Shown here one piece after another: positions 1 through 64,000 of a DNA stretch of 64,000 nt. The stretch spans positions 96,896-160,895 of the forward strand of contig JANXCH010000001.1 of NCBI GenBank assembly GCA_025060295.1, written 5' to 3'. The translations under genes and the position numbers were made by a program. Source of the DNA: Dehalococcoidia bacterium. GTDB taxonomy: Bacteria; Chloroflexota; Dehalococcoidia; Lucifugimonadales; HRBIN23. Under the pieces are notes generated by a model. It had not been told where the DNA came from, did no database searches, and worked only from the letters and a program-made list of their open reading frames with translations. Numbering within the stretch: position 1 is the stretch's first letter; the number at the start of each line of letters is the position of its first letter.

Positions 1-1334
1 ATCCCCCGCCCGATGTATTTCTTGGCGACGCTGACCACAAGGCGCAGGTTGGCCTCTGTGAGGTGCTTTTTTGCCCTCTCCCCCTCAGCCACGATACGCC
101 CCAGGTGGGCATCCAGCAGAGCCTCCAAAGGCTCCAATGCCTGACGCACCTGGTCCTGGTCCTCTACCCAATGGCGCAAATCCTCCAGAGTGCGCTCTTC
201 GCCCACCGCTTCCACCACAGCTGGGTGCAACAGCCGGCTGTTGAGGGAGAGACGGATGATGGCCTGCTCCACATCCGCCTGGGAGACCTGGAGGATGTCC
301 AAGGCGTAGCGGGCCACGTCGTCAGCCACGGCACGCGCCTGTTCCAGTTGACGGCGGCGGGCCTCCTGGGGCGGAGGAGGCTCTGCGGGGGGAGCGTCGG
401 GTGCAGCTTGGGGCGGGGGCGCAGCGTTGGCCGCCTGGACACGCCAGGTGTCCAGCACCTTGCGCACTTTAGGGTGGCGGGCGAGGGCCTCGGGCACTGG
501 GGGCATGGGCAGGTCAAGCACCCCCACCCACACGGGCACCACCTCTGGCCTGGCAGTGGCGATAAGGCTCATGACTTCAGCCAGAAGAACGGGGAAGGTT
601 TGGGCCTTGTCCTGCTCCGGGTTCTTCCGAAAAGCCTGACGGATGCGTGCCTGGGCTTTGCGGGCGTCGGGGCCCAGGTCAATCTGGAGGGCCTGGGTCA
701 GGGCTTTGACCACGGCTGTGGGCATAGTATGATCCAGCACATCCCTCAGGGTCGGATCAGCCACGATGCGCCCCACAGTGATGGGTGAAGGGAGGCCCAA
801 GTGCTGGCCTAACGATGCTACCAGGGGTTGAGCCAGCGACAGGCGGCGGAGCATCTCCCGCACCACCTGCCATGCCGCAGGTGGACGCCCGTCGGGAGTG
901 GTAAGGGTCTCTCGCAAAGACAGGATGTGGTTCTGGCTCTCCATGCGCTGGGCCAGTTCCTGCTCATCCTTAGCTGTGAGGAGGGATACCCGCCCAATCT
1001 CGCGCAAATACATGCGGACCGGGTCTTCCAGGGCCTCGGTGTCCTCAATCTCCTCTTCCACCTCCAGGCGGGCCTCCTCCTCCAGTTCCTCCTCGGTGGG
1101 GCCCTCCTCCCACAAGTCGCGTGGAGGGGTTTGGGGAACTTCGGGTTCCACACCCTCATCGGTTTGCGGGGTGGTCCCCCCCTGCGTCAAGGGGATGTGA
1201 GGAAGGGGAGCGACCTCTCCAAATAGCGGTTCCGAGGTGACGGAAACTCCCTGCTCCTCCAGAGCATCCTCCCCCTCGTCAAGGGGAGGGGGAATGGGAA
1301 CAGGTTCGGGGTGGCGACGCTTCTTGCTGGGCAT
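1..1334 (-). CDS. rpoD: RNA polymerase primary sigma factor RpoD (partial, 3' end beyond window)
   Basis: This encodes the housekeeping sigma-70 factor, which directs RNA polymerase to -35/-10 promoters. The visible 444 codons start at ATG 1334 and run off the window edge. A very acidic, Pro-rich N-terminus (about residues 1-100) leads to a region 1.2 motif (DPVRMYLREIGRV, near residue 105). Region 2.1 begins with LTEANLRLVVSVAKKYIGRG at the window edge. About 280 residues lie between these two motifs, including a Pro/Ala-rich stretch, so the non-conserved insert is large. The gene follows dnaG by 12 nt in the same direction, as in the classic macromolecular-synthesis cluster. The assignment is certain; regions 2.2-4.2 are outside the window. 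Confidence 0.93.
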   Translation of the reverse strand, partial: MPSKKRRHPEPVPIPPPLDEGEDALEEQGVSVTSEPLFGEVAPLPHIPLTQGGTTPQTDEGVEPEVPQTPPRDLWEEGPTEEELEEEARLEVEEEIEDTEALEDPVRMYLREIGRVSLLTAKDEQELAQRMESQNHILSLRETLTTPDGRPPAAWQVVREMLRRLSLAQPLVASLGQHLGLPSPITVGRIVADPTLRDVLDHTMPTAVVKALTQALQIDLGPDARKAQARIRQAFRKNPEQDKAQTFPVLLAEVMSLIATARPEVVPVWVGVLDLPMPPVPEALARHPKVRKVLDTWRVQAANAAPPPQAAPDAPPAEPPPPQEARRRQLEQARAVADDVARYALDILQVSQADVEQAIIRLSLNSRLLHPAVVEAVGEERTLEDLRHWVEDQDQVRQALEPLEALLDAHLGRIVAEGERAKKHLTEANLRLVVSVAKKYIGRG

Positions 1335-1346
1335 ATCGGGCCTTCT

Positions 1347-3128
1347 CTACCTCTCTTTCCCCTGCTGTGCCGTCGTATGGAACACCTGACGCAGACGGCG
1401 GTTCACCTCCAAGGCGTCGTACTGAGCGGGCACAGGGGCGAGACCCTGGGCTTCGCCCTGCTTCATCTCGCGCAGGTGGCGCTCCTCCAGCCGGCGCACC
1501 GCTTCGGCCACTGCCCGTTGGCGTTCCTTCATAGGGGCAGGGGGGAAGTCCTTACGCAACAGGTCATGCACATAGGGATGCAGGGGTTCGGGGAGCACGG
1601 TCAGGACATCTTGTATTGTAGCCTTTTCCTGGAGGGCTGTGAAGAGTTCCCGATGTTCAGTGCGGTGGAAATGGTCGGGGGTGAGGCCCGCCGCCGCCAC
1701 GCGCAGGTCGGGGTACTGGAGCAAAAGGGAAAGGAGGTAAACCTCCACGGGCTCTTCAACAGCTTGGGCAAGGACTCGTCCTTCTCCGGGGACGGGACGG
1801 GAGCCGGACAAGCGCCGCCCGCTACCGGCCGCCAGGAGGACATCCCTGCTCACCCCCAAGGTGCGGGCCAGGCGCTCCACAGCCCGCTCCTGTTCAAAGG
1901 GGTTGGGCAGAGCAAACACCAGAGGCAGCAAACGCTCGGCCACGGCTTGCTTCCCCTGAGGGGTGGAGATGTCCATGCGCTGGGGCAAGAAACGCATAAG
2001 GAAATCCAGGGCATTGTCTGCATCAGCCAAAGCGCGTTTCCAAGCCTCGGGATTATGCAGCACCAGTTCGTCCGGGTCCTGGCCTGGGGGAAGGAGGGCG
2101 ATGCGAATAGTCTGGTGAGGGGCCTGGTAGAAGGTGAGGCCGCGGGCCGTGCCCAGGGTGGGGCGATCCAAAAGGTGCCAGGCGCCTTCCAGGGTGCGCA
2201 GGGTGGCCTCGTGCCCCGCCGTATCCGGGTCTAGGGCCAGCACCACCGTCGGAGCAAGGCCGTGCAACAGCCGTGCCTGCCCTTCGGTGAGGGAGGTGCC
2301 CATGCTGGCCACCACATACGTAAACCCCGCCTGGTGCAGGAGGAGCACATCAAAATACCCCTCCACAACAACCACCATCCCCTCTTTGCGGGCAGGCTCC
2401 ACGGCCAGATGAAGGGCATACAGGGCGTTGCCTTTATCAAAAATGGGGGTGCGGGGGGTATTCAGGTATTTGGGTTCGGAGCCGTCCAGGCTTCGGCCAC
2501 CAAAGCCGATCAGCCGTCCCTGGCGGTCGGCAATGGGGAAGAGCAAGCGCCCCACAAACAGGTCGCGGGTGTAGCCATCGTCCCGGCGGATAAGCAAACC
2601 CGCCTGCTCCAGCAGGTCTTCAGGGTAGCCCTTCTGCACAAGATGGCGTTTGAGGGCATCGCCCGTAGAGGGGGCAACCCCCACTTGGAAGCGTGCGATG
2701 GTGTCGGGCTGAACGCCCCGGCGTCGCAGGTAATCGCGCGCCGGCCCCGCCTCCACACTGGAGAGCAAATAGTGGTGATAGAACTGGCAAGCCTCAGCGT
2801 TGACCTGATAAAGGGGGGCGTGGGCCGAGGGCGGCAGCCCCCCTCGGGGAGGGATGGGCAACCCTGCCCGCTGGGCCAGCAAACGCAGCGCCTCCCCGAA
2901 GGAGATGCGCTCCATACGCATGACGAAGGAGAACACATCCCCCCCCTGAGCACACGCCCCGAAGCACCGCCAGGTCTGCCTGTCGGGGAACACGAAGAAG
3001 GAGGGCGTCCGCTCGGCGTGAAAAGGGCACAGGGCCTTATAGTTCTTGCCGGCCCTCTGCAAAGGGATGTAGGAGGAAATAACCTGCACGATGTCCAGGC
3101 GCTGGCGCAAATCGTCCAGAAAGGCCAT
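1347..3128 (-). CDS. dnaG: DNA primase DnaG
   Basis: DnaG synthesises the RNA primers for DNA replication. The 593-residue length is normal for the family. The N-terminal CHC2 zinc finger is visible as C34, H37, C55 and C59, in CPFHAERTPSF followed by WRCFGACAQGGD; the last pair is spaced C-x3-C. The catalytic core and TOPRIM domain follow, with the acidic motifs VVVEGYFDVLLLHQAGF and LALDPDTAGHEA near residues 255-310. The C-terminal third is the helical helicase-binding region. It lies between dgt (17 nt upstream) and rpoD (12 nt downstream), suggesting one transcript for the three genes. Confidence 0.96.
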   Translation of the reverse strand: MAFLDDLRQRLDIVQVISSYIPLQRAGKNYKALCPFHAERTPSFFVFPDRQTWRCFGACAQGGDVFSFVMRMERISFGEALRLLAQRAGLPIPPRGGLPPSAHAPLYQVNAEACQFYHHYLLSSVEAGPARDYLRRRGVQPDTIARFQVGVAPSTGDALKRHLVQKGYPEDLLEQAGLLIRRDDGYTRDLFVGRLLFPIADRQGRLIGFGGRSLDGSEPKYLNTPRTPIFDKGNALYALHLAVEPARKEGMVVVVEGYFDVLLLHQAGFTYVVASMGTSLTEGQARLLHGLAPTVVLALDPDTAGHEATLRTLEGAWHLLDRPTLGTARGLTFYQAPHQTIRIALLPPGQDPDELVLHNPEAWKRALADADNALDFLMRFLPQRMDISTPQGKQAVAERLLPLVFALPNPFEQERAVERLARTLGVSRDVLLAAGSGRRLSGSRPVPGEGRVLAQAVEEPVEVYLLSLLLQYPDLRVAAAGLTPDHFHRTEHRELFTALQEKATIQDVLTVLPEPLHPYVHDLLRKDFPPAPMKERQRAVAEAVRRLEERHLREMKQGEAQGLAPVPAQYDALEVNRRLRQVFHTTAQQGKER

Positions 3129-3144
3129 GCCCCTCCCCTGTCGT

Positions 3145-4251
3145 CTACAACCGCATCCAACGTATGCCTTCCCCTATGCCCGGGCGTAGGCGCTCAGCCA
3201 TCATAATAGCGAACTGGTCGGTCATACCTGCCACGTAGTCTGCGGCGCGTCGTTCTGGGGGATCACGGGGGGCACCGTCTTGAGGAAGCAGCTCGGGATG
3301 CCGTGCATAGTGATGGAACAGGAGGGCGACTATGTCCCGCGCCCGTTGGCTTTCCGGGGTGCGCCCCAAAGGAAGGTAGACGCGTTCAAACATGAACTCC
3401 CGCAGGGCAACAACTGCCCGGTGCATCTGGGGGGGCAGAGTAATCCGGGGGGACACTCCAGGGGGCAAAGGTATCTCGCCCGTTGCGCTCCATGAGGCCT
3501 CCACCACAGCCCCAATGAGGCGTTCGGTGCGTTGAGTGGGGTCGAGGCCCACTTGGGCGAGAGGTTCCGGGGGGATGTCCTCCAGGCGGAGCACGCCGGC
3601 TCGCAAGGCATCCCGCAGGTCGTGGTGAAGGTACGCCAAAGCGTCGGCCAGGCGGACAATCTGGGCCTCCAGGGTGAGGCCTGGGGCAATCTCCGTGAGG
3701 AAGTCGCCCCGGGGTTTGGAGTGGTGGGCGATGCCCTCCCGCACGGGACGGGTCAAGTTGAGGCCCTGCCCCTGGCGTTCTAAGTGCTCCACGATGCGTA
3801 GGCTCTGCTCGGCGTGACGGAACCCCCCGGGCAAGAGGCTATTCAGAACCTCCTCCCCCACATGGCCGAAGGGGGTGTGGCCCAGATCATGGGCAAGGGC
3901 GATGGCCTCCACAAGGTCCTCGTTCAGCCTGAGCGCGCGGGCGATGGCCCTCCCCATTTGGGACACCTCTAAGGTGTGGGTGAGGCGGGTCATGTAGTGA
4001 TCTCCTATAGGGGCCAAAAATACCTGGGTCTTGTGCTTCAGACGGCGGAAGGCGTTGGTCTGAACGATGCGTTCACGGTCGCGCTGAAACTCGGTGCCCC
4101 AGGGGGGAGGAGGCTCGGGGCGGTCCCGCAGGGCTGCAGCGCTCCGACAGGCATACGGGGACAATCCCTCTTCTCGGGCTATCAGGTGGCGGCGCACACG
4201 CTCTTGGATATCCACAAGGCTATTGTAGCGTAGTGGGGGGCGAAGGGTCAT
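3145..4251 (-). CDS. dgt: dGTPase-like HD-domain triphosphohydrolase (Dgt family)
   Basis: This belongs to the deoxyguanosinetriphosphate triphosphohydrolase-like HD family, which cleaves dNTPs to deoxynucleosides and tripolyphosphate. The metal-binding HD signature is intact: RRLKHKTQVF, then THTLEVSQMGR, then ALAHDLGHTPFGH, then EGIAHHSK. I chose ATG 4251 (368 residues, beginning MTLRPPLRYNSL). The frame stays open to a TTG at 4299, but that would add a poorly conserved stretch over the neighbouring methyltransferase remnant. Neither start has a strong ribosome binding site. It is the first gene of the dgt-dnaG-rpoD cluster. Whether it prefers dGTP or acts on all dNTPs cannot be told from sequence. 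Confidence 0.9.
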   Translation of the reverse strand: MTLRPPLRYNSLVDIQERVRRHLIAREEGLSPYACRSAAALRDRPEPPPPWGTEFQRDRERIVQTNAFRRLKHKTQVFLAPIGDHYMTRLTHTLEVSQMGRAIARALRLNEDLVEAIALAHDLGHTPFGHVGEEVLNSLLPGGFRHAEQSLRIVEHLERQGQGLNLTRPVREGIAHHSKPRGDFLTEIAPGLTLEAQIVRLADALAYLHHDLRDALRAGVLRLEDIPPEPLAQVGLDPTQRTERLIGAVVEASWSATGEIPLPPGVSPRITLPPQMHRAVVALREFMFERVYLPLGRTPESQRARDIVALLFHHYARHPELLPQDGAPRDPPERRAADYVAGMTDQFAIMMAERLRPGIGEGIRWMRL

Positions 4252-4299
4252 GTGCGACACTCTGGTGCCTGGAGTCGCAGGAGTCTGCGATAAACGCAA

Positions 4300-4980
4300 A
4301 GGTCATCCGCATAGCGGTGCGCCCGCGCTACGCCCAGTGGGCACAGGGGGCGGAGCGCTGTGGCAAAGATGCCTCGGCAGGGGTGGCAGGCCTTTACCGC
4401 CCCCAAGACATTCAGGGGGTGCCGGGGGAGGTGCTGGCGGCGGCCGGCTGTGGCAATCCGACTACCAGCGGGGCATTGCACCGGGGGAGGTGGTGCTGGA
4501 CTTGAGGAGCGGGGGTGGGATGGATTGCTTCCTGGTCGCCTGGCCGGTAGGGAAGGCAGGGCGGGTTGTGGGGGTGGACATGACGTCGGAGATGGTGGCC
4601 CTGGCGGAGCGCAACCGCAAACGCCTGGGGGTTGCGCATGTGGGTTTTGTGCGGGGGATTGTGGAGGCCCTCCCCCTGGCCTCGACCTCGGTGGATGTGG
4701 TCATCTCCAACTGCGTCATCAACCTGTGTCCCGACAAGGGGGCGGTGTTCCGCGCCGTAGCCCGCGATCTCCTGCCAGGGGGGAGGGTCTATAACGCCGA
4801 CAGGGTGACACGCTGGGCCCCGCCCCGGCGATGCGGCGGGATATGACCGCATGGCGTGCTTGCATCGCCGGGGCAGAGCCTATGAAGGGTTACCTCACCC
4901 TGATAGAGGGAGCGGGCCTGCATATTGTGCACGCCCGTCCCCGGAGAACCGCGGGCGCCGCGTGTGCCAGCTTTGAGGAG
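4300..4980 (+). pseudogene. Decayed arsenite methyltransferase-like (ArsM) gene
   Basis: The remains of a SAM-dependent methyltransferase of the ArsM type are spread over three reading frames. One frame gives IAVRPRYAQWAQ and then AAAGCGNPTTSG, up to about 4475. A second gives PGEVVLDLRSGGGMDCFLVA, VGVDMTSEMVALAERNRKR, VEALPLASTSVDVVISNCVI and LLPGGRVYNADR, to about 4805. A third gives MRRDMTAWRACIAGAEPMKG to about 4975. The order matches an intact ArsM (N-terminal helix, GCGNP, motif I, SDVVISNCVINL, C-terminal AWxxCIAGA), so at least two frameshifts broke one gene. No clear start codon or end survives. It lies divergently next to dgt. An assembly error is the alternative. Confidence 0.8.
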
Positions 4981-5021
4981 GCCCCGTGTTCAGCCTGGGG
5001 TGGAGGCCCGCAAGGGGGGGC

Positions 5022-5549
5022 CTAGCGGGTAGCCGAGGGCACGGGGGTCTCCAGGGCATCCAGACCCCTGCGGACGGAGTTCAAAGCCCCGGAGAGGCTC
5101 TCCTCAAGGCGGTAGAGAACCTCCTGGGCGTAGCGGCTGGCCTCGGTCATACGTTGTTCGGCGGTGGCCTGAGTATCGGCGAGGATGCGCTGGGCCTTGC
5201 GCTGGGCCTCGGCCACAAGCATATCGGCCCGCTGTTTGGCCTCGGCCAATATCTCCTCGGCCTTTGCCTGGGCCTGCTTCACAATTTCGCTCTGCTCCAA
5301 ACGGGCGCTGGCCTCCCGTTCGGCGTCGGCCTTGATTTTACGCGCCTCCAAAAGGGCGGCGTTGACCACCCCTTCCCGCCGGGCCAGGATCTCCTGGGCC
5401 TCCTGCACATCGCGGGGCACGGCTAGGCGCAGGTGGTCCACCAGTTCCAGCACCCGCTCAGTGTCCACGATGACCTTCTTCGTGGCGGGGACACGGGGGC
5501 TGGAAGTGATCAGGGTCTCCAGGCGGTCTATCAGGCTCAGGATTTCCAT
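5022..5549 (-). CDS. Coiled-coil protein resembling F0 subunit b / V-type ATPase subunit H
   Basis: This 175-residue protein has no catalytic motif that I recognise. After a short N-terminal segment (MEILSLIDRLETLI) it is almost entirely charged, Ala/Glu/Arg-rich helix, with repeated EA-K-A-E-I-L-type heptads from about residue 50 to 150. Such proteins are usually auto-annotated as ATP synthase subunit b-like. Here it is not with ATP synthase genes and has no membrane anchor. Chloroflexota often place such a gene beside coaD and rsmD, as here. ATG 5549 is preceded by GGAGGAG at the right distance; an upstream in-frame ATG at 5690 would lengthen it with non-coding-like sequence. A cytoskeletal or division scaffold role is only a guess. 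Confidence 0.75.
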   Translation of the reverse strand: MEILSLIDRLETLITSSPRVPATKKVIVDTERVLELVDHLRLAVPRDVQEAQEILARREGVVNAALLEARKIKADAEREASARLEQSEIVKQAQAKAEEILAEAKQRADMLVAEAQRKAQRILADTQATAEQRMTEASRYAQEVLYRLEESLSGALNSVRRGLDALETPVPSATR

Positions 5550-5589
5550 ATCTCCTCCTTTCATCGCTGGCTGTTGCACAGCCCCTCTG

Positions 5590-5608
5590 CGGCCGCTTGT
5601 CGCGGCCG
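5590..5608. other. Perfect 7-bp hairpin between coaD and the coiled-coil gene
   Basis: CGGCCGC and GCGGCCG flank a 5-nt loop (TTGTC) in the 97-nt gap. No U-tract follows on the minus strand, so it is not a typical intrinsic terminator. It could be a processing or mRNA-stability element. Confidence 0.5.
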
Positions 5609-5646
5609 AACTTTCCCGACTGTGGCAAGGGCGTGGGAGGGAAGGC

Positions 5647-6132
5647 TCAGGCCCGTTTCGCGATGCGCTCCCGTAAAGCCCGCTCCACATGGGGAGGCAC
5701 CAAGCTACTGATGTCTCCGCCGAGGGACGCTACCTCCTTGACGCGACTTGCGCTCAAAAACTGCCATTCCAGGGCGCTCATGAGATAGACGGCCTCGATC
5801 TCGGGAGCCAGTTTTTTGTTCATGAGGGCCATCTCGAACTCGTATTCAAAGTCTGACCCTGCCCGTAGGCCCCGCACCAGCACGGGTGTGCCCATGCGCC
5901 GGGCGCAGTCCACCACCAAGCCGCGGAAGGAGATGACCCGCACTGTGGGCATCTCGGCCACGGCGGTGCGCATCATGGCGACCCGCTCCTCGGTGGAAAA
6001 GAGCAGGGTTTTGGGAGGAGTATCGTAGACAGCCACAATGACCTCCTCAAACAAGCGGGCGGCGCGGGCGATGATATCCAAATGGCCATTGGTTACGGGG
6101 TCAAAGGTGCCAGGGTACAGGGCTTTGACCAT
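5647..6132 (-). CDS. coaD: Phosphopantetheine adenylyltransferase
   Basis: CoaD transfers AMP from ATP to 4'-phosphopantetheine, the penultimate step of coenzyme A synthesis. At 161 residues it has the usual length. The nucleotidyltransferase signature GTFDPVTNGHLDII (residues 8-21) holds the TxGH motif that binds ATP phosphates. RGLRAGSDFEYEFEMALMN and the C-terminal SASRVKEVASLGGDIS match the conserved pantetheine and adenine pocket segments. It starts 3 nt after the rsmD stop, so the two are very likely co-transcribed and translationally coupled. This is a common bacterial gene pair. Confidence 0.96.
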   Translation of the reverse strand: MVKALYPGTFDPVTNGHLDIIARAARLFEEVIVAVYDTPPKTLLFSTEERVAMMRTAVAEMPTVRVISFRGLVVDCARRMGTPVLVRGLRAGSDFEYEFEMALMNKKLAPEIEAVYLMSALEWQFLSASRVKEVASLGGDISSLVPPHVERALRERIAKRA

Positions 6133-6135
6133 ACC

Positions 6136-6669
6136 TTACTCTCCCCGCGTGTATAGTGAAAGCATTGTATCGCCATAACGGCGCTGTTTCCAGACCCTAA
6201 AGGCCCCGAACTGCGTGGGGAGGGGGCGGTGTTTACTGTGTTCCACCACCACCAGGGTAGTATGCCCTACCACAGGGGAGGCGACTAGGGCCTCCAAAAA
6301 GGTCTCCAACGAGGGGTAATCATACGGGGGGTCAAGGAGCACCAGATCATACGGGCCGGGGAGAAGGTGCAGGGCCTGCTCCACCCGTAAGGTATAGACG
6401 CGGGTCCGCTCCTGCAAGTGGAGACGGGCGAGGCGCTGGCGCAAAGCGGCAGCCAGACGGGGATTGACCTCCACGAAGTGGGCTGAAGACGCTCCGCGCC
6501 GCAGGGCTTCTATGCCCAGGGAGCCCGTCCCGGCAAAAAGATCCAGAACACGGGCCTCGTGCACCCGCTCCCCCACAAGAGAGAACAGGGCCTGAACGAC
6601 CCGGCCTGTCGTAGGACGGAGCCCACCACCGCGCAGGCGGCGCGGAGCGTGATCTTCAGCCACCAGCAC
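6136..6669 (-). CDS. rsmD: 16S rRNA (guanine966-N2)-methyltransferase RsmD
   Basis: RsmD methylates G966 of 16S rRNA on the assembling small subunit. The 177-residue protein shows the RGGGLRPTTGRVVQALFS entry motif, the SAM-binding VLDLFAGTGSLGIEALRRG, and the catalytic LVLLDPPYDYP motif. The start is GTG 6669; the first residues (LVAEDHAPRRLRG) match the usual N-terminus of the family. It is upstream of coaD with a 3-nt gap. A 232-nt gap to pepA upstream may hold its promoter. Confidence 0.92.
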   Translation of the reverse strand: MLVAEDHAPRRLRGGGLRPTTGRVVQALFSLVGERVHEARVLDLFAGTGSLGIEALRRGASSAHFVEVNPRLAAALRQRLARLHLQERTRVYTLRVEQALHLLPGPYDLVLLDPPYDYPSLETFLEALVASPVVGHTTLVVVEHSKHRPLPTQFGAFRVWKQRRYGDTMLSLYTRGE

Positions 6670-6746
6670 CCATCTGCTCCCGGAAGGGCCCTTGGGGCGG
6701 GCCCTCCCTACCTTCCGACCCCACAGGGGGTGAACACATCGCCTCT

Positions 6747-6776
6747 AGACTAGGGCAAGGGCTAGATTTTTGTAAA
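6747..6776 (-). promoter_or_regulatory. Possible promoter for rsmD-coaD
   Basis: On the minus strand TTTACA is followed after 18 nt by TAGTCT, about 75 nt upstream of the rsmD GTG. The 5' leader then contains a hairpin built from AGGGCCC and GGGCCCT. The match to sigma-70 consensus is only moderate. The rest of the 232-nt gap shows nothing else recognisable. Confidence 0.3.
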
Positions 6777-6901
6777 GGCCTTTTCCCAACTTTTTTGTGG
6801 GAGTTAGCCACCCCTTATATACGCCCAATTGCCCCCAAAAGTGCCCCCATGGGCGGGACAAGCGGAAGGAGGATCGGTGATGCCCGAGTCCGGTATAGGC
6901 G

Positions 6902-8428
6902 CTAGACCCGTTTGGCCTGGTTCTCGGCCAGCAGCAAAGCCAGGTGCACCAGGGTGCGCACCCCGAAGCCCGTGCCTCCCTTGACATAATATCCGCTGTC
7001 CTTATCGGAGAGGAAGGTGCCGGCGATGTCCAGGTGCACCCAGGGTGTATCCTCCACGAACTCGCGGATGAAGTAGGCTCCCACAATGGAGCCTGCTCCC
7101 CGGCCACTGCTCACATTGCGGATGTCGGCCACGTCGCTGCGGATGAGGTCGCGATACTCGGTGTCCATCGGCATCTGCCACAGGCGTTCGCCACTGCGCT
7201 CGCTGGCCTTGAACACCATGTCAGCCCAGGCCTGATTGTTGGTGAACAGACCTGCCCGCAGGTTGCCCAAAGCCACCACGATGGCACCGGTGAGGGTGGC
7301 CAGGTCCACCAGGCGCTTCAGCCCCAAACGCTGGCGCGCATAGCACACGGCGTCGGCCAACACCAGACGCCCTTCGGCATCGGTGTTGATAATCTCTATC
7401 GACTTGCCGTTCATAGCCTTGACCACATCACCGGGTTTGGTGGCGCCTCCGCCGGGCATGTTCTCTGTGGCGGGCACGATGGCCGTAACATTGATGGGTA
7501 CCTTCAAGGCGGCGATGGCTTTGACAGCACACAGCACTGCCGCCCCGCCGGCCATATCACCCTTCATCTCCTCCATGCGTTCAGCGGGTTTGAGGGAGAT
7601 GCCGCCGGAGTCGAAGGTAATCCCCTTGCCCAAAAGGCCCAGGTTGTTGTCGGGGTGGGCAGGGTCGCCCTGGTAGGAGAGGATGATGAACTTGGGGGGC
7701 TGATGGCTCCCCCGAGCCACGGCCAAAAAGGATCCCATCCCCAAAGCCTCACACTGCTCCCTGTCCAGCACCTCTATTGTGAGGCCGTGCTGGGTGGCGA
7801 TAGATCGGGCCACTTCAGCCAGGCGAGTGGGGGTCAAGTGATTGGCGGGCTCGTTCACCAGATCCCGGCATAGGGCCGTGGCCTCCGCCAAAACCTTGCC
7901 TAGTTCCACACCCTCTTGCACGGCAGGAATCTTGTCGGGGCTGGATTCCACGATGTCCAAGGACTGCAGTGTGGTCTCGTCCTTTGGCGGCGCTTTGAGG
8001 CGTGTGAAGGTGTAAGTGCCCAGCAAGGCCCCTTCGGTGAGGGCGGTGGCAGCGTCCTTGGAGGACAGCCCCCCAATACCCGCCCCGTGCACGACCGTCG
8101 CAGCGCGCCGCACCCCTTTTTCCTTCAGGAAACGGCACGCCTCGGCCGAGACCTGGCGGACCGTGTCCAGGGTGAACTCCTGCTGTTTGCCCAAGCCCAC
8201 CACCAGCACCCGCTTGGCGGGGATGCGCCCGAAGGTGTGGACGAGGGTCATTTGGCCTTTCTTGCCTTTACACTCCCCCTCACTAATAAGGGTGGAGATA
8301 AGCCCTCCCAGGGCTTTGTCCACAGCACCCGTTGCGCCACTGGGCTGGGTTACCCCCTCAAAGAGGTTCACCACAATGGCGTCGGTAGCCTGCTGGGTAA
8401 TGTCACCGCGCACGACACGAATGTCCAT
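6902..8428 (-). CDS. pepA: Cytosol (leucyl) aminopeptidase, M17 family
   Basis: PepA removes N-terminal residues from peptides in the cytoplasm, using two metal ions in a hexamer. The 508-residue length is typical. The C-terminal catalytic domain has GKGITFDSGGISLKP (metal and catalytic Lys), KGDMAGGAAVLCA, and the signature NTDAEGRLVLADA near residue 347. The N-terminal domain is the macro-like regulatory region. It starts at ATG 8428, with a Shine-Dalgarno GGAGG, 18 nt after the P-loop kinase gene. It is probably the last gene of a degV-kinase-pepA transcript. Confidence 0.95.
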   Translation of the reverse strand: MDIRVVRGDITQQATDAIVVNLFEGVTQPSGATGAVDKALGGLISTLISEGECKGKKGQMTLVHTFGRIPAKRVLVVGLGKQQEFTLDTVRQVSAEACRFLKEKGVRRAATVVHGAGIGGLSSKDAATALTEGALLGTYTFTRLKAPPKDETTLQSLDIVESSPDKIPAVQEGVELGKVLAEATALCRDLVNEPANHLTPTRLAEVARSIATQHGLTIEVLDREQCEALGMGSFLAVARGSHQPPKFIILSYQGDPAHPDNNLGLLGKGITFDSGGISLKPAERMEEMKGDMAGGAAVLCAVKAIAALKVPINVTAIVPATENMPGGGATKPGDVVKAMNGKSIEIINTDAEGRLVLADAVCYARQRLGLKRLVDLATLTGAIVVALGNLRAGLFTNNQAWADMVFKASERSGERLWQMPMDTEYRDLIRSDVADIRNVSSGRGAGSIVGAYFIREFVEDTPWVHLDIAGTFLSDKDSGYYVKGGTGFGVRTLVHLALLLAENQAKRV

Positions 8429-8446
8429 GTCTCCTCCCTAGTTCTC

Positions 8447-9067
8447 CTAGCGGATGCGGGATAAACGGCGCACCAGGCGAACAATTTTCTCCAGGGCAGG
8501 GGTAATATCACGAGAGGTGTCGACTGCTATATAAGGACGGCGCGGGCGTTCGGCGCTGGCCCGCATGCGCTGGTAGACCTCCCAGGTGGCGTCGGAGAGG
8601 TCGGTGGCGTCTTCCCGCCGTGCGCGACGCTCCAGGCGTTGACGCACCACCTCCTCCGGAGCCTCCACCCAGACCAGAATGAGGGGCACCCGTTGCCGTT
8701 CGGCGATGGCATAAAGGGGCTCGCGGTGCACCTCCTGCAGGTTGGTGGCGTCCAGAAGCACGGGGATGCCCTTTTGCAAACAGTCCTCAATAAGGGAATG
8801 GATGGCACGAAACAGGCGAGCACTTTCTTGAGGGGAGTGGGTCGGCGTGGGGAAGAGGGCCTTGCGCAGGGCATCGCTTTCCAGCAAGAGAACGGGGATG
8901 CGCTGGGCCAGCAAGCGACTGAAGGTGGACTTGCCCGAGCCGGGAAGACCACTGATGACGATCAGGTAGGGGTAGGCCAGGGGCATGGGGGCGGGGGGCA
9001 GACTGGCCCGTAGGATGTCCAGGTCTTCCGAAGGGAGAGTCGCCCTGACCATCTCAGAAGATATCAT
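8447..9067 (-). CDS. P-loop kinase (AAA_33 / zeta-toxin-like NTP-binding protein)
   Basis: This is a small ATP-dependent kinase of unknown substrate. The Walker A motif is GLPGSGKSTFSRLLAQ near residue 42. A DxD-like LLESDALRK follows, then a second acidic stretch, VLLDATNLQEVHR, and an Arg-rich lid (RQRLERRARRED). This layout matches the AAA_33 kinases that include gluconate kinase-, adenylylsulfate kinase- and polynucleotide kinase-like proteins. ATG 9067 is my start choice (206 residues); ATG 9052 is also possible, and neither has a strong ribosome binding site. No antitoxin-like gene is adjacent, so a toxin role is unlikely. It is probably co-transcribed with degV and pepA. Confidence 0.7.
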   Translation of the reverse strand: MISSEMVRATLPSEDLDILRASLPPAPMPLAYPYLIVISGLPGSGKSTFSRLLAQRIPVLLLESDALRKALFPTPTHSPQESARLFRAIHSLIEDCLQKGIPVLLDATNLQEVHREPLYAIAERQRVPLILVWVEAPEEVVRQRLERRARREDATDLSDATWEVYQRMRASAERPRRPYIAVDTSRDITPALEKIVRLVRRLSRIR

Positions 9068-9104
9068 AGCAGGTCTTGCGGTGGGGCAAAACAGGTTGCG
9101 TGCG

Positions 9105-9998
9105 TTACCTATCGTGTGAGTCCTCTTGAGGAATATCGTCCTTATAGAAGGCGACCCCCAACAGCCCCGGCCCAGTGTGGGCACCGATAACTGGGGTGAA
9201 CACGGTTACCAGCACCTGGCGGCAGAGGAAATGGTTTTCAATGCGCTGGCGCAACGTATGGGCCTCGTCAGGGGCGTTGGCGTGCATAATGTTCACGCGG
9301 AGGGGGCCTCTGCCCACCCTCTCCTCTATCAGGGTCAAGATGCGCTCCACCGCTCGGGCTTTCGTGCGGGGGCGATCCACCAGATGCACCTCCCCGTGGC
9401 GGATGTCCAGGATGGGTTTAATGGAAAGGAGATGAGTGGCCCACAGGGCGACTTTGGGGATACGCCCCCCCTTCCAGAGGTAATAGAGGGTCTCCAGAAC
9501 GCCGAGGAAGTGCACCCGTTGGATGATCATCTGGGCTCTTGCGGCCACCTCCTCCAGGGATGCCCCACACCACGCTCGCTCGGCCGCCGCCAGGGCGACC
9601 AGGGCTTCACCCCCACCGGCCGTCTGGGTGTCCAGCACCTGAATGCGCAGGTGGGGAAAGGACTCCTTTGCCAAGTCGGCCGCTGCCAAAGCGGTGTAGT
9701 AGGTGGCGCTTAAACGGGAGGCCAGGGTCAGGCAGAGCACTGCCGGGGCGCGCTGAGCTGCTTGGCGAAAGGCCTCCAGGAAGGCCTCGGGGCGGGGGGC
9801 AGAGGTCTTAGGGGGTTCGGCCAGGGTCGGCATCATGCGATAGAGGTTTTCCGCCGAAATGTCTACTCCATCCCGGTAGACACGCCCGTTGATGGTCAAC
9901 TCCAAGGGAACGGTCAGGATGCCCCAACGCTCCAGGAGGTCCTGGGGTAGGGAGACGGTGCTGTCGGCCACTACGACGACCTGAGGTGTGCCAGGCAT
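9105..9998 (-). CDS. DegV-family fatty-acid-binding protein
   Basis: DegV/FakB proteins bind a fatty acid and, in Gram-positives, present it to the kinase FakA. The 297-residue protein starts VVVVADSTVSLPQDLLERWG, the family N-terminal signature. It also has the conserved DVSAENLY-like segment, SSxLSATYY-like SRLSATYYTA, and the C-terminal VTVFTPVIGAHTGPGLLGVAF with the conserved GxHTGPG. ATG 9998 is preceded by AGAGGAG; an upstream ATG at 10049 lacks one. No fakA partner is visible in this window. The function is inferred from the family. Confidence 0.88.
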   Translation of the reverse strand: MPGTPQVVVVADSTVSLPQDLLERWGILTVPLELTINGRVYRDGVDISAENLYRMMPTLAEPPKTSAPRPEAFLEAFRQAAQRAPAVLCLTLASRLSATYYTALAAADLAKESFPHLRIQVLDTQTAGGGEALVALAAAERAWCGASLEEVAARAQMIIQRVHFLGVLETLYYLWKGGRIPKVALWATHLLSIKPILDIRHGEVHLVDRPRTKARAVERILTLIEERVGRGPLRVNIMHANAPDEAHTLRQRIENHFLCRQVLVTVFTPVIGAHTGPGLLGVAFYKDDIPQEDSHDR

Positions 9999-10126
9999 GC
10001 GTACTCCTCTAAAACCCCCACCGCACAGAGAGGGCACAGGGATGTGCACACCTGCGGGGATTGCCTTGCCCAGGTGCGAGGGGCAAGCCCGAGGCTGCGG
10101 CGGGATACGCCACTGGGCGGAACCCT

Positions 10127-11086
10127 CTAGGCAGGGCGATGGCGCTCTTCACGGTTACGCCGCCACTCCAGCCAAGGTGGAAGGATAAGAACCAGAACTG
10201 CCAGCGCAAGAGCCAACATCCCGGGGGCGGAGAGCACGTGGGTGGAGTAACTGGTGGCGACAAAGATGGCCAAGAAAGGAAGACCTAGGGCGATGACCCC
10301 AATTTTTGCCTGGCGCTGGCCCAGGCGATACACCGTTGTGGTAAGGCCGGCGACCCCCAGGAACACCAGGGCTGTGGGGCCGTTAGACCAGCGCAGAGGG
10401 GTGGGGTCGTAGGCGAAAGGCCCCCCGTGTTCCTGGAGGAAAACCCCCCACGCGGCCAGGAAGGGGAAGGGGAGTAGGGCTAGGGTGAGGTACAGCCAGT
10501 CCCGGGCCAGTAGACGCCGGATAAGGTGGGCCAAAAACCAAATAATGCCCGGCAGGAAAGCTGCCGATGCCCAAAAAGTTGGACGGCCCCATGGGGCTAC
10601 GCGCCCCTGGAAGGCCTCGATCATCCCCCCTGCTAGCGCCAAGGTCGCCGCCAGGCCCGCTGCCAAGGGTATGGCGAGGGCGTATCCAATCCAGGGATAC
10701 ACCCATTCAGGTTGGCCTCTGCGCCAGGCCAGCATACTGATGATGGTGGCTCCACCCACAAGCGCCGCCACCACCCCTGGGGACGTCCAAGCGTGGGTCA
10801 AAAAGACGAGGCTGGCCACCACGTGGGGTAGGGCGGCGAGGGCAGTGGTCGGCCAAGGCGCACGGGCGTGAACGGCGTAGAACTCTTTGGCTAAAAGGTT
10901 GGTATGGCCAAGTTCGTCCAACGCGCGGCGCACCGCCTGTTCCCTGGGGAGGCCTTTTTCCATCCACTCGGCGGTGCGGTCCTCCAAGTGGGCCTCCAGT
11001 TCGCGGAGGATGTCTTGGGCCTTGCCCGGAGCCAGGCGCAAACGCTTGCGCAGGTCTTGCAGATAGGCGCGCGCCTCGGGCAGCAT
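10127..11086 (-). CDS. PadR-associated integral membrane protein with permease-prefix domain
   Basis: Residues 1-65 form a soluble helical region (LRELEAHLEDRTAEWMEKGL, then AVRRALDELGHTNLLAKEF), like the permease-prefix/DUF1700-type domain often encoded beside PadR regulators. About eight hydrophobic segments follow between residues 85 and 310. The C-terminus is Arg-rich. I see no transport or catalytic motif. It starts 12 nt after the PadR stop with a GGAGGGGAG ribosome binding site, so the two form an operon. In such pairs the membrane protein is generally the regulated target, but its substrate is unknown. Confidence 0.65.
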   Translation of the reverse strand: MLPEARAYLQDLRKRLRLAPGKAQDILRELEAHLEDRTAEWMEKGLPREQAVRRALDELGHTNLLAKEFYAVHARAPWPTTALAALPHVVASLVFLTHAWTSPGVVAALVGGATIISMLAWRRGQPEWVYPWIGYALAIPLAAGLAATLALAGGMIEAFQGRVAPWGRPTFWASAAFLPGIIWFLAHLIRRLLARDWLYLTLALLPFPFLAAWGVFLQEHGGPFAYDPTPLRWSNGPTALVFLGVAGLTTTVYRLGQRQAKIGVIALGLPFLAIFVATSYSTHVLSAPGMLALALAVLVLILPPWLEWRRNREERHRPA

Positions 11087-11098
11087 CTCCCCTCCCGG

Positions 11099-11431
11099 TT
11101 AGGCCTGCTCGGGCAAAATCACCAAAGAGACGGCACGGGCAAAGGCGTGCCACTCCTGTTGGAGGGTCTGCAGGTGCTTACGCCCCTTATCGGTGATATG
11201 GTAGTAGCGGCGCATCTGGCCGGTGGGGGAGGGTTCCCAGCGCCCCTCTATGAGCCCTGCCCGCTCCATGCGGTGCAGGGCGGGGTACAAAGTCCCCTCG
11301 CGGAAGGAGAAGTAGCCGTGGCTGCGCTGCTCCATCTCCTTGACGATCTGATAGCCGTATTTAGGACCACTTGCTAACAGCGAGAGGAGCAGGGTTTCGG
11401 TGCTCCCCTTAAGCAGTTCTCGTCGGGACAC
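11099..11431 (-). CDS. PadR-family transcriptional regulator
   Basis: This 110-residue winged-helix repressor matches PadR subfamily 2 in length. The core is STETLLLSLLASGPKYGYQI, then FREGTLYPALHRMERAGLIE with the Y-P-A-L-H recognition helix, then a wing with RRYYHITDKGRKHL. A GTG at 11431 follows a perfect GGAGG and is my start choice; the frame opens at another GTG at 11455. It is transcribed divergently from the hspR operon and precedes its likely membrane target. PadR proteins commonly autoregulate. No ligand can be inferred. Confidence 0.85.
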   Translation of the reverse strand: MSRRELLKGSTETLLLSLLASGPKYGYQIVKEMEQRSHGYFSFREGTLYPALHRMERAGLIEGRWEPSPTGQMRRYYHITDKGRKHLQTLQQEWHAFARAVSLVILPEQA

Positions 11432-11479
11432 GCTCTCCTCCTCACGCTCGTGCACCTAGTCCAGGCTCTACCTCGCCAT

Positions 11480-11509
11480 ATTATGCCCTGTGTAATGCGA
11501 TGTAGTCAA
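11480..11509 (-). promoter_or_regulatory. padR operon promoter
   Basis: On the minus strand TTGACT is followed after 18 nt by CATAAT, each one base from the sigma-70 consensus. It lies about 50 nt upstream of the GTG start, in the divergent region shared with hspR. Confidence 0.6.
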
Positions 11510-11564
11510 GGCGGGGCTCATCGCCCCTGCGCTGATCGGGAAACAATCACCCTATATCATTGAC

Positions 11565-11594
11565 CTTGACATCACCCGTATCAAATGCTAATTT
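11565..11594 (+). promoter_or_regulatory. hspR-grpE-dnaK promoter with HAIR-like operator
   Basis: TTGACA (11566-11571) and TAATTT (11589-11594) are 17 nt apart, and the -10 has an extended TGC. Overlapping them, CTTGACA-N7-TATCAAA (11565-11585) has the exact 7-7-7 geometry of the HspR operator HAIR (CTTGAGT-N7-ACTCAAG). It keeps the CTTGA and TCAA cores but loses the outer bases. Binding there would block the promoter, consistent with HspR autorepression. The operator reading is inference. Confidence 0.6.
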
Positions 11595-11628
11595 TGAGGG
11601 TGCAGGCTCTGTTAGGGCCTGGGAGACC

Positions 11629-12069
11629 ATGTGTCGGGAGGCGAGGGTGCAGGATCCCATACTCCATCGGCTGGGCGTGCGCCGTCCTTCCGAGGCATCC
11701 TTCCAGCAAGGGGTGTATGTGATGCGGGTGGCTGCCCAACTTTTGGACATGCACCCCCAGACCCTGCGCAAATATGAACGGCTGGGGCTGGTGCGCCCAG
11801 TGCGCACCGGGAGTAATCAGCGCCTCTATTCCGAGGCCGATATCCTGCGTCTACGTCTCATCAAACACCTGGTCGACGAGGTGGGTGTCAATCTGGCAGG
11901 GGTGGAACTGGCTCTGAACCTGCTCCAGAACCTCACCGTTCTGCGAGAACACCTCTTATCCCTGGAGGCCCAGGAGACGCGCCAGCACCTTCTGCAGTTG
12001 CTGGACGCCTGCCTACAGCAACTGGCCCCCTATTCCTTTTACTCCCAAAAGTCCCAGGAGGAGGTATGA
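11629..12069 (+). CDS. hspR: HspR-like MerR-family heat-shock repressor
   Basis: The MerR-type helix-turn-helix is clear: [20 protein letters not shown], then [23 protein letters not shown], then [16 protein letters not shown]. The AAQLLxMHPQTLRxYERxGL pattern is that of HspR, which represses dnaK operons with DnaK as co-repressor. A C-terminal helical region completes 146 residues. The likely start is ATG 11629, after GGGAG. GTG 11713 or ATG 11722 would give a shorter, more typical N-terminus; ATG 11560 lies upstream of the promoter and is excluded if that promoter is used. The stop overlaps the grpE start (ATGA), implying translational coupling. Confidence 0.88.
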
Positions 12070-12653
12070 CCACCCTCAATCAACAGCCCGGTCCCGAGTC
12101 CCATCCCGCCGGGCTTCCCCCCGGACCCCAGGCGAGTGAGGTGGACCGCCTCCGAGCCGACCTGGAGGAGGCCCAACGGGAGCGCGCCCAGTTCAAGGCC
12201 CTCCTTCAGCGGGTGCAAGCTGACTTCAGTAACTACCGTAAACAGGTGGAGCAGGAGCGGGAGGCTTTCCAGCGGCAGGCTGCTAGCGCCTTGCTCCTGC
12301 GCCTGCTCCCTGCCTTGGACGACCTGATGCTGGCCGTGGACGGTCTACCCCAGGATGCCACCAGCCCCTGGGCGGAAGGGGTGCGCTTGGCTGTCCGCAA
12401 ACTGTTGGCCACCCTGGCCCAGGCCGGCTTGGAGCCCCTGGAGCCGGTGGGCAAGCCCTTTGACCCCTGGGAACATGAGGCCGTGGGGCAGGAGACCAGC
12501 GAGACCCTGCCTCCCGGGAGTGTCCTCAAGGTGACCCGTAGGGGCTACAAGTTCCAGGGACGGGTTCTCCGCCCTGCTTTGGTCATCGTCTCCACTGCAC
12601 AAGAGACGCCCGTGACCTCAAGCGGAGGGGAGCATACCCACCCCCCACAGTAA
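12066..12653 (+). CDS. grpE: Nucleotide exchange factor GrpE
   Basis: GrpE releases ADP from DnaK. The 195-residue protein has a long N-terminal coiled coil ([17 protein letters not shown], then [19 protein letters not shown]). The C-terminal beta domain follows, with the family signature around [13 protein letters not shown] and [24 protein letters not shown] 12066 overlaps the hspR stop by 4 nt, and the gene ends 18 nt before dnaK. The order hspR-grpE-dnaK differs from the actinobacterial dnaK-grpE-dnaJ-hspR order; no dnaJ is present in this window. Confidence 0.95.
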
Positions 12654-12671
12654 CCACAAAGGAGGAAGCAT

Positions 12672-14570
12672 ATGGGCAAAGTGCTTGGCATTGACCTGGG
12701 TACAACCTTCTCGGTGATGGCCGTCGTTATCGGCGGCGAACCGGTGGTATTGGAGAATGCGGAAGGCCAGCGTCTGACACCCTCGGTGGTGGCCGTCAAC
12801 CCCAAGACGGGGGAGCGGTTGGTGGGCTGGCCCGCCCGCCGTCAGGCCATCGTCAACCCCGAGAACACCATCTTCTCCGTCAAGCGCCTCATGGGCCGCA
12901 AATATGATGACCCCTCGGTGCAGGAGGATATTAAGCGTCTGCCCTACAAAATCGTTCGGGCGGCCAACGGCGATGCCTGGGTAGAGATGGGGGGCAAAGC
13001 CTACGCCCCGCCGGAGATCTCGGCGATGGTGCTCATGAAACTCAAAGCCGATGCCGAGGCGAAACTGGGCGAGAAAGTTACCGAGGCGGTTATCACGGTC
13101 CCCGCCTATTTCAATGACGCCCAGCGCCAGGCTACCAAAGACGCGGGACGCATCGCTGGCCTGAATGTGCTCCGCATCATCAACGAGCCTACCGCCTCCG
13201 CCCTGGCCTACGGCCTGGACAAGCGGAAGGAGGCCACCATCGCCGTGTTCGACCTGGGTGGAGGCACCTTTGACATCACCATCTTGCGTCTGGGTGACGG
13301 CGTGTTTGAGGTCCTGTCCACCGCCGGCGATACCCACCTGGGCGGTGACGACTTTGACCAGGCCATTATGGACTGGCTCATTGAAGAGTTTCGCCGGGAG
13401 ACGGGGATAGACCTGCGCAAGGACCGCATGGCCTTGCAGCGTCTGAAGGAGGCGGCTGAGAAGGCCAAGATTGAACTGTCCAATCTCACGCAAACGGAGA
13501 TCAACCTGCCCTTCATCTCGGCCGACGCCAGCGGTCCCAAGCACCTGGTGCGCACCCTCACCCGCGCCCAGTTGGAACGGATGACCGCCCACCTGTTAGA
13601 GCGCCTGAAGGCACCTTGCCAGCAGGCCTTGGCGGATGCCAAACTGCGCCCAGAGCAGATTGACGAGGTCATTCTGGTGGGCGGCATGACCCGCATGCCT
13701 GCTGTGCAGGCCCAGGCGCGTAACATCTTCGGCAAAGAGCCGAACCGCTCTGTAAACCCCGACGAGGCGGTGGCCATTGGTGCTGCTCTCCAAGGGGCCG
13801 TGCTCAAGGGTGAGGTGCGGGACATCCTCCTGCTGGATGTAACCCCCCTCTCCTTAGGCGTGGAGACTTTGGGCGGGGTGTTCCATGTCCTTATCCCCCG
13901 TAACACGACCATCCCCACCTCCAAGTCGGAGGTGTTCACCACCGCCGACGACAACCAGCCGAGTGTGGAAATCCACGTGCTCCAAGGGGAGCGTCCTATG
14001 GCTCGGGACAACAAGTCCATCGGACGGTTCATCCTGGACGGTATCCTCCCTGCGCCCCGGGGCGTTCCGAAGATCGAGGTCACCTTTGACATCGACGCCA
14101 ACGGCATTCTGACGGTATCGGCCAAAGACATGGCCACAGGCCGTCAGCAGAAGATGGTCATTCAGCCCTCTTCCGGCCTCACTAAGGACGAGATAGAGCG
14201 GATGATTCAGGAGGCCCAGCGTTATGCTGAGGAGGATCGCCGCCGCCGGGAGGAGGTGGACCTGCGCAACCAGGCCGATCAAACGGCCTATCAGGCCGAA
14301 AAACTCCTCAGGGAGCACGCTGAGCGCATCCCCAGCGATCTCGCCAAGCAGGTGCAAGACAAGATCAACGCCGTGCGGGAGGCTCTCAAGGGCCAGGATA
14401 TCGCCTCCATACGGAGCCGTCTGGCCGACCTCTCGGCGGCTATGCAGCAGATCGGCCTCCGGATCTACCAGCAGGCGGGCACACCCCCACCGGGAGCTGG
14501 CCCATCGGGCCCTGGAGGTCCGCAGCCCCCGCCCAGTGGGACGGTGGAGGGGCAATGGCGGCCGGTGTAA
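12672..14570 (+). CDS. dnaK: Molecular chaperone DnaK (Hsp70)
   Basis: DnaK binds exposed hydrophobic segments of client proteins in an ATP-driven cycle. The 632-residue protein begins [18 protein letters not shown], the phosphate-1 motif. It contains [33 protein letters not shown] (phosphate 2) and [14 protein letters not shown] (adenosine site). The substrate-binding domain begins near [17 protein letters not shown]. The lid helices end in a Pro/Gly-rich tail ([15 protein letters not shown]) instead of the EEVD-like or acidic tails of other Hsp70s. GGAGG precedes ATG 12672. It is the last gene of the HspR-controlled operon. Confidence 0.97.
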
Positions 14571-14580
14571 CTCCACCCCA

Positions 14581-14609
14581 TTGACAGGCCTGCAGGCCTG
14601 GGCTATACT
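14581..14609 (+). promoter_or_regulatory. Promoter of the thi salvage operon
   Basis: TTGACA (14581-14586), a 17-nt spacer and TATACT (14604-14609) give a near-perfect sigma-70 promoter. It lies about 27 nt before the TPP aptamer and just after the dnaK stop. Confidence 0.8.
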
Positions 14610-14635
14610 TGCCCCAAACAACTGAAGAGCGCCCT

Positions 14636-14733
14636 GCCGAGGGGGAGCCTGGTAGAGCCAGGCTGAGAGGGCGGCCCGTAATGCCGCCGACCCCACGAAC
14701 CTGATCTGGGTAATGCCAGCGGAGGGAACCGGC
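14636..14733 (+). ncRNA. TPP (thiamin pyrophosphate) riboswitch aptamer
   Basis: All hallmarks of the THI element are present: the P2 arm GGGGGAGCC with CAGGCTGAGAGG, and a P3 hairpin of GGCGGC with GCCGCC. The highly conserved CCTGATCTGGGTAATGCCAG and CGGAGGGAA follow. A P1 of GCCG with CGGC closes it. It heads the thiZXY-tenA-thiD genes, so rising TPP should switch off import and salvage of the pyrimidine moiety. An intrinsic terminator follows 23 nt later, giving a transcription-termination expression platform. Confidence 0.95.
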
Positions 14734-14756
14734 TCGGATGAGGGGCTATTCCCATG

Positions 14757-14790
14757 CGCCGCTCGCCTCTGCTTGGCGGGCGGCGTTTTT
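14757..14790 (+). terminator. Riboswitch-controlled intrinsic terminator
   Basis: CGCCGCTCGCC (14757-14767) pairs with GGCGGGCGGCG (14775-14785) over 11 bp with one G-U, with a 7-nt loop. TTTTT (14786-14790) follows directly. Placed just after the TPP aptamer, it is the expected off-state structure. It means the transporter ORF cannot begin upstream, although the frame is open from 14738. Confidence 0.88.
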
Positions 14791-14815
14791 GTGTGCCTGC
14801 GTCGGGAGGTCGTCC

Positions 14816-15610
14816 CTGGACAGTGCCTCTACACCTGTGGTGGCCCTTCACGAGGTCACCAAAACCTACGCCGTCAACGGCACACTGGTGCCCGTTCTGG
14901 ACAAGGTCTCCTTCTCCGTCGCCCCGGGCGAGTTCGTGGCCATTTTGGGCCCCAGCGGATGCGGCAAGAGCACCCTCCTCAACATCATCGCCGGCCTGGA
15001 GGAGCCCACCGCGGGCACCATTGCCCTTTATGGTTGCCGGCCGCGCTCACGCCTGGGGCTGTCGGCCTATATGCACCAAAAAGACCTCCTTCTTCCCTGG
15101 CGCACCGTGGTGGACAACGCCATTTTGCCCCTAGAGGTGCAGGGGGTGCCCCGTGCCGAAGCCCGCCGCCGCGCCCTGGCGCTTCTGGAGACCTTCGGGC
15201 TGAAAGGGTTTGAGAAAGCGTATCCCTTCGCCCTATCGGGGGGGATGCGCTATCGGGTGGCATTTCTGCGCACAGTGTTGGCGGGGCGCTCCCTGGTGCT
15301 GCTCGATGAGCCGTTTGGCGCCTTGGATGCCCTCACCCGCGCCAGTTTGCAGGAATGGCTGGCGGATCTGTGGGAGACCTTACGCTTGACGGTGCTCCTC
15401 GTAACTCACGATGTGGAGGAGGCTCTTTTCCTTGCAGACCGCGTGCTGGTGCTCACCCCCCGTCCCGCCCGCGTGCAGAATGTGGTAGCGGTGGACCTCG
15501 CCCGCCCGCGCCGACGGGATGTGGTGGTCAGCCCTCCGTTCATCCGCCTCAAGGAGCAGGTTCTCGCTTTGATCGCCCAGACAGCATCGGGCCAGAGGGG
15601 GAAAGGATGA
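14816..15610 (+). CDS. thiZ: ABC transporter ATP-binding protein for thiamin pyrimidine precursor (ThiZ-like)
   Basis: This is the ATPase subunit of an importer in the nitrate/sulfonate/taurine class. It shows Walker A GPSGCGKSTLLNII, an ALSGGMRYRVAFLRTVL signature, Walker B LVLLDEPFGALDALTR and the switch histidine in LLVTHDVEEALFLADR. The signature has GGMRYR where GGMRQR is usual. The start is uncertain. CTG 14816 has an ideal GGGAGG 6 nt upstream, whereas GTG 14837 or 14840 has none. ATG 14738 lies upstream of the riboswitch terminator and is implausible. The stop overlaps the permease start (ATGA). Substrate assignment rests on the TPP riboswitch and the ThiY, TenA and ThiD neighbours. 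Confidence 0.85.
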   Translation: MDSASTPVVALHEVTKTYAVNGTLVPVLDKVSFSVAPGEFVAILGPSGCGKSTLLNIIAGLEEPTAGTIALYGCRPRSRLGLSAYMHQKDLLLPWRTVVDNAILPLEVQGVPRAEARRRALALLETFGLKGFEKAYPFALSGGMRYRVAFLRTVLAGRSLVLLDEPFGALDALTRASLQEWLADLWETLRLTVLLVTHDVEEALFLADRVLVLTPRPARVQNVVAVDLARPRRRDVVVSPPFIRLKEQVLALIAQTASGQRGKG

Positions 15611-16407
15611 TAGGGTGGTGGCGGGAATGGCTGACCGCCTGGGGCCCCCCCTTGCTATTGGTGGGGGCGTCCCTGGCTGTGTGGGAAGGTCTAACACAGG
15701 GGCTGGGGGTTCCCCGATGGCTTTTGCCACCCCCCACGGCCATCGCTCAAGAGTTGGTCAGGCGAGCAGACCTTTTGGCCCGGCACGCGTGGATAACCAT
15801 CCAGGAGGTGATATTCGGCTTCGGGGTGGCGTTGTGCACAGGGATAGCGTCGGCCGTGGCCATTGCTCACTGGCGGGTTGCGGAGCGGGCGCTGTACCCT
15901 TTGGTGGTCGTTTCCCAGACCATCCCTATCATCGCCATCGCCCCCCTTTTGCTCATCTGGGTGGGGTACGACCTGCCCATGAAAGTCATCGTGGTGGCTA
16001 TCATCTCCTTTTTCCCTATCACCGTGAACACCGTGGATGGCCTGCGCAGTGTGGACCCCGACCTGGTGAACTTGTTACGGACGATGGGGGCCCGGCGCTG
16101 GCAGGTGTTCAGCAAGGTGAGCCTTCCCTGGGCGCTCCCCTATCTGTTTTCGGGAGCGAAGGTGGCCGCCACTGTGAGTGTGATTGGGGCTGTCATTGGG
16201 GAATGGGTGGGAGCCAGCGCCGGCCTGGGGTGGCTGATGACCCAGGCTGTCCCCCGCTTCCAAACACCTTTGGTGTTCGCCATTTTGGTGGTCTTGGGGG
16301 GTATGGGTATCGCCCTTTTCCAAGCCGTGGTGTGGGCCGAACGCTTATGCCTTCCATGGCATTACAGCATGAAGCGTGAGGAGGCGTTGAAATGGCAGTC
16401 ACTGTGA
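15607..16407 (+). CDS. thiX: ABC transporter permease, thiamin pyrimidine precursor (ThiX-like)
   Basis: This 266-residue inner-membrane subunit belongs to the BPD_transp_1 family. About six hydrophobic segments are visible, starting with PPLLLVGASLAVWEGL. The EAA loop that contacts the ATPase is at LLRTMGARRWQVFSKVSLPW near residues 156-175. ATG 15607 overlaps the thiZ stop by 4 nt, and the last 16 nt overlap thiY, so translation is probably coupled across all three genes. The specificity comes from context; the protein alone resembles many SsuC/TauC permeases. Confidence 0.85.
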   Translation: MIGWWREWLTAWGPPLLLVGASLAVWEGLTQGLGVPRWLLPPPTAIAQELVRRADLLARHAWITIQEVIFGFGVALCTGIASAVAIAHWRVAERALYPLVVVSQTIPIIAIAPLLLIWVGYDLPMKVIVVAIISFFPITVNTVDGLRSVDPDLVNLLRTMGARRWQVFSKVSLPWALPYLFSGAKVAATVSVIGAVIGEWVGASAGLGWLMTQAVPRFQTPLVFAILVVLGGMGIALFQAVVWAERLCLPWHYSMKREEALKWQSL

Positions 16408-17411
16408 GGAAAGTTTTTTCTGGGCACAGATGGGGAGTGATGTGCCTTATTGTGGTGCTGGGGATAGCCCTCGCCACAGGATGTCAACGCGCCCCCTCTC
16501 TGACCAAGGTGCGTGTCGCTTTGGATTGGTATCCCTGGGCCAACCATGCCGGCCTGTTCCTGGCCCAAGAGAAGGGCTATTTCCGTGAGGAGGGTCTTGA
16601 GGTGGAGATATACACCCCCGCCGACCCCTCCACTGTGTTGCAGACCGTCGGGGCCGGGAAAGACGACTTTGGGATCAGTTACCAGCCCGATGTGCTTCTG
16701 GCCCGTGCGCAGGGGGTGCCAGTAGTGTCGGTGGCGGCATTGGTTCAACATCCCCTGAACTCGGTGATGGCCCTGCGGGATTCGGGTATTCAACGCCCCC
16801 GCCACCTAGAGGGGAAAAAGGTGGGCTATCCGGGCATCCCGCTGAATGTGCCTCTGCTCAAAAGCATGGTGGAGAAGGACGGCGGAGATTTCAGCAAGGT
16901 GGAACTGGTGAACATCGGCTTTGACTTGGTGCCCGCCTTGGCAGGGCGTCGGGTGGACGCTATTATCGGGGCCTATTGGGTGCACGAGTCCATCGTGTTG
17001 GAACAGCAGGGCTTTCCGGTGAACATTCTGCGGGTGGAGCAGTGGGGTGTGCCCGATTTTTATGAACTGGTGTTGGTTACCAACGAGAAGACCTTGGCAG
17101 AACGCCCCGACCTGGTGAAGCGCTTTCTGCGTGCCGTGGTCAAGGGATACCGGGACGCTTCCCAAGACCTCGCGGGGGCTGTCGACACCCTCGCTAAGGC
17201 CAGCCCGCAGGTGGATACCAAGGTGGAGCGGGAGGGCATCCGCCTTCTCGCCCCTTTGTGGCAGGATGCCCCCGCCTTCGGCTGGCAGACGGCTGAGCGG
17301 TGGACCACTTTCGCCACGTGGATGCAGACAACGGGGCTATTGGAGCGCCCAGTGGACGCCAGCAAGGCCTTTACCAACCGCTTCATCCAAGAGTTAACAC
17401 GGGAACGCTAG
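16392..17411 (+). CDS. thiY: Periplasmic/lipoprotein HMP-precursor-binding protein (ThiY/NMT1 family)
   Basis: This 339-residue solute-binding protein has a lipoprotein signal with a lipobox ending at C31 (ALATGC). The mature part begins KVRVALDWYPWANHAGLFLA, strongly typical of ThiY/NMT1/THI5-like proteins that bind formylaminopyrimidine or related HMP precursors. A glycine-rich GAGKDDFGISYQPD segment, as in THI5, follows. It overlaps thiX by 16 nt and is 11 nt before tenA. The context (TPP riboswitch, TenA, ThiD) supports import of a degraded-thiamin pyrimidine. Membrane anchoring by the lipid suits a single-membrane or monoderm-like envelope. Confidence 0.88.
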   Translation: MAVTVRKVFSGHRWGVMCLIVVLGIALATGCQRAPSLTKVRVALDWYPWANHAGLFLAQEKGYFREEGLEVEIYTPADPSTVLQTVGAGKDDFGISYQPDVLLARAQGVPVVSVAALVQHPLNSVMALRDSGIQRPRHLEGKKVGYPGIPLNVPLLKSMVEKDGGDFSKVELVNIGFDLVPALAGRRVDAIIGAYWVHESIVLEQQGFPVNILRVEQWGVPDFYELVLVTNEKTLAERPDLVKRFLRAVVKGYRDASQDLAGAVDTLAKASPQVDTKVEREGIRLLAPLWQDAPAFGWQTAERWTTFATWMQTTGLLERPVDASKAFTNRFIQELTRER

Positions 17412-17422
17412 GAGAAAACAGC

Positions 17423-18085
17423 ATGGGCCTCTCCGACACCCTGCGCCAGAACTACCACGCCCTATGGGAGCGCATGGTGGAGCACCCGTTTGTGCAGGAA
17501 CTGGGGCGGGACACTTTGCCCATGCTCAAGTTCCAACGCTACTTTCTGCAGGATTACCTGTTTCTTAAGTCCTTCGTAACCTTGCTGTCTCTGACGGTTG
17601 CCAAAGCCCCCGATTTTCCCACGAAGCGCCGTCTGGCGGGCTTCTTAGCCCAGGTTACCGACGGCGAGGAGGGCCTCTTTCGGCGTGCTTTCCGCCAGTG
17701 GGGTATCAGCGAGGCCCAGGTGGAGGCCACCCGTCCTCATCCGAAAGTCGCACCATACTTGGCATTTATGGAGCGCATCGCCTACAATAGCCCCTTTCAC
17801 TATCAGATGACCCTATTGGCGGTGTCCGAGTGGACGTATTTGGACTGGGCACAACGGGTGGTGCATAGATATGGTTTGCCCAAGACCCCCATATATAGAG
17901 AATGGGTGGACTTGCATAGCAATCCCGCATTCACCGAGTTTGTGGGATGGCTCCGCCAGCGCCTGGATGCTTTAGAACCGAGCCTGGCTCCTAATGCGCG
18001 TCAGGGTGTGGCGGGCGTCTTCGCGGCGACCTTGCTGCACGAAATTCACTTCTGGGATGCCGCCTATGAGGACGAAAGGGCGTGA
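17423..18085 (+). CDS. tenA: TenA-family aminopyrimidine salvage enzyme, Cys-less (TenA_E-like)
   Basis: TenA enzymes hydrolyse aminopyrimidines from degraded thiamin to HMP. This 220-residue all-helical protein has FVQELGRDTLPMLKFQRYFL and LQDYLFLKSF (the Asp equivalent to Bacillus TenA D44), and HEIHFWDAAYE near the C-terminus (the Glu in the place of E205). The segment that carries the catalytic cysteine in classical TenA (LLPCYW) here reads LLAVSEW, so the cysteine is absent, as in the TenA_E group. It follows thiY by 11 nt with GGAG. The probable product, HMP, would be the substrate of the next gene, thiD. Confidence 0.88.
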   Translation: MGLSDTLRQNYHALWERMVEHPFVQELGRDTLPMLKFQRYFLQDYLFLKSFVTLLSLTVAKAPDFPTKRRLAGFLAQVTDGEEGLFRRAFRQWGISEAQVEATRPHPKVAPYLAFMERIAYNSPFHYQMTLLAVSEWTYLDWAQRVVHRYGLPKTPIYREWVDLHSNPAFTEFVGWLRQRLDALEPSLAPNARQGVAGVFAATLLHEIHFWDAAYEDERA

Positions 18086-18103
18086 GACCCCCAAGGAGGG
18101 CCT

Positions 18104-18913
18104 ATGACGCAGCGTGTCCCCGTTGCCATGACTATCGCTGGCTCCGACTCCGGAGGTGGGGCAGGCATTCAGGCCGACCTCAAGACCTTCGCCGCTTTGG
18201 GGGTCTACGGCACGTGCGTGATCACTGCCCTGACCGCCCAGAACACCCTACGGGTAACGGCCGTGCACGAGGTGCCCCCCGATTTCGTCGCTGCCCAAAT
18301 AGATACCGTTGTCTCCGACATCCCTCCGAATGCCGTTAAAACGGGTATGTTAGCCAACGCCGCCATTATCGGCGTGGTGGCGCAGAAGGTGCGCGAATGG
18401 CGTCTACCAAACCTGGTAGTGGACCCGGTGATGGTGGCCAAAAGCGGGGACCGCCTTCTGCGCGAGGATGCTATCTCTGCTTTGCAAACGGTTCTGCTTC
18501 CCCTGGCGACGGTGGTTACTCCCAATATCCCTGAAGCCGAGGCCCTCACGGGAATGCCCATTGCCACCCTTTCAGAGGCGCGCCAGGCGGCGCAGGCCCT
18601 GGTGCAGATGGGGGCAAAAGTGGCCGTGGTGAAGGGCGGGCATCGGCGGGGGCCGGCCATTGATGTGGTCTACGACGGCCGGGAGTTCCATCTCCTACGC
18701 GCCCCCCGTGTAGAGACCACGAGCACGCATGGGACGGGATGCACCTTCGCCTCCGCTATCGCGGCGGGGCTGGCTCAGGGGATGCCACCCTTGGAGGCCA
18801 TCCGCCGGGCAAAACGCTATGTAACCACTGCCATGCGGCGCGCCTTTCCCCTGGGGCGGGGGCACGGCCCCTTGCACCACTTCTATCGCTTGTGGCCCCT
18901 GCTCGAGAGGTGA
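18104..18913 (+). CDS. thiD: Hydroxymethylpyrimidine/phosphomethylpyrimidine kinase
   Basis: ThiD phosphorylates HMP twice to give HMP-PP for thiamin phosphate synthase. The 269-residue protein starts VAMTIAGSDSGGGAGIQADL, the family signature. It has VVDPVMVAKSGDRLL and the ribokinase-type anion hole STHGTGCTFASAIAAGL near residue 210. ATG 18104 follows AAGGAGG. It is the last gene of the riboswitch operon, ending 3 nt before a convergent dehydrogenase gene. No fused ThiE domain is present. Confidence 0.95.
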   Translation: MTQRVPVAMTIAGSDSGGGAGIQADLKTFAALGVYGTCVITALTAQNTLRVTAVHEVPPDFVAAQIDTVVSDIPPNAVKTGMLANAAIIGVVAQKVREWRLPNLVVDPVMVAKSGDRLLREDAISALQTVLLPLATVVTPNIPEAEALTGMPIATLSEARQAAQALVQMGAKVAVVKGGHRRGPAIDVVYDGREFHLLRAPRVETTSTHGTGCTFASAIAAGLAQGMPPLEAIRRAKRYVTTAMRRAFPLGRGHGPLHHFYRLWPLLER

Positions 18914-18916
18914 GGT

Positions 18917-19912
18917 TTAGCCAGGTTGCCTTTGACCAGCCTCCGGGTTGACACACGCCGGCATGGGTTGGCCTTTCAGGCCCGCCAGCAGGTTGGCCAC
19001 GGCCAGGTTGGCCATAGCCTTGCGGGTGGCGAAGCTGGCACTGGCGATGTGGGGGGTGATGATACAGTTGGGCAGGGTGAGGAGGGGGTCGTTGGGGGGG
19101 ATAGGTTCCTCCTCCGTTACATCCAAGGCCGCCGCCCAAATGATGCCGTCCCGTAGGGCCTCATACAGCGCTTTCTGATCCACTACCTTGCCCCGTGAAG
19201 TGTTCACGAGCACGGCGGTAGGCTTCATAAGGCGCAGTTGGGGAGCACCGATGAGGTGGTAGGTTTGGGGGGTCAGAGGGGTATGCAGGGTTACAAAGTC
19301 ACATTGTGGCAGGAGCGCTTCTAGGGTGGGCACATACTCCAGACGGTAGCGGGCCTCCTCTTCCGGGGAACGCCGAACAGAGTCGTAGTATAAGATGCGC
19401 ATCTCAAACCCCTGGGCGCGTTTGGCCACTTCCAGGCCGATCTGCCCCAAACCCACGATGCCCAAAGTAGCCCCGTGCACATCTTGCCCCAGCCACCCCA
19501 ACGGTTCCCAGGTGCGCCACTTCCCCTGACGCACATCCCTGTCCCCCTGCACCACCAGGCGGGCGGCGGCCATTAGAAGCGCCCAGGCGAAGTCTGCGGT
19601 GGTTTTGGTGAGCACACGGGGGGTATGGCCCACCAGAATGCCCCGCCGTGTAGCCTCTGGGATGTCAATGTTGTCATAGCCGACGGCCATATTGCTCACT
19701 ACCCGCAGGCGGGGCGCACCATCCATCAGTTCCTTGTCGATGCGCTCAGTGAGGAGGGTCAGGAGGCCATCACAGTCCCGCGCCTCCCGAAGAAGGACGG
19801 GACGGGGGACAGGGGTGTCGCTGTCCCATACACTCACCTGGCACTCCTGGGCTAGGCGTTGCACGACTTCAGGAAAAAGGCGGCGGGTAACATAGACCTT
19901 TGGACGCTGCAT
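18917..19912 (-). CDS. D-isomer-specific 2-hydroxyacid dehydrogenase (glyoxylate reductase-like)
   Basis: This NAD(P)-dependent oxidoreductase interconverts 2-keto acids and D-2-hydroxy acids. The 331-residue protein has the Rossmann motif [18 protein letters not shown], the catalytic Arg in [14 protein letters not shown], the Glu in [17 protein letters not shown], and the His in [13 protein letters not shown]. The segment [17 protein letters not shown] is typical of glyoxylate/hydroxypyruvate reductases. ATG 19912 follows GGGAGG. It stands alone, convergent with thiD. Substrate preference cannot be fixed from sequence. Confidence 0.88.
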
Positions 19913-19982
19913 ACGGGCCTCCCGAGGGGGTTTTCTCAAATCGTAGCGGAAACCCTACTTCAATGCCACTACCAAGGGCGTC

Positions 19983-20011
19983 TTGACACCTTTGCCGAGG
20001 TGTGGTACAAA
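19983..20011 (+). promoter_or_regulatory. Promoter of the cobalamin uptake operon
   Basis: TTGACA (19983-19988), a 17-nt spacer and TACAAA (20006-20011) with an extended TGG lie about 24 nt before the B12 aptamer. Confidence 0.7.
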
Positions 20012-20034
20012 GGTTCTACATCCACTACATAGAC

Positions 20035-20200
20035 CTGGTCAGGTGCCCCGCACGGGGAGAATAGGGAAGTGCGGTGCGAATCCGCCGCGGTGGCGCCACT
20101 GTGAGCGGGGTTTCCCCGGCTGATGGCCACTGTTGCCGAGGCAATGGGAAGGCCTCAGCACATCTCCTTGCCCCGCAAGCCAGGAGACCTGCCTGACCAG
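20035..20200 (+). ncRNA. Cobalamin (B12) riboswitch aptamer
   Basis: A 9-bp P1 of CTGGTCAGG (20035-20043) with CCTGACCAG (20192-20200) closes the element. The conserved core GGGAAGTGCGGTGCGAATCC, then GGCGCCACTGTGA, is present. The B12 box AGCCAGGAGACCTGCC is at 20178-20193. It precedes btuCFD, so adenosylcobalamin or a related corrinoid should repress uptake. No U-tract terminator follows; the leader ends in a hairpin over the ribosome binding site. Confidence 0.95.
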
Positions 20201-20266
20201 AAAAGGTAACCAACCTTCGCTCCAAAGGGGGTTGCCTATGGGTGCTGTTTCGAGTGGTCAGGGGCC

Positions 20267-20300
20267 CAGCCTCTCCCTTCCTGCGCATGGAGGGGGGCTG
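20267..20300 (+). promoter_or_regulatory. Shine-Dalgarno-sequestering hairpin of the B12 riboswitch
   Basis: CAGCCTCTC (20267-20275) can pair with GGGGGGCTG (to 20300) over 9 bp with G-U pairs. That hides the GGAGGGGGG that serves ATG 20303. Translation control by this hairpin is inference. Confidence 0.5.
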
Positions 20301-20302
20301 AA

Positions 20303-21382
20303 ATGGCCCAGGCCTCTGTAGCCCGGACGGCTGACGGGGCGCCACTGGGTTTGGCGGTGCGGTTGGGGGTGGGTGGAGGGGCACTAGGCCTTATTCTGGT
20401 GGGTGTGGGCCTGGCGTCGCTGGCCGTCGGGCCAGTGGCTATTCCCCTCGCCTCTATAGGCGCCATCGCTCTTTCGCCTTTAGGCATAAGCCTGGAGGCC
20501 CCCGACCCGACCCACGAAGCCGTCCTGCTGCACCTGCGCCTGCCCCGCATCGTGGTCGGGGCATTGGTAGGGATGGCTTTGGCCGTCTCCGGGGCCACGA
20601 TGCAAGGGGTTTTCCGCAACCCTTTGGCGGATCCCGGGGTGTTGGGCGTTTCGGCTGGGGCGGCGCTGGGGGCGGTGGTTGCTATCGCCACGGGGCTTGG
20701 ACAACGGTTCACTTTGGGCTTGCCGTTGTGTGCCTTCACGGGGGCGATGGGGGCTATGCTGGCGGTATATGCCCTCGCTTGGCTGGGGGGCCGCCCATCC
20801 CCCACAACCCTTTTGCTGGCGGGGGTGGCCATCAGCGCCTTCCTGGGTGCGCTCCTCTCCTTTGTGCTCATGGCCCTGTCGCCGTATAGCGACGCCTTGC
20901 GGGGGGCGCTTTATTGGCTTCTGGGCGGGCTGGAAGGACGGGGCTGGCACCACGTCCGTTTGGCGTTCCCCTTTATCCTCGGGGGCACCGGCGTGATAGT
21001 GGGCTTGGCCCGGGAGCTGAACCTGCTCCTGCTGGGCGATGATCAGGCGCGCGCCTTAGGGGTGCGCGTGGGCGTGGTGCGGATGCTCCTTTTGACCCTC
21101 GCCTCGCTGGTAACGGGTGTGGCGGTGGCGGTGAGTGGGAGCATAGCCTTTGTGGGACTGGTGGTGCCCCATGCTCTGCGCCTGGTGTTCGGACCCGACA
21201 ACCGCATCATTTTGCCCCTCAGTGGTTTAGCGGGTGCAGCGTTCCTCGTATTAGCCGATACTATCGCGCGGACGGCGGTTGCTCCCGCCGAGGTGCGGGT
21301 AGGGGTTATTACCTCCCTGGTGGGGGCACCCTTTTTCCTGTTCCTTCTGCTTCGGATGAAACACAAAGGCCACATAGGCTAG
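20303..21382 (+). CDS. btuC: Cobalamin ABC transporter permease (FecCD/BtuC family)
   Basis: BtuC-type permeases form the membrane channel for corrinoids or iron-siderophores. The 359-residue protein has about ten hydrophobic segments and family motifs: LRLPRIVVGALVGMALAVSG, QGVFRNPLADPGVLGVSAGA near residues 105-124, LLLGDDQARALGVRVG (ATPase contact), and VSGSIAFVGLVVPHALRLVFG. ATG 20303 has GGAGGGGGG. The upstream B12 riboswitch makes a corrinoid substrate much more likely than iron. It is 13 nt ahead of the binding-protein gene. Confidence 0.92.
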   Translation: MAQASVARTADGAPLGLAVRLGVGGGALGLILVGVGLASLAVGPVAIPLASIGAIALSPLGISLEAPDPTHEAVLLHLRLPRIVVGALVGMALAVSGATMQGVFRNPLADPGVLGVSAGAALGAVVAIATGLGQRFTLGLPLCAFTGAMGAMLAVYALAWLGGRPSPTTLLLAGVAISAFLGALLSFVLMALSPYSDALRGALYWLLGGLEGRGWHHVRLAFPFILGGTGVIVGLARELNLLLLGDDQARALGVRVGVVRMLLLTLASLVTGVAVAVSGSIAFVGLVVPHALRLVFGPDNRIILPLSGLAGAAFLVLADTIARTAVAPAEVRVGVITSLVGAPFFLFLLLRMKHKGHIG

Positions 21383-21395
21383 TCAGGAGGGTGGT

Positions 21396-22514
21396 ATGCG
21401 CATCGGCACTGTGCTCGGGATGATGATCCTTCTGGCGGTGTGGATAGGGGCGTGTGCCCGTCCCGCAGCTCCTCCTACACCGACGCCGTCTCCTCCACCA
21501 CGCCTTACACCGACCCCAATACCGACCCCGACACCGACCCCTATCCCAACTCCAACGCCCAATGCTTGGGTGGGTGTGCGGGGGATTGTGGATCCCACCA
21601 ACTTCGGCTGGCCGCGGGAGGTAGAGGGCCTGAACGGACGGGTCCGCATCCCCTCCAAGCCCCAAAACATTCATCCCCTTTCGGGTGGTCTAGCGGAAGT
21701 CGTGTATTTGCTGGTGCCCCCGGAGAGGGTGCCATCCATTAACCAGGCGGCTCAAGACGCAACCTACTCTAATGTGGCCCACCTTGCCCAAAGAGCGCGA
21801 GGGGTCGGGTGGGAGCCGGAGGCTATCATCGCCCAGCGCCCTGAACTGGTGCTGGCCGCCCGCTTTGACCCGGCCAATCTGGTGCAAGCCATTCAGCGGG
21901 CGGGGGTGCCCATTGTGCAGGTGCCTCAACGCTATGAAGTGGAGGGTATCTTTGAGGATATCCTTTTCGTGGGGTACGTTCTGGGCGAGGAGGAGCGCGC
22001 CCGTCAGGTGGAGCGCCTTCTGCGGGCACGCCTGAAGGCGCTGGAAGACGCCATTCCCGCCGGGGCGCCGCGCCCCCGTGTGTTATCGGTATTCTCTTTC
22101 GGAGGTCAGATCTACGCTGCCGCCCGCGGCTCCATCGCCGGAATGATCATCGGTATGGCAGGGGGCATCAATGCCGCTGCCGAAGCGGGCATCACGCCGC
22201 CTGGCATCATTAGTGTGGAGAGCATCGTGTCGATGAACCCCGATGTCATCATCATTCCCCAGAAGGCAGAGGATGCGGAAGCCTTCCGTCAGCGCCTTTT
22301 GACGGATGCGGCTTTGGCCAATGTGTCCGCTATTCGCCATAAGCGCGTTTATCCCGTGCCGCCCAAGTACTTTGGGACCCTGAGCCCCTTCAACATTCGG
22401 GGGGCCGAAGAGGTGGCTAAACTGCTCTGGCCCGATGCGCTAGGCGGACGGGAGTTTCCTCCCCTACCGTTGATGGAGCCCCGCACTGCCCTGCTGGTGC
22501 CTTCAGGGAGGTAG
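21396..22514 (+). CDS. btuF: Cobalamin-binding lipoprotein (BtuF-like)
   Basis: This 372-residue solute-binding protein has a lipoprotein signal with lipobox IGAC (C20). A Pro/Thr-rich tether follows (about residues 24-56, repeating TPTP and IPTP units). The type III binding fold shows NVAHLAQRARGVGWEPEAII, PELVLAARFDPANL, VPIVQVPQRYEVEGIFEDI and VESIVSMNPDVIIIP. The start, ATG 21396, has AGGAGG. The gene sits between the btuC permease and btuD ATPase under a B12 riboswitch. The tether probably spans a cell-wall or surface layer. Confidence 0.88.
   Translation: MRIGTVLGMMILLAVWIGACARPAAPPTPTPSPPPRLTPTPIPTPTPTPIPTPTPNAWVGVRGIVDPTNFGWPREVEGLNGRVRIPSKPQNIHPLSGGLAEVVYLLVPPERVPSINQAAQDATYSNVAHLAQRARGVGWEPEAIIAQRPELVLAARFDPANLVQAIQRAGVPIVQVPQRYEVEGIFEDILFVGYVLGEEERARQVERLLRARLKALEDAIPAGAPRPRVLSVFSFGGQIYAAARGSIAGMIIGMAGGINAAAEAGITPPGIISVESIVSMNPDVIIIPQKAEDAEAFRQRLLTDAALANVSAIRHKRVYPVPPKYFGTLSPFNIRGAEEVAKLLWPDALGGREFPPLPLMEPRTALLVPSGR
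21474..21562 (+). repeat. Short-period repeat encoding the TP-rich tether
   Basis: An imperfect tandem array of ACCGAC/CCCCTA-type hexamers encodes the Pro-Thr linker of the BtuF-like lipoprotein. It is a coding low-complexity repeat, not a mobile element, and could vary in copy number between strains. Confidence 0.6.
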
Positions 22515-22517
22515 GTC

Positions 22518-23801
22518 GTGGCGATAAACGCTCCTGCGTTGGAAGTGCAGGGGGTGAGCGTCCAAGTTCAGGCTCGCCTGCTCTTGGAGGAGGTGAGCCT
22601 GCGGGCGGGGCGCGGGGAGTTCATCGGCCTCGTGGGGCCGAACGGCGCAGGCAAGACGACCCTTCTGCGGACGATTCTGGGCATCTTGCGCGCCCAGAAG
22701 GGAGCCATTGTGCTGGACGGTCAGGCCTTGAGCAGTCTGTCCCCCCGTGAGGTGGCGCGCCGGGTGGGCTATCTGCCTCAAGGGATTCCCGACACTTTCT
22801 CTTTCACGGCTTTAGAAGTGGTGCTCATGGGGCGCTACCCCCATCTGGGGCCATTCCAGGTGGAAGGGGAACGGGATAGGCAAATAGCCCTGGAGGCTAT
22901 GCGCCAAACGGAGACCGAGGCCTTTGCCCAGCGTGCTGTAACTACTCTATCGGGGGGGGAGCGCCAGCGGGTGTTCCTTGCACGGGCTTTGGCCCAGCAG
23001 GCCCCGCTGCTGTTGCTGGATGAACCTATCGCCAACTTGGACATCCAGCACCAGGTGAAGGTCATGGGGATGGTGCGGGCGATGGCGGAGCACGGGCTGA
23101 CGGCTATTGCCGCAGTGCACAATCTCGAACTGGCGGCGGCCTATTGCCACCGCCTGGTGGTCCTGCAGCGGGGTCGGGTCGTTGCCGACGGTTGCCCCCA
23201 ACATATTCTGACGCCAGACCTGCTCCAACGCGTTTTTGGAGTTACAGCCCTGATCTACCAGGACCCCGCAACCCAACGATTAGTGGTAACGCCTACTGAC
23301 ACGATGCGCCCACGGGCGGAAAAGGGCCTGCGGGTGCATGTGGTCTGTGGAGGGGGGAGCGGGGCCCACCTCCTCTACCTGCTATGGCGGGAGGGCTACA
23401 TGGTAACCGTATGCCCTCTCGGGGAAGGCGATACGGATCGGGTGGTCGCCTCCGCGTTGGGTATCCCTTTTATCCCCATCCCCGCCTTCAGCCCAGTGGA
23501 CGACCAGGCCCATGAAAGGCATGAGGAGCTTGTTGCCCAAGCGGATGTGGCTGTGCTGTGTAGCGTGCCCTTCGGCCCCAACAACCTCCGTAACTTACAG
23601 GCGCTGGGAGGGGCACGACGCTTCATCTCTATAGAGGACGGCCTGTTCGCCACCCGGGATTTTACTGGGGGTGTGGCGGAGCGGGTTTTCCAGAGCCTTA
23701 CACCCACCGCACGATGTAGGTCCCCTCGGGATGTGCTGACTTTTTTGCAGCAGTGGGAGGGGGCGCCTGCACCCGTAGGGAACGCGGGGGGTGCGTGCTA
23801 A
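22518..23801 (+). CDS. btuD: Cobalamin ABC transporter ATPase (BtuD-like) with extra C-terminal domain
   Basis: Residues 1-255 are a FecE/BtuD ATPase: Walker A GPNGAGKTTLLRTIL, Q-loop YLPQGIP, signature TLSGGERQRVFLARALA, Walker B LLLLDEPIANLDI, and the switch His in AAVHNLELAA. Most such ATPases stop near residue 260. This one continues to 427 with a second, Rossmann-like unit: LRVHVVCGGGSGAHLLYLLW, then GEGDTDRVVASALGIPFIPI, then ADVAVLCSVPFGPNNLRNLQ. The GGGSG loop suggests nucleotide or corrinoid binding. The start is GTG 22518 behind GGGAGG, 3 nt after btuF. The extension's function is unknown. Confidence 0.88.
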   Translation: MAINAPALEVQGVSVQVQARLLLEEVSLRAGRGEFIGLVGPNGAGKTTLLRTILGILRAQKGAIVLDGQALSSLSPREVARRVGYLPQGIPDTFSFTALEVVLMGRYPHLGPFQVEGERDRQIALEAMRQTETEAFAQRAVTTLSGGERQRVFLARALAQQAPLLLLDEPIANLDIQHQVKVMGMVRAMAEHGLTAIAAVHNLELAAAYCHRLVVLQRGRVVADGCPQHILTPDLLQRVFGVTALIYQDPATQRLVVTPTDTMRPRAEKGLRVHVVCGGGSGAHLLYLLWREGYMVTVCPLGEGDTDRVVASALGIPFIPIPAFSPVDDQAHERHEELVAQADVAVLCSVPFGPNNLRNLQALGGARRFISIEDGLFATRDFTGGVAERVFQSLTPTARCRSPRDVLTFLQQWEGAPAPVGNAGGAC

Positions 23802-23803
23802 AA

Positions 23804-23821
23804 AGGGGCACCGAGTCCCCT
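23804..23821 (-). terminator. Intrinsic terminator for the class III aminotransferase gene
   Basis: On the minus strand AGGGG and CCCCT flank an 8-nt loop and are followed by TTTT. The stem is short (5 bp). It lies 22 nt past the aminotransferase stop and close to the convergent btuD stop. Confidence 0.5.
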
Positions 23822-23843
23822 GCGGTGTGCGTGTGCGTATGCC

Positions 23844-25277
23844 CTAGCGCTTGACCCCCAGTTCGTCCTCCACCTCGCCGATGGCCACATCCAAAACGTG
23901 GCAGATAGCATCCACCTCGGACTTGGTGATGCACAGAGGCGGCGAAAGGGAGATGACATCGGTGTAGGGGCGCAGGTAAAGGCCCTCCCGCAGGAACTTG
24001 CTGTAGAAGCGGTCGCGCAGGTTGGCCTCCGGGGGCCAGCGCTCTTTGCTCTTACGGTCGCGCACCAGTTCTATACCTGCCAGAAGGCCTTTGCCCCGCA
24101 CATCGCCGATAATGGGGTGGCGCTCCTTCAGGTCCTCCAGTTGCTCGAGCAGGTAGCGCCCCATGCGTGCCGCGTTCTCCACCAGTTTCTCTTTCTCCAG
24201 GATCTCCAGGTTCTTCAGGGCCGCTGCGGCCGCGACAGGGTGACCGCCAAAGGTGAGGATATGGCGGAACTGGGTTTTCTCGGAGCCGATGAAGGGTTCC
24301 ACGATCTCCTTACGGGCGATGACCGCACCCATCGGGATATAGCCCGAGGTGATGCCCTTAGCCACGGTCATAATATCGGGCTGGATACCCCAGTGCTGGA
24401 TGCCGAACCATTTGCCCGTGCGCCCGAACCCACAGATGACCTCGTCCACGATGAGGACGACGCCGTACTTATCGCAGATCTCGCGGATGCGGGGCCAGTA
24501 TTCATCGCCCGGCACGGCGACACCTGGGGGTGCGGCGATAGGCTCCCCGATGAAGGCGGCAACGGTCTCGGGGCCGTGAAAAAGGATGAGGTCCTCCACC
24601 GCCTTGGCGCACTTCTCGGCGCATTCGGAGGGGGATTTGGCCCCGAACTCGCAACGATAGGGCAGGGGTTGGGGTGCATACAGCATCCCCGGATAGGCGG
24701 GCTCATAATCGGAACGGCCGGCAGCAGCCCCCATCCCGCCTCCCAACCACATGGCAGCACCCGTAGCCCCGTGGTAGGAGTGCTTGCGGGAGATGATCTT
24801 GTAGCGCCCCCGTTCGCCCCGCCGCACATGGTAGGCGCGGGCCAGTTTGAGAGCGGTCTCCACGGCTTCGCTTCCCCCGCTTACAAAAAAGCAGCGGGTG
24901 AGGTTCGGGGTGATTTGGGCGAGTCTCTCCGCCAGCAAGATGGTGGGCACGGTGGTGGTGCCGGCAGGATGGTATGTGAGTTTGAGCATCTGCTGATAGG
25001 CGGCGTCGGCCACCTCTTTGCGCCCGTAGCCGATGTTCTTGAGCCAAAGCCCCGCGAGGCCGTCGATATACTCCTTCCCGGTGATGTCCTTGACCTTAAC
25101 CCCGTGCCCCTCGACAAAAATGCGTGGTTCCCCCTTTTCGGCCATCTCCGAAGGCTCTCTTAAGTAGATCCACAAATACTCCAAAGCGGTGCGACGCAGA
25201 TGTTCTGCGTCCATCTGGTACTCGGGAAGGGTTGCAGTTTCTGCAACGGGGCCCCTCCGCGTGGGACGGCGTGCCAT
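23844..25277 (-). CDS. PLP-dependent class III aminotransferase
   Basis: This 477-residue omega-aminotransferase moves an amino group between an omega-amino compound and a keto acid. Motifs include TRCFFVSGGSEAVETALKLA, KIISRKHSYHGATGAAMWL, the PLP-Asp in VVLIVDEVICGFGRTGKWFG, and the PLP-Lys in IMTVAKGITSGYIPMGAVI near residue 300. GGEYIDGLAGLW-like substrate-loop residues appear near the N-terminus. ATG 25277 follows GGAGGGGG. It is not adjacent to a pathway cluster, so its physiological substrate (beta-alanine, putrescine, taurine or another) is open. Confidence 0.88.
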   Translation of the reverse strand: MARRPTRRGPVAETATLPEYQMDAEHLRRTALEYLWIYLREPSEMAEKGEPRIFVEGHGVKVKDITGKEYIDGLAGLWLKNIGYGRKEVADAAYQQMLKLTYHPAGTTTVPTILLAERLAQITPNLTRCFFVSGGSEAVETALKLARAYHVRRGERGRYKIISRKHSYHGATGAAMWLGGGMGAAAGRSDYEPAYPGMLYAPQPLPYRCEFGAKSPSECAEKCAKAVEDLILFHGPETVAAFIGEPIAAPPGVAVPGDEYWPRIREICDKYGVVLIVDEVICGFGRTGKWFGIQHWGIQPDIMTVAKGITSGYIPMGAVIARKEIVEPFIGSEKTQFRHILTFGGHPVAAAAALKNLEILEKEKLVENAARMGRYLLEQLEDLKERHPIIGDVRGKGLLAGIELVRDRKSKERWPPEANLRDRFYSKFLREGLYLRPYTDVISLSPPLCITKSEVDAICHVLDVAIGEVEDELGVKR

Positions 25278-25349
25278 ACCCCCTCCTTGCGTAGTCTGTG
25301 CCGGACTTGTGGCTTATGTTACACTCTCCTTCGCCTTCTGTCCAGGGCA

Positions 25350-25358
25350 TGGTATAGT
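25350..25358 (+). promoter_or_regulatory. Extended -10 element before the Nudix gene
   Basis: TGGTATAGT is an extended -10. Transcription would start near 25365, so ATG 25361 could not be the Nudix start if this promoter is used. Confidence 0.45.
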
Positions 25359-25402
25359 TTATGGACAGCCCCTTGAAGGGGATCAGAGGGGGCGGGGGGA
25401 TT

Positions 25403-25882
25403 GTGCCCACCGTGCACGAGGTGAAAAACGGTTTTCAAGAAGGTCAAGGTGTGTGGGCAGGCGCGGGTGCTCGGAAGGTGGGGGTGGTGGTCTTCCAGCG
25501 AAGCGTGGAGGGAGGCCTGCGATATCTGCTTTTGCAACGCCCCGCCCGTAAGGGGGGATGGTGGACACTCATCACCGGCAGTGTGGAGGCGGGGGAGACC
25601 TTTGCCCAGGCCGCCTGTCGGGAGACACGGGAGGAGACAGGGATTGAAACCTTCCTTACGATGGTAGACCTTGGCTATACCCACACCTTTCATGCCAGAG
25701 GGCGCACATATATAGAGCCGTACTTCGCTCTGGAGGTGCCTGCCCAGAGCACCGTCCGTCTCAGTTTTGAGCATGTGGCGTATCGTTGGGCGACCCTGGA
25801 GGAGGCCGTCGGCCTGGTGCACTGGCCTCATTGGGCGGAGGTGCTGCGCCTCACGGCACAGAGAGTTGCGTCAGATTCCTGA
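25403..25882 (+). CDS. Nudix hydrolase
   Basis: Nudix enzymes cleave nucleoside diphosphates linked to another group. The complete Nudix box is visible: GSVEAGETFAQAACRETREE followed by TGI, matching Gx5Ex7REUxEExGU. The fold also shows VGVVVFQRSVEG and LLQRPARKGGWWTLITG, with the W typical of dATP/dihydroneopterin-triphosphate pyrophosphatase-like members. I prefer GTG 25403, which follows a GGGGCGGGGGG run (159 residues); ATG 25361 has no ribosome binding site and lies on top of a -10 element. The stop is 6 nt before the amidohydrolase start. The substrate is unknown. Confidence 0.85.
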   Translation: MPTVHEVKNGFQEGQGVWAGAGARKVGVVVFQRSVEGGLRYLLLQRPARKGGWWTLITGSVEAGETFAQAACRETREETGIETFLTMVDLGYTHTFHARGRTYIEPYFALEVPAQSTVRLSFEHVAYRWATLEEAVGLVHWPHWAEVLRLTAQRVASDS

Positions 25883-25888
25883 AGGTCT

Positions 25889-26743
25889 ATGCGCGTGGAT
25901 GCCCATACCCACATCCTCCCTCCCTCAGTCCAGAATCTACGGGCCTATTGGGTTGAGCGGGATGCAACCTTCGCCCAGCTGTTTGCTCACCCCCGCGCCC
26001 GCATGGCCGGGGTGGAAGACCTCCTCGCAGCCCTGGACAGTGCCGAGATGCATAGGGCGGTGGTGGCAGGAATGGGGTGGACAAACTTGGCTCTTGCTCG
26101 CCAGTGCAACGACTATATTTTGGAATCCTATGCCCGTTGGCCCCAGCGCCTTATCCCCTTTATATCGATCAACCCCCTATGGGGTGAGGAGGCTTTGCGG
26201 GAGGTGGAGCGGTGTGCTCAGGGTGGGGCACGGGGTGTCGGGGAACTGCACCCCGACCCCCAAGGGTGGTGGGACACGGACGCCGATGCTTATCTGCAAG
26301 CGTTAGCGAGTCTCCTGCGCCAGTATCGCCTTATCCTCCTAGTGCACGCTTCGGAGCCGGTGGGCCACCTTTACCCAGGCAAGGGGAAGACCACCCCCGA
26401 CCGCCTCCTGCACATTCGTCGCGTTTTTACGGGCATCCCTATCGTGTTTGCCCATATGGGGGGCGGATTGCCCTTTTACACCCTGATGCCCGAGGTAGCC
26501 CAGGCGCTACAAGACACCTATTTTGATTCCGCTGCGACTCCCTTCCTCTATACCCCGCGTGTGTATCGGAGTGTGGTAGACCTGGTGGGCGTGGAGCGTG
26601 TCCTTTTCGCCACCGATTTCCCCTTGTTGGGCTATCCCCGTGCCCTGCGCCACTTGGCGGAAGGGGGCCTTACACCCCAGGAACAGGCTCTCGTGCTCGG
26701 CGGTAATGCTTACCGCCTCTTGCATTCCCACGAGAGTAAGTGA
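25889..26743 (+). CDS. Amidohydrolase-2-family metal-dependent hydrolase
   Basis: This 284-residue TIM-barrel hydrolase begins MRVDAHTHILPPS, the HxH metal motif. LLVHASEPVGHLYPG supplies the next His, IVFAHMGGGLPF another, and LFATDFPLLGYPRALR the catalytic Asp near residue 241. This is the amidohydrolase 2 layout of ACMSD-like decarboxylases and TatD-related lactonases. ATG 25889 is 6 nt after the Nudix stop, so the two are probably co-transcribed. I do not recognise a specific substrate. Confidence 0.82.
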   Translation: MRVDAHTHILPPSVQNLRAYWVERDATFAQLFAHPRARMAGVEDLLAALDSAEMHRAVVAGMGWTNLALARQCNDYILESYARWPQRLIPFISINPLWGEEALREVERCAQGGARGVGELHPDPQGWWDTDADAYLQALASLLRQYRLILLVHASEPVGHLYPGKGKTTPDRLLHIRRVFTGIPIVFAHMGGGLPFYTLMPEVAQALQDTYFDSAATPFLYTPRVYRSVVDLVGVERVLFATDFPLLGYPRALRHLAEGGLTPQEQALVLGGNAYRLLHSHESK

Positions 26744-26778
26744 GCCCTCATCTCGCCCCAACCCTTGCCGGCCAAGAA

Positions 26779-26787
26779 TGCTATCAT
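26779..26787 (+). promoter_or_regulatory. Extended -10 element for thpR
   Basis: TGCTATCAT lies 20 nt upstream of the thpR start, with AGGAGAG in between. There is no good -35 at 17 nt. The identical 9-mer precedes prfA. Confidence 0.45.
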
Positions 26788-26807
26788 CCTTTTTAGGAGA
26801 GTAGGGG

Positions 26808-27401
26808 ATGGGTGAGACCTTGCGCCTCTTTGTCGCTCTGGAACTCCCCGAGGCTGTCCAGCAGGCTCTGGCCTCGGTATGGACACCTCTGCGCAGGACG
26901 GAAAGGATGGTGAAGTGGGTAGATCCCGAGGGCATCCACGTGACCCTAAAGTTCCTTGGCGATGTGCCCGTTGAACGGCTTCCGATGCTCACCGAGCAGC
27001 TGAGCAGGGCTGCCCAGGCGTGTGGACCCCTGGCGTTTCGGGTGTCCAGGGTGGGGGCCTTTCCCTCCCTGGCTGCCCCACGGGTGCTATGGGCGGGCCT
27101 GGAAGGGGATCTGGAGTCGCTAGGTCGGCTGCAGCAGGCTGTGGAGCACGGCACCGTCTCGCTCGGTTTCCCCCGGGAGGAGCGTCGCTTCACCCCCCAT
27201 CTGACCATAGGGCGCGTGCGGGAGGGCCTGCCGCCCCACGAGCGCCGGCGTATCGGGCAGGCCTTCGGACAGGTGGATCTGCCCCCCGACCTTTCCTTCG
27301 GCGTGGGGCGCTTGAGCCTAATGCAGAGTACCCTCACCCCCCAGGGGGCCCGTTACCGCTGCCTGAAGACCTGGCTCCTGGGTCAATCCCGCTCCACCTA
27401 G
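26808..27401 (+). CDS. thpR: RNA 2',3'-cyclic phosphodiesterase (2H family, LigT-like)
   Basis: ThpR-type 2H phosphoesterases open 2',3'-cyclic phosphates on RNA. The 197-residue protein begins [17 protein letters not shown], typical of the family. It has the two catalytic HxTx motifs: [10 protein letters not shown] near residue 44 and HLTIGRVRE near residue 132. It has its own extended -10 and lies between the amidohydrolase and prfA genes. Whether the in vivo target is tRNA fragments is unknown. Confidence 0.92.
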
Positions 27402-27421
27402 GGGCAGGCACAGCCGTATCT

Positions 27422-27430
27422 TGCTATCAT
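27422..27430 (+). promoter_or_regulatory. Extended -10 element for prfA
   Basis: TGCTATCAT, identical to that before thpR, lies 32 nt upstream of the prfA ATG. No clear -35 is visible. It overlaps the alternative TTG 27421, which argues for the downstream ATG. Confidence 0.45.
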
Positions 27431-27462
27431 GGTTTTCAGACGCGGAGAGCGCAAGGCGCCGA

Positions 27463-28575
27463 ATGCCTTTATCCACCGCCCTTCTCACCCGTTTAGAGGC
27501 TCTGGCACAACGCATGGAGGCGCTGGAGCGGGAACTGGCCACGCCGCACGTGGCTCAAGACCCCCAGCGCCTTTCGGCATTGGCCAAGGAGCGGGCGTCT
27601 TTGGAAGAGGTGGTGGGCTTGTACCGCTCCTATCAGCGTGTTCTCAAAGACCTCGGCGAGGCCCGCGCTTTAATGCGGGAGAGCGAGGACGAGGCCTTAC
27701 GCACCCTGGCCAAGGAGGAGTCCCAGCGCTTGGAGCAGGAGCAGGAGCGCCTGGAGCAGTCTCTGCGCCTTGCTCTTCTGCCTCGCGACCCCAACGACGA
27801 GCGGGATGTGTTCGTCGAGATTCGGGCAGGAGCCGGTGGGGAAGAGGCAGCCTTGTTTGCCGCCGATCTGTTCCGTATGTATGAACGCTATGCCCAGAGG
27901 AAGGGGTGGAAGGTCAGCGTGGTTGACCGCAACGAGACGGGCTTGGGTGGCTTTAAAGAGATTATCTTTGAAGTGCGGGGCAAAGGGGCCTACAGCCACC
28001 TGAAACACGAGTCAGGCGTGCACCGTGTGCAGCGGGTGCCGGTCACCGAAGCCAGTGGACGCATCCACACCTCCACCGTGACGGTGGCTGTGCTCCCCGA
28101 GGCGGAGGAGGTGGATGTACACATCAACCCCGAGGACCTGCGCATAGAGACCTTCCGCGCCGGCGGACACGGGGGACAGAATGTGCAAAAGGTTGAGACC
28201 GCCGTGCGTATCACCCATATCCCCACGGGCATCGTGGTCTCCTGCCAAGAGGAGCGCTCCCAATACCAGAACCGCCAGCGGGCCTTGCAAATTCTTCGGG
28301 CACGGCTTTACGAACTGGAGCGTCGGCGGCGTGAGGAGGAGGTGGCCGCCCAGCGCCGTCTGCAGGTGGGTACGGGCGAGCGCGCCGAAAAAGTGCGCAC
28401 CTACAACTTTCCCCAGGACAGGGTAACCGATCACCGCGTCGACCTAACGGTGCATAACTTGCAGGCTGTCCTAGATGGGGAGCTAGACCCCCTCATTGAC
28501 GCCTTGATGGCTCGGGAGCAGGCCCAGCGTTTGGAGCAAGTGTTAGCCTCTGCGCCTGCCCCTCCCGACGGGTGA
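27463..28575 (+). CDS. prfA: Peptide chain release factor 1
   Basis: RF1 ends translation at UAA and UAG. The 370-residue length is a little above average. The N-terminal coiled-coil domain is followed by [20 protein letters not shown]. The codon-recognition motif PxT is present as PVT in [18 protein letters not shown], which distinguishes RF1 from RF2 (SPF). The catalytic GGQ is in [20 protein letters not shown]; the usual GGQHVN here reads GGQNVQ. I chose ATG 27463. Its stop (TGA 28573-28575) overlaps the prmC start region, as expected for a release factor and its methylase. Confidence 0.94.
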
Positions 28576-28577
28576 TA

Positions 28578-29447
28578 ATGCCCTATACGACGGTTCGCCA
28601 GGCCTGGGCACACCTTCGCCGAGCCCTGGAGGACATCGGCTCACCTGATGCACCACGCGAGGCGGAACTACTCCTAACGGCCTCCTTGGGATGGGATACG
28701 GCTCGTCTGCTTGCCCACCCGGACGCTTGGGTGCCACCAGAGGTTCGGGAACGTCTTTTCGCCTGGCTGGCGCGCCGCTGGGCCCGGGAGCCGGTCCCCT
28801 ACATTCTGGGGGAGTGGGAGTTTTACGGTCAACGCTTGGAGGTCTCGCCAGCGGTCATGGTGCCCCGCCCAGAGACCGAGGCCCTTGTGGAGTCCGCCCT
28901 TGCCTGGGCGGGAAAGCATTTCCCTAATGGGCGAGGCCTGCGAGTGGCGGACATCGGCACGGGGTCAGGGGCTATCGTTATAGCCCTGGCTTTGCACCTC
29001 CGCCACGCCGTTTTTTACGGAGTAGACGCTTCTGCCCCGGCCTTAGAGGTGGCGCGGCGCAATGCCCGTCGCTGGGGAGTGGAGGAGCGCATCGTGTTCG
29101 TCCACGGAGACTTGGCCCAGCCCCTCCCCTGTCCTGTCCATCTCATCACAGCCAACCTCCCTTACATCCCCTCGCCCCGCCTCGCCCATCTGCAGCCAGA
29201 GGTGGCTCGCTGGGAGCCGCGCATGGCTTTGGACGGAGGGCCTGATGGTACTGCCCTGCAGCGCCGTCTCCTCACTCTGGTGCAAGAGAAGTTGTGCAGC
29301 CCGGGACTTTTGCTCTTGGAGATGGACCCGGAGCAAGCGTTCCTGTTGCAGGAGGAGGCCCAACGCTATCTCCCTGGTGCCATGATTGCTTTTGACACCG
29401 ATGCTGCTGGCACCTGCCGGGTGCTCCGGGTAGAGAGGGGGAGTTAG
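28578..29447 (+). CDS. prmC: Release factor glutamine methyltransferase PrmC
   Basis: PrmC methylates the Gln of the GGQ motif of release factors. The 289-residue protein has the N-terminal helical domain (EAELLLTASLGWDTARLLA), ARREPVPYI-like REPVPYILGEWEFYG, VPRPETEALVE, the SAM loop VADIGTGSGAIVIALAL, and a catalytic NLPYIPSPRL motif. Most bacteria have NPPY here; NLPY is a known variant. ATG 28578 is 2 nt after the prfA stop; GTG 28572 in the same frame overlaps the stop. Co-transcription with prfA is very likely. Confidence 0.92.
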   Translation: MPYTTVRQAWAHLRRALEDIGSPDAPREAELLLTASLGWDTARLLAHPDAWVPPEVRERLFAWLARRWAREPVPYILGEWEFYGQRLEVSPAVMVPRPETEALVESALAWAGKHFPNGRGLRVADIGTGSGAIVIALALHLRHAVFYGVDASAPALEVARRNARRWGVEERIVFVHGDLAQPLPCPVHLITANLPYIPSPRLAHLQPEVARWEPRMALDGGPDGTALQRRLLTLVQEKLCSPGLLLLEMDPEQAFLLQEEAQRYLPGAMIAFDTDAAGTCRVLRVERGS

Positions 29448-29935
29448 CGTTTCTTCCCGGCCGGCTTAATGACCAGCACCGGTACCCCTGCCTGGCGAAT
29501 GACCGTTTCGGCGACACTTCCGAACACCAGGCGGCTTAGGCCACTACGCCCGTGGGTGGAGATGGCGATCAAATCGGCCTGCCCCTCTCGGGCGGCGGCC
29601 ACAATTTCCTCCCCCGCATCTCCCCGTCGCACCTGGGTGGAGACCCGGAGACCTTTGCGGCGCAGGCGCTCAGCGGTGTGCTCCAGATACGCTTTGGCCC
29701 GCTCTACTTCGGCCTCCATAGCCTTGGTCAGGGCCTCAATGTGGGCGGGGGGGTAGGGGCCGACATCTGGTCCTCCCGCCAGACCCATATTGAGCACCTG
29801 GTTCACGAGGGGCACCACCTGCACCAGTGCCACCTCCGCCTGACAGAGAGAGGCGAGGGTCTCGGCGTGAGGAAGGACCTCCTCGGCTAAAGGCGAGCCG
29901 TCTAGGGGCACAATAATACGCTTGTATGCTCCCAT
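29444..29935 (-). CDS. Universal stress protein (UspA family)
   Basis: This 163-residue UspA-fold protein begins YKRIIVPLDGSPLAEEVLPH. It ends with the ATP-binding signature THGRSGLSRLVFGSVAETV followed by PVLVIK, so it is predicted to be the ATP-binding type. An insert of about 20 residues (GLAGGPDVGPYPPAHIEAL) sits in the middle. ATG 29935 has GGAGGG. The gene is convergent with prmC, and the two ends overlap by 4 nt. Its role is probably in stress or persistence, but no specific function can be given. Confidence 0.9.
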   Translation of the reverse strand: MGAYKRIIVPLDGSPLAEEVLPHAETLASLCQAEVALVQVVPLVNQVLNMGLAGGPDVGPYPPAHIEALTKAMEAEVERAKAYLEHTAERLRRKGLRVSTQVRRGDAGEEIVAAAREGQADLIAISTHGRSGLSRLVFGSVAETVIRQAGVPVLVIKPAGKKR

Positions 29936-30022
29936 TATCCCTCCTTGTAATGCCTATGCCCATGTAGGATACCGCATCGTTTCGCGCAACGCGCCGATGC
30001 GGAGAGATGCGCCCCGGCAGAT

Positions 30023-32188
30023 TCATCTCGGCCGAGGGGAGTGGCTCCCTTCCGCTTGGGTTCCTGTGTCTTTTTCACTGGGAACTTCCGCGGACACGGA
30101 GAGGGGCACTGCAAAACTGAAGGTACAGCCGCGCCCCGGATGGTTGACAACCCATATGCGTCCCCCGTGCAGTTCTACCATCCCTTTGGCGATGCTTAGC
30201 CCGAGCCCTGTTCCACTCGTGGATGTTTCGGAGGGTGCAGAGCGGGGGTGCCGATATGCTTCAAACAGATAGGGTAAATCCTCCGCTGGAATGCCCCCAC
30301 AGGAATCGCTCACGCTGACGACAGCATCGTCCTGCTCGCGTCCCAGGCGAAGGGTGATAGTGCTCCCCGCAGGGGAATACTTGTGGGCGTTGCTCAAAAG
30401 GTTCACGAGCACTTGTACGAGGCGTCGGCTGTCTACTATGCCGACCATAGGCTCGGGGGGCATATCTACCACCAGGCGCTGGCGCTTGGCTTCGAGGGAG
30501 GGCGTGATGATGTGGACCGCCTCCTGAACCACTTCTTGCAAAACCGTGGGAGATCGCTCCAGGGCCAGCTGTCCACTGCGCACCTTCGCGAACTCCAGCA
30601 AATCATTAATCAACTGCTCCAGTGTGCGCACACTCCGCTCCACATTGTTCAGCAGGCGGCTGCGGGCTGGGGAGGTGGGAGTAGGCTCGGTCTCCTTCAG
30701 AAGGCCCAAGGCCGCCTTAACACTGGTAACAGGCGTCTTCAACTGGTGGGAGATCATCCCCAGGAAGTCGGTTTTCATCTTGTCCAATTCCTGCAGGCGC
30801 TTGACCTGCTCCCGTTCCAGGGCAAACAGGCGGGCATTTTCCAACGAGATGGCGACTTGCTGGGCCACGGTGAAAAGCATGTCCAGTTCCGCCTGGCTGT
30901 AGCGCTCCCGGCCTTGGCGCGGCCCCAGGGCCAGCACCCCGGTCAGCCCGCTGGGGGTGCGGAGGGGAATCAGAATGCGCACATCCCACTCCTGCAGTTT
31001 TCGCCGTTCCTCTGGGGGCGTGGTGTGCAGGGCAGGGAGGGTATCAATGTGCCGTCGCCAGAGGATGCGCCCCTCGTGTGCCAGCCAGCGCACCACAGGG
31101 GAGGTGGCGGAAAGGGACGGCCCTTCCCCCTGCACGGGGGCGAAGTCCCCTTTGGGTGTGGGGAACAACAGCCAGACCCCTTGCGCACGGAGGGCGATGC
31201 GAATAATCCGTGTCAGGCTTTCCACCAAGTGGGGGAGGTCCACGATGCTCTGGGAGGTAGCGGCGAAAGTGCGTAGCAGGCGCAGATAGTCATACCGTCG
31301 GCCATACAGCCAGCGGTCGGCCACCTCTTGCAAGTAGCGCTGCAAGGGCTGAAAGGCCAGAGCCAGGACAAACAGCAGCAGAATTTGAATGGCGAAGGAG
31401 AGCCCCACCTGGCGCGCCAGCCACCGGCTTACTGCCAGTAACACCAGCAGGTATAGGCCGGCCACGGCTGCACTCGTGAGGAGATAAACTGCCCCCCGCT
31501 GGGCCGCCACTTGCAGGTCCAGTAAACGGGTGCGCATCACAGCGATGGCGGTAGCAATGCTAAACAGGAAGTATCCCACCATACCCAGGGGTATTGTCAT
31601 AACCCCTACAGCGGTTAGATAGTCGGTTGCGATGCCGGCTAAAGCAACCACAGCCCCCACACAGAGGTACAGATACCGATTGCGTTCATCCACCGCCTCG
31701 GTCTGCTGATAGGCGGAGAGGAGGACCGCCATCCCCGCTACCACCACCAGTTGATGAGCCACCATCCAAGGCACAAAAAGGGGGCCGCCCACAGGCCCCC
31801 ATCCGGAGGTGTGAAAAACGACGCCCTGCACCACCCAAGGACTGGGGCCCAAAGCGGACAAAACGGCCAAAAGGCCATACAGGGGCCAAACCTGCGCCAC
31901 ACGGGTGATACGCCTTGTGAGCAGGAGCACAAAGTGAAGCCAGGACACCCCAATAATCGGGAAGAAGGCGAAGGCGACCCGTTGCCACAAGAGGGCACTC
32001 TCGTTTGAAGGGCTTGCCCGCACAGCGAAAATGAATAGAGACCAAAAAGCCATCGCTCCCAGGAAGAGGGCGAAAAGGTAATATAAACCCGTCTTGCGGG
32101 GAGCGCGCAAGACCATGAGGAGGAGAGTGACATTAAGGGCCAGCGTTACAGCCGGGGGGGTTAAGTAGAGAATGCTGCGCAACCACAT
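30023..32188 (-). CDS. Sensor histidine kinase with N-terminal 7TM region and GAF domain
   Basis: This 721-residue membrane kinase has about seven TM helices (residues 8-225), the layout of the histidine-kinase 7TM N-terminal region. Two further TM segments (about 235-290) come before a GAF-type domain (about 305-455). The dimerisation box is DFLGMISHQLKTPVTSVKAA with the phospho-acceptor His. The ATPase domain has the N-box VNLLSNAHKYSPAG, a G1 box of SDSCGGIPAEDLPYLFEAY, and the G2 box GTGLGLSIAKGMVELHGG. The usual DxGxG of G1 is DSCGG here. It lies 200 nt downstream of a response regulator on the same strand, its likely partner. The signal is unknown. Confidence 0.9.
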   Translation of the reverse strand: MWLRSILYLTPPAVTLALNVTLLLMVLRAPRKTGLYYLFALFLGAMAFWSLFIFAVRASPSNESALLWQRVAFAFFPIIGVSWLHFVLLLTRRITRVAQVWPLYGLLAVLSALGPSPWVVQGVVFHTSGWGPVGGPLFVPWMVAHQLVVVAGMAVLLSAYQQTEAVDERNRYLYLCVGAVVALAGIATDYLTAVGVMTIPLGMVGYFLFSIATAIAVMRTRLLDLQVAAQRGAVYLLTSAAVAGLYLLVLLAVSRWLARQVGLSFAIQILLLFVLALAFQPLQRYLQEVADRWLYGRRYDYLRLLRTFAATSQSIVDLPHLVESLTRIIRIALRAQGVWLLFPTPKGDFAPVQGEGPSLSATSPVVRWLAHEGRILWRRHIDTLPALHTTPPEERRKLQEWDVRILIPLRTPSGLTGVLALGPRQGRERYSQAELDMLFTVAQQVAISLENARLFALEREQVKRLQELDKMKTDFLGMISHQLKTPVTSVKAALGLLKETEPTPTSPARSRLLNNVERSVRTLEQLINDLLEFAKVRSGQLALERSPTVLQEVVQEAVHIITPSLEAKRQRLVVDMPPEPMVGIVDSRRLVQVLVNLLSNAHKYSPAGSTITLRLGREQDDAVVSVSDSCGGIPAEDLPYLFEAYRHPRSAPSETSTSGTGLGLSIAKGMVELHGGRIWVVNHPGRGCTFSFAVPLSVSAEVPSEKDTGTQAEGSHSPRPR

Positions 32189-32286
32189 ACGGCCTTACTG
32201 CAAGCCGGGTCGCTTGGGCTGCGGGCTCACGAGTTGGCATATGCACACGCCCACTCTCTCCTGCCTGAAGAATGGCTCACACAAAC

Positions 32287-32315
32287 AAGCTACCCCAGGA
32301 AAAAAGACGAGTCAA
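32287..32315 (-). promoter_or_regulatory. Possible promoter for the histidine kinase gene
   Basis: On the minus strand TTGACT, a 17-nt spacer and TAGCTT lie in the 200-nt gap between regulator and kinase, giving a leader of about 95 nt. The -10 match is weak. I see no terminator for the regulator gene in this gap. Confidence 0.35.
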
Positions 32316-32388
32316 GGTGCTTTGCCACACACAAATCAGCAATTCCGCTCCCCCATTCAGTTTGTGGCGGCAAGGCGGTATTGAGAGG

Positions 32389-33138
32389 TTAAGAAGGTCC
32401 TCCCTCAGGGCGCGGCATATTCTCTCTAGAGCCGTTCTCTGCTGGCTTAATGAACTTGTAGCCCGCCTTCCATTCGGTTACGATCATTCGCGGCTGTTGA
32501 GGGTCATCCCCCAATTTTTGGCGCAGGTGCTGGATGTGTACTTTGAGGTAGTTGGAGGCATCCGCATATTCGGGACCCCACACTTTGGTCAGTATCTCCT
32601 GATGAGGCACGACCTTGCCCGCATTTTTCACCAGAAGAGCCAAGATATTGAACTCGGTGGGGGTGAGTTTGACTCGTCGTCCCTCTACCCACACCTCTCG
32701 GGCAGCAAAGTCCACCTTCACCCCACCCGCTTCGAAGGTGGTCTCCTCTGCGGGAGCAGGGGTAGCGCGGGCGCGACGCAACACCGCCTGCACCCGCGCC
32801 ATCAGTTCTATGTGGCTGAAAGGTTTGGTAATGTAATCGTCGGCCCCGGATTCCAGGGCTCGGGCGATATCGGTGTCGGCGTCCCGCACGGTTAACATAA
32901 TGATAGGCACCTGAGAGACAGCCCGGATCTGCCGTAGCACCTGGAAGCCGTCCATAACGGGCAAGCCCACATCCAGGATGACCAAATCGGGCGCTTCTTC
33001 TTTCAGCAAGCGCAAACCTGTGGGGCCGTCCGATGCCGAAAGCACCGTGGTCCCCGGCCACCGCAGTTCAAAGCAGAGGGAGACGACCTCTACAACTTCG
33101 GGCGTATCGTCTATGACCAGCACCTTCATGGCTGTCAT
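32389..33138 (-). CDS. OmpR/PhoB-family response regulator
   Basis: The receiver domain shows the acidic pair in VLVIDDTPEVVEVV, the phospho-Asp in DLVILDVGLPVMDGF near residue 55, the Thr/Lys switch in IIMLTVRD and DDYITKPFSHIEL. The winged-helix effector domain (KLTPTEFNILALLVKNAGK, then SNYLKVHIQHLRQKLGDDP) binds tandem DNA sites. Three ATGs lie close together. The first (33144) overlaps a -10 element, so ATG 33138 or 33129 is more likely, and neither has a Shine-Dalgarno. It is upstream of the 7TM histidine kinase, its probable sensor. Confidence 0.9.
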   Translation of the reverse strand: MTAMKVLVIDDTPEVVEVVSLCFELRWPGTTVLSASDGPTGLRLLKEEAPDLVILDVGLPVMDGFQVLRQIRAVSQVPIIMLTVRDADTDIARALESGADDYITKPFSHIELMARVQAVLRRARATPAPAEETTFEAGGVKVDFAAREVWVEGRRVKLTPTEFNILALLVKNAGKVVPHQEILTKVWGPEYADASNYLKVHIQHLRQKLGDDPQQPRMIVTEWKAGYKFIKPAENGSRENMPRPEGGPS

Positions 33139-33142
33139 GGTC

Positions 33143-33151
33143 ATTGTAGCA
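33143..33151 (-). promoter_or_regulatory. Extended -10 element for the response regulator
   Basis: On the minus strand TGCTACAAT ends five bases before ATG 33138, so the mRNA would have almost no 5' leader. The same 9-mer precedes tig. Confidence 0.45.
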
Positions 33152-33219
33152 CATGAAAACTGCCCTCGCGGGCAGAGTGATGCGAGCGCCCCCCTATCGT
33201 ATGCCCGAATCTATGGGGA

Positions 33220-34629
33220 TCAGGTGCGGGGATGGAGCAAAGCCATAAGGGTGTTGATATCCGCCAAAGTCTCCACACTATCCACTTTCTGCGCTACTGC
33301 CTCGACCTGTTGAGGGGGAAGCACCCCTCGGGCGCAGTCCTGGAACTTCTCCATTAAGTCCCGGTGGGAGAGGGGGCGTTGCGGGGTGCCCCGAGATACC
33401 TCGGCCATACGGGACAGAATGCGTCCATCGTTCAGGTGCACCTCCACCCGGGCACGGATGCGGGCAAAGCCCAGGGCCTCCAGTTCCGGGTCCAGGTAAG
33501 CCTCCACCTTCGAGAGGAAGTCCTGCACCTCACGACTCTGGACCACCTCATCCCGAAACTCTTGGAGACCTGCCTGCCTCCGCAACACTAAGATGCCCAG
33601 CATAAAGGGGATGGAGAACTTGGCTTGCAGGGCGTTCTGGGGGCGGGCATAGCGGAGAGCGGACAATACATTGCTTGTGGTGCCCAGGCGTATCTTGGCC
33701 ACCTGCTGGGGGCGCAGGTCGTGCTCCAGCACCAAGTCCCGCAAGGTGTCCATGGCCGGGTGCAGGAGGGAGCCACAGGGGTAGGGTTTCACCGAGACGC
33801 CCGGGTCCAGGATGGCCCAGGGGCTGCCCAACTTCCCCGTCAGGAACTGGGGATCAGCCCCACCTCCCGCTACCTGAAAATAGCCCCACGGGCCGTCCAG
33901 AGCATTGGGGTCGGCGGTGAAGCCCAGGGAGGCCAACCGCGCAGCGATGAGGCCGTTCTGAGCGGCGGCTCCCGCGTGGTAGGGCTTGGTCATGGTGCCG
34001 AAGTTGGCACGAATGCCCGAGGCTTTGGAGGCGGCAATGCCCAGGGCCATGCGGGTCTGCTCGGGGTTCAGGCCCAACAGCACCGCCCCCACGGCTGCGG
34101 CCCCGAAAGTGCCGAAGGTGCCGGTGGAATGGAACCCTTGCTGGTAGTGGCGAGGGTGGATGGTCTCTGCCAGTTTGCACTCCACCTCGAAGCCAATGCA
34201 GAAGGCGTGAAGCACCGCCTGCCCATTGGCCGCCAGTTCCTGCCCTAAAGCCAAGGCTGCGGCCAGTACAGGGACAGTGGGGTGGGTCAGCAACCCATAC
34301 ACCCTGCTGGGATGCGAGGCCAACTGGGTGTCGTCGTAGTCTAGGGCGTGTCCGCTGACGCCGTTGGCCAGGGCAGCCAGTTCGGCGTGGGTGGTCATAC
34401 TGGTACCGATGACGGTGGAGCGCCCGGGTGTCCCCAGCCCTTGCAGGTACCGTTGGAGGATAAGGGAGCAGGGCTCGGTGGAGCCCGCCACCATCACCGC
34501 CAGTCCATCCAACCAGCACCGTTTCGCCTCCTGGCGAACGGCAGTGGGCACCGCCTCCCAAGGGGTGGTGCAGATGAACTGGACCACCTGGCTGGTGAGG
34601 GTGCTGTCAGGGGTAGGGGCGTGAGCCAT
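33220..34629 (-). CDS. MmgE/PrpD family protein
   Basis: This 469-residue protein belongs to the MmgE/PrpD fold, which includes 2-methylcitrate and cis-aconitate-forming dehydratases/decarboxylases. Family segments are ALANGVSGHALDYDDTQLASH, HPTVPVLAAALALGQE, FHSTGTFGTFGAAAVGAVLLG, NFGTMTKPYHAGAAAQNGL and VKPYPCGSLLHPAMD. The H-x-L-D-Y-D-D active-site signature is intact. ATG 34629 has GGGAGG 6 nt upstream; the frame remains open to 35121, but that part overlaps the divergent DUF11 gene. No prpB/C neighbours are present, so the methylcitrate cycle is not implied. Confidence 0.88.
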   Translation of the reverse strand: MAHAPTPDSTLTSQVVQFICTTPWEAVPTAVRQEAKRCWLDGLAVMVAGSTEPCSLILQRYLQGLGTPGRSTVIGTSMTTHAELAALANGVSGHALDYDDTQLASHPSRVYGLLTHPTVPVLAAALALGQELAANGQAVLHAFCIGFEVECKLAETIHPRHYQQGFHSTGTFGTFGAAAVGAVLLGLNPEQTRMALGIAASKASGIRANFGTMTKPYHAGAAAQNGLIAARLASLGFTADPNALDGPWGYFQVAGGGADPQFLTGKLGSPWAILDPGVSVKPYPCGSLLHPAMDTLRDLVLEHDLRPQQVAKIRLGTTSNVLSALRYARPQNALQAKFSIPFMLGILVLRRQAGLQEFRDEVVQSREVQDFLSKVEAYLDPELEALGFARIRARVEVHLNDGRILSRMAEVSRGTPQRPLSHRDLMEKFQDCARGVLPPQQVEAVAQKVDSVETLADINTLMALLHPRT

Positions 34630-34641
34630 CCAGTGCCTCCC

Positions 34642-34669
34642 TTTATGGAATTTGCATGGTTCATATAAT
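34642..34669 (+). promoter_or_regulatory. Promoter for the DUF11 gene
   Basis: A perfect TATAAT (34664-34669) follows TTTATG at 16 nt. The region is shared with the divergent PrpD gene. Confidence 0.45.
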
Positions 34670-34723
34670 ATACTGGCTTGTAATCCCTTGCGCTGAGGTG
34701 CATGCAGTGGAGGGAGGTGTAGA

Positions 34724-35422
34724 GTGGACAGCCGACCAGGGGGATGGAAGCGTGTGCTCTGGGGAAAACAGGCTCCAGTCGTCTGGGCCGTTGTGGCGTT
34801 GGGGGTGCTGGGTGCTCTGCCTGTGGTGGCGGGTCTGACCGTGTTGGCCCAGGTGGGTGGGCCATATGAGGTGCGATCCAGTGTCGTGGGTGCAGGTGGG
34901 GGGAACAGCACAGGGGGGCCTTTTTCTCTGCAGGGTACCATTGGCCAAGTGGACGCAGGCCAGATGGTGTCGGGGACTCTAGAGGTGCGCGGCGGATTCT
35001 GGCCACGGGTTACTCTCCCTACACCGACGCCCCCACCACCCCCTCCCAAGCCCTCCGGGGCTGACCTGGCTGTCTTCAAGTCTGCCAGCCCCGACCCGGG
35101 GCGTGTTGGCCAGAGCCTCACCTATACCATCCTGGTAACCAACGCCGGCCCCGGCGTGGCCACGGGCGTGCTCCTAACCGATACCCTTCCCAGCACGGTC
35201 AATCTGGTGTCCATAAGTGCGAGTCAAGGTTCCTGTATCGGCGTAGGGAGTGTAACCTGCAACCTGGGCAACATAGGGGCGGGGTTTAGCGCCTCGGTAA
35301 CCATTGTGGTGCAGCCTACGGCGGCGGGGAAGGTGAGCAATACCGTGCAGGTGTGGACCTCCACGCCTGATCCCCAGACCAGCAACAACCAGGCGACCAT
35401 CACCACCACCGTGAACCCCTAG
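34724..35422 (+). CDS. Secreted/surface protein with one DUF11 repeat
   Basis: This 232-residue protein has an N-terminal hydrophobic segment (about residues 17-42) that acts as a signal or anchor. A Ser/Gly-rich region follows (SSVVGAGGGNSTGGPFSLQG). A PTPTPPPPPPKP linker sits near residues 103-115. One DUF11-type beta-sandwich repeat begins ADLAVFKSASPDPGRVGQSL and ends NTVQVWTSTPDPQTSNNQAT. DUF11 repeats are common in bacterial surface proteins and usually occur in tandem; here there is one. The C-terminus has no sorting signal. GTG 34724 follows GGAGGGAGG. The function is unknown; cell-surface or adhesion roles are typical. Confidence 0.78.
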   Translation: MDSRPGGWKRVLWGKQAPVVWAVVALGVLGALPVVAGLTVLAQVGGPYEVRSSVVGAGGGNSTGGPFSLQGTIGQVDAGQMVSGTLEVRGGFWPRVTLPTPTPPPPPPKPSGADLAVFKSASPDPGRVGQSLTYTILVTNAGPGVATGVLLTDTLPSTVNLVSISASQGSCIGVGSVTCNLGNIGAGFSASVTIVVQPTAAGKVSNTVQVWTSTPDPQTSNNQATITTTVNP

Positions 35423-35436
35423 GGGAGGAAAAAAAC

Positions 35437-35467
35437 CTGGGGGTGGGGATAGTGTTCCCACCCCCAG
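35437..35467 (-). terminator. Intrinsic terminator of leuA
   Basis: An 11-bp perfect stem (CTGGGGGTGGG with CCCACCCCCAG) around a 9-nt loop is followed on the minus strand by GTTTTTTT. It lies 24 nt past the leuA stop. The convergent DUF11 gene ends 15 nt away, but no U-tract exists in that direction. Confidence 0.88.
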
Positions 35468-35490
35468 TGCGGCGCATCGGGGAGCGTTCT

Positions 35491-37035
35491 CTACCCCGCT
35501 GGGCTGGGCGCGGTGAAACCCTCCATAGCCAGGAGGCGATTGAGGGCGTTGGCATAGGCGCGGGCGCTGGCCACCAGGATATCGGTGGACGCACCCCTCC
35601 CTGTGTACACACGCCCATTGTGTTCCACGCGGACCGTTACATCGCCCATGGCATCTAGGCCCTCCGTGATGGAGCGGACGCTATATTCCACCAGTTTGGG
35701 CTTGAGGCCCACCACCTGGGCGATGGCGTTGCACACCGCGTCCACGGGGCCGTTGCCGGTGGAGGTCTGCACCCGCACCGTGCCATCGGGGCCGGTCATG
35801 CGCACCGTGGCGGTAGGCACATCGGCGGTGCCGGTGTGCACCTGCACATGATCCAGGGAGAAGGCGACCGTTTCCCCCACCCGCCGATGCTCCGCCATCA
35901 GAGCCTCCAAGTCCCGATCGGTTACCTCGGGTTTGCGGTCGGCCAGGGCCTTGAAGTCCTGGAACACCTTGTTCAGCTCCTCCGGCGTGAGTTTGAAGCC
36001 CAGGGCCTCCAGGCGCGCCTTGAGGCCGGCCCGTCCACTGAGTTTGCCCAGGACGATCTGGCTGGCCTGGGGCCAACCAATGTCGGCGGGATCCATAATC
36101 TCGTAGGTCTGGCGCTCCTTGAGCACTCCGTCCTGGTGGATCCCCGAGGCGTGGCGGAAGGCGTTCAGGCCCACGATGGCCTTGTTGGGCTGAATGGGGA
36201 AGCCAGTGACCTCACTCACCAGCCTGCTGGTCGGATAAATCTCCCGCGTGTTGATGCCTGTGGTTACCCCGAAGTAGTCCTTGCGGGTGTGCAAGGCCAT
36301 GATGATCTCCTCCAGGGAGGCGTTGCCCGCCCGCTCGCCGATGCCGTTGATGCACCCCTCCACCTGGCGCGCCCCGGCCTTGATGGCCGCCAAGGAGTTA
36401 GCCACGGCCAGGCCCAGGTCGTTATGGCAGTGGACACTCACCACCGCCTTATGAATGTTGGGCACGCGCTCAAAGACGCTGCGCACCAGTGCGGCGAACT
36501 CGGCTGGGATAGCATAGCCCACAGTGTCGGGGATGTTCACGGTGGTCGCCCCGGCCTCTATGACGGCTTCAAAAAGGGCATAGAGGAATTCGGGCTTGGT
36601 GCGGGTGGCGTCCTGGGCGGAGAACTGCACATCCGAGCAGTACTTCTTTGCCCGCCTTACAGCCTCCACCGCCATCTGCATGACCTCTTCCCTGTCCTTG
36701 CGCAGCATGTGGAGCATGTGAATGTCCGAAGTGGACAGGAACACGTGAATGCGGGGGTGGGCGGCCTCTTTCAACGCCTCCCATGCTTGGTCCACATCCT
36801 GGGGGTGGGCGCGGGCTAAAGAGGCGATGATGGGCCTGCGCACCTCTCGGGCAATGGTCTGTACTGCCCTAAAGTCGCCCGGGGAACTGGCGGCGAAGCC
36901 CGCCTCGATCACATCCACTCCCAGACGGTCCAACTGTTTGGCGATCTCCACCTTCTCCTCAACGGTCATGCCAGCCCCGGCAGCCTGCTCGCCGTCGCGC
37001 AAGGTCGTGTCAAAGATGATGACGCGGTCTACCAT
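35491..37035 (-). CDS. leuA: 2-isopropylmalate synthase
   Basis: LeuA condenses acetyl-CoA with 2-oxoisovalerate, the first committed step of leucine synthesis. The 514-residue length matches the long, leucine-regulated form. The catalytic TIM barrel has [35 protein letters not shown] and [19 protein letters not shown]. The subdomains include [18 protein letters not shown]. The C-terminal allosteric domain (about 390-510) ends with [20 protein letters not shown]. Citramalate synthase is a possible alternative within the family, but the DG-x-G and GERAGN context favours LeuA. ATG 37035 has AGGAGGAG. It has a 225-nt leader and its own terminator. No other leu genes are in the window. Confidence 0.92.
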
Positions 37036-37133
37036 GTCTCTCCTCCTGATGTGTGGTGAAGGTCTTGCACAGGGTATGCCTCGTCCGACGCACGGGAGAA
37101 GGCAAAACCCAAAAAGGGGAAAGTAAGGGGAGA

Positions 37134-37152
37134 GGACGGCCTACGGCCGCCC
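37134..37152 (-). other. Stable hairpin in the leuA leader
   Basis: On the minus strand GGGCGGCC and GGCCGTCC form an 8-bp stem with a 3-nt loop, 5 nt after the stop of the leader ORF. A pyrimidine-rich stretch with TTTTT about 20 nt later follows. Upstream GCCGCC could pair with its 5' arm, giving an alternative fold. Confidence 0.45.
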
Positions 37153-37157
37153 GAGGG

Positions 37158-37259
37158 CTAGAGGAGAATAGCGCAGTGCGCCCAGGGAAGCCCTGCCATG
37201 ACCCCCCTGTGGCGGCGAACTGCGCTGGGGACCTCCTGGTGGATGCTATGAACAGCCAT
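37158..37259 (-). CDS. Possible leuA leader peptide ending Ile-Leu-Leu
   Basis: An ORF of 33 codons starts within a few nt of the predicted transcription start and ends ATT CTC CTC TAG. An internal ATG at 37199, preceded by AGGGGGG, would give a 13-residue peptide, MAGLPWAHCAILL. Ile and Leu codons just before the stop, then a strong hairpin, are what an attenuator leader needs. A further 8-bp pairing (AGCGCAGT with ACTGCGCT) brackets the second half of the ORF. Only three or four Leu codons occur, fewer than in classic leu leaders, so this is a hypothesis. Confidence 0.4.
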   Translation of the reverse strand: MAVHSIHQEVPSAVRRHRGVMAGLPWAHCAILL

Positions 37260-37267
37260 CGCTAACT

Positions 37268-37296
37268 ACACTACCATCAACACCGGCATCTGTCAA
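37268..37296 (-). promoter_or_regulatory. leuA promoter
   Basis: On the minus strand TTGACA, a 17-nt spacer and TAGTGT with an extended TGG lie 233 nt upstream of the leuA ATG. The long transcribed leader is unusual for this compact window. Confidence 0.7.
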
Positions 37297-37409
37297 TAGG
37301 GGGCCCGGGCTCGCCTGTCCATCCCCCCTCCTGGGGAGGAGGGTGCTCTCCCCCTGGTGGCGAATGAGTGCCACCAAGGCGCTGGCCACATTGGGACCTT
37401 GCCCGAGAT

Positions 37410-38564
37410 CTAGAAGTTCCCCGCCAGCCACCGCCGTTCAAAAAGCACCTTGGCCCAGTGCCACCACCAAGCGGGGGGACGGAGGCGGATGTTGGGGAAA
37501 CCCTCTTGAGTGTAGAAGATGCCCGACACGAAGCCCGCCTTGCCATAGCCCGTCTCCAAAAAGCAGGCCCCGTAGCCGTTGAACTGGGCCTGTTGGCCTC
37601 CCGCGATGGCGGACACCAGGTTCCGGGCGACGATTTTCCCCTGGGCGTGGGCGAACACCCCCGCCTTGGGAAGGGCAAAGCCCGTGGGAAGAGGTATGAT
37701 GGTCACATCGCCCAGCGCATAGACATTCGGATGCTGAGTGCGGAGAGTGCCTTTGTCGACGGGCACCCAGCCCCTCTGATCGGTGAGGCCGGCGGCGCGC
37801 ACCACCGCCGGCGCCTGATGGGGCGGGATAGCGATAAGCAGGTCGTATTCGGCCTGGGCACCGTTTTCAAAGGTGAGCACCCGCTTGTCGGGGTCCACTT
37901 TCGTCCAGCGGTGGCCTGGGACGAAGCGAATATTCCTCTGCTGGAGCATGCCCAGCAAGGCCTGCCCCGCCGCCGGCCCCGCCGCCTGTAAAGGCGTGGG
38001 CTCCGGGGTGTAAATGGCCACCGACGAGATGGTGCGCGCTCCCTTCTTGTGCAGCCAATAGTCCATCAGCAGGGCCAGTTCATAGGGCGCAGGGGGGCAC
38101 TTGTAGGGGACGGACGGGATGACGATCGCCACCTTGCCCCCCGCGAAGGTGCGCACCGCGTCCCGCAGCCGCACGGCTTGGTCTAGCTCATAGAAGCTGT
38201 AGGCTGTGGGGAACAGGCCGGGAGCGGCCTCATAGGCCAGCCGTGCTCCCAAACTGACCACCAGGTAATCGTAGCCGATAACTTTTCCATCAGCCTTGAC
38301 CGCCCCCCCTTTCAAGTCTATCTCCTCTACTGTGGCCTGCACCAGGTCCACACGCTTGTCCACCAGAAGGCGCAGGGGACGGCAAATCTTCTCGGGCTCA
38401 CGCCATCCGAAGATCAGCCACAGAAGGGAGGGGGCAAAGCAGTGGCGGTCTTTCTGCTCCACCAGCACAATGCGATGCTCCGCAGGGAGCCAGCGGGCCA
38501 AGTATTTGGCAGTGGTGAGACCGCCTACACCTCCGCCCAAGATGACAACGGTCTTGCCAGGCAT
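37410..38564 (-). CDS. FAD-dependent pyridine nucleotide-disulfide-family oxidoreductase (SQR/NDH-2-like)
   Basis: This 384-residue flavoprotein has two Rossmann motifs: VVILGGGVGGLTTAKYLARW at the N-terminus and a second region around residue 150. The segment VPYKCPPAPYELALLMD carries a Cys as in sulfide:quinone oxidoreductases. NVYALGDVTIIPLPTGFALP binds FAD, and GYGACFLETGYGKAGFVSG holds a further Cys. The C-terminus (WWWHWAKVLFERRWL) looks membrane-associating. Members of this group reduce quinone with sulfide or NADH; I favour an SQR-like enzyme but cannot exclude a flavocytochrome c-like one. It is the last gene of the SCO1 cluster, 9 nt after the cupredoxin gene. Confidence 0.78.
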   Translation of the reverse strand: MPGKTVVILGGGVGGLTTAKYLARWLPAEHRIVLVEQKDRHCFAPSLLWLIFGWREPEKICRPLRLLVDKRVDLVQATVEEIDLKGGAVKADGKVIGYDYLVVSLGARLAYEAAPGLFPTAYSFYELDQAVRLRDAVRTFAGGKVAIVIPSVPYKCPPAPYELALLMDYWLHKKGARTISSVAIYTPEPTPLQAAGPAAGQALLGMLQQRNIRFVPGHRWTKVDPDKRVLTFENGAQAEYDLLIAIPPHQAPAVVRAAGLTDQRGWVPVDKGTLRTQHPNVYALGDVTIIPLPTGFALPKAGVFAHAQGKIVARNLVSAIAGGQQAQFNGYGACFLETGYGKAGFVSGIFYTQEGFPNIRLRPPAWWWHWAKVLFERRWLAGNF

Positions 38565-38573
38565 GGCACCTCC

Positions 38574-39059
38574 TTACAAGCGCACGACACGGATGGTGAA
38601 ACGGTTGCTGGGCACAAAGGAACAGACATACTGGTGGACGCCGGGGTTCTGGAAACGATAGGTGAGGGTCTGCCCCGGCGGCACTTTGAAGGGGCCAACC
38701 CAGTGGGCCACCACATCCTCGTTCCGGAGGACAAGGGTGTCCCGGTAACCGAGCACCAGGGTCAACTCCTCAGGGAACTCCACGTAGACGGGGAAGTCTT
38801 CGGTGCGGCGCAGGCGCTCGGCTGTGCCCCTCGGCACCACGATGCGCACCTCGCGCCCCACCTGTTCCAAGGGGATGGTGATGCGGTCGTCGGTGGGTCG
38901 GGGGATAGGAGGGGGAGCCGTCCGCTCCAACAAGATGAACACTACCCCCTGCAGCACCAGTGGCAACACCAGAAAGAACCCTATCCCCACCGCCAGGGGG
39001 AGCCAGCGGCGCCGGGACCTCCTCTGAGCTTCGGGCGCGCCAACGACAACCTGCTCCAT
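38574..39059 (-). CDS. Membrane-anchored cupredoxin-like protein
   Basis: One TM segment (residues 22-42) anchors a domain of about 115 residues. Its C-terminal half has the cupredoxin pattern: TLVLRNEDVVAHWVGPFKVP, PGQTLTYRFQNPGVHQYVCS. The candidate copper ligands are the His in VAHWVG, the Cys in YVCS and the His in GVHQY. The usual downstream His or Met of type-1 sites (C-x2-H-x4-M) is absent, since the end reads FVPSNRFTIRVVRL. ATG 39059 follows GGGGGG. It is 19 nt after the PCuAC gene in a copper cluster. Copper binding is plausible but unproven. Confidence 0.65.
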   Translation of the reverse strand: MEQVVVGAPEAQRRSRRRWLPLAVGIGFFLVLPLVLQGVVFILLERTAPPPIPRPTDDRITIPLEQVGREVRIVVPRGTAERLRRTEDFPVYVEFPEELTLVLGYRDTLVLRNEDVVAHWVGPFKVPPGQTLTYRFQNPGVHQYVCSFVPSNRFTIRVVRL

Positions 39060-39078
39060 AGCCCCCCTCTGCCCGTGC

Positions 39079-39537
39079 CTACTGGGCACGCACTTCTACC
39101 GCCACATGCAGGGTGCCTGCCTTCTCAAACTTCAAGTCCAGGTGGAACTGATCGCCAGGCTTTAATTCCTTTTTGAGGTTCAGGAGCATGATGTGCTTGC
39201 CCCCGGGCTTCAGTTCCAGGGTCCCCCCGGCGGGCACCTCAAAGCGATGAGCGGCGTGCATGCGCGCTATCCCACCCTCCATCATGGTCTCGTGTAGTTC
39301 CACCTTGCCTGCAGTTTCTGGGGCCTCCGCACCTATGAGCGCGTCGGGGGCGGTGCCCGTGTTGCGGATGACCATGTAGGCCGCCCCTGCTCCCGCCATC
39401 GCAGGCGATGGGCGTGCCCACGCCCCTTCAATGACTATGGTTGTTGGTTTAGGAGTGGGTGTAGGAGCAGCCGCCCGGCACGCCCCTAGCACCACAAGGA
39501 GGCCCAACACTGCCAGCACAAGAAGACCATTGCGCAC
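39079..39537 (-). CDS. PCu(A)C-type periplasmic copper chaperone lipoprotein
   Basis: PCuAC proteins carry Cu(I) to the CuA site of cytochrome c oxidase. The 152-residue protein has a lipoprotein signal ending in LGAC (C20) and a short TPTPKP tether. The domain has the metal motif H-x-x-M...M...H-x-M: VELHETMMEGGIARM, then HRFEVPAGG, then GGKHIMLLNLKKELKPGD. The start is GTG 39537 behind AAAGGGGGG. The SCO1 gene ends 2 nt upstream, and the cupredoxin gene follows. The pairing with SCO1 is a well-known oxidase assembly unit. Confidence 0.88.
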   Translation of the reverse strand: MRNGLLVLAVLGLLVVLGACRAAAPTPTPKPTTIVIEGAWARPSPAMAGAGAAYMVIRNTGTAPDALIGAEAPETAGKVELHETMMEGGIARMHAAHRFEVPAGGTLELKPGGKHIMLLNLKKELKPGDQFHLDLKFEKAGTLHVAVEVRAQ

Positions 39538-39538
39538 A

Positions 39539-40168
39539 CTACCCCCCTTTGAGCAAGTGACGGATGTCCTGGACGACATAGCGTATCTCGTCCCCTTGCA
39601 TCCCGAAGAACGGGGGAAAAGCGAGGCGCAAGCGCCCCGCGGGGTCTATCACGAACACAAAGGCGGTATGGGCCACTGTATAGCCCCCCGCCGAGCCGAT
39701 GTCTTCTTTGTAATAGCGGACGCCATAGGCGTTGGCCACCAAAGCTACCTGCTCGGGTGTTCCCGTCAGGCCGATGTAGCGGGGGTCAAACCCTTTGACA
39801 TAGGTGCGGAGCCGCTCGGGGGTGTCCCGCTCCGGGTCGACCGACACAAACACGAACTGCACTCGCTGGGCGTCGCCGCCCAGACGCTCTAATACCTGAC
39901 GGACGGCGACCAAGGTTGCAGGGCACACATCGGGGCAGTGGGTGTAGCCGAAGAACACGAGCACTACTTTGTTACGGAAGTTTGCCAGGTGGAAGGGGTT
40001 GCCCTCGGTATCCGTCAGGGCCAGGTCGGGGGCAAGGTGTGGGGGGGTAAAAGTAGCACCGTAAAAGGTATAGGGCGGGGAGGCGCGCACCTGTAGGGCC
40101 AGGGCCGTTCCGATTGCCCCCAACACCACGATGGCTGTCCCCACCAGGACGAAGATGCGGGAGCGCAT
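39539..40168 (-). CDS. SCO1/SenC-family thioredoxin-fold copper protein
   Basis: SCO proteins reduce and load the CuA site of cytochrome c oxidase. The 209-residue protein has one N-terminal TM anchor (residues 4-25). The thioredoxin-like domain has the copper motif CxxxCP in FFGYTHCPDVCPATLVA and the distal His in VAHTAFVFVIDP. FVFVSVDPERDTPERLRTYV is a family hallmark. ATG 40168 has GAGGGGGG. It is the first gene of the cluster. No oxidase subunit lies in the window, so the client enzyme must be encoded elsewhere. Confidence 0.92.
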   Translation of the reverse strand: MRSRIFVLVGTAIVVLGAIGTALALQVRASPPYTFYGATFTPPHLAPDLALTDTEGNPFHLANFRNKVVLVFFGYTHCPDVCPATLVAVRQVLERLGGDAQRVQFVFVSVDPERDTPERLRTYVKGFDPRYIGLTGTPEQVALVANAYGVRYYKEDIGSAGGYTVAHTAFVFVIDPAGRLRLAFPPFFGMQGDEIRYVVQDIRHLLKGG

Positions 40169-40188
40169 CGTTACCCCCCTCACAAACT

Positions 40189-40217
40189 ATTATATTCCAA
40201 CACCCCCCGCACAGTAA
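40189..40217 (-). promoter_or_regulatory. Promoter of the SCO1 copper cluster
   Basis: On the minus strand TTACTG, a 17-nt spacer and a perfect TATAAT precede the SCO1 ATG by about 20 nt. Confidence 0.5.
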
Positions 40218-40253
40218 GGTGGGGATCTGACGCACTGCCCTCCTGCCTAGACC

Positions 40254-40282
40254 TTGACAGTGAGCACTGCCTGGCATAGCAT
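40254..40282 (+). promoter_or_regulatory. Promoter of the GSA-aminomutase-like gene
   Basis: TTGACA, a 17-nt spacer and TAGCAT lie 48 nt before the ATG, back to back with the SCO1 promoter. Confidence 0.6.
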
Positions 40283-40329
40283 AGGCCTGGCCCATATCCC
40301 CAAGGGTTCCCCCGGGCACGGAGGCGAGG

Positions 40330-41664
40330 ATGAGCACCATCGTGCAAGAGTTCGTGCGCAAACACCCCAAGTCTGCCGAGGCCTATCAGCGCTCTAAAAC
40401 CATCTTCCCTGGCGGTGTTACCCACGACACCCGTTATCTCACCCCCTTCCCCCTCTTCATCACCCACGCCTCCGGCTCCCGCAAGTGGGACTTGGACGGC
40501 AACGAGTATGTGGACTATGTGATGGGGCACGGGGCGCTCATCTTGGGCCATGCCCATCCCAGCCTGGTGCAAGCCGTAACGGAGCAAATCCGTAAGGGCA
40601 CCCATTTGGGTGGCAACACCTTGGAGGAGATCCGCTGGGCTGAGGCTATCCGCCGTCTCATTCCTTCAGCCCAGAAGGTGCGGTTCCACTCCTCGGGGAC
40701 CGAGGCGACCATGATGGCGGTGCGCCTGGCCCGCGCCTACACAGGGAAGAAGCGCCTCATCAAGTTCGCCGACCACTTCCACGGGTGGAGCGATGCCCTT
40801 TTGCCCTCGGCGGGCACTGCCCCCGGCGGCATCCCCGAGGAGACCTGGGCGACGGTGACCGTGCTCCCTCCCAACGACCTGGCCTTGGTGGAGAAGACCA
40901 TCCGGGAGAAGGGGGATGTGGCGGCGGTGATTCTGGAGCCGACGGGTGCCCACATGGGGCAGTACCCTGTGCGCCCCGATTTCCTACGGGGCCTGCGGGA
41001 GGTTACCACCCGGTATGGGGTGGTGCTTATCTTTGACGAGGTGGTCACGGGCTTCCGCACGGCGAAGAACGGTGCTCAAGGGCGCTTCGGGGTGCTCCCT
41101 GACCTTACGACCCTGGCCAAGATCGTGGCAGGGGGGCTCCCCGGGGCGGCCGTGGTGGGTAAAGCGGAGATTCTGGACATGATCCAGCATCGGGGCGACC
41201 CCGATTGGGATACCCGTCAACGGGTGGGACACCCCGGCACCTTCAATGCCAACCCCCTGTCGGCCGTTGCAGGAGCCACCTGTTTGGAGCTGCTGGCCTC
41301 CCAACCCATCAACGAGCACGCCGAGCGCATGGCCGAACGTTTGAAGCGGGGTATCCGTGCCCTTCTGCAACGGATGGAAGTGCCCGGCTGTGCCTTTGGA
41401 GTAGGGGCGTTGGTGGAGTTGACCCTGGGCGTCCCCCACGATTGCCCGGGCGACTTCTGCCCCCTGCCTTTAGACCAGGTCAAACAGGCCACCCGTCCCG
41501 CCCTGCGCCAGGCCCTGCGCCGCGCCATGCTCAACAACGGCGCAGACCTTATGGGTGGAGGGCGCTTCATCCTGTCGGGCGTGCATACAGAACAGGACAT
41601 CGAGATCACCCTGGACGCCCTGGAGCGCTCCTTACGGGCCCTGCGGGCCGAAGGACTGGTGTAA
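40330..41664 (+). CDS. Class III PLP enzyme resembling glutamate-1-semialdehyde 2,1-aminomutase
   Basis: This 444-residue fold-type I PLP enzyme has the SGTEATMMAVRLARAYTGKK phosphate-binding region, KFADHFHGWSD, VVLIFDEVVTGFRTAKNGAQ (PLP-Asp), and the Lys in LTTLAKIVAGGLPGAAVVG near residue 260. The start region (AYQRSKTIFPGGVTHDTRYL) resembles GSA aminomutase, but canonical HemL reads GGVNSPVRAF and ends shorter. A Cys-rich insert (GVPHDCPGDFCPLPLDQV) near residue 375 is unusual. No other tetrapyrrole genes are near. A catabolic aminotransferase or an aminomutase outside haem synthesis is as likely as HemL. Confidence 0.75.
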   Translation: MSTIVQEFVRKHPKSAEAYQRSKTIFPGGVTHDTRYLTPFPLFITHASGSRKWDLDGNEYVDYVMGHGALILGHAHPSLVQAVTEQIRKGTHLGGNTLEEIRWAEAIRRLIPSAQKVRFHSSGTEATMMAVRLARAYTGKKRLIKFADHFHGWSDALLPSAGTAPGGIPEETWATVTVLPPNDLALVEKTIREKGDVAAVILEPTGAHMGQYPVRPDFLRGLREVTTRYGVVLIFDEVVTGFRTAKNGAQGRFGVLPDLTTLAKIVAGGLPGAAVVGKAEILDMIQHRGDPDWDTRQRVGHPGTFNANPLSAVAGATCLELLASQPINEHAERMAERLKRGIRALLQRMEVPGCAFGVGALVELTLGVPHDCPGDFCPLPLDQVKQATRPALRQALRRAMLNNGADLMGGGRFILSGVHTEQDIEITLDALERSLRALRAEGLV

Positions 41665-41708
41665 AACGCTGGAGATTGGTTGCCTCGGGACGCCCCCGAA
41701 CCCCTCCG

Positions 41709-43604
41709 CTAGGTAGGAATAATCGGAAGAAGAACGTGGGAGGGACGGGAGGTGTCGTGCCAGAGGGTGTTCTCGGCCACGGTCCAGCGCCGTTCCTGCC
41801 CTAGGGGGTCGCCCGTATTAGGGTTGACATCAAACCGAGGGAAGTTGCTGGAGGAGATGTCCACCCGAATGCGATGCCCCGCCTTGAACAGGTTGCTGGT
41901 GGGGTAGAGGGGGATGACCAGTTCGTAAATCTCCCCTGGACGCATCAGTTCGGCCGGTCCCCGTTTGCCGTTGCGGTATCGGCACCGCAGAATGGTGTCT
42001 GTGAGGAGCAGGGCATACCCCTCCGGGTAACTGGCGCTGGGGGGGTAAACATCTATGAGTTTCACGGTTACATCGGTGTCCACGGCTGTGGAGGAGAACC
42101 ACAGGCGGGCGGTCATGGGCCCTGTTACCTCCACATCCCGCTCCAGGGGTGGGGTCTGGAACACCAGCACATCCGGGCGGGCCGCCAAAGGCAGGTAGGG
42201 GGGCTTACAGCCGTAGAACTGGGGGCCCGTGCGTTGGTCATACCCCCCAGCGGGGGTGATCGGCTCCCGCCGCAGACTACCAGGAATCAGGCGTAGGTCT
42301 ACTCCCGGAGGTAGAGGCTTGAGGTAGTCCAAGGAGGAAAAGTTGCCCCCAATGGTGGGCACAGGGTCGCGGGGATCAAAGCGGTATGTGGTGCAGGCGC
42401 GCTCCTCTTGAGGACGATGAGGGGACAATAAGCCATTAGGATGGAAGTAGAAAGGCGTATACCGCGTGCGGGCGAGGGGCCACTCCTTTTCGGCGCGCCA
42501 TCGTCCCCCGTGCTCCAGGCGCCCCTCCCGTGTCTTCGTCCCGCTCCCGCCACCCATCACGAAGATCTTCACCGGGGGATCGTCCTCGGCCCCGTTGGAG
42601 ATGCCTTTCACCCACCGGTCCAACCAGCGCAGGCGAAATGCCTCCACGCTGGGTAAAGCAGCCGCCTCGCCAAACTCCACGTCGCCCGCAAAGGAGACCT
42701 CCAACGTCCGCTCCCCGTGCGTCCAAGGGCCCATGATGACCTTGATGGGGCCTTTTTTGGCCTGGGCCAGGGCTTGGTAGGCCTCTAGGGTGGCCCGTGT
42801 GTAAGAGTCGTACCACCCGCCCGAAAGGTAAACGGGCACATCGGCGAAAGTCTCCAGGTATTCCTCTATGGCGAAGCCGGGTTGTTTCCAAAACTCGTTG
42901 TAGTCGCCCTGGGTATAGATGGCGAAGAGCCACTTTTCATAATTGGGCACCAGGGTAAGGGGGGAGAGACCGGGACGCAAGGGCAGGCGCTGAAGCCAGT
43001 CGCGGAAGTCGGCACGGGCCAGGGCTTGGTCTACCCATGCCTGGCTCTTGAGCGCCGTGTTGTGGTTGATGGCGGCGTGCCAGAAGGCCCACGCCATAAA
43101 GCGCAGTTCAAAGGCACCGTTGTGGCGCACCGAGGAGGTCCAGGCATTCCACCCCCCCATATTCGGGAGCATGCAGGCCAGCCCCGGCGGGCTCTGGGTG
43201 GCCAAGCCCATTTGCGTCCAAGCCATATAGGAGGTGCCGAAGGTGCCGATTTTGCCGTTGCACCAGGGCTGGCGCACCAACCAGGCGAGGGTGTCGTAGC
43301 CATCGGCCGCCTCCTGGGCCAGGAAGAACAACTCCCCCTCGGAGGCAAAACACCCCCGACAGTCCTGCAGCACCGCCACGTAGCCCTGCTGGGCGTAGAA
43401 GACACCGTGCCGTTCCCGTCGGTCTGGGTCGCTCTTGTTATAGGGGGTGCGCTCCACAACCACAGGCCAGGGGCCTGGGAGGGGCTGACCGTTGCGAGCC
43501 GGGAAATAGATATCGCAGGCCAGATGCACCCCATCCCGCATGGGCACCCGCACATTCTGGGCGACGAACACCTCATATTGGGGTGGAGGAACGAACTCCG
43601 TCAT
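41709..43604 (-). CDS. CocE/NonD-family hydrolase (X-Pro dipeptidyl-peptidase S15 type)
   Basis: This 631-residue alpha/beta hydrolase begins VRVPMRDGVHLACDIYFPAR, the entry of the CocE/NonD family. The nucleophile elbow is GTFGTSYMAWTQMGLAT, with the Ser near residue 123. The catalytic His is in IMGPWTHGERTLEV. The C-terminal jelly-roll domain (from about 430) contains VTGPMTARLWFSSTAVDTD and GHRIRVDISSSNFPRFDVNP. Members cleave esters (cocaine esterase), N-acyl amino acids or glutaryl-7-ACA. No secretion signal is visible. It stands alone, convergent with the aminomutase-like gene. The substrate is unknown. Confidence 0.88.
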   Translation of the reverse strand: MTEFVPPPQYEVFVAQNVRVPMRDGVHLACDIYFPARNGQPLPGPWPVVVERTPYNKSDPDRRERHGVFYAQQGYVAVLQDCRGCFASEGELFFLAQEAADGYDTLAWLVRQPWCNGKIGTFGTSYMAWTQMGLATQSPPGLACMLPNMGGWNAWTSSVRHNGAFELRFMAWAFWHAAINHNTALKSQAWVDQALARADFRDWLQRLPLRPGLSPLTLVPNYEKWLFAIYTQGDYNEFWKQPGFAIEEYLETFADVPVYLSGGWYDSYTRATLEAYQALAQAKKGPIKVIMGPWTHGERTLEVSFAGDVEFGEAAALPSVEAFRLRWLDRWVKGISNGAEDDPPVKIFVMGGGSGTKTREGRLEHGGRWRAEKEWPLARTRYTPFYFHPNGLLSPHRPQEERACTTYRFDPRDPVPTIGGNFSSLDYLKPLPPGVDLRLIPGSLRREPITPAGGYDQRTGPQFYGCKPPYLPLAARPDVLVFQTPPLERDVEVTGPMTARLWFSSTAVDTDVTVKLIDVYPPSASYPEGYALLLTDTILRCRYRNGKRGPAELMRPGEIYELVIPLYPTSNLFKAGHRIRVDISSSNFPRFDVNPNTGDPLGQERRWTVAENTLWHDTSRPSHVLLPIIPT

Positions 43605-43683
43605 CGTGCCGGCTCCTTTTGCGTTGACGCAGCGATGCTACTGTATCAGGTTGGCATTGTCCAGGCAACGGGGATGCCCACTA

Positions 43684-43692
43684 TGCTACACT
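43684..43692 (+). promoter_or_regulatory. Extended -10 element for folD
   Basis: TGCTACACT lies 18 nt before the folD ATG, with GGGGGAGAG between. No consensus -35 is seen. Confidence 0.45.
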
Positions 43693-43709
43693 GATTGGGG
43701 GAGAGAAAC

Positions 43710-44603
43710 ATGCCGGCGCGTGTGTTGAACGGTGCCCGCATCGCGGAGGAGATTCGCAACGAGGTAGCTGAGGGGGTGCGCCGTTTCCAGATGGCCCACG
43801 GTTTCCCCCCGGGATTGGCGGCGGTACTCATCGGCGACAACCCTGCCTCGGCCATCTATGTGCGCAACAAGCAGAGGGCCTGCCAAGAGGTGGGCATCTA
43901 CACCGAGACTTTCACTTTGCCCACGATGGCCAGTATCCAGGAGACTCTGGCTCTCATCCAGCGCCTGAACGGTGATGCCCGCTTCCACGGCATCCTCGTC
44001 CAACTGCCACTGCCGCCCCATCTGGACGAGCGCAAAGTTTTGGAAGCCATAGACCCGAAAAAGGATATTGACGGCCTGCACCCCTTCAATGCGGGGCGTC
44101 TGCTGGCGGGCACGCCGGTGTTTGTGCCCTGCACGCCGGCCGGGATTCAGGAACTCCTCCTGCGGAGTGGATATAGCCCCGAGGGCCAGCACGTGGTCAT
44201 CTGCGGGCGCAGTAACATCGTGGGCAAGCCCCTGGCTGTCTTGCTGATGCAGAAGACGAAGGGGGCCAACGCCACGGTAACCCTGTGCCACACAGGCACC
44301 CGCGACCTGCCCGCCATTACCCGTCAAGCGGATATCTTGGTGGCTGCCATCGGCCAGCCCCGCTTCATCAAGGCTTATATGGTCAAGCCGGGGGCGGTGG
44401 TGGTGGATGTGGGCATCAATCGTGTGCCCTCACCGAGCCAGCCGGGGCGGAGCATCCTGGTGGGGGATGTGGACTTTGAGGGGGTGGCGGAGCGCGCCGA
44501 GGCGATAACTCCCGTGCCGGGGGGTGTCGGCCCCCTCACCGTTGCTATGCTATTAGTGAACACCCTGAAGGCAGCGCGCTTGGCGGTGCACGGGGAGGTG
44601 TAG
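43710..44603 (+). CDS. folD: Methylenetetrahydrofolate dehydrogenase/cyclohydrolase
   Basis: FolD interconverts 5,10-methylene- and 10-formyl-tetrahydrofolate, making NADPH and one-carbon units. The 297-residue protein has the catalytic Lys region SAIYVRNKQRACQEVGI, the folate motif GILVQLPLPPHLDE, KDIDGLHPFNAGRL, and the NADP motif GRSNIVGKPLAVLLM. VPGGVGPLTVAMLLVNT ends the fold. ATG 43710 has GGGGGAGAG; the frame opens at 43695, before the likely transcript start. It leads a gene run that includes DUF2905, queA and efp. Confidence 0.96.
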   Translation: MPARVLNGARIAEEIRNEVAEGVRRFQMAHGFPPGLAAVLIGDNPASAIYVRNKQRACQEVGIYTETFTLPTMASIQETLALIQRLNGDARFHGILVQLPLPPHLDERKVLEAIDPKKDIDGLHPFNAGRLLAGTPVFVPCTPAGIQELLLRSGYSPEGQHVVICGRSNIVGKPLAVLLMQKTKGANATVTLCHTGTRDLPAITRQADILVAAIGQPRFIKAYMVKPGAVVVDVGINRVPSPSQPGRSILVGDVDFEGVAERAEAITPVPGGVGPLTVAMLLVNTLKAARLAVHGEV

Positions 44604-44611
44604 AACCTGCA

Positions 44612-44851
44612 ATGGCTTCCTTGGAGCCTTTGGCCCGTCTGCTCCTGTTGGCAGGCATCGCTTTAGTGGTATTTGGGGGGCTCCTCTACCTGGTGGCCAA
44701 GGGCGGGGTGCCTTTTGTGGGGCGCTTGCCCGGCGACTTTTTCGTGCAGAAGGGGCGGTTCACCTTCTACTTCCCTTTGGCCACCTCCCTTTTGGTGAGC
44801 CTCCTATTGACCCTGGTGCTGACCCTGGTGGTTCGGTTTCTGGCCCGCTAA
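44612..44851 (+). CDS. DUF2905 small membrane protein
   Basis: This 79-residue protein has two TM segments (about residues 7-28 and 54-76). The connecting loop GRLPGDFFVQKGRFTFYFPL matches the DUF2905 signature. It is 8 nt after folD and overlaps the queA start by 1 nt. Such proteins are common in Chloroflexota and Firmicutes, often next to queA or ruvB. The function is unknown. Confidence 0.85.
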   Translation: MASLEPLARLLLLAGIALVVFGGLLYLVAKGGVPFVGRLPGDFFVQKGRFTFYFPLATSLLVSLLLTLVLTLVVRFLAR

Positions 44852-45927
44852 TGCGCACCAGCGAATTTGATTACTACCTCCCGCCCCACCTGATTGCCCA
44901 GGAGCCTGTGGAGCCCCGTGACCACTCCCGTCTGATGGTGGTGGAGCGGGCGACGGGGCGCATCCGCCATCGGCGTTACTTTTACGAGATCGCCGAGGAA
45001 CTGGCCCCTGGCGACTTGCTGGTGTTTAACGACACACGGGTAGTGCCGGCCCGCTTGTACGGCAAAAGGGCCGATACTGGGGGGGCGGTGGAGCTGCTCC
45101 TGTTACAGCGTCTGGAGCCGGGGCGCTGGCACGCCATCGGCCGCCCGGGACGCCATCTGCGCCCGGGGGCTCTGCTCCTGTTCGGGGAGGGGGAGCACCA
45201 CGTGCGCGTTACAGTGCAAAAAGATGTGGGGGAGGGAGTGCGGGAGGTGCTCCTGGAGGGGGAGGAGTATCTGGAGCAGGTGGGCCGGGTGCCCTTGCCT
45301 CCCTACATCCACAAGCCTTTGACCGACCCCGAGCGCTACCAAACGGTATTCGCCCGTCAGCCGGGGAGTGTGGCGGCCCCCACGGCAGCTCTCCACTTCA
45401 CTCCTACCCTCATGGAACGGCTCACCAGTAAAGGTGTGCACATCGCTTTTGTAACACTGCACATCGGCCTGGATACCTTCCGCCCGGTCCGCACCGAGAA
45501 TCCCCGAGAGCACAAGCTGCACGGCGAACCCTTTACCCTTCCCCCTGAAACGGCACAGATTATTGCGAAAACTAAAGAAAACGGACGGCGCGTCGTGGCC
45601 GTAGGCACCACCGTCGTGCGGGTGTTGGAGCACGTGGCGACGGCCTACGGCCAGGTGCGCCCGGCCAGCGGGTGGGCAGACCTGTATATTTTACCGGGGT
45701 ACCAGTTCAAGGTGGTGGATGCCCTCGTGACCAACTTTCACCTCCCTCGCACCACGTTGCTGATGCTGGTATGCGCGTTTGCGGGGCGCGATCTGGTTTT
45801 GCGGGCTTACCAGGAGGCGGTGCAGGAGGGGTATCGCTTCTACAGTTTCGGCGACGCCATGTTTTTGGACGGGGCCCCACAGGGTGCACCGCATCCTCTA
45901 GAAGGGGAGCACTGTCAGCCCCCGTAA
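44851..45927 (+). CDS. queA: S-adenosylmethionine:tRNA ribosyltransferase-isomerase
   Basis: QueA transfers ribosyl from SAM to preQ1 at position 34 of tRNA, making epoxyqueuosine. The 358-residue protein starts MRTSEFDYYLPPHLIAQEP. It contains LVFNDTRVVPARLYGKR, PLPPYIHKPLTDPERYQTVF, VAAPTAALHFTPTLMERL, VTLHIGLDTFRPVRTENPRE and LVTNFHLPRTTLLMLVCAF. The ATG shares one base with the DUF2905 stop (TAATG). No other queuosine gene is in the window. Confidence 0.96.
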   Translation: MRTSEFDYYLPPHLIAQEPVEPRDHSRLMVVERATGRIRHRRYFYEIAEELAPGDLLVFNDTRVVPARLYGKRADTGGAVELLLLQRLEPGRWHAIGRPGRHLRPGALLLFGEGEHHVRVTVQKDVGEGVREVLLEGEEYLEQVGRVPLPPYIHKPLTDPERYQTVFARQPGSVAAPTAALHFTPTLMERLTSKGVHIAFVTLHIGLDTFRPVRTENPREHKLHGEPFTLPPETAQIIAKTKENGRRVVAVGTTVVRVLEHVATAYGQVRPASGWADLYILPGYQFKVVDALVTNFHLPRTTLLMLVCAFAGRDLVLRAYQEAVQEGYRFYSFGDAMFLDGAPQGAPHPLEGEHCQPP

Positions 45928-45977
45928 CAGCCCCGCTAGAATAAAAAGAGAGAACACCCCCAGGCTGTGGAGGCCTT

Positions 45978-46547
45978 ATGCCCGAGACCATCTCTTACAG
46001 CGACTTGCGGCGCGGCACGGTGATTGAACTGGACGGGGAGCCGTATCAAGTGGTGGAATGGAAGCATGTGATTATGCAACAGCGCACCCCCGTTCTCTCC
46101 TTGAAACTGCGCCACCTCAAAACGGGACGCGTTTTGGAACGCAACCTCCCCGGCTACACCCGTCTGGTTCTGGCAGAGGTCGAGACCCGCGAATCCCAAT
46201 ACCTCTACTATGATGGGCACAACTATGTTTTTATGGATACCGAGACCTACGACCAATTCCCCCTCACTGCCGACCAGGTGGGAGAGGGTGTCCAATATAT
46301 GAAGGAGGGTCTTCCCGTCAAAATTGTCTACTACCGGGGCCAGCCCGTTGCCCTGGAGCTTCCGAACTTCGTGGAACTGAAAGTAACTGAGACCTCTCCT
46401 GCCTTCAAGGGGGATACGGCCCAATCGGGACGCAAGCCCGCCACCTTGGAAACGGGCGCGGTCGTCAAAGTCCCCATGCACGTGAAGGTTGGGGACATCA
46501 TCAAAGTGGACACCCGCACGGGTGAATATATCGAGACCGTGTCGTAG
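45978..46547 (+). CDS. efp: Translation elongation factor P with unusual loop tip
   Basis: EF-P relieves ribosome stalling at polyproline. The 189-residue protein has three beta-barrel domains; the central one is LYYDGHNYVFMDTETYDQF and the last ends VKVPMHVKVGDIIKVDTRTG. The domain I loop that normally reads KPGKG with a modifiable Lys (E. coli K34) is here VIMQQRTPVL (residues 31-40), with Gln at 34-35 and Arg at 36. So the standard lysylation site is missing. An ATG 50 nt after queA is the start. Its need is plausible, because several proteins in this window carry long proline runs. Confidence 0.93.
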   Translation: MPETISYSDLRRGTVIELDGEPYQVVEWKHVIMQQRTPVLSLKLRHLKTGRVLERNLPGYTRLVLAEVETRESQYLYYDGHNYVFMDTETYDQFPLTADQVGEGVQYMKEGLPVKIVYYRGQPVALELPNFVELKVTETSPAFKGDTAQSGRKPATLETGAVVKVPMHVKVGDIIKVDTRTGEYIETVS

Positions 46548-46570
46548 GGATTTTTGGACGGGGGAATGGC

Positions 46571-47743
46571 TTGCCCGTCTATACGGTCTCCCAAGTGGCC
46601 CGCTACCTCAAGGACACCTTGCAACGGGACGCTCTGCTCGGCGACTTATGGGTGCAGGGGGAGGTGTCCAACCTCCGCACCACCCCCACAGGCCACACCT
46701 TCTTCACTTTGAAAGACGCCACCGCAGCCCTGCGCTGTGTGGCCTTTAACCGCATCCTCGGAAGCCACCTGTTGGAAGACGGGCAGGAGGTGCTGGCTTA
46801 CGGGCGTATCTCCTTTTACGAAGCGCGGGGTGATGTGAACTTTTATGTGGAAGTGGTTCGGCCTGTGGGAACGGGGGCGTTGGCCCTGGAGTTCGCCCGC
46901 CTGAAGAATCGCTTGGAAGCGGAGGGCCTCTTCGCTCGCAAGCGCCCCCTGCCCCCTTTCCCTCGGCGTATCGGCGTGGTTACTTCCCCGATGGGGGCGG
47001 TGTGGCACGATATCCAAACCACCATCCGCAAGCGCTACCCCATCGTGGAGCTGGTGCTGGCCCCTTGTCAGGTGCAAGGGGACGGTGCAGCGGACACTAT
47101 CGTGGAGGCCTTAGAGGCCCTCGCCCGGGAGCCGGGTATAGACCTGGTCATTGTGGCGCGGGGTGGGGGGAGCCTGGAGGAGCTGTGGCCCTTCAACGAG
47201 GAGCGGGTGGCACGCGCCATCTTCCGCTGTCCTTTTCCGGTGATCACGGGGATCGGCCACGAGACCGATACCACAATTGCTGACCTGGTGGCAGACGTGC
47301 GCGCCCCTACGCCCACCGCCGCCGCCCAACAGGCTGTCCCCGACCGCACCGATTTGCTTCATCGCATAGACGCTTATTGGAAACGGGCGCAAGCCCTTTG
47401 GCACCGACGGCTCATCCAGGCCTCTCAGGGCCTGGAAGCCCTTACAGCGCGCCTGGTCCGTTGCGCACCCGATACGCACGCGCCCCGCCAGCAGGTGGAC
47501 ACCCTCCTGCGCCACGCGTACCGCGCTCTGGAGCGGTCGCTACGGTCCCGACGCATGGCTCTGAATGCCCTCATGGCGCGTCTGGAGGCTTTGAACCCTC
47601 GGCGCGTTTTGGAGCGGGGCTACGCCGTGGTTACACGTCGCGGGGAGAACCGCCCCATCACCCATCCCCGCCAGGTGGCGTCCGGGGATGCCCTGACAGT
47701 GTGGGTAATGGGGGGTGCCTTCGGGGCGCGGGCAGAGGGGTAA
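46571..47743 (+). CDS. xseA: Exodeoxyribonuclease VII large subunit
   Basis: XseA, with XseB, degrades single-stranded DNA. The 390-residue protein has the N-terminal OB fold (VYTVSQVARYLKDTLQRD, LWVQGEVSNLRTTPTGHTFF) and the catalytic region IGVVTSPMGAVWHDIQTTI, VIVARGGGSLEELWPFNEE, RCPFPVITGIGHETDTTIAD and VADVRAPTPTAAAQ. A coiled-coil C-terminus follows, somewhat shorter than in E. coli. The start is TTG 46571; no in-frame ATG or GTG gives a better N-terminus. xseB follows after 36 nt. Confidence 0.95.
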   Translation: MPVYTVSQVARYLKDTLQRDALLGDLWVQGEVSNLRTTPTGHTFFTLKDATAALRCVAFNRILGSHLLEDGQEVLAYGRISFYEARGDVNFYVEVVRPVGTGALALEFARLKNRLEAEGLFARKRPLPPFPRRIGVVTSPMGAVWHDIQTTIRKRYPIVELVLAPCQVQGDGAADTIVEALEALAREPGIDLVIVARGGGSLEELWPFNEERVARAIFRCPFPVITGIGHETDTTIADLVADVRAPTPTAAAQQAVPDRTDLLHRIDAYWKRAQALWHRRLIQASQGLEALTARLVRCAPDTHAPRQQVDTLLRHAYRALERSLRSRRMALNALMARLEALNPRRVLERGYAVVTRRGENRPITHPRQVASGDALTVWVMGGAFGARAEG

Positions 47744-47750
47744 CCCTGTA

Positions 47751-47759
47751 TGCTATGAT
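47751..47759 (+). promoter_or_regulatory. Extended -10 element before xseB
   Basis: TGCTATGAT lies 20 nt before the xseB ATG and might give xseB extra expression independent of xseA. No -35 is clear. Confidence 0.4.
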
Positions 47760-47779
47760 GAGCGTGCAAGAAAACAACC

Positions 47780-48067
47780 ATGCCCCAGGAGAAGGCGCGC
47801 CCCGAGCCCCGCACCTTTGAGGAGGCCTTCGCCCGTCTGGAACGTATCGTCCAGCGTTTGGAGCAGGGCGACCTCTCTTTAGAGGAGAGCACCCAACTGT
47901 ACGAGGAGGGAATTTCCCTGGCTCGCTTGTGTAACGAACTGCTCAACCGCGCCGAACTGCGCATCTCCCGCCTGCAAACCTCCTACGGGGAGCAGCTGCG
48001 CCTGGCCGAGGATTCCCCCACGCCCAATGACGAGGAGGAGGATGAAGCCCCACCCGATCAAGGCTGA
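47780..48067 (+). CDS. xseB: Exodeoxyribonuclease VII small subunit
   Basis: XseB is the small subunit that coats the XseA coiled coil. The 95-residue protein has the family core TFEEAFARLERIVQRLEQGD, then LSLEESTQLYEEGISLARLC. The acidic C-terminal tail (PNDEEEDEAPPDQG) is encoded by the stretch that supplies the ribosome binding site for the next gene, whose start overlaps this ORF by 26 nt. Confidence 0.94.
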   Translation: MPQEKARPEPRTFEEAFARLERIVQRLEQGDLSLEESTQLYEEGISLARLCNELLNRAELRISRLQTSYGEQLRLAEDSPTPNDEEEDEAPPDQG

Positions 48068-48710
48068 CTTCCATATGCACACGCGCTTCTCCCCCGATTC
48101 GCAGACCGCCCCCCAGCGTTTGGTGGCACGGTGCCAGGAGCGGGGGCTGAACCTGGTCGCCGTAACCGACCATAATACCATCGCGGGTGCACACGCGGTC
48201 GCCCGTATAGCCCCCTTCCCAGTGATCATCGGCGCGGAGGTGAAGACAGCGGATGGCGACCTGATCGGCCTTTTCCTTCAGGAGGAGGTGCCGAAGGGTC
48301 TTTCCGCTGTGGAGACGGCCAAGCGCATCAAGGCCCAGGGGGGGCTGGTCTTCCTCCCCCACCCCTACGATACTGTGCGCCGCTCCGTCATGCGCAAAAG
48401 TGTTCTGCCTGACCTCCTCCCCCTTGTGGATGCGGTGGAGGGGTTCAACGCGCGCAATGTGTTCAGCGGGGCCAATACTCGTGCCTTGACCCTGGCGCGG
48501 GAGCATCGCAAACCCATCGTGGCCGTGAGCGATGCGCATCATCCCCTGGAAATCGGGAAGACCTACACCCTTCTGCCCTTTTATGAGGGGACGCCGGAAA
48601 GCCTGCTGATGGCCCTGCGGGAGGCGGTGTTGGTCTGTCGCCCCTCGTCGCCCCTGGTGCATGGCCTGACGGTGTGGAGTAAGGTTCTCCGCCGTTTGGG
48701 GGTGGCCTGA
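48042..48710 (+). CDS. PHP-domain metal-dependent phosphoesterase
   Basis: This 222-residue protein is a PHP-fold hydrolase of the YciV/RNase AM-like or histidinol-phosphatase-like type. The metal motifs are KADFHMHTRFSPDS (HxH), VAVTDHNTIAGAH, VIIGAEVKT, LVFLPHPYDTVRR and VAVSDAHHPLEIG. ATG 48042 lies inside the end of xseB, after GAGGAGGAG; the frame opens at 48027. Its stop overlaps the next start by 1 nt (TGATG). A small nucleotide or RNA phosphoesterase activity is plausible; the substrate is unknown. Confidence 0.85.
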   Translation: MKPHPIKADFHMHTRFSPDSQTAPQRLVARCQERGLNLVAVTDHNTIAGAHAVARIAPFPVIIGAEVKTADGDLIGLFLQEEVPKGLSAVETAKRIKAQGGLVFLPHPYDTVRRSVMRKSVLPDLLPLVDAVEGFNARNVFSGANTRALTLAREHRKPIVAVSDAHHPLEIGKTYTLLPFYEGTPESLLMALREAVLVCRPSSPLVHGLTVWSKVLRRLGVA

Positions 48711-49519
48711 TGATAGAACTGGGGTGGTTCTCCACGGGGCGCGGAGAGGGCTCCCGCGGCCTCCTGCAATCGGTTGTTGAAGCCATCCAGAGGGGATACT
48801 TACAGGCGCACATCCGCTTCGTGTTCTGCAATCGGGAGCCGGGGGAGCACGAGGGCAGCGACAGGTTTATGGCCCTGGTGCGTTCCTATGGTATCCCCCT
48901 GCTGACTCTGTCCTCCCGCCGCTTTCGGCGCGAGTGGGGGGCCGCGACTTTTGATGCCGTCCGCGCTGACTATGACCGCGCTGTGTTACGCCTCATAGAG
49001 CCGTTCAACCCCCAGTTGGTGGTGCTGGCGGGGTATATGCTCATCGTGGGGCCCGAGCTGTGTCGACGCTATCCTATGCTGAACCTGCACCCCGCCCTCC
49101 CTGATGGCCCTCAAGGCACCTGGCAGGAAGTCATCTGGGCTCTTATCGCCCAGAATGCCACGCACAGCGGGGCTATGGTTCACCTGGCCACAGAGGAGGT
49201 GGATAGGGGGCCTGTTGTGACGGTGGTGCGCTTTCCCATTCAGGGTGGCAGGTTTGCACCCTTGTGGGAGCAGGTGCGGGGCCTGACGGTGGAGGAGATG
49301 CGCCAGCGGTGGGGGGAGGCGTTGCCCCTCTTCCAAGCCATCCGCCAGGAGGGGGTGCGTCGGGAGCGCCCCCTTTTAGTGGAGACTTTGCGTGCTTTCG
49401 CTGAAGGCCGTATCCGGCTGGTGAACGGGAGGCCAGTGCGGGCCAATGGGCAACCTCTGCCCTTGTGCTTGGACGAGGCGGTGGAGCGCGCTTTGGCGTC
49501 TGGGGTGCAGGGGGGGTAA
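48710..49519 (+). CDS. Formyltransferase-like protein (PurN/GART family fold)
   Basis: This 269-residue protein has the formyltransferase core: LGWFSTGRGEGSRGLLQSVV, FVFCNREPGEHEGSDRF, LVVLAGYMLIVGPELCRRYP and the catalytic NLHPALPDGPQGTWQEVI with Asn and His. TEEVDRGPVVTVVRFPI contains the conserved Asp. In PurN the post-His segment is usually PSLLPxFxG; here it is PALPDGPQG. The C-terminal ~70 residues are extra. Translation is coupled to the PHP gene by TGATG. It may be a divergent GAR transformylase or an enzyme acting on another amine; no purine genes are near. Confidence 0.75.
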   Translation: MIELGWFSTGRGEGSRGLLQSVVEAIQRGYLQAHIRFVFCNREPGEHEGSDRFMALVRSYGIPLLTLSSRRFRREWGAATFDAVRADYDRAVLRLIEPFNPQLVVLAGYMLIVGPELCRRYPMLNLHPALPDGPQGTWQEVIWALIAQNATHSGAMVHLATEEVDRGPVVTVVRFPIQGGRFAPLWEQVRGLTVEEMRQRWGEALPLFQAIRQEGVRRERPLLVETLRAFAEGRIRLVNGRPVRANGQPLPLCLDEAVERALASGVQGG

Positions 49520-49658
49520 GGAATCAGCGGCGGCTGGAGCGGGCTACCTCCGTAGCAGTTGCCCCCTCATTAAGGGTCTCCCCACATTTCCCCGATGGAG
49601 GTTAGGGGGTGTGGAGTGCCGGCTTTCGCCTTCGGGGGGTGGCCTCAGCCTCTCAGGG

Positions 49659-50966
49659 CTAGGCGGTTTTCCGCAGTTCCGGGTGGGGGAGCTCCACAAG
49701 GGAGCCGTTGGCATCCAGCAGAGTGGGGCGCTTTTTGCCCTGAATCACAGAGCCGTCGATGATGCAACGCCGAACGGTTTTCAGGGAAGGCAGTTCGTAC
49801 ATTACATCCAGGAGCACATCCTCAATAATGGAGCGCAGGCCCCGGGCCCCCGTTTTGCGACGCAGAGCCTCCTCAGCGGCCGCCTCTAGAGCATCGGGGG
49901 TGAACACAAGGTCCACCTTGTCCATAGCAAAGAGGCGTTGGTATTGTTTCACAAGAGCGTTTTTGGGCTGGGTGAGGATGCGGACGAGGTCCTGCTTATC
50001 CAGGGGGTCGAGGGCTACGATCACGGGCATGCGCCCAATGAACTCGGGAATAAAGCCAAACTCCATCAGGTCTTCGGGGATGGTGTAGCGCAAGATGTTG
50101 CCGTCGGGCAGACCCTTCTCCTGGGCGGTCAGGGCCGATTTGAAGCCTATAGAGCGCTTGTCCTTCAGCAGGCGTCGCTCCACGATGCGCTCGAGCCCCT
50201 CAAAGGCCCCGCCGCAGATAAACAGGATGTTGTGGGTGCGCACCTGGATGAACTCTTGATGGGGATGTTTACGCCCCCCCGAGGGAGGCACGTTGGCTAC
50301 GGTGCCCTCCATGATCTTCAGGAGGCCCTGTTGTACCCCTTCCCCCGACACATCTCGGGTGATGGACGGGTTAGGCCCTTTGCGAGCGATTTTGTCCACC
50401 TCGTCTAGGTAGGCGATGCCTTGCTCCGCCCGAGCCACATCCCAGTCGGCCGCCATGACCAAACGCAAGAGGATGTGCTCCACATCCTCGCCCACATACC
50501 CCGCCTCGGTGATGGAGGTGGCGTCGGCAATGGCGAAGGGCACATCCAGAATTTTGGCCAAGGTCTGGGCTAAGAGGGTCTTGCCACTCCCCGTGGGGCC
50601 GATGAGAAGGATGTTGCTCTTCTGCAGTTCCACATCGGAGCCCCCTCCTGCGTCGGTGGAGTGGATGCGCTTGTAGTGGTTATAGACGGCCACGCTGAGC
50701 ACTTTCTTGGCACGCTCCTGCCCTACCACATACTCGTCCAGTTTCTCGTAAATGAGGCGCGGAGTGAGGGGGGTGTGGGGTGGGACAGAGGGGGGCGTGG
50801 GGCGAACCGGGTGGGCCTCGTTGTGGAGCACTTGGGCGCACAGGTGGACACACTCGTCGCAAATAAGCACCTTCCCGGAGCCGGCGATAAGGCGCTTCAC
50901 CTGGTTCTGCCCCTTCCCGCAGAAGGAGCACGAATAGTCGCTTCGCCCGCTACCACGCGTCGTCAC
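49659..50966 (-). CDS. clpX: ATP-dependent Clp protease ATP-binding subunit ClpX
   Basis: ClpX unfolds proteins and feeds them to ClpP. The 435-residue protein has the zinc-binding domain with C13, C16, C36 and C39 (CSFCGKG, then ICDECVHLC). The AAA+ core shows [39 protein letters not shown], the pore-2 region, and the sensor-2 [37 protein letters not shown] is also conserved. The start is GTG 50966. It is 59 nt after clpP in the tig-clpP-clpX order. Confidence 0.96.
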
Positions 50967-51025
50967 AGGGGATACACCTCGCTAGGGGCGGGAGCACCAG
51001 CGCCCACCGGAGACCTGGCTATCCA

Positions 51026-51709
51026 CTACCGAGTAGCCCCATCACCCTTGTGGCCACGGGTGAGCACTTCGTCCACGATGCCGTACTCCACTGCTTGTTC
51101 AGCAGTCAAGTAAAAGTCCCGGTCGGTATCCCGTGCCACGCGCTCGTAGGGCTGGCCGGTGTGGCGCGAGATGATTTGGCGAATCTTATCCTGCAGGCGT
51201 AGGATTTCGCGGGCGGCGATTTCAATGTCGGCCGCTTGCCCCTGGGCACCCCCCATGGGCTGGTGCATGTGAATAGTCGAGTTGGGTAAGGCGTAGCGCT
51301 TGCCTTTGGCCCCCGCACAGAGGAGCACCGTAGCCATGCTGGCTGCCAGTCCCACACAGATGGTGGAAATAGCGGGGCGAATAAGCTGCATGGTGTCATA
51401 AATAGCCAGGCCGGCGCTGACAATCCCCCCGGGGGAGTTGATGTAAAGGCTGATGTCCTTGTCTGGATCCTCCCGTTCCAGATAGAGAAGTTGGGCGATG
51501 ACCAGGTTGGCAACCTGATCGGTTATGGGCGTGCCCAGGAACACGATGCGCTCCCGGAGCAGGAGGGAATAGATGTCAAAGGCGCGCTCGCCCCGTGCCC
51601 CGCTCTCAATGACCATGGGGATAACTGCCTGGGGGGGATTGGGCAAGGCGCCTGTGGACGGAGAGGGCGTCCAGATTCGGCTCTGTTGGGGCGTCCGCTC
51701 GTGTGCCAT
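51026..51709 (-). CDS. clpP: ATP-dependent Clp protease proteolytic subunit ClpP
   Basis: ClpP is the serine protease chamber used by ClpX. The 227-residue protein has a Pro-rich N-terminal extension (about 30 residues) before [20 protein letters not shown], the usual start of ClpP, so a cleaved propeptide is likely. The catalytic Ser is in [20 protein letters not shown], the His in [16 protein letters not shown], and the Asp in the [14 protein letters not shown] segment. ATG 51709 is 10 nt after tig. ORF extension to 51835 overlaps tig and is not used. Confidence 0.95.
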
Positions 51710-51719
51710 AGTGTCCACC

Positions 51720-53051
51720 TCACTGTGCGTGGGGTGCCGGGCCCCCCTGTGGTGGAGGGGGCTGTTCCGTAGTGGGCTGGCTGGCGATTTGCACCATGCG
51801 TTGCAAGGCCTTCCGCCGCGCGATGATGCGGGCAACAGCCTCCCTACCCGCAGGCTCCTGGAGAGCGCGGAAAAGCTCCCTATCTCGGCGCTGATTCGGG
51901 CGCGCGAGGCCTTGCAGTTCCGCCTCTACCTCCTGTGGCGTAACCTGGATACCCTCAACCTGGGCGATGCGATCCAGAAGATACCGTTCCTCAACCCTCC
52001 GCTTGGCTTCAGGGTAGAGTTCCTCGCGCATCTGATTGAGGGTCTTGCCTTGACTTTGGAGCCAACGTTCCAGGGTTATACCCTGGGCTGACAGGTCCTC
52101 CTGATAATGCTCTATGAGGTGCTCCACCTCCTGTTCCAACAGCAAGGGGGGCACTTCCACTTGGGCCTTCTGGCGCAGGGCCTCCAGGACGCGCCGGCGG
52201 TAGCGTTCGCGCTGGAGCGTCTCCTTCTCCGCTTGCAGGCGCTCTTTGAGGCGGGCCTTGAGGGCTTCTAGGCTGTCCACAGAAGGATCCACCTGGCGAG
52301 CGAAGGCGTCGTCCACGGCGGGCAAAACGGGTGCTTTGATATCCTTGACCAGCACCCGATAGGCGCAAGGCTTTCCCCGCAGACCCGGGTCAGGATAGTC
52401 CGCCGGAATCGGGAGGGTAAACTCCCGCACCTCCCCCCTGTTGGCACCTAGCAGTTTCTGCATAAACTCCTGGCCCAGCAGGAAACCGCTTTCGCCCACC
52501 ACGAAAGGCAAGTCGGCCTCCTGGAACACCTGATGGCCTTCTACCACACCCGTGAGGGAAGCCACAATCATATCTCCCACTTGGCAAGGGCGGGCGACGG
52601 ACTCCCAGGTGGTGTGGCGACGGCGCAGGGCCTCCAGGAGGCGTTGCACATCCTCGTCGGTGGCGTAGACAGGCTCTAGCGGGATGCGAATGGAGGTGTA
52701 ATCACCCAGGTCCACCACCGGCTCTAAAGGGATAGTGGCCTTGAGGGTCACGGGGTTGCGGTTGACCACCTCTACATGGGGGGTGCCCCCGAGGGGGAGA
52801 TCCTGCTCCCGCACTACTCTCTGCGTGACCTCGGGAGTGAGGAGGTCTAGAGCCTCCTCTAGCAGGCCCTCCCGTCCCACCAGGCGCTCCACCAACGGGC
52901 GGGGTGCTTTGCCCGGGCGAAATCCCGGGATAGCCAAACGCTGGGCGATACGGCGGTAGGCCCGTTCCAAAAAGGGTTCTACTTCCCGGGGCTCCAGTTC
53001 AATGGTGAGGACGGTTTGGCGACGCTCGGAGGTTTCCGGGACGACTTTCAT
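51720..53051 (-). CDS. tig: Trigger factor (ribosome-associated chaperone and prolyl isomerase)
   Basis: Trigger factor meets nascent chains at the ribosome exit. The 443-residue protein has the ribosome-binding domain with the signature [17 protein letters not shown] near residue 43. The FKBP-type domain follows ([38 protein letters not shown]), then the C-terminal helical chaperone domain (about 240-420). A Gln/Pro-rich tail ([13 protein letters not shown]) ends it. ATG 53051 has AGGAGGG. It leads tig-clpP-clpX. Confidence 0.94.
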
Positions 53052-53083
53052 AAGCCCTCCTGGGGTTTCGCGCTCCTGGTAAC

Positions 53084-53092
53084 ATTGTAGCA
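53084..53092 (-). promoter_or_regulatory. Extended -10 element for tig-clpP-clpX
   Basis: On the minus strand TGCTACAAT lies 33 nt before the tig ATG. It matches the 9-mer before the response regulator. No good -35 at the normal distance. Confidence 0.45.
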
Positions 53093-53108
53093 CGGTGGGA
53101 AAGGAGAC

Positions 53109-53789
53109 TTATCCGGTGGGTGCCTGTTCCGGGACAAGGTCACAGTAGGCCCAGCGTCCCCGCACCACCCGCTGGCCTGGGGTAAACAGCACAGGGTGGC
53201 GAAACAGGGGCCCCTGGTAGACGAAGGTGTGGAACTCCCCGTTTTCCCCACAGGGGTCAACACCTGGGGGTAGGTCGGCCAAGAGGTTCTGGTCAAACTC
53301 CCGACCCGCGAAGGAGGGTGGCAAGACCTGGGTATCCACGCATACCACAATGGCTTTGAAGCCCAGGCTCAACACCTCCTGGGCTACGAGGGGGGTGGGG
53401 CGCTTCCAGAGGGGGAAGAGGGCATGCCAGCCGATCTGGTCTAGCATCCGCTCCCGATAGGCGCGAACATCTTCGAGAAACAGGTCGCCAAAGGCGGCTA
53501 TCCTCACCCCCTCCTGGGTGAGGGTGTTCAACGCCTGACGCATGGCCCCTTCATAGGTGTCGTTGGAAGCATCCTGGGGGATCCAGACCGGTCGCAGGGG
53601 GAGACCTATCGCCTGTGCCTGGGCCTGTAAGAGAGGGAAGCGGATGCCGCTCATGCTCACCCGCTCGTAGCCCTGGGTAAAGGTGGTCAAAAGGCCTACC
53701 ACCCGGTAGCGGGGGTCACGGAGCAAATAGTACAGGGCGAGGGTGCTGTCCTTCCCCCCACTCCACGACATTATGACCTTCTCAACCAT
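53109..53789 (-). CDS. PP-loop ATP pyrophosphatase (Dph6-like diphthamide-synthase family)
   Basis: This 226-residue adenine-nucleotide alpha hydrolase has the PP-loop SWSGGKDSTLALYYLL at residues 8-23. LPLRPVWIPQDASNDTYEGA, IAAFGDLFLEDVRAYRERML and GVDPCGENGEFHTFVYQGPL match the Dph6/ATP-PPase family (diphthine-ammonia ligase in eukaryotes and archaea). Bacteria do not make diphthamide, so the bacterial substrate is not known. ATG 53789 has AGAGGAG. The frame extends to 53939 over the rpsO promoter and is not used upstream. Confidence 0.86.
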   Translation of the reverse strand: MVEKVIMSWSGGKDSTLALYYLLRDPRYRVVGLLTTFTQGYERVSMSGIRFPLLQAQAQAIGLPLRPVWIPQDASNDTYEGAMRQALNTLTQEGVRIAAFGDLFLEDVRAYRERMLDQIGWHALFPLWKRPTPLVAQEVLSLGFKAIVVCVDTQVLPPSFAGREFDQNLLADLPPGVDPCGENGEFHTFVYQGPLFRHPVLFTPGQRVVRGRWAYCDLVPEQAPTG

Positions 53790-53872
53790 AGGTCTCCTCT
53801 CCCCGGTACTGTAATGGGAAAGGGATGGCGCAGGGAAGAGCGGGGAGTCTTGCGTAACAAGGAGAAGGGGTA

Positions 53873-53881
53873 TGGTATAAT
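53873..53881 (+). promoter_or_regulatory. Extended -10 promoter of rpsO-pnp
   Basis: TGGTATAAT carries a perfect TATAAT with extended TG, 36 nt before the rpsO GTG. TTGCGT occurs at a 20-nt spacing, which is longer than ideal. Confidence 0.6.
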
Positions 53882-53917
53882 CTATAGGCAAAAGACAAGC
53901 AACCGACGAGGAACAGC

Positions 53918-54181
53918 GTGGACAAGGGGCGCAAGGCACAGCTGATCAAAGAGTTTCAGACGCATTCTCAAGATACTGGCTCCACCGAGGTGCAAGTGGC
54001 GCTGCTCACCGAGCGCATCAACGCTCTCACTGAGCACTTGCGCCAGCACAAGAAGGACTTTCACTCGCGAGTGGGTTTGTTGAAACTGGTGGGCCAGCGC
54101 AGGCGTCTGCTGGCCTATTTGGCACGGGAGGATGTGCACCGCTACCGGGCCCTCCTGGCGCGCCTGGGCCTGCGGAAGTAA
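53918..54181 (+). CDS. rpsO: 30S ribosomal protein S15
   Basis: S15 binds the central domain of 16S rRNA early in small-subunit assembly. The 87-residue protein has the full signature: [40 protein letters not shown] and [20 protein letters not shown]. The start is GTG 53918. It lies 55 nt upstream of pnp, the widespread rpsO-pnp pair. Confidence 0.97.
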
Positions 54182-54236
54182 CACCCCCAGCCGGTGTGCT
54201 TGTTCCTCGGGAGCGGTGCGGCAGGAGTAGACCCGC

Positions 54237-56507
54237 ATGTCAAGGGAGTATCGTCGTTTCCAGTGCGAGGTGGCGGGACGCCTCCTGACCATTGAGACTG
54301 GCCATGTGGCGGAACAAGCCAATGGGGCCGTAACAGTCCGAATGGGGGACACCGTCCTCCTGGTAACAGCGTGTATGTCCCCCGCGTCCCGAGAAGGGAC
54401 GGACTTCTTCCCCCTGACAGTGGACTACGAGGAGCGCCTGTATGCGGCGGGGAAGATACCAGGGAGTTTCTTCCGCCGCGAGGCGCGCCCCAGTCAGGAG
54501 GCCATTCTGGCGGCACGGCTAACCGACCGCGCCATTCGCCCCCTCTTCCCCAAGGGCTTCCGCAACGAGGTGCAGATCATCGCCACAGTGTTGTCCGTGG
54601 ATATGGAACACCAGCCCGATATCCTGGCGGGCATTGGGGCCTCGGCCGCTTTGGCCATATCCGACATCCCCTTTGACGGCCCCGTGGGCATGTGCCGTGT
54701 GGCGGTCATTGGAGACCACGTGGTGCCTTTGCCCTCTTACAGTCAGTTGAAGGAGAGCGTGCTGGACTTGGCGGTGGCCAGTGTGGAGGATGCGGTGGTG
54801 ATGTTGGAGGCCGGGGCTAAGGAGGTCTCCGAGGATGTTTTCCTGCAGGCGGTGCGCACAGGCCACGAGGTCAATCGGGTTCTCATCGCCTTCATCCAGG
54901 AGATGGCCCAGGCAGTGGGCCGGCCCAAGGCCCCCTATATCCCCGCCCCGAGCCCTGACCCTGCCCTGGTGCACGAGATTTTGGCTCGGTTTGAGGCCCA
55001 GGTTCGCCACGCAGTGTTTAGCGGAGCCGAAAAGGGGGAGCGCGTAGCCGCCCTGGATGCTTTGCAGAAGGAAGTTAGCACAGCCTTCCAGGAGCGTTTC
55101 ACTCCTGAGCAGATTGGGTTGGCTTTCCATGAAGCGGTGCGCACCGTCTTCCGCAAGGGGGTTTTGGAGGAGGGGCGCCGCCCCGACGGTCGCGGCCCTC
55201 GGGAGTTGCGCCCCATCACCTGCCAGGTGGGCCTCCTCCCCCGCACCCACGGCACGGGTCTGTTCCGGCGGGGCCAGACCCAGGTGCTGACGATCACCAC
55301 CCTAGGCTCTTTGGGGGAGCGCCAGGAATTGGACACCCTCAGCCCCGAAGAGACGAAGCGCTATATCCACCACTACAACTTCCCCCCCTACTCCACCGGC
55401 GAGGTGCGCCGTATCGGTTCCCCAGGGCGTCGGGAAATTGGGCACGGTGCGTTGGCTGAGCGCGCCCTTCTTCCCCTCATCCCCTCTGAGGAGGAATTCC
55501 CCTACACCATTCGCCTCGTGTCAGAGGTGATGAGTTCTAACGGCTCCACCTCCATGGCCTCGGTGTGTGGCAGTAGCCTGTCATTGATGGACGCAGGGGT
55601 GCCTATCCCACGCCATGTGGCCGGCATCGCTATTGGCCTGGTATCCGACGACAAGGGGCGGTATCAGGTGCTCACGGATATCCAGGGCTTGGAGGACCAC
55701 GAAGGGGATATGGACTTCAAGGTGGCGGGCACAGAGCGGGGTCTGACGGCGGTGCAGATGGATGTGAAAATTCGGGGCGTGGGTGAGGCCATCCTTCGCC
55801 AGGCCCTGGAGCAGGCGCGAGAGGCGCGCGTGATTATCCTGGAGAAGATGACGGCCACTATCGCTCAGCCCCGCCCCACCGTGAGCCCCTATGCCCCCAA
55901 GGTGCTGCGGATGACTATCCCCGTGGACAAAATCGGGGCCCTCATCGGCCCTGGCGGGAAGACCATCCGCTCCATTATTGAGCAGACCAAGACGACCATT
56001 GATGTGGAGGACGACGGCACGGTGCTCATCGGCTCGCCGGACCCGGAGGCTCTGGAGCGGGCGCGGGCGGTTATCGCCAACATTATCCAAGAGGTGAAGG
56101 TGGGGGGCATCTATACGGGGAGGGTAACACGCCTGGCCCCCTTCGGGGCGTTCGTAGAGATCTTCCCGGGCAAAGAGGGGCTGGTGCCTGTGGCCGAACT
56201 GAGCGAACGGCGCATCTCACGCCCCGAGGAGGAGGTGAAGGTGGGTGACGAGATAACAGTGGTGGTAACGGAGATAGACCGTTTGGGGCGCATCAACCTC
56301 TCCCGTAAGGCGCTGTTCCGTCCCCCCGATACCCCTGCGGAGCCCCCTCCCCGCCCTGCCCCGCCTTCTCCGCGGCGTCCCTCCCCTCCCCCACGCCCCG
56401 CGGGGGGCCCCCCCAGCCGCCCCAGTCCCCCCGCTCCCCGCATCACACCCCCATCCCCACCGAGACGGGATGGCGGATGGCGTCCCGGCCCCCGGAGGGG
56501 ACCATGA
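54237..56507 (+). CDS. pnp: Polynucleotide phosphorylase with Pro-rich C-terminal tail
   Basis: PNPase degrades RNA 3'-5' by phosphorolysis and can add tails. The 756-residue protein has two RNase PH domains (FFPLTVDYEERLYAAGKIPG; then SSNGSTSMASVCGSSLSLMD in the active second copy). The KH domain is MTIPVDKIGALIGPGGKTIR near residue 560, and the S1 domain begins GGIYTGRVTRLAPFGAFVEI. The last ~60 residues are nearly all Pro, Arg and Ser, ending GGWRPGPRRGP; this tail is unusual. The ATGA overlap couples it to dapB. Confidence 0.96.
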   Translation: MSREYRRFQCEVAGRLLTIETGHVAEQANGAVTVRMGDTVLLVTACMSPASREGTDFFPLTVDYEERLYAAGKIPGSFFRREARPSQEAILAARLTDRAIRPLFPKGFRNEVQIIATVLSVDMEHQPDILAGIGASAALAISDIPFDGPVGMCRVAVIGDHVVPLPSYSQLKESVLDLAVASVEDAVVMLEAGAKEVSEDVFLQAVRTGHEVNRVLIAFIQEMAQAVGRPKAPYIPAPSPDPALVHEILARFEAQVRHAVFSGAEKGERVAALDALQKEVSTAFQERFTPEQIGLAFHEAVRTVFRKGVLEEGRRPDGRGPRELRPITCQVGLLPRTHGTGLFRRGQTQVLTITTLGSLGERQELDTLSPEETKRYIHHYNFPPYSTGEVRRIGSPGRREIGHGALAERALLPLIPSEEEFPYTIRLVSEVMSSNGSTSMASVCGSSLSLMDAGVPIPRHVAGIAIGLVSDDKGRYQVLTDIQGLEDHEGDMDFKVAGTERGLTAVQMDVKIRGVGEAILRQALEQAREARVIILEKMTATIAQPRPTVSPYAPKVLRMTIPVDKIGALIGPGGKTIRSIIEQTKTTIDVEDDGTVLIGSPDPEALERARAVIANIIQEVKVGGIYTGRVTRLAPFGAFVEIFPGKEGLVPVAELSERRISRPEEEVKVGDEITVVVTEIDRLGRINLSRKALFRPPDTPAEPPPRPAPPSPRRPSPPPRPAGGPPSRPSPPAPRITPPSPPRRDGGWRPGPRRGP

Positions 56508-57316
56508 GTAGCCAGCCAGCGCCCCTACGCGTCATTGTGCACGGCGTGTCGGGGCGTATGGGGCAAGAGGTGCTCCGCGCTTTGGCGCGCACGCCTGACC
56601 TCCTCCCTGTGGGGGGTGTGCACCGAAGGGCCTCGGCTGATACTCTCCCATTGCCCGAAGGCAGGGGAGTTATCCTTCTGGCTCCCACGTTGGAGGCCTT
56701 GCTGGGGCGGGTGCACGCCCATGTAGTGGTGGACTTCACCACGGCCGAGGCATGCCTTCAGGCGGCGCGGGTGGCGCTGGGGCGGGGCCTGCACTTCGTT
56801 ACGGGCACAACAGGCCTTACCCAAGACCATCTGGGGGAGATGGACCGCCTGGCGCGGCAGCACGGGGTGGGGGTGATTGTGGCACCCAACTTCGCCGTGG
56901 GGGCGGTGCTTCTTATTCATCTGTCCCGCCTGGTGGGGAGATATTTTGACTACGCCGATGTGATTGAGGCCCACCACGAGGCCAAGATTGACGCCCCCTC
57001 GGGCACCGCTTTGGCCATCGCCCGCGCATTGGCAGAGGGGCGGGGTTCCCCCTTTACCCGCCCCACACCCGAGAAGGAGCCCTTGCCGGGGAGCCGCGGA
57101 GCAGACCTGCACGGAGTAGGTATTCACGCCCTGCGGATGCAAGGGCGGCTGGCCCACCACGAGGTCATTTTGGGCACGGCCGGGCAGACGCTCTCCCTGC
57201 GCCACGACACCATCAGCAGGGAGTGCTATATACCAGGGGTGCTTTTGGCCCTGCGCCGAGTGCATGCATATAAAGGGCTTGTCTACGGCCTTGACAAGGT
57301 GATGGGGCTACCCTAG
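56504..57316 (+). CDS. dapB: 4-hydroxy-tetrahydrodipicolinate reductase
   Basis: DapB makes tetrahydrodipicolinate in the lysine/diaminopimelate pathway, using NAD(P)H. The 270-residue protein starts VIVHGVSGRMGQEVLRAL (nucleotide loop). It has VVDFTTAEACL, HFVTGTTGLTQDH, IVAPNFAVGAVLL and the catalytic VIEAHHEAKIDAPSGTALAI near residue 155. RHDTISRECYIPGVLLAL ends the fold. ATG 56504 overlaps the pnp stop by 4 nt. It clusters with asd and dapA, so three consecutive lysine-pathway genes are together. Confidence 0.95.
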   Translation: MSSQPAPLRVIVHGVSGRMGQEVLRALARTPDLLPVGGVHRRASADTLPLPEGRGVILLAPTLEALLGRVHAHVVVDFTTAEACLQAARVALGRGLHFVTGTTGLTQDHLGEMDRLARQHGVGVIVAPNFAVGAVLLIHLSRLVGRYFDYADVIEAHHEAKIDAPSGTALAIARALAEGRGSPFTRPTPEKEPLPGSRGADLHGVGIHALRMQGRLAHHEVILGTAGQTLSLRHDTISRECYIPGVLLALRRVHAYKGLVYGLDKVMGLP

Positions 57317-57449
57317 CATAGGCCCCAAGAGGAGGACAAGGGCCTTGCACAGTCTTCTTTGGCACCTTCTCGGCAAGCCCCGCTAGGCGGGGCGAAGGCA
57401 GACACTGTTCGTCCGTCCACTCTGACCTTATGGGTATGGAGGTGCCTCT

Positions 57450-58481
57450 GTGCAAGCCTGTAACATCGCTGTCCTGGGCGCAACCGGAGCCGTTGGGCGC
57501 GTCTTCCTCTCCCTCCTAGAACAGCGACGTTTTCCTGTCCGCTCCCTGCGCCTGTTCGCCTCGGCCCGCTCCGCCGGCCAGCGGGTGCGCGTCCTGGGGC
57601 AGGAGTGCATTGTGGAGGAGCCTACCCCCCAGGCCCTTCAGGGGGTGGACATTGTGTTCATCTCCGCTTCGGGGGAGGTGAGCCGCCGCTGGGCACCTCT
57701 CGCTGTCCAGGCAGGAGCGCTAGTAATTGACGATTCCTCCGTCTTCCGCATGGACCCTCACGTGCCCTTGGTCATCCCGGAGGTGAACGCTGACGACCTG
57801 GCCTCTCATCGGGGTATTATTTCCATCCCCAACTGCTCCACCACGGCGCTGGTGATGGCCATCTATCCCATCCATCGTGTCAACCCCATTCAGCGCATCG
57901 TTGTGGACACCTATCAGTCGGTCTCCGGGACGGGGCGGGCGGCCATGGAGGAACTGCGGGAGCAGACCCGCGCCCTCTTGAACGGCGAAGAGCATCCTCC
58001 CCGGGTGTATCCCCAGCGCATCGCTTTCAACCTGTTCCCCCACATTGACGCCTTTTTGGATAACGGCTATACCAAAGAGGAGTGGAAGATGGTGGAGGAG
58101 ACGCGCAAGATTATGCACGCCCCAGATCTGCGCATCTCCGCCACCTGTGTGCGGGTGCCTGTGTTCCTGTGCCACAGTGAAGCGGTGCACCTGGAGTTGA
58201 CCTACCCCATGTCCCCCGAGGAGGCGCGGGAGGTGCTCTCCGCTTTCCCCGGGGTAGAAGTGCTGGATGAGCCGAAGGCGGGGCGCTACCCCACACCCCT
58301 TCTCGGCGAGGGGCGCGACCCTGTTTATGTGGGGCGCATCCGGCGGGATGCCTCCCATCCACGGGGGCTAGCCCTGTGGGTGGTGTCTGACAACCTCCGC
58401 AAGGGGGCGGCTTTGAATGCCCTGCAGATCGCCGAAACGGTGCTCCAGCGCAACCTGCTCCCCACCGCAGGAAGGAGGTAG
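57450..58481 (+). CDS. asd: Aspartate-semialdehyde dehydrogenase
   Basis: Asd reduces aspartyl phosphate to the semialdehyde shared by Lys, Met and Thr synthesis. The 343-residue protein has NIAVLGATGAVGRVFLSLL, SASGEVSRRWAP, the catalytic Cys in GIISIPNCSTTALVMAIYP near residue 129, and the His in ISATCVRVPVFLCHSEAVHL. GTG 57450 has GGAGG. The 133-nt gap from dapB holds a GCCCCG/CGGGGC hairpin but no U-tract, so it may only space the genes. dapA follows after 4 nt. Confidence 0.95.
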   Translation: MQACNIAVLGATGAVGRVFLSLLEQRRFPVRSLRLFASARSAGQRVRVLGQECIVEEPTPQALQGVDIVFISASGEVSRRWAPLAVQAGALVIDDSSVFRMDPHVPLVIPEVNADDLASHRGIISIPNCSTTALVMAIYPIHRVNPIQRIVVDTYQSVSGTGRAAMEELREQTRALLNGEEHPPRVYPQRIAFNLFPHIDAFLDNGYTKEEWKMVEETRKIMHAPDLRISATCVRVPVFLCHSEAVHLELTYPMSPEEAREVLSAFPGVEVLDEPKAGRYPTPLLGEGRDPVYVGRIRRDASHPRGLALWVVSDNLRKGAALNALQIAETVLQRNLLPTAGRR

Positions 58482-58485
58482 TGGC

Positions 58486-59391
58486 ATGGGTGAGACCATC
58501 GGCAGGCTCCTGACAGCAATGGTAACCCCCTTTGACGACCAGGGAAGGGTAGATTATGCCCAGGCCAAGCGCCTGGCCCTTGCCCTGCTGGACTCCGGGA
58601 GCGATGGCGTGGTGGTAACGGGCACCACTGGTGAGTCCCCTACCCTCTCCCACGAGGAGAAGGTGCGCTTGTGGGCGGAGGTGAAGGCTGCGGTGGGCAA
58701 ACGGGGACAGGTGGTGGCCGGGGCGGGCAACTACAGCACCGCCGAAAGCGTGGAGTTGGCTAAAGAGGCCGAACGGTGTGGGGTAGATGCGGTAATGGCC
58801 GTGGTGCCCTACTACAACAAGCCCCCCCAGGAAGGCCTCTATCAGCACTTCAAGGCCATCGCCAACGCCACCCATCTCCCCCTCATCCTCTACAATGTGC
58901 CCAGCCGCACCAGCCTGAACATGACGGCAGAGACCACCCTCCGCCTCAGCCACATCGACTCCATCATCGGTATCAAAGAGGCGTCCTCGGATATGGACCA
59001 GATCGCCCGCATCATAGACGGGGCCCGCCCTGGCTTCCGTGTATGGAGTGGAAACGACAACGAGACCTTCTACATCATGGCTATGGGGGGCTACGGAGTG
59101 ATAAGTGTGGCCTCTCACTTGGTGGGGCGACAAATTCGGTCCATGATGGGCCAGTTGCTAGAGGGTAATCTGGAGCGGGCCGCCGCTGAGCACCGCCGTC
59201 TGCATCCCCTGTTCAAGGTGCTCTTCATCACCGCCAACCCCATCCCCGTCAAGTGGTGTTTGAACCGCGTCGGGTTCCGTGTGGGCAAGCCCCGCCTGCC
59301 CCTGGTGGAGCCCGACGAGAAGACCGCCCAGCAGATTGAGGCGGTGCTAAAGCGTTACACCATAGACTTGCCCATACCCGCCCAGGTTTAG
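58486..59391 (+). CDS. dapA: 4-hydroxy-tetrahydrodipicolinate synthase
   Basis: DapA condenses pyruvate with aspartate semialdehyde. The 301-residue TIM-barrel protein has LLTAMVTPFDDQGRVDY, GVVVTGTTGESPTLSHEEK, PYYNKPPQEGLYQHF, the catalytic Tyr in LILYNVPSRTSLNM and the Schiff-base Lys in IIGIKEASSDMDQ near residue 165. ATG 58486 has GGAGG and is 4 nt after asd. The gene order pnp-dapB-asd-dapA suggests one transcript. Confidence 0.96.
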   Translation: MGETIGRLLTAMVTPFDDQGRVDYAQAKRLALALLDSGSDGVVVTGTTGESPTLSHEEKVRLWAEVKAAVGKRGQVVAGAGNYSTAESVELAKEAERCGVDAVMAVVPYYNKPPQEGLYQHFKAIANATHLPLILYNVPSRTSLNMTAETTLRLSHIDSIIGIKEASSDMDQIARIIDGARPGFRVWSGNDNETFYIMAMGGYGVISVASHLVGRQIRSMMGQLLEGNLERAAAEHRRLHPLFKVLFITANPIPVKWCLNRVGFRVGKPRLPLVEPDEKTAQQIEAVLKRYTIDLPIPAQV

Positions 59392-59691
59392 ACGCCTCCT
59401 ACTGGCGAGTCCCTGAAAAAGCACCCAGTATAAAGGGTGCGCAAAGTGTTTCGCGCGTGCCAATGAATGGGCCTGGCCCCGGGCAACGGTAGGGGGAGGG
59501 GGACGACGCGCCTGGAGAGCGGTGCACTTCTCACCTGGTGGGGAGCATGAAGAGGTGTGTGCGTGTTCCACCCGTATCCCCCGCACAGACCCCATTGGTA
59601 GAACCCTCGAACCCTAGTTGGAGGCCACTTGGCATTGGGGGTGGAGTCGGGGTAAACTGGCTTTCAGAATACGGCACGAGGTGAAGACCGA
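59392..59691. other. 300-nt gap between dapA and def
   Basis: I find no gene here. It holds a 6-bp hairpin (59421-59440) and, near 59630-59660, a weak TTGGCA-N17-GTAAAC pair that could serve def. GC-rich segments around 59470-59520 may fold, but match no RNA family I know. Confidence 0.5.
59421..59440. other. 6-bp hairpin after dapA
   Basis: GCACCC and GGGTGC enclose AGTATAAA. An A-run lies on its left and no U-run on its right, so it is not a standard terminator for dapA. Confidence 0.4.
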
Positions 59692-60213
59692 TTGGCTGTC
59701 TTGCCCATTCGTCGGCTGCCCGATCCGGTTCTCCGCCAGAAGGCCCAGCCCGTCCAGCGGATAGATGATGCCCTCCGTCGGCTTATCGCAGATATGGTGG
59801 ACACCATGCGCGCCGCCCGTGGGGTGGGTCTGGCGGCCAACCAGGTGGGCATCCTGCTCCAGGTTGCCGTGATTGAAATACCTGAGGAAGGCTTCGTGCG
59901 GGTGCTCATCAATCCCCGTGTGGTGGAGCGGGAAGGTGTGCGGGAGTTGGAGGAGGGGTGCCTCAGCGTGCCGGGCTATCGGGGTCGGGTGAACCGCTCA
60001 GTGCGGGTGGTGGTGAAAGCCCAGGATGAGAATGGTAAGGCCGTGCGCATCGTCGCCGAGGACAACCTGCTGGCGCAGGCTCTGGAGCATGAGACCGACC
60101 ATTTGAACGGCGTCCTGTACTTGGACCGCCTGGTGCGCAAGGATGCCATCTGGCGCATCCCCGAGGCCGAGGCAGAGGCCCCACCCCCTCAACCCGCCCG
60201 TCCCCGTGCCTAA
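59692..60213 (+). CDS. def: Peptide deformylase
   Basis: Def removes the formyl group from new proteins. The 173-residue protein has all three motifs: GVGLAANQ (residues 44-51), EGCLSVPGYRG near 92, and HETDHLNGVLYLD near 135; the last is the HExDH metal site. The C-terminus is Pro-rich. The start is TTG 59692. It overlaps the following nucleotidyltransferase gene by 8 nt if that uses GTG 60206. Confidence 0.95.
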   Translation: MAVLPIRRLPDPVLRQKAQPVQRIDDALRRLIADMVDTMRAARGVGLAANQVGILLQVAVIEIPEEGFVRVLINPRVVEREGVRELEEGCLSVPGYRGRVNRSVRVVVKAQDENGKAVRIVAEDNLLAQALEHETDHLNGVLYLDRLVRKDAIWRIPEAEAEAPPPQPARPRA

Positions 60214-61726
60214 CTTGGGCAACACTCCCGTGGCCCTTTTGCGACGGCTTCAAGAGTGGTTCGGTTCTCGTCCCCAGGTAGGGGTCTATCTGGTGGGGGG
60301 CTTCCTGCGGGATGTGCTCCTCGGCCGGCCCAGCCACGATCTAGACCTTGCCATTCAGGGTGATGCGGTAGGCCTTGCCCGATGCCTGGCGGCTGACTTG
60401 GGAGCCACCTTTGTTCTTCTAGACGAGGCTAACGGCGTCGCTCGGCTGGTTTGGCACGGGGACGGCGCACGCTGGGAGATAGATCTGGCGCGTCTGCAGG
60501 GGGAGAGCGTGATTGCCGACCTGGGGCGTCGGGACTTCACGGTGGACGCAATGGCCGTTCCCCTTTCTGCCGCCCAGGGGGAGCCGTCCCAATGGCCCGT
60601 CTTGGACCCCTTTGGCGGGCGGGGCGATCTGCAGCGCCGTCGCCTGCGCCTGGTTGCCCCTTCGGCCTTTCAGGATGACCCTGTGCGCCTTTGGCGTGCG
60701 GTGCGCTTGAGCGCCCAGTTGGGTTTCACCTTGGACGAGCAGACTGTTGATGCGGCGCAAGCCCACGCGGCCCTGGTGGTGACGGTTGCCCCCGAACGGG
60801 TTCGCGACGAGTTTTTGAAGGTTATGGCGTTGCCCGGCTCCACCGACCACCTTCTCCTGGCCGACCGTTTGGGGGTGCTGTGCCAGACTATCCCCGAACT
60901 GGGGGAAGGGAAGGGTGTCGCCCAGCCTCCCGAGCACGCCTACGATGTGTTCCACCATAACTTGGCGACGCCGGGCCAACTGGAACGGGTGCTTTCCCCG
61001 TCCGCGCGTGCCCACGACCCTGTGGTGTCCGTCGTCCCTTGGCAGGAGGGTCTGGATGGCTACTTCGCCGAGGAGGTGGGCGACGGCCACACCCGTGCTA
61101 CCCTTCTCAAGGTCGCCTGCCTTCTCCACGACATCGCTAAGCCGGCGTGCAAAAGCGTAGAGCCAACGGGGCGCATCCGATTCCTCGGCCATCAGACCCT
61201 CGGGGCGGAGATGGCCGAGGGAATCCTCCGTCGGCTGCGCTGTAGTGGGAAAGGCATTGCCCTGGTGCGTACCGCTGTGCAGCACCATTTGCGCCCCAGC
61301 CACCTGGCTCCTAAGGGGCAGATGCCTTCGCCCCGTGCCGTGTATCGTTATTTCCGGGACACGGGAACGGAGGGGATCGGCATCCTTTACCTGGCCATGG
61401 CCGACTTTTTGGCCGCTCGCGGGCCAAACCTGGTTTGGGACGACTGGAACGCTTATTGCGCAACGATAGGCTATGCCCTTCAGGAGGGCACCCGCCAGCC
61501 GCTGCAAACCCTTCCCAAACTGGTGGATGGCTACGATATCATGGCGGTGTTCGGCTTATCGCCGGGGCCGCACTTGCGTCCCCTGTTGGAGGCGGTGCGG
61601 GAGGCCCAGGCGACGGGAACTGTGCGCACCCGCCAGGAGGCCCTGGCCCTGGTCGCCCGCCTGCTGGAGACGGGCGTGCCATCCACCCGTAGGGACGACT
61701 CCCCTGCACGCGAGGAGGACACGTGA
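60206..61726 (+). CDS. CCA-adding enzyme/poly(A) polymerase-family nucleotidyltransferase with HD domain
   Basis: This 506-residue protein belongs to the class II tRNA nucleotidyltransferase/poly(A) polymerase family. The catalytic head shows VYLVGGFLRDVLLGRPSHDL, then DLAI, and RRDFTVDAMAVPL. The RNA-binding neck follows (DDPVRLWRAVRLSAQLGF). An HD domain is at VACLLHDIAKPACKSVEPTG, then HQTLGAEMAEGILRRLRCS and HHLRPSHLAP. An insert with PPEHAYDVFHHNLATPGQLE precedes the HD motif. GTG 60206 overlaps def by 8 nt and is my choice; the frame opens further upstream. It may be a full CCA-adding enzyme or an A-adding one. Confidence 0.88.
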   Translation: MPNLGNTPVALLRRLQEWFGSRPQVGVYLVGGFLRDVLLGRPSHDLDLAIQGDAVGLARCLAADLGATFVLLDEANGVARLVWHGDGARWEIDLARLQGESVIADLGRRDFTVDAMAVPLSAAQGEPSQWPVLDPFGGRGDLQRRRLRLVAPSAFQDDPVRLWRAVRLSAQLGFTLDEQTVDAAQAHAALVVTVAPERVRDEFLKVMALPGSTDHLLLADRLGVLCQTIPELGEGKGVAQPPEHAYDVFHHNLATPGQLERVLSPSARAHDPVVSVVPWQEGLDGYFAEEVGDGHTRATLLKVACLLHDIAKPACKSVEPTGRIRFLGHQTLGAEMAEGILRRLRCSGKGIALVRTAVQHHLRPSHLAPKGQMPSPRAVYRYFRDTGTEGIGILYLAMADFLAARGPNLVWDDWNAYCATIGYALQEGTRQPLQTLPKLVDGYDIMAVFGLSPGPHLRPLLEAVREAQATGTVRTRQEALALVARLLETGVPSTRRDDSPAREEDT

Positions 61727-63072
61727 ATCGCCAAGACCTGCGCCGTCTTATCATTGTGCTGATTGTCCTAGCCCTCTCTGCGGTGGTGGTGGCCGTTCCC
61801 CGCTGGGACTTGCGGCTTGGGGGGTGGCGCTTTGAACGCGGGGGAGAGGGCCCCTTGGGGCTGCGTCTGGGGCTGGACCTGCAGGGAGGGGTGCAACTGA
61901 TCTACGAGGCCGATGTGCCGGCTCCCACCCCTGACCAGATGGAAGGGGTGGTCCGAACTATTGAGCGACGGGTCAACGCCTTCGGGGTCACGGAACCCGT
62001 CATCCAGCAGATGGGAAGCAACCGCGTGCTCGTGCAGTTGCCCGGCCTCAAGGAGGTAGAGGAGGCCAAGCGCCTCATCGGAGAGACAGCCAAACTGGAG
62101 TTCAAATGGCGCCACTTCAATCCCGACGGTTCCTGGGAAGACCGGGAGGTGGGCCTCACGGGGGATGACCTAGCCCGCGCCTACGCTGGCCCCCATCCCA
62201 ATGTGCCCGGCCTGTGGGTGGTCAACATTGAGTTTAACAGTCGAGGGGCAGGCATTTTTGAAGACCTGACCCGCAGAATAGTTGGCACCAACGACCAGAT
62301 CGCTATCTTCCTGGACAACCAAGAATTGGTGTCGCCCGTGGCGCGGAGCGTGATTGTGGGGGGGAGAGCCTACATAGAAGGTCGGGACTTCACGCCCCAA
62401 CGGGCCCGCACCATCGCCATTCAGTTGGAATCGGGCCGCCTGCCCGTGCCCGTGAAAATTGTGCAGGAGCAGACGGTGGACGCCACCCTGGGGCGGGACG
62501 CCCTGGAGAAAAGCCTGGTGGCGGGCTATATTGGCACGGCTTTGGTGGCGTTATTTATGCTCCTATACTACCGCGTCCCCGGGTTGATCGCGGTGGTGGC
62601 GCTAGCCATCTACGGTGTGGTGGCCCTGGCCATCTTCAAAGTTATTCCCGTCACTATGACCTTGGCGGGAATTGCGGGGTTCATCCTGTCCATCGGGATG
62701 GCGGTGGACGCTAATGTGTTGGTGTTTGAGCGAATGAAGGAGGAGTTACGGGCGGGGCGGACCCTGCTGGCAGCCATTGAGGCCGGCTTCAACCGGGCGT
62801 GGCCCTCCATACGGGATAGTAACATCTCCACCTTTATCACCTGCGCCATCCTCTACTGGTTCGGGAGCCGGCTGGCGGCGAGTTTAGTGGTGGGGTTCGC
62901 TGTAACCCTGTTCATTGGGGTGGCGGTAAGTATGTTTAGCGCCCTGTTCACCAGCCGTACCCTGTTACGCCTGGTGGCACTGACCCCCATAGGCAGGGTG
63001 AAGCGCGCCTTCGTCCCATTGGCGGAGCCTGCCGCGCCACAAGGCATAGAGCCTGCAAGCAGGAGGGCGTAG
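61723..63072 (+). CDS. secD: Protein translocase subunit SecD
   Basis: SecD, with SecF, helps the Sec channel release proteins outside the membrane using the proton gradient. The 449-residue protein has one N-terminal TM helix, the motif LRLGLDLQGGVQLIYEADV, a periplasmic domain with IERRVNAFGVTEPVIQQMG, and five TM helices after residue 260. The export motif GFILSIGMAVDANVLVFERM is intact. GTG 61723 overlaps the previous stop (GTGA). The short length is typical of organisms without a large periplasmic domain. secF follows after 1 nt. Confidence 0.96.
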   Translation: MNRQDLRRLIIVLIVLALSAVVVAVPRWDLRLGGWRFERGGEGPLGLRLGLDLQGGVQLIYEADVPAPTPDQMEGVVRTIERRVNAFGVTEPVIQQMGSNRVLVQLPGLKEVEEAKRLIGETAKLEFKWRHFNPDGSWEDREVGLTGDDLARAYAGPHPNVPGLWVVNIEFNSRGAGIFEDLTRRIVGTNDQIAIFLDNQELVSPVARSVIVGGRAYIEGRDFTPQRARTIAIQLESGRLPVPVKIVQEQTVDATLGRDALEKSLVAGYIGTALVALFMLLYYRVPGLIAVVALAIYGVVALAIFKVIPVTMTLAGIAGFILSIGMAVDANVLVFERMKEELRAGRTLLAAIEAGFNRAWPSIRDSNISTFITCAILYWFGSRLAASLVVGFAVTLFIGVAVSMFSALFTSRTLLRLVALTPIGRVKRAFVPLAEPAAPQGIEPASRRA

Positions 63073-63073
63073 C

Positions 63074-64000
63074 GTGGATTTCGTCAGCAAGCGCTGGTGG
63101 TATTTCGGATTCTCCGCTCTGGTCATTTTGGCGGGCATTGTGTCCATGCTGATACCCCCGGCCTTCCGAGTGGGCATAGAGTTTACGGGAGGCTCGGCCC
63201 TGTCCATCACTTTTGATCAGCCCGTCAGCCAGTCGTCGCTCCGGGATGTGCTGACCGCGTTGGGACACCCAGAGGCGGTGATTCAACGCACCGGTGAGCG
63301 CTCCTTCCTGGTACGGACAGCTTTCTTGAAAGAAGGTCGTCCTGCCCAGGGCGACCAGCCTGCCGTCCCCTCCGAGTCGGAAACCATCCGTCAGGCCTTG
63401 GCGGAACGCTTGGCTCCCATAACTGCCATGGAGATAGCGTCGGTGTCCCCCATTGTAGCGGGGGAGACGGTGCAACGGGCCATTATCGCCGTGGCGGTGG
63501 CAGCGGTGGTCATCCTGTTTTACATCTGGTTCGCCTTCCGCCGGGTGCAGAAGGCGTGGCGCATGGGCGTGGCGGCGGTCATCGCCCTCATTCACGATGT
63601 CCTGGTAACCCTGGGGCTGTTCTCGCTTTTGGGCAAGTTCTTCAATGTGGAAGTGAACGCCATGTTCATCACGGCGGCTCTCACTGTGGTGGGCTACAGC
63701 GTGCACGACACCATCGTGGTGTTTGACCGCATCCGGGAGAACGCCAGCAAGGGGGTGGCGAGAGATTTGGAGGGAGTGGTGAACTTCAGTATCGCCGAGA
63801 CCCTAGGGCGTTCGCTGAACACTAGCCTGACCACTCTGCTGGCCTTGCTGGCCCTCCTGTTGCTCGGCGGGCCGACCATACGCTCCTTCCTGCTGGCCAT
63901 GGCCATTGGAATTATTACGGGGACCTATTCCTCCATTTTCACCGCTGCCCAAATTCTGGTGGCCTGGGAGCGGGGGGAGTGGCGGGGTCCCTTTAGGGCG
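63074..64000 (+). CDS. secF: Protein translocase subunit SecF (partial, continues beyond window)
   Basis: The visible 309 codons begin at GTG 63074 (VDFVSKRWWYFGFSALVILA), 1 nt after secD. The signature segment FRVGIEFTGGSALSITFD, the export domain and the second motif VTLGLFSLLGKFFNVEVNAM, then VVGYSVHDTIVVFDRIRENA, are present. Six TM helices are expected and most are visible. The 3' end lies beyond the window. Confidence 0.95.
   Translation, partial: MDFVSKRWWYFGFSALVILAGIVSMLIPPAFRVGIEFTGGSALSITFDQPVSQSSLRDVLTALGHPEAVIQRTGERSFLVRTAFLKEGRPAQGDQPAVPSESETIRQALAERLAPITAMEIASVSPIVAGETVQRAIIAVAVAAVVILFYIWFAFRRVQKAWRMGVAAVIALIHDVLVTLGLFSLLGKFFNVEVNAMFITAALTVVGYSVHDTIVVFDRIRENASKGVARDLEGVVNFSIAETLGRSLNTSLTTLLALLALLLLGGPTIRSFLLAMAIGIITGTYSSIFTAAQILVAWERGEWRGPFRA

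Follow-up and report, generated by a model that had tools for sequence, protein, structure and literature searches.

The window, a 64,000-nt stretch of a Dehalococcoidia genome, carries on its reverse strand a leuA gene behind a sulfide-dehydrogenase-like gene and under its own promoter, and between promoter and gene lies a 225-nt leader whose features are collected in Table 1. The first-pass annotation, made from the letters of this DNA, had placed a promoter of the form TTGACA-N17-TAGTGT here, and both boxes are indeed present with the 17-nt spacer. TTGACA and the spacer length recur in the sister species G001 even though the spacer itself has diverged, and a sigma-70 consensus scan of the window leader missed the promoter because its -10 box is weak. 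Since that box stands 8 nt before the ATG of a short leader ORF, the ORF is probably leaderless; the near-leaderless ATG is shared with G001, where the homologous ORF reads MAMLSSHREVPSAVRRRRGVMAGLPWAHCATLC followed by a stop. The oxidoreductase gene standing before leuA has, on its own upstream side, a group of adjoining genes for an SCO1/SenC protein, a PCu(A)C copper chaperone and a small membrane-anchored protein (window 38574-40183, reverse strand).

Table 1. Features of leuA and its leader in the window (positions within the 64,000-nt stretch; A3, R1 and R2 are the alignment and covariance models used).
Feature	Position	Strand	Basis or remark
leuA, 2-isopropylmalate synthase, presumed regulated gene	35491..37035	-	NCBIfam TIGR00973 match, E 1e-226; Pfam PF00682 and PF08502
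Segment C, GGAGGAGA, leuA Shine-Dalgarno region, candidate partner of segment B	37039..37046	-	complementarity to B
GC hairpin after the stop, genus-specific, GGGCGGCC-GUA-GGCCGUCC	37134..37152	-	arms 37152-37145/37141-37134; paired in G001
Conserved 89-nt RNA element, whole covariance model	37158..37246	-	R1 71 bits, E 4.5e-18 in own genome; R2 69 bits
Leader ORF, 33 codons plus stop, MAVHSIHQEVPSAVRRHRGVMAGLPWAHCAILL	37158..37259	-	same frame open in 46/46 genera; start ATG at 37259
Segment B, UCUCCUCU, ORF end, candidate anti-Shine-Dalgarno	37160..37167	-	8-bp match to 37046-37039; native-specific complementarity, 56 genera
Invariant Leu codon, CTC in the window, CTT/CTG in most relatives	37164..37166	-	Leu in 46/46 genera
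Helix 1, 3' arm	37171..37181	-	columns 66-76 of A3
Helix 2 (inner), 3' arm	37186..37191	-	columns 56-61 of A3
Apical loop, consensus CCUGGCAGG, codes Leu/Met-Ala-Gly	37192..37200	-	U49, G51 and C52 each >=90% conserved
Helix 2 (inner), 5' arm	37201..37206	-	columns 41-46 of A3
Helix 1, 5' arm	37215..37225	-	columns 22-32 of A3
GGAGG element near the ORF start	37232..37236	-	GAG codon in 41/46 genera, never GAA
-10 box TAGTGT, weak (TAACCT in G001)	37268..37273	-	8 nt before the ORF ATG
-35 box TTGACA, leuA leader promoter	37291..37296	-	sequence; recurs in sister species G001

Comparison of the leuA upstream regions of 59 relatives revealed a recurring element in which a short ORF has GGAGG close to its beginning and which further comprises a long hairpin and a terminal sequence like GUUGUCCUU. 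The covariance model R1, built from 25 sequences (alignment A1) with the window copy among the training sequences, detects the element in 110 of the 247 genomes of the window's order, one copy per genome, and 53 of the 97 sampled genera of that order (Dehalococcoidia, SAR202-type) have it. Of the matches examined further, every one of the 97 with readable downstream DNA is followed by leuA on the same strand, 47-246 nt away, and G050, with two leuA genes, has two copies of the element, one before each. The matches L088 and L093 stop at contig ends, the weak match L157 is without leuA, and families f19 and f28 apparently lack the element apart from one weak match in f28. No copy was confirmed outside the order among 294 genomes of the class and 201 of the phylum, where weak matches had no leuA nearby; the matches in G249, G306, G321, G382, G401, G493 and G652 lie in or near other genes, without leuA, and were set aside as chance. 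A 49-nt pattern run over about 85,000 species returned 44 loci, a lower bound as the pattern is narrow, and all are titled Chloroflexota/Chloroflexi, Dehalococcoidia or SAR202. The usual site in relatives is between ilvC and leuA, the C-terminus of IlvC being encoded just upstream of the element for at least 33 of the 56 genera. The window's genome has its ilvC about 90 kb off on the same contig, and the element still stands before leuA, so that, judged by gene order, the element follows leuA out of the ilv operon.

The 33-codon ORF of the first-pass annotation proved to be part of this conserved unit. Its frame is open through the element in all 46 genera compared, the two alternative frames being interrupted in 38 and 11 of them, and an ATG, GTG or TTG start is present in the 48 genera inspected for it, its commonest place being four codons ahead of the GAG codon. 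The shorter, 13-codon form that had been offered from the ATG at 37199 finds little parallel, with an ATG at that place in only 6 of the 46. Of the 48 genera, 31 have a Shine-Dalgarno-like site before the ORF; in some of the others TATAAT stands immediately upstream and the ORF is probably leaderless, like those of the window and G001. Where the element varies in length it does so in multiples of three, with the sole exception of L009, in which the hairpin and the end of the element are kept and the frame is shifted. The conserved frame and start and the multiple-of-three indels together suggest that the leader ORF is translated. Its peptide has no match in Pfam or NCBIfam. An open frame, a start codon and the frequent Shine-Dalgarno-like site would also be expected of a small functional protein with no regulatory role that happens to lie upstream of leuA, a proposal we regard as extremely improbable given the strict cis-linkage to leuA, which holds for both copies in G050, and given the covarying hairpin and the complementarity to the leuA start region described below.

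The last 15-17 nt or so of the element, which we call segment B, include a Leu codon at a fixed position in all 46 genera (CTT in 24, CTG in 21 and CTC in 1), and four genera keep this Leu although the C in front of it, part of the CCU core of B, has been lost. The stop codon is variable in position, 0-24 codons beyond the invariant Leu. The terminal Ile-Leu-Leu to which attention had been drawn is thus present in the window as ATT CTC CTC TAG, but a single Leu codon is all that is conserved, the G001 ORF ending in Ala-Thr-Leu-Cys. Likewise, the proposal to look for conserved terminal Leu codons among relatives yields one such codon in 46 of 46 genera but no run of them: Leu makes up 11.7% of the residues of the ORF, which is no enrichment. 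The invariance of this codon is in part tied to RNA pairing, and not fully independent of it, because in this frame the CCU core of B to some extent imposes CUN, and hence Leu.

Selection on the amino acids themselves was unsupported among the 46 genera, where entropies are flat across codon positions and the mean BLOSUM score is higher in a wrong frame than in the true one, so that RNA constraint can account for most of the conservation of the peptide. This bears on the suggestion that leucine or some other signal makes the nascent peptide, with the consensus V-[RH]-x..V-L-A-x-L..D-[CY]-V-x-L, itself halt the ribosome at the peptide's end. Residues at a distance from that end (V-L-A, D, C/Y) do recur, and Leu-47 (encoded by CTG, TTG or CTA) and Ala-50 (by any of the four GCN codons) vary synonymously, as peptide arrest would have it; however, the entropies and BLOSUM scores leave no amino-acid selection beyond what the RNA imposes, the divergent families f5 and f7 retain little of the peptide, and we think arrest of this kind improbable.

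The RNA constraint is most evident in the hairpin. An 8-bp complementary pair bracketing the ORF had been noted earlier and is exact (AGCGCAGT/ACTGCGCT, 37226-37219/37177-37170), but it is merely the outer part of a longer conserved hairpin that lies inside the ORF. In A3, a gap-free alignment of 46 genus representatives, 96.2% of the cells of this hairpin form standard pairs (96.4% in helix 1 and 95.7% in helix 2), and slid-partner controls are paired in only 29-43%. Two-sided changes occur in 12 of its 17 pairs, 8 of 11 in helix 1 and 4 of 6 in helix 2, and affect 83 cells as against 22 in shuffles, with none of 500 shuffles reaching 83; the covariation across relatives for which the annotation had recommended a search is therefore found. 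In the window the whole 225-nt leader folds with a z of -2.5 relative to shuffles and the ORF hairpin alone with a z of -2.7. At several hairpin positions G-U predominates, a pair that would count as a mismatch in palindromic DNA, and because such pairs are many we argue that the conserved hairpin acts as RNA.

The apical loop holds three positions, U49, G51 and C52, that are both conserved and unpaired in A3. Together with a hairpin better conserved than the peptide, third codon positions no more variable than the others, and a leader in L009 that keeps hairpin and B without the frame, they would suit a sensor made of structured RNA, in which the hairpin or its loop binds a protein or a small molecule, such as a metabolite of the leucine pathway, and gates B and the leuA start, translation of the ORF being merely coupled or permissive. 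We consider such a sensor unlikely, in that practically every genus retains the frame, the start and the final Leu, size differences are almost all multiples of three, the loop conservation would also fit Leu-Ala codons (the third base of the GCN varies), and no Rfam aptamer matches the element.

The first-pass annotation had interpreted the leader as a candidate attenuator, with a ribosome stalled at Leu codons choosing the downstream fold and a GC hairpin after the stop as terminator. That hairpin begins 5 nt past the stop, as described, and stays paired in G001, where a C-G pair has become U-A by compensatory change, which is what classical transcription attenuation by choice between antiterminator and terminator before leuA would have in its favor. 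It is not general across genera, though: outside the window's genus it turns up in just a few unrelated cases, and no U-tract follows it. Terminator-like structures between ORF and leuA were found in 0 of 56 genera and a scan of the window leader gave none; many leaders have about 52-65 nt from element to leuA ATG, and the spacer between ORF and leuA shows no recurrent structure across the 56 genera. With no intrinsic terminator in any of the 56, transcription attenuation was rejected, and we give it very little credence. What does hold from the earlier interpretation is a regulatory leader before leuA, one that is leuA-specific and has an apparently translated ORF with a conserved Leu codon and conserved internal pairing.

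A different partner for the end of the ORF emerges from the leuA start region. Across 56 genera, B is more complementary to the start region of its own leuA than to those of GC-matched other genomes, and a positional scan places the excess in windows from about -42 to +17 of the leuA AUG, with none further off. For the span -42..+18 the excess has a z of 6.4 (0 of 3000 GC-matched permutations) and of 5.2 without the five best genera, exact values that are optimistic in that the span was picked after the scan; the control region +30..+90 of leuA gives -0.5. Against the Shine-Dalgarno region alone (-24..-1) the z is 3.4, or 2.1 without the top five genera. We base these statistics on GC-matched permutations and the positional scan, as a permutation without GC matching is confounded by base composition and by imperfect assignment of leuA starts, and the first 34 nt of leuA, a control, also scored in it. 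In the window, UCUCCUCU (37167-37160) faces GGAGGAGA (37046-37039) over 8 bp, and striking matches occur in L009 (GCGUUGUCCUU/AAGGACAACGC), L004 (CCUCCUUU/AAAGGAGG), L074 (GUUCUCCUU/AAGGAGAAC) and L077 (UUGUCCUUGG/CCAAGGACAA); several genera have just 4-6 bp. The GGAGG at 37232-37236 (reverse strand), inside the leader ORF, is conserved at the nucleotide level and is not the ORF's own Shine-Dalgarno site. As a candidate antisequestor pairing with B it was rejected, its complementarity not being native-specific (z +0.6).

With a modelled ribosome on the final Leu codon the leuA start region became slightly more open, its mean unpaired probability rising by 0.058 (up in 25 and down in 8 of the 56 genera), and modelled stalls on two earlier codons that are often Leu did not open this region. 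In the window itself the modelled stall had no effect, the value being 0.40 before and after.

We suggest, with confidence a little better than even, that the element acts in cis as a leader of leuA and governs the initiation of leuA translation, B covering the ribosome-binding site of leuA as long as no ribosome is stalled on the Leu codon. Initiation is most likely the level of control, given that the ORF end has its conserved partner in the ribosome-binding region of leuA. Comparison of the genomes supplies the two parts that such a device would need, namely a short ORF that has a covarying hairpin within its coding part and, at a fixed place, a single Leu codon as its end, and a segment B that contains this codon and is complementary to the ribosome-binding region of its own genome's leuA. 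With ample leucine, the ribosome would pass the Leu codon and leave, the hairpin would re-form, B would pair with the leuA start, and LeuA would stay low. When charged tRNA-Leu is scarce, the ribosome would wait at the Leu codon over B, leaving the leuA start open so that LeuA could be made. As the element lies between ilvC and leuA in most relatives, translational control of this sort could tune leuA alone. That leucine is the signal we infer from the regulated gene, the invariant Leu codon and the CUC T-boxes of relatives. A more ambitious reading, which we put forward tentatively and at somewhat less than even confidence, is that these leaders form a new class confined to SAR202-type Chloroflexota. 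They would be either dual-coded leucine switches, in which ORF and covarying hairpin are combined and the single invariant Leu codon on the anti-ribosome-binding-site segment is the sensor, or leaders whose hairpin loop is the site for a ligand or protein; in many species they would operate under a Leu T-box, so that leuA would be controlled twice.

The closest parallel is the LEU element of Actinobacteria, which lies before leuA and comprises a leader ORF with Leu codons at its end, a proposed pairing of these with the leuA Shine-Dalgarno sequence and no terminator (Seliverstov et al., 2005; PMC1262725). It is further described there as having several Leu codons in a row together with a conserved pseudoknot, in a compact structure closed by the Leu-codon/Shine-Dalgarno stem, and its authors doubted sensing by the leader peptide because mutations of Leu codons in Streptomyces did not behave as attenuation (PMC1262725). 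Set beside that description, the window element is alike in its leader ORF upstream of leuA (97 of 97 matches, with the frame open in 46 of 46 genera), in the complementarity between the Leu-codon segment and the leuA Shine-Dalgarno region, here statistical over 56 genera, and in the lack of a terminator in either. It differs in having one invariant Leu codon rather than a run, in a conserved hairpin that is upstream of the Leu codon and inside the ORF where LEU as described has a downstream pseudoknot, and in a region between ORF and leuA that is unconserved in length (52-246 nt). The run of Leu codons and the downstream pseudoknot of LEU are the reasons why we do not file the window element with it, though the two probably work in a similar way.

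In the enterobacterial leuL/leuABCD attenuator, a leader ORF ahead of leuA has Leu codons that serve as sensor and a terminator follows. The window leader shares with it an ORF before leuA and, as proposed sensor, a Leu codon read by the ribosome, but has neither a run of Leu codons nor a terminator, and control would apparently be exerted at the ribosome-binding site; of the codon placement typical of attenuators there is one Leu codon at a fixed place, with a small mean effect in the stall model and none in the window. Mycobacteria use leaderless short ORFs as translational cis-regulators, to which a probably leaderless ORF in cis before a biosynthetic gene is comparable, in another phylum and with another amino acid; we know of no sequence that they share with the window element.

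In agreement with the first-pass annotation, which recognised neither a T-box nor a known leu riboswitch, the window leader matches neither the T-box covariance model (RF00230) nor any other Rfam family. No family of Rfam 15 matches the element, the scores for mir-1537 and anti-hemB being far below gathering and attributable to chance, and the only other match was a T-box upstream of it in L009. T-boxes are widespread in the order (238 of 247 genomes). Leu T-boxes with the specifier CUC, which are completely different RNAs from the window element, respond to tRNA-Leu charging and stand either 3-5 kb before the element, ahead of ilv-leu operons, or right in front of it (L009 and L244). With specifiers read by eye from the alignment, CUC was found at the specifier position of eight T-boxes of element-bearing relatives, seven of them 3-5 kb upstream and one directly before the element, and also in the L009 T-box. 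Where the CUC T-box lies 3-5 kb upstream of leuA, as in several genomes, it probably heads the ilv operon. The T-boxes directly upstream of the element are at L009:3260-3473 and L244:104-334 (both reverse strand), and leuA in these two genomes appears to carry two stacked leucine controls. The T-boxes of the window's genome have the specifiers UGG and AUC only, which leaves the element as the only recognised candidate control before its leuA. In the same genome an AUC T-box (L247, G000:C11:110305-110556, reverse strand) lies directly upstream of a second LeuA-like gene, which is citramalate-synthase-like.

A full-text literature search found no description of the element, which is apparently undescribed, and none found of leader peptides in SAR202 or of T-boxes in Dehalococcoidia. 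SAR202-type Chloroflexota are one of the largest uncultured bacterial groups, in the deep ocean and in soils, and to our knowledge almost nothing is known of their gene regulation; the element gives them a conserved regulatory leader. If the proposed mechanism is true, translational leucine control by leader ORFs would extend beyond Actinobacteria and would have an independent architecture, and many operons would be under two tiers of control, a Leu T-box and the element. It also makes testable the question of whether a single Leu codon on an anti-Shine-Dalgarno segment can sense the charging of tRNA-Leu.

Two riboswitches of known families lie elsewhere in the window, both on the forward strand and both before genes whose names are judged from their translations. 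A TPP riboswitch (66 bits, 14631-14745) precedes a run of ABC transporter, substrate-binding, thiaminase-like and phosphomethylpyrimidine-kinase-like genes, and a Cobalamin riboswitch (109 bits, 20024-20210) precedes a permease, binding-protein and ATPase set of the cobalamin-uptake type.
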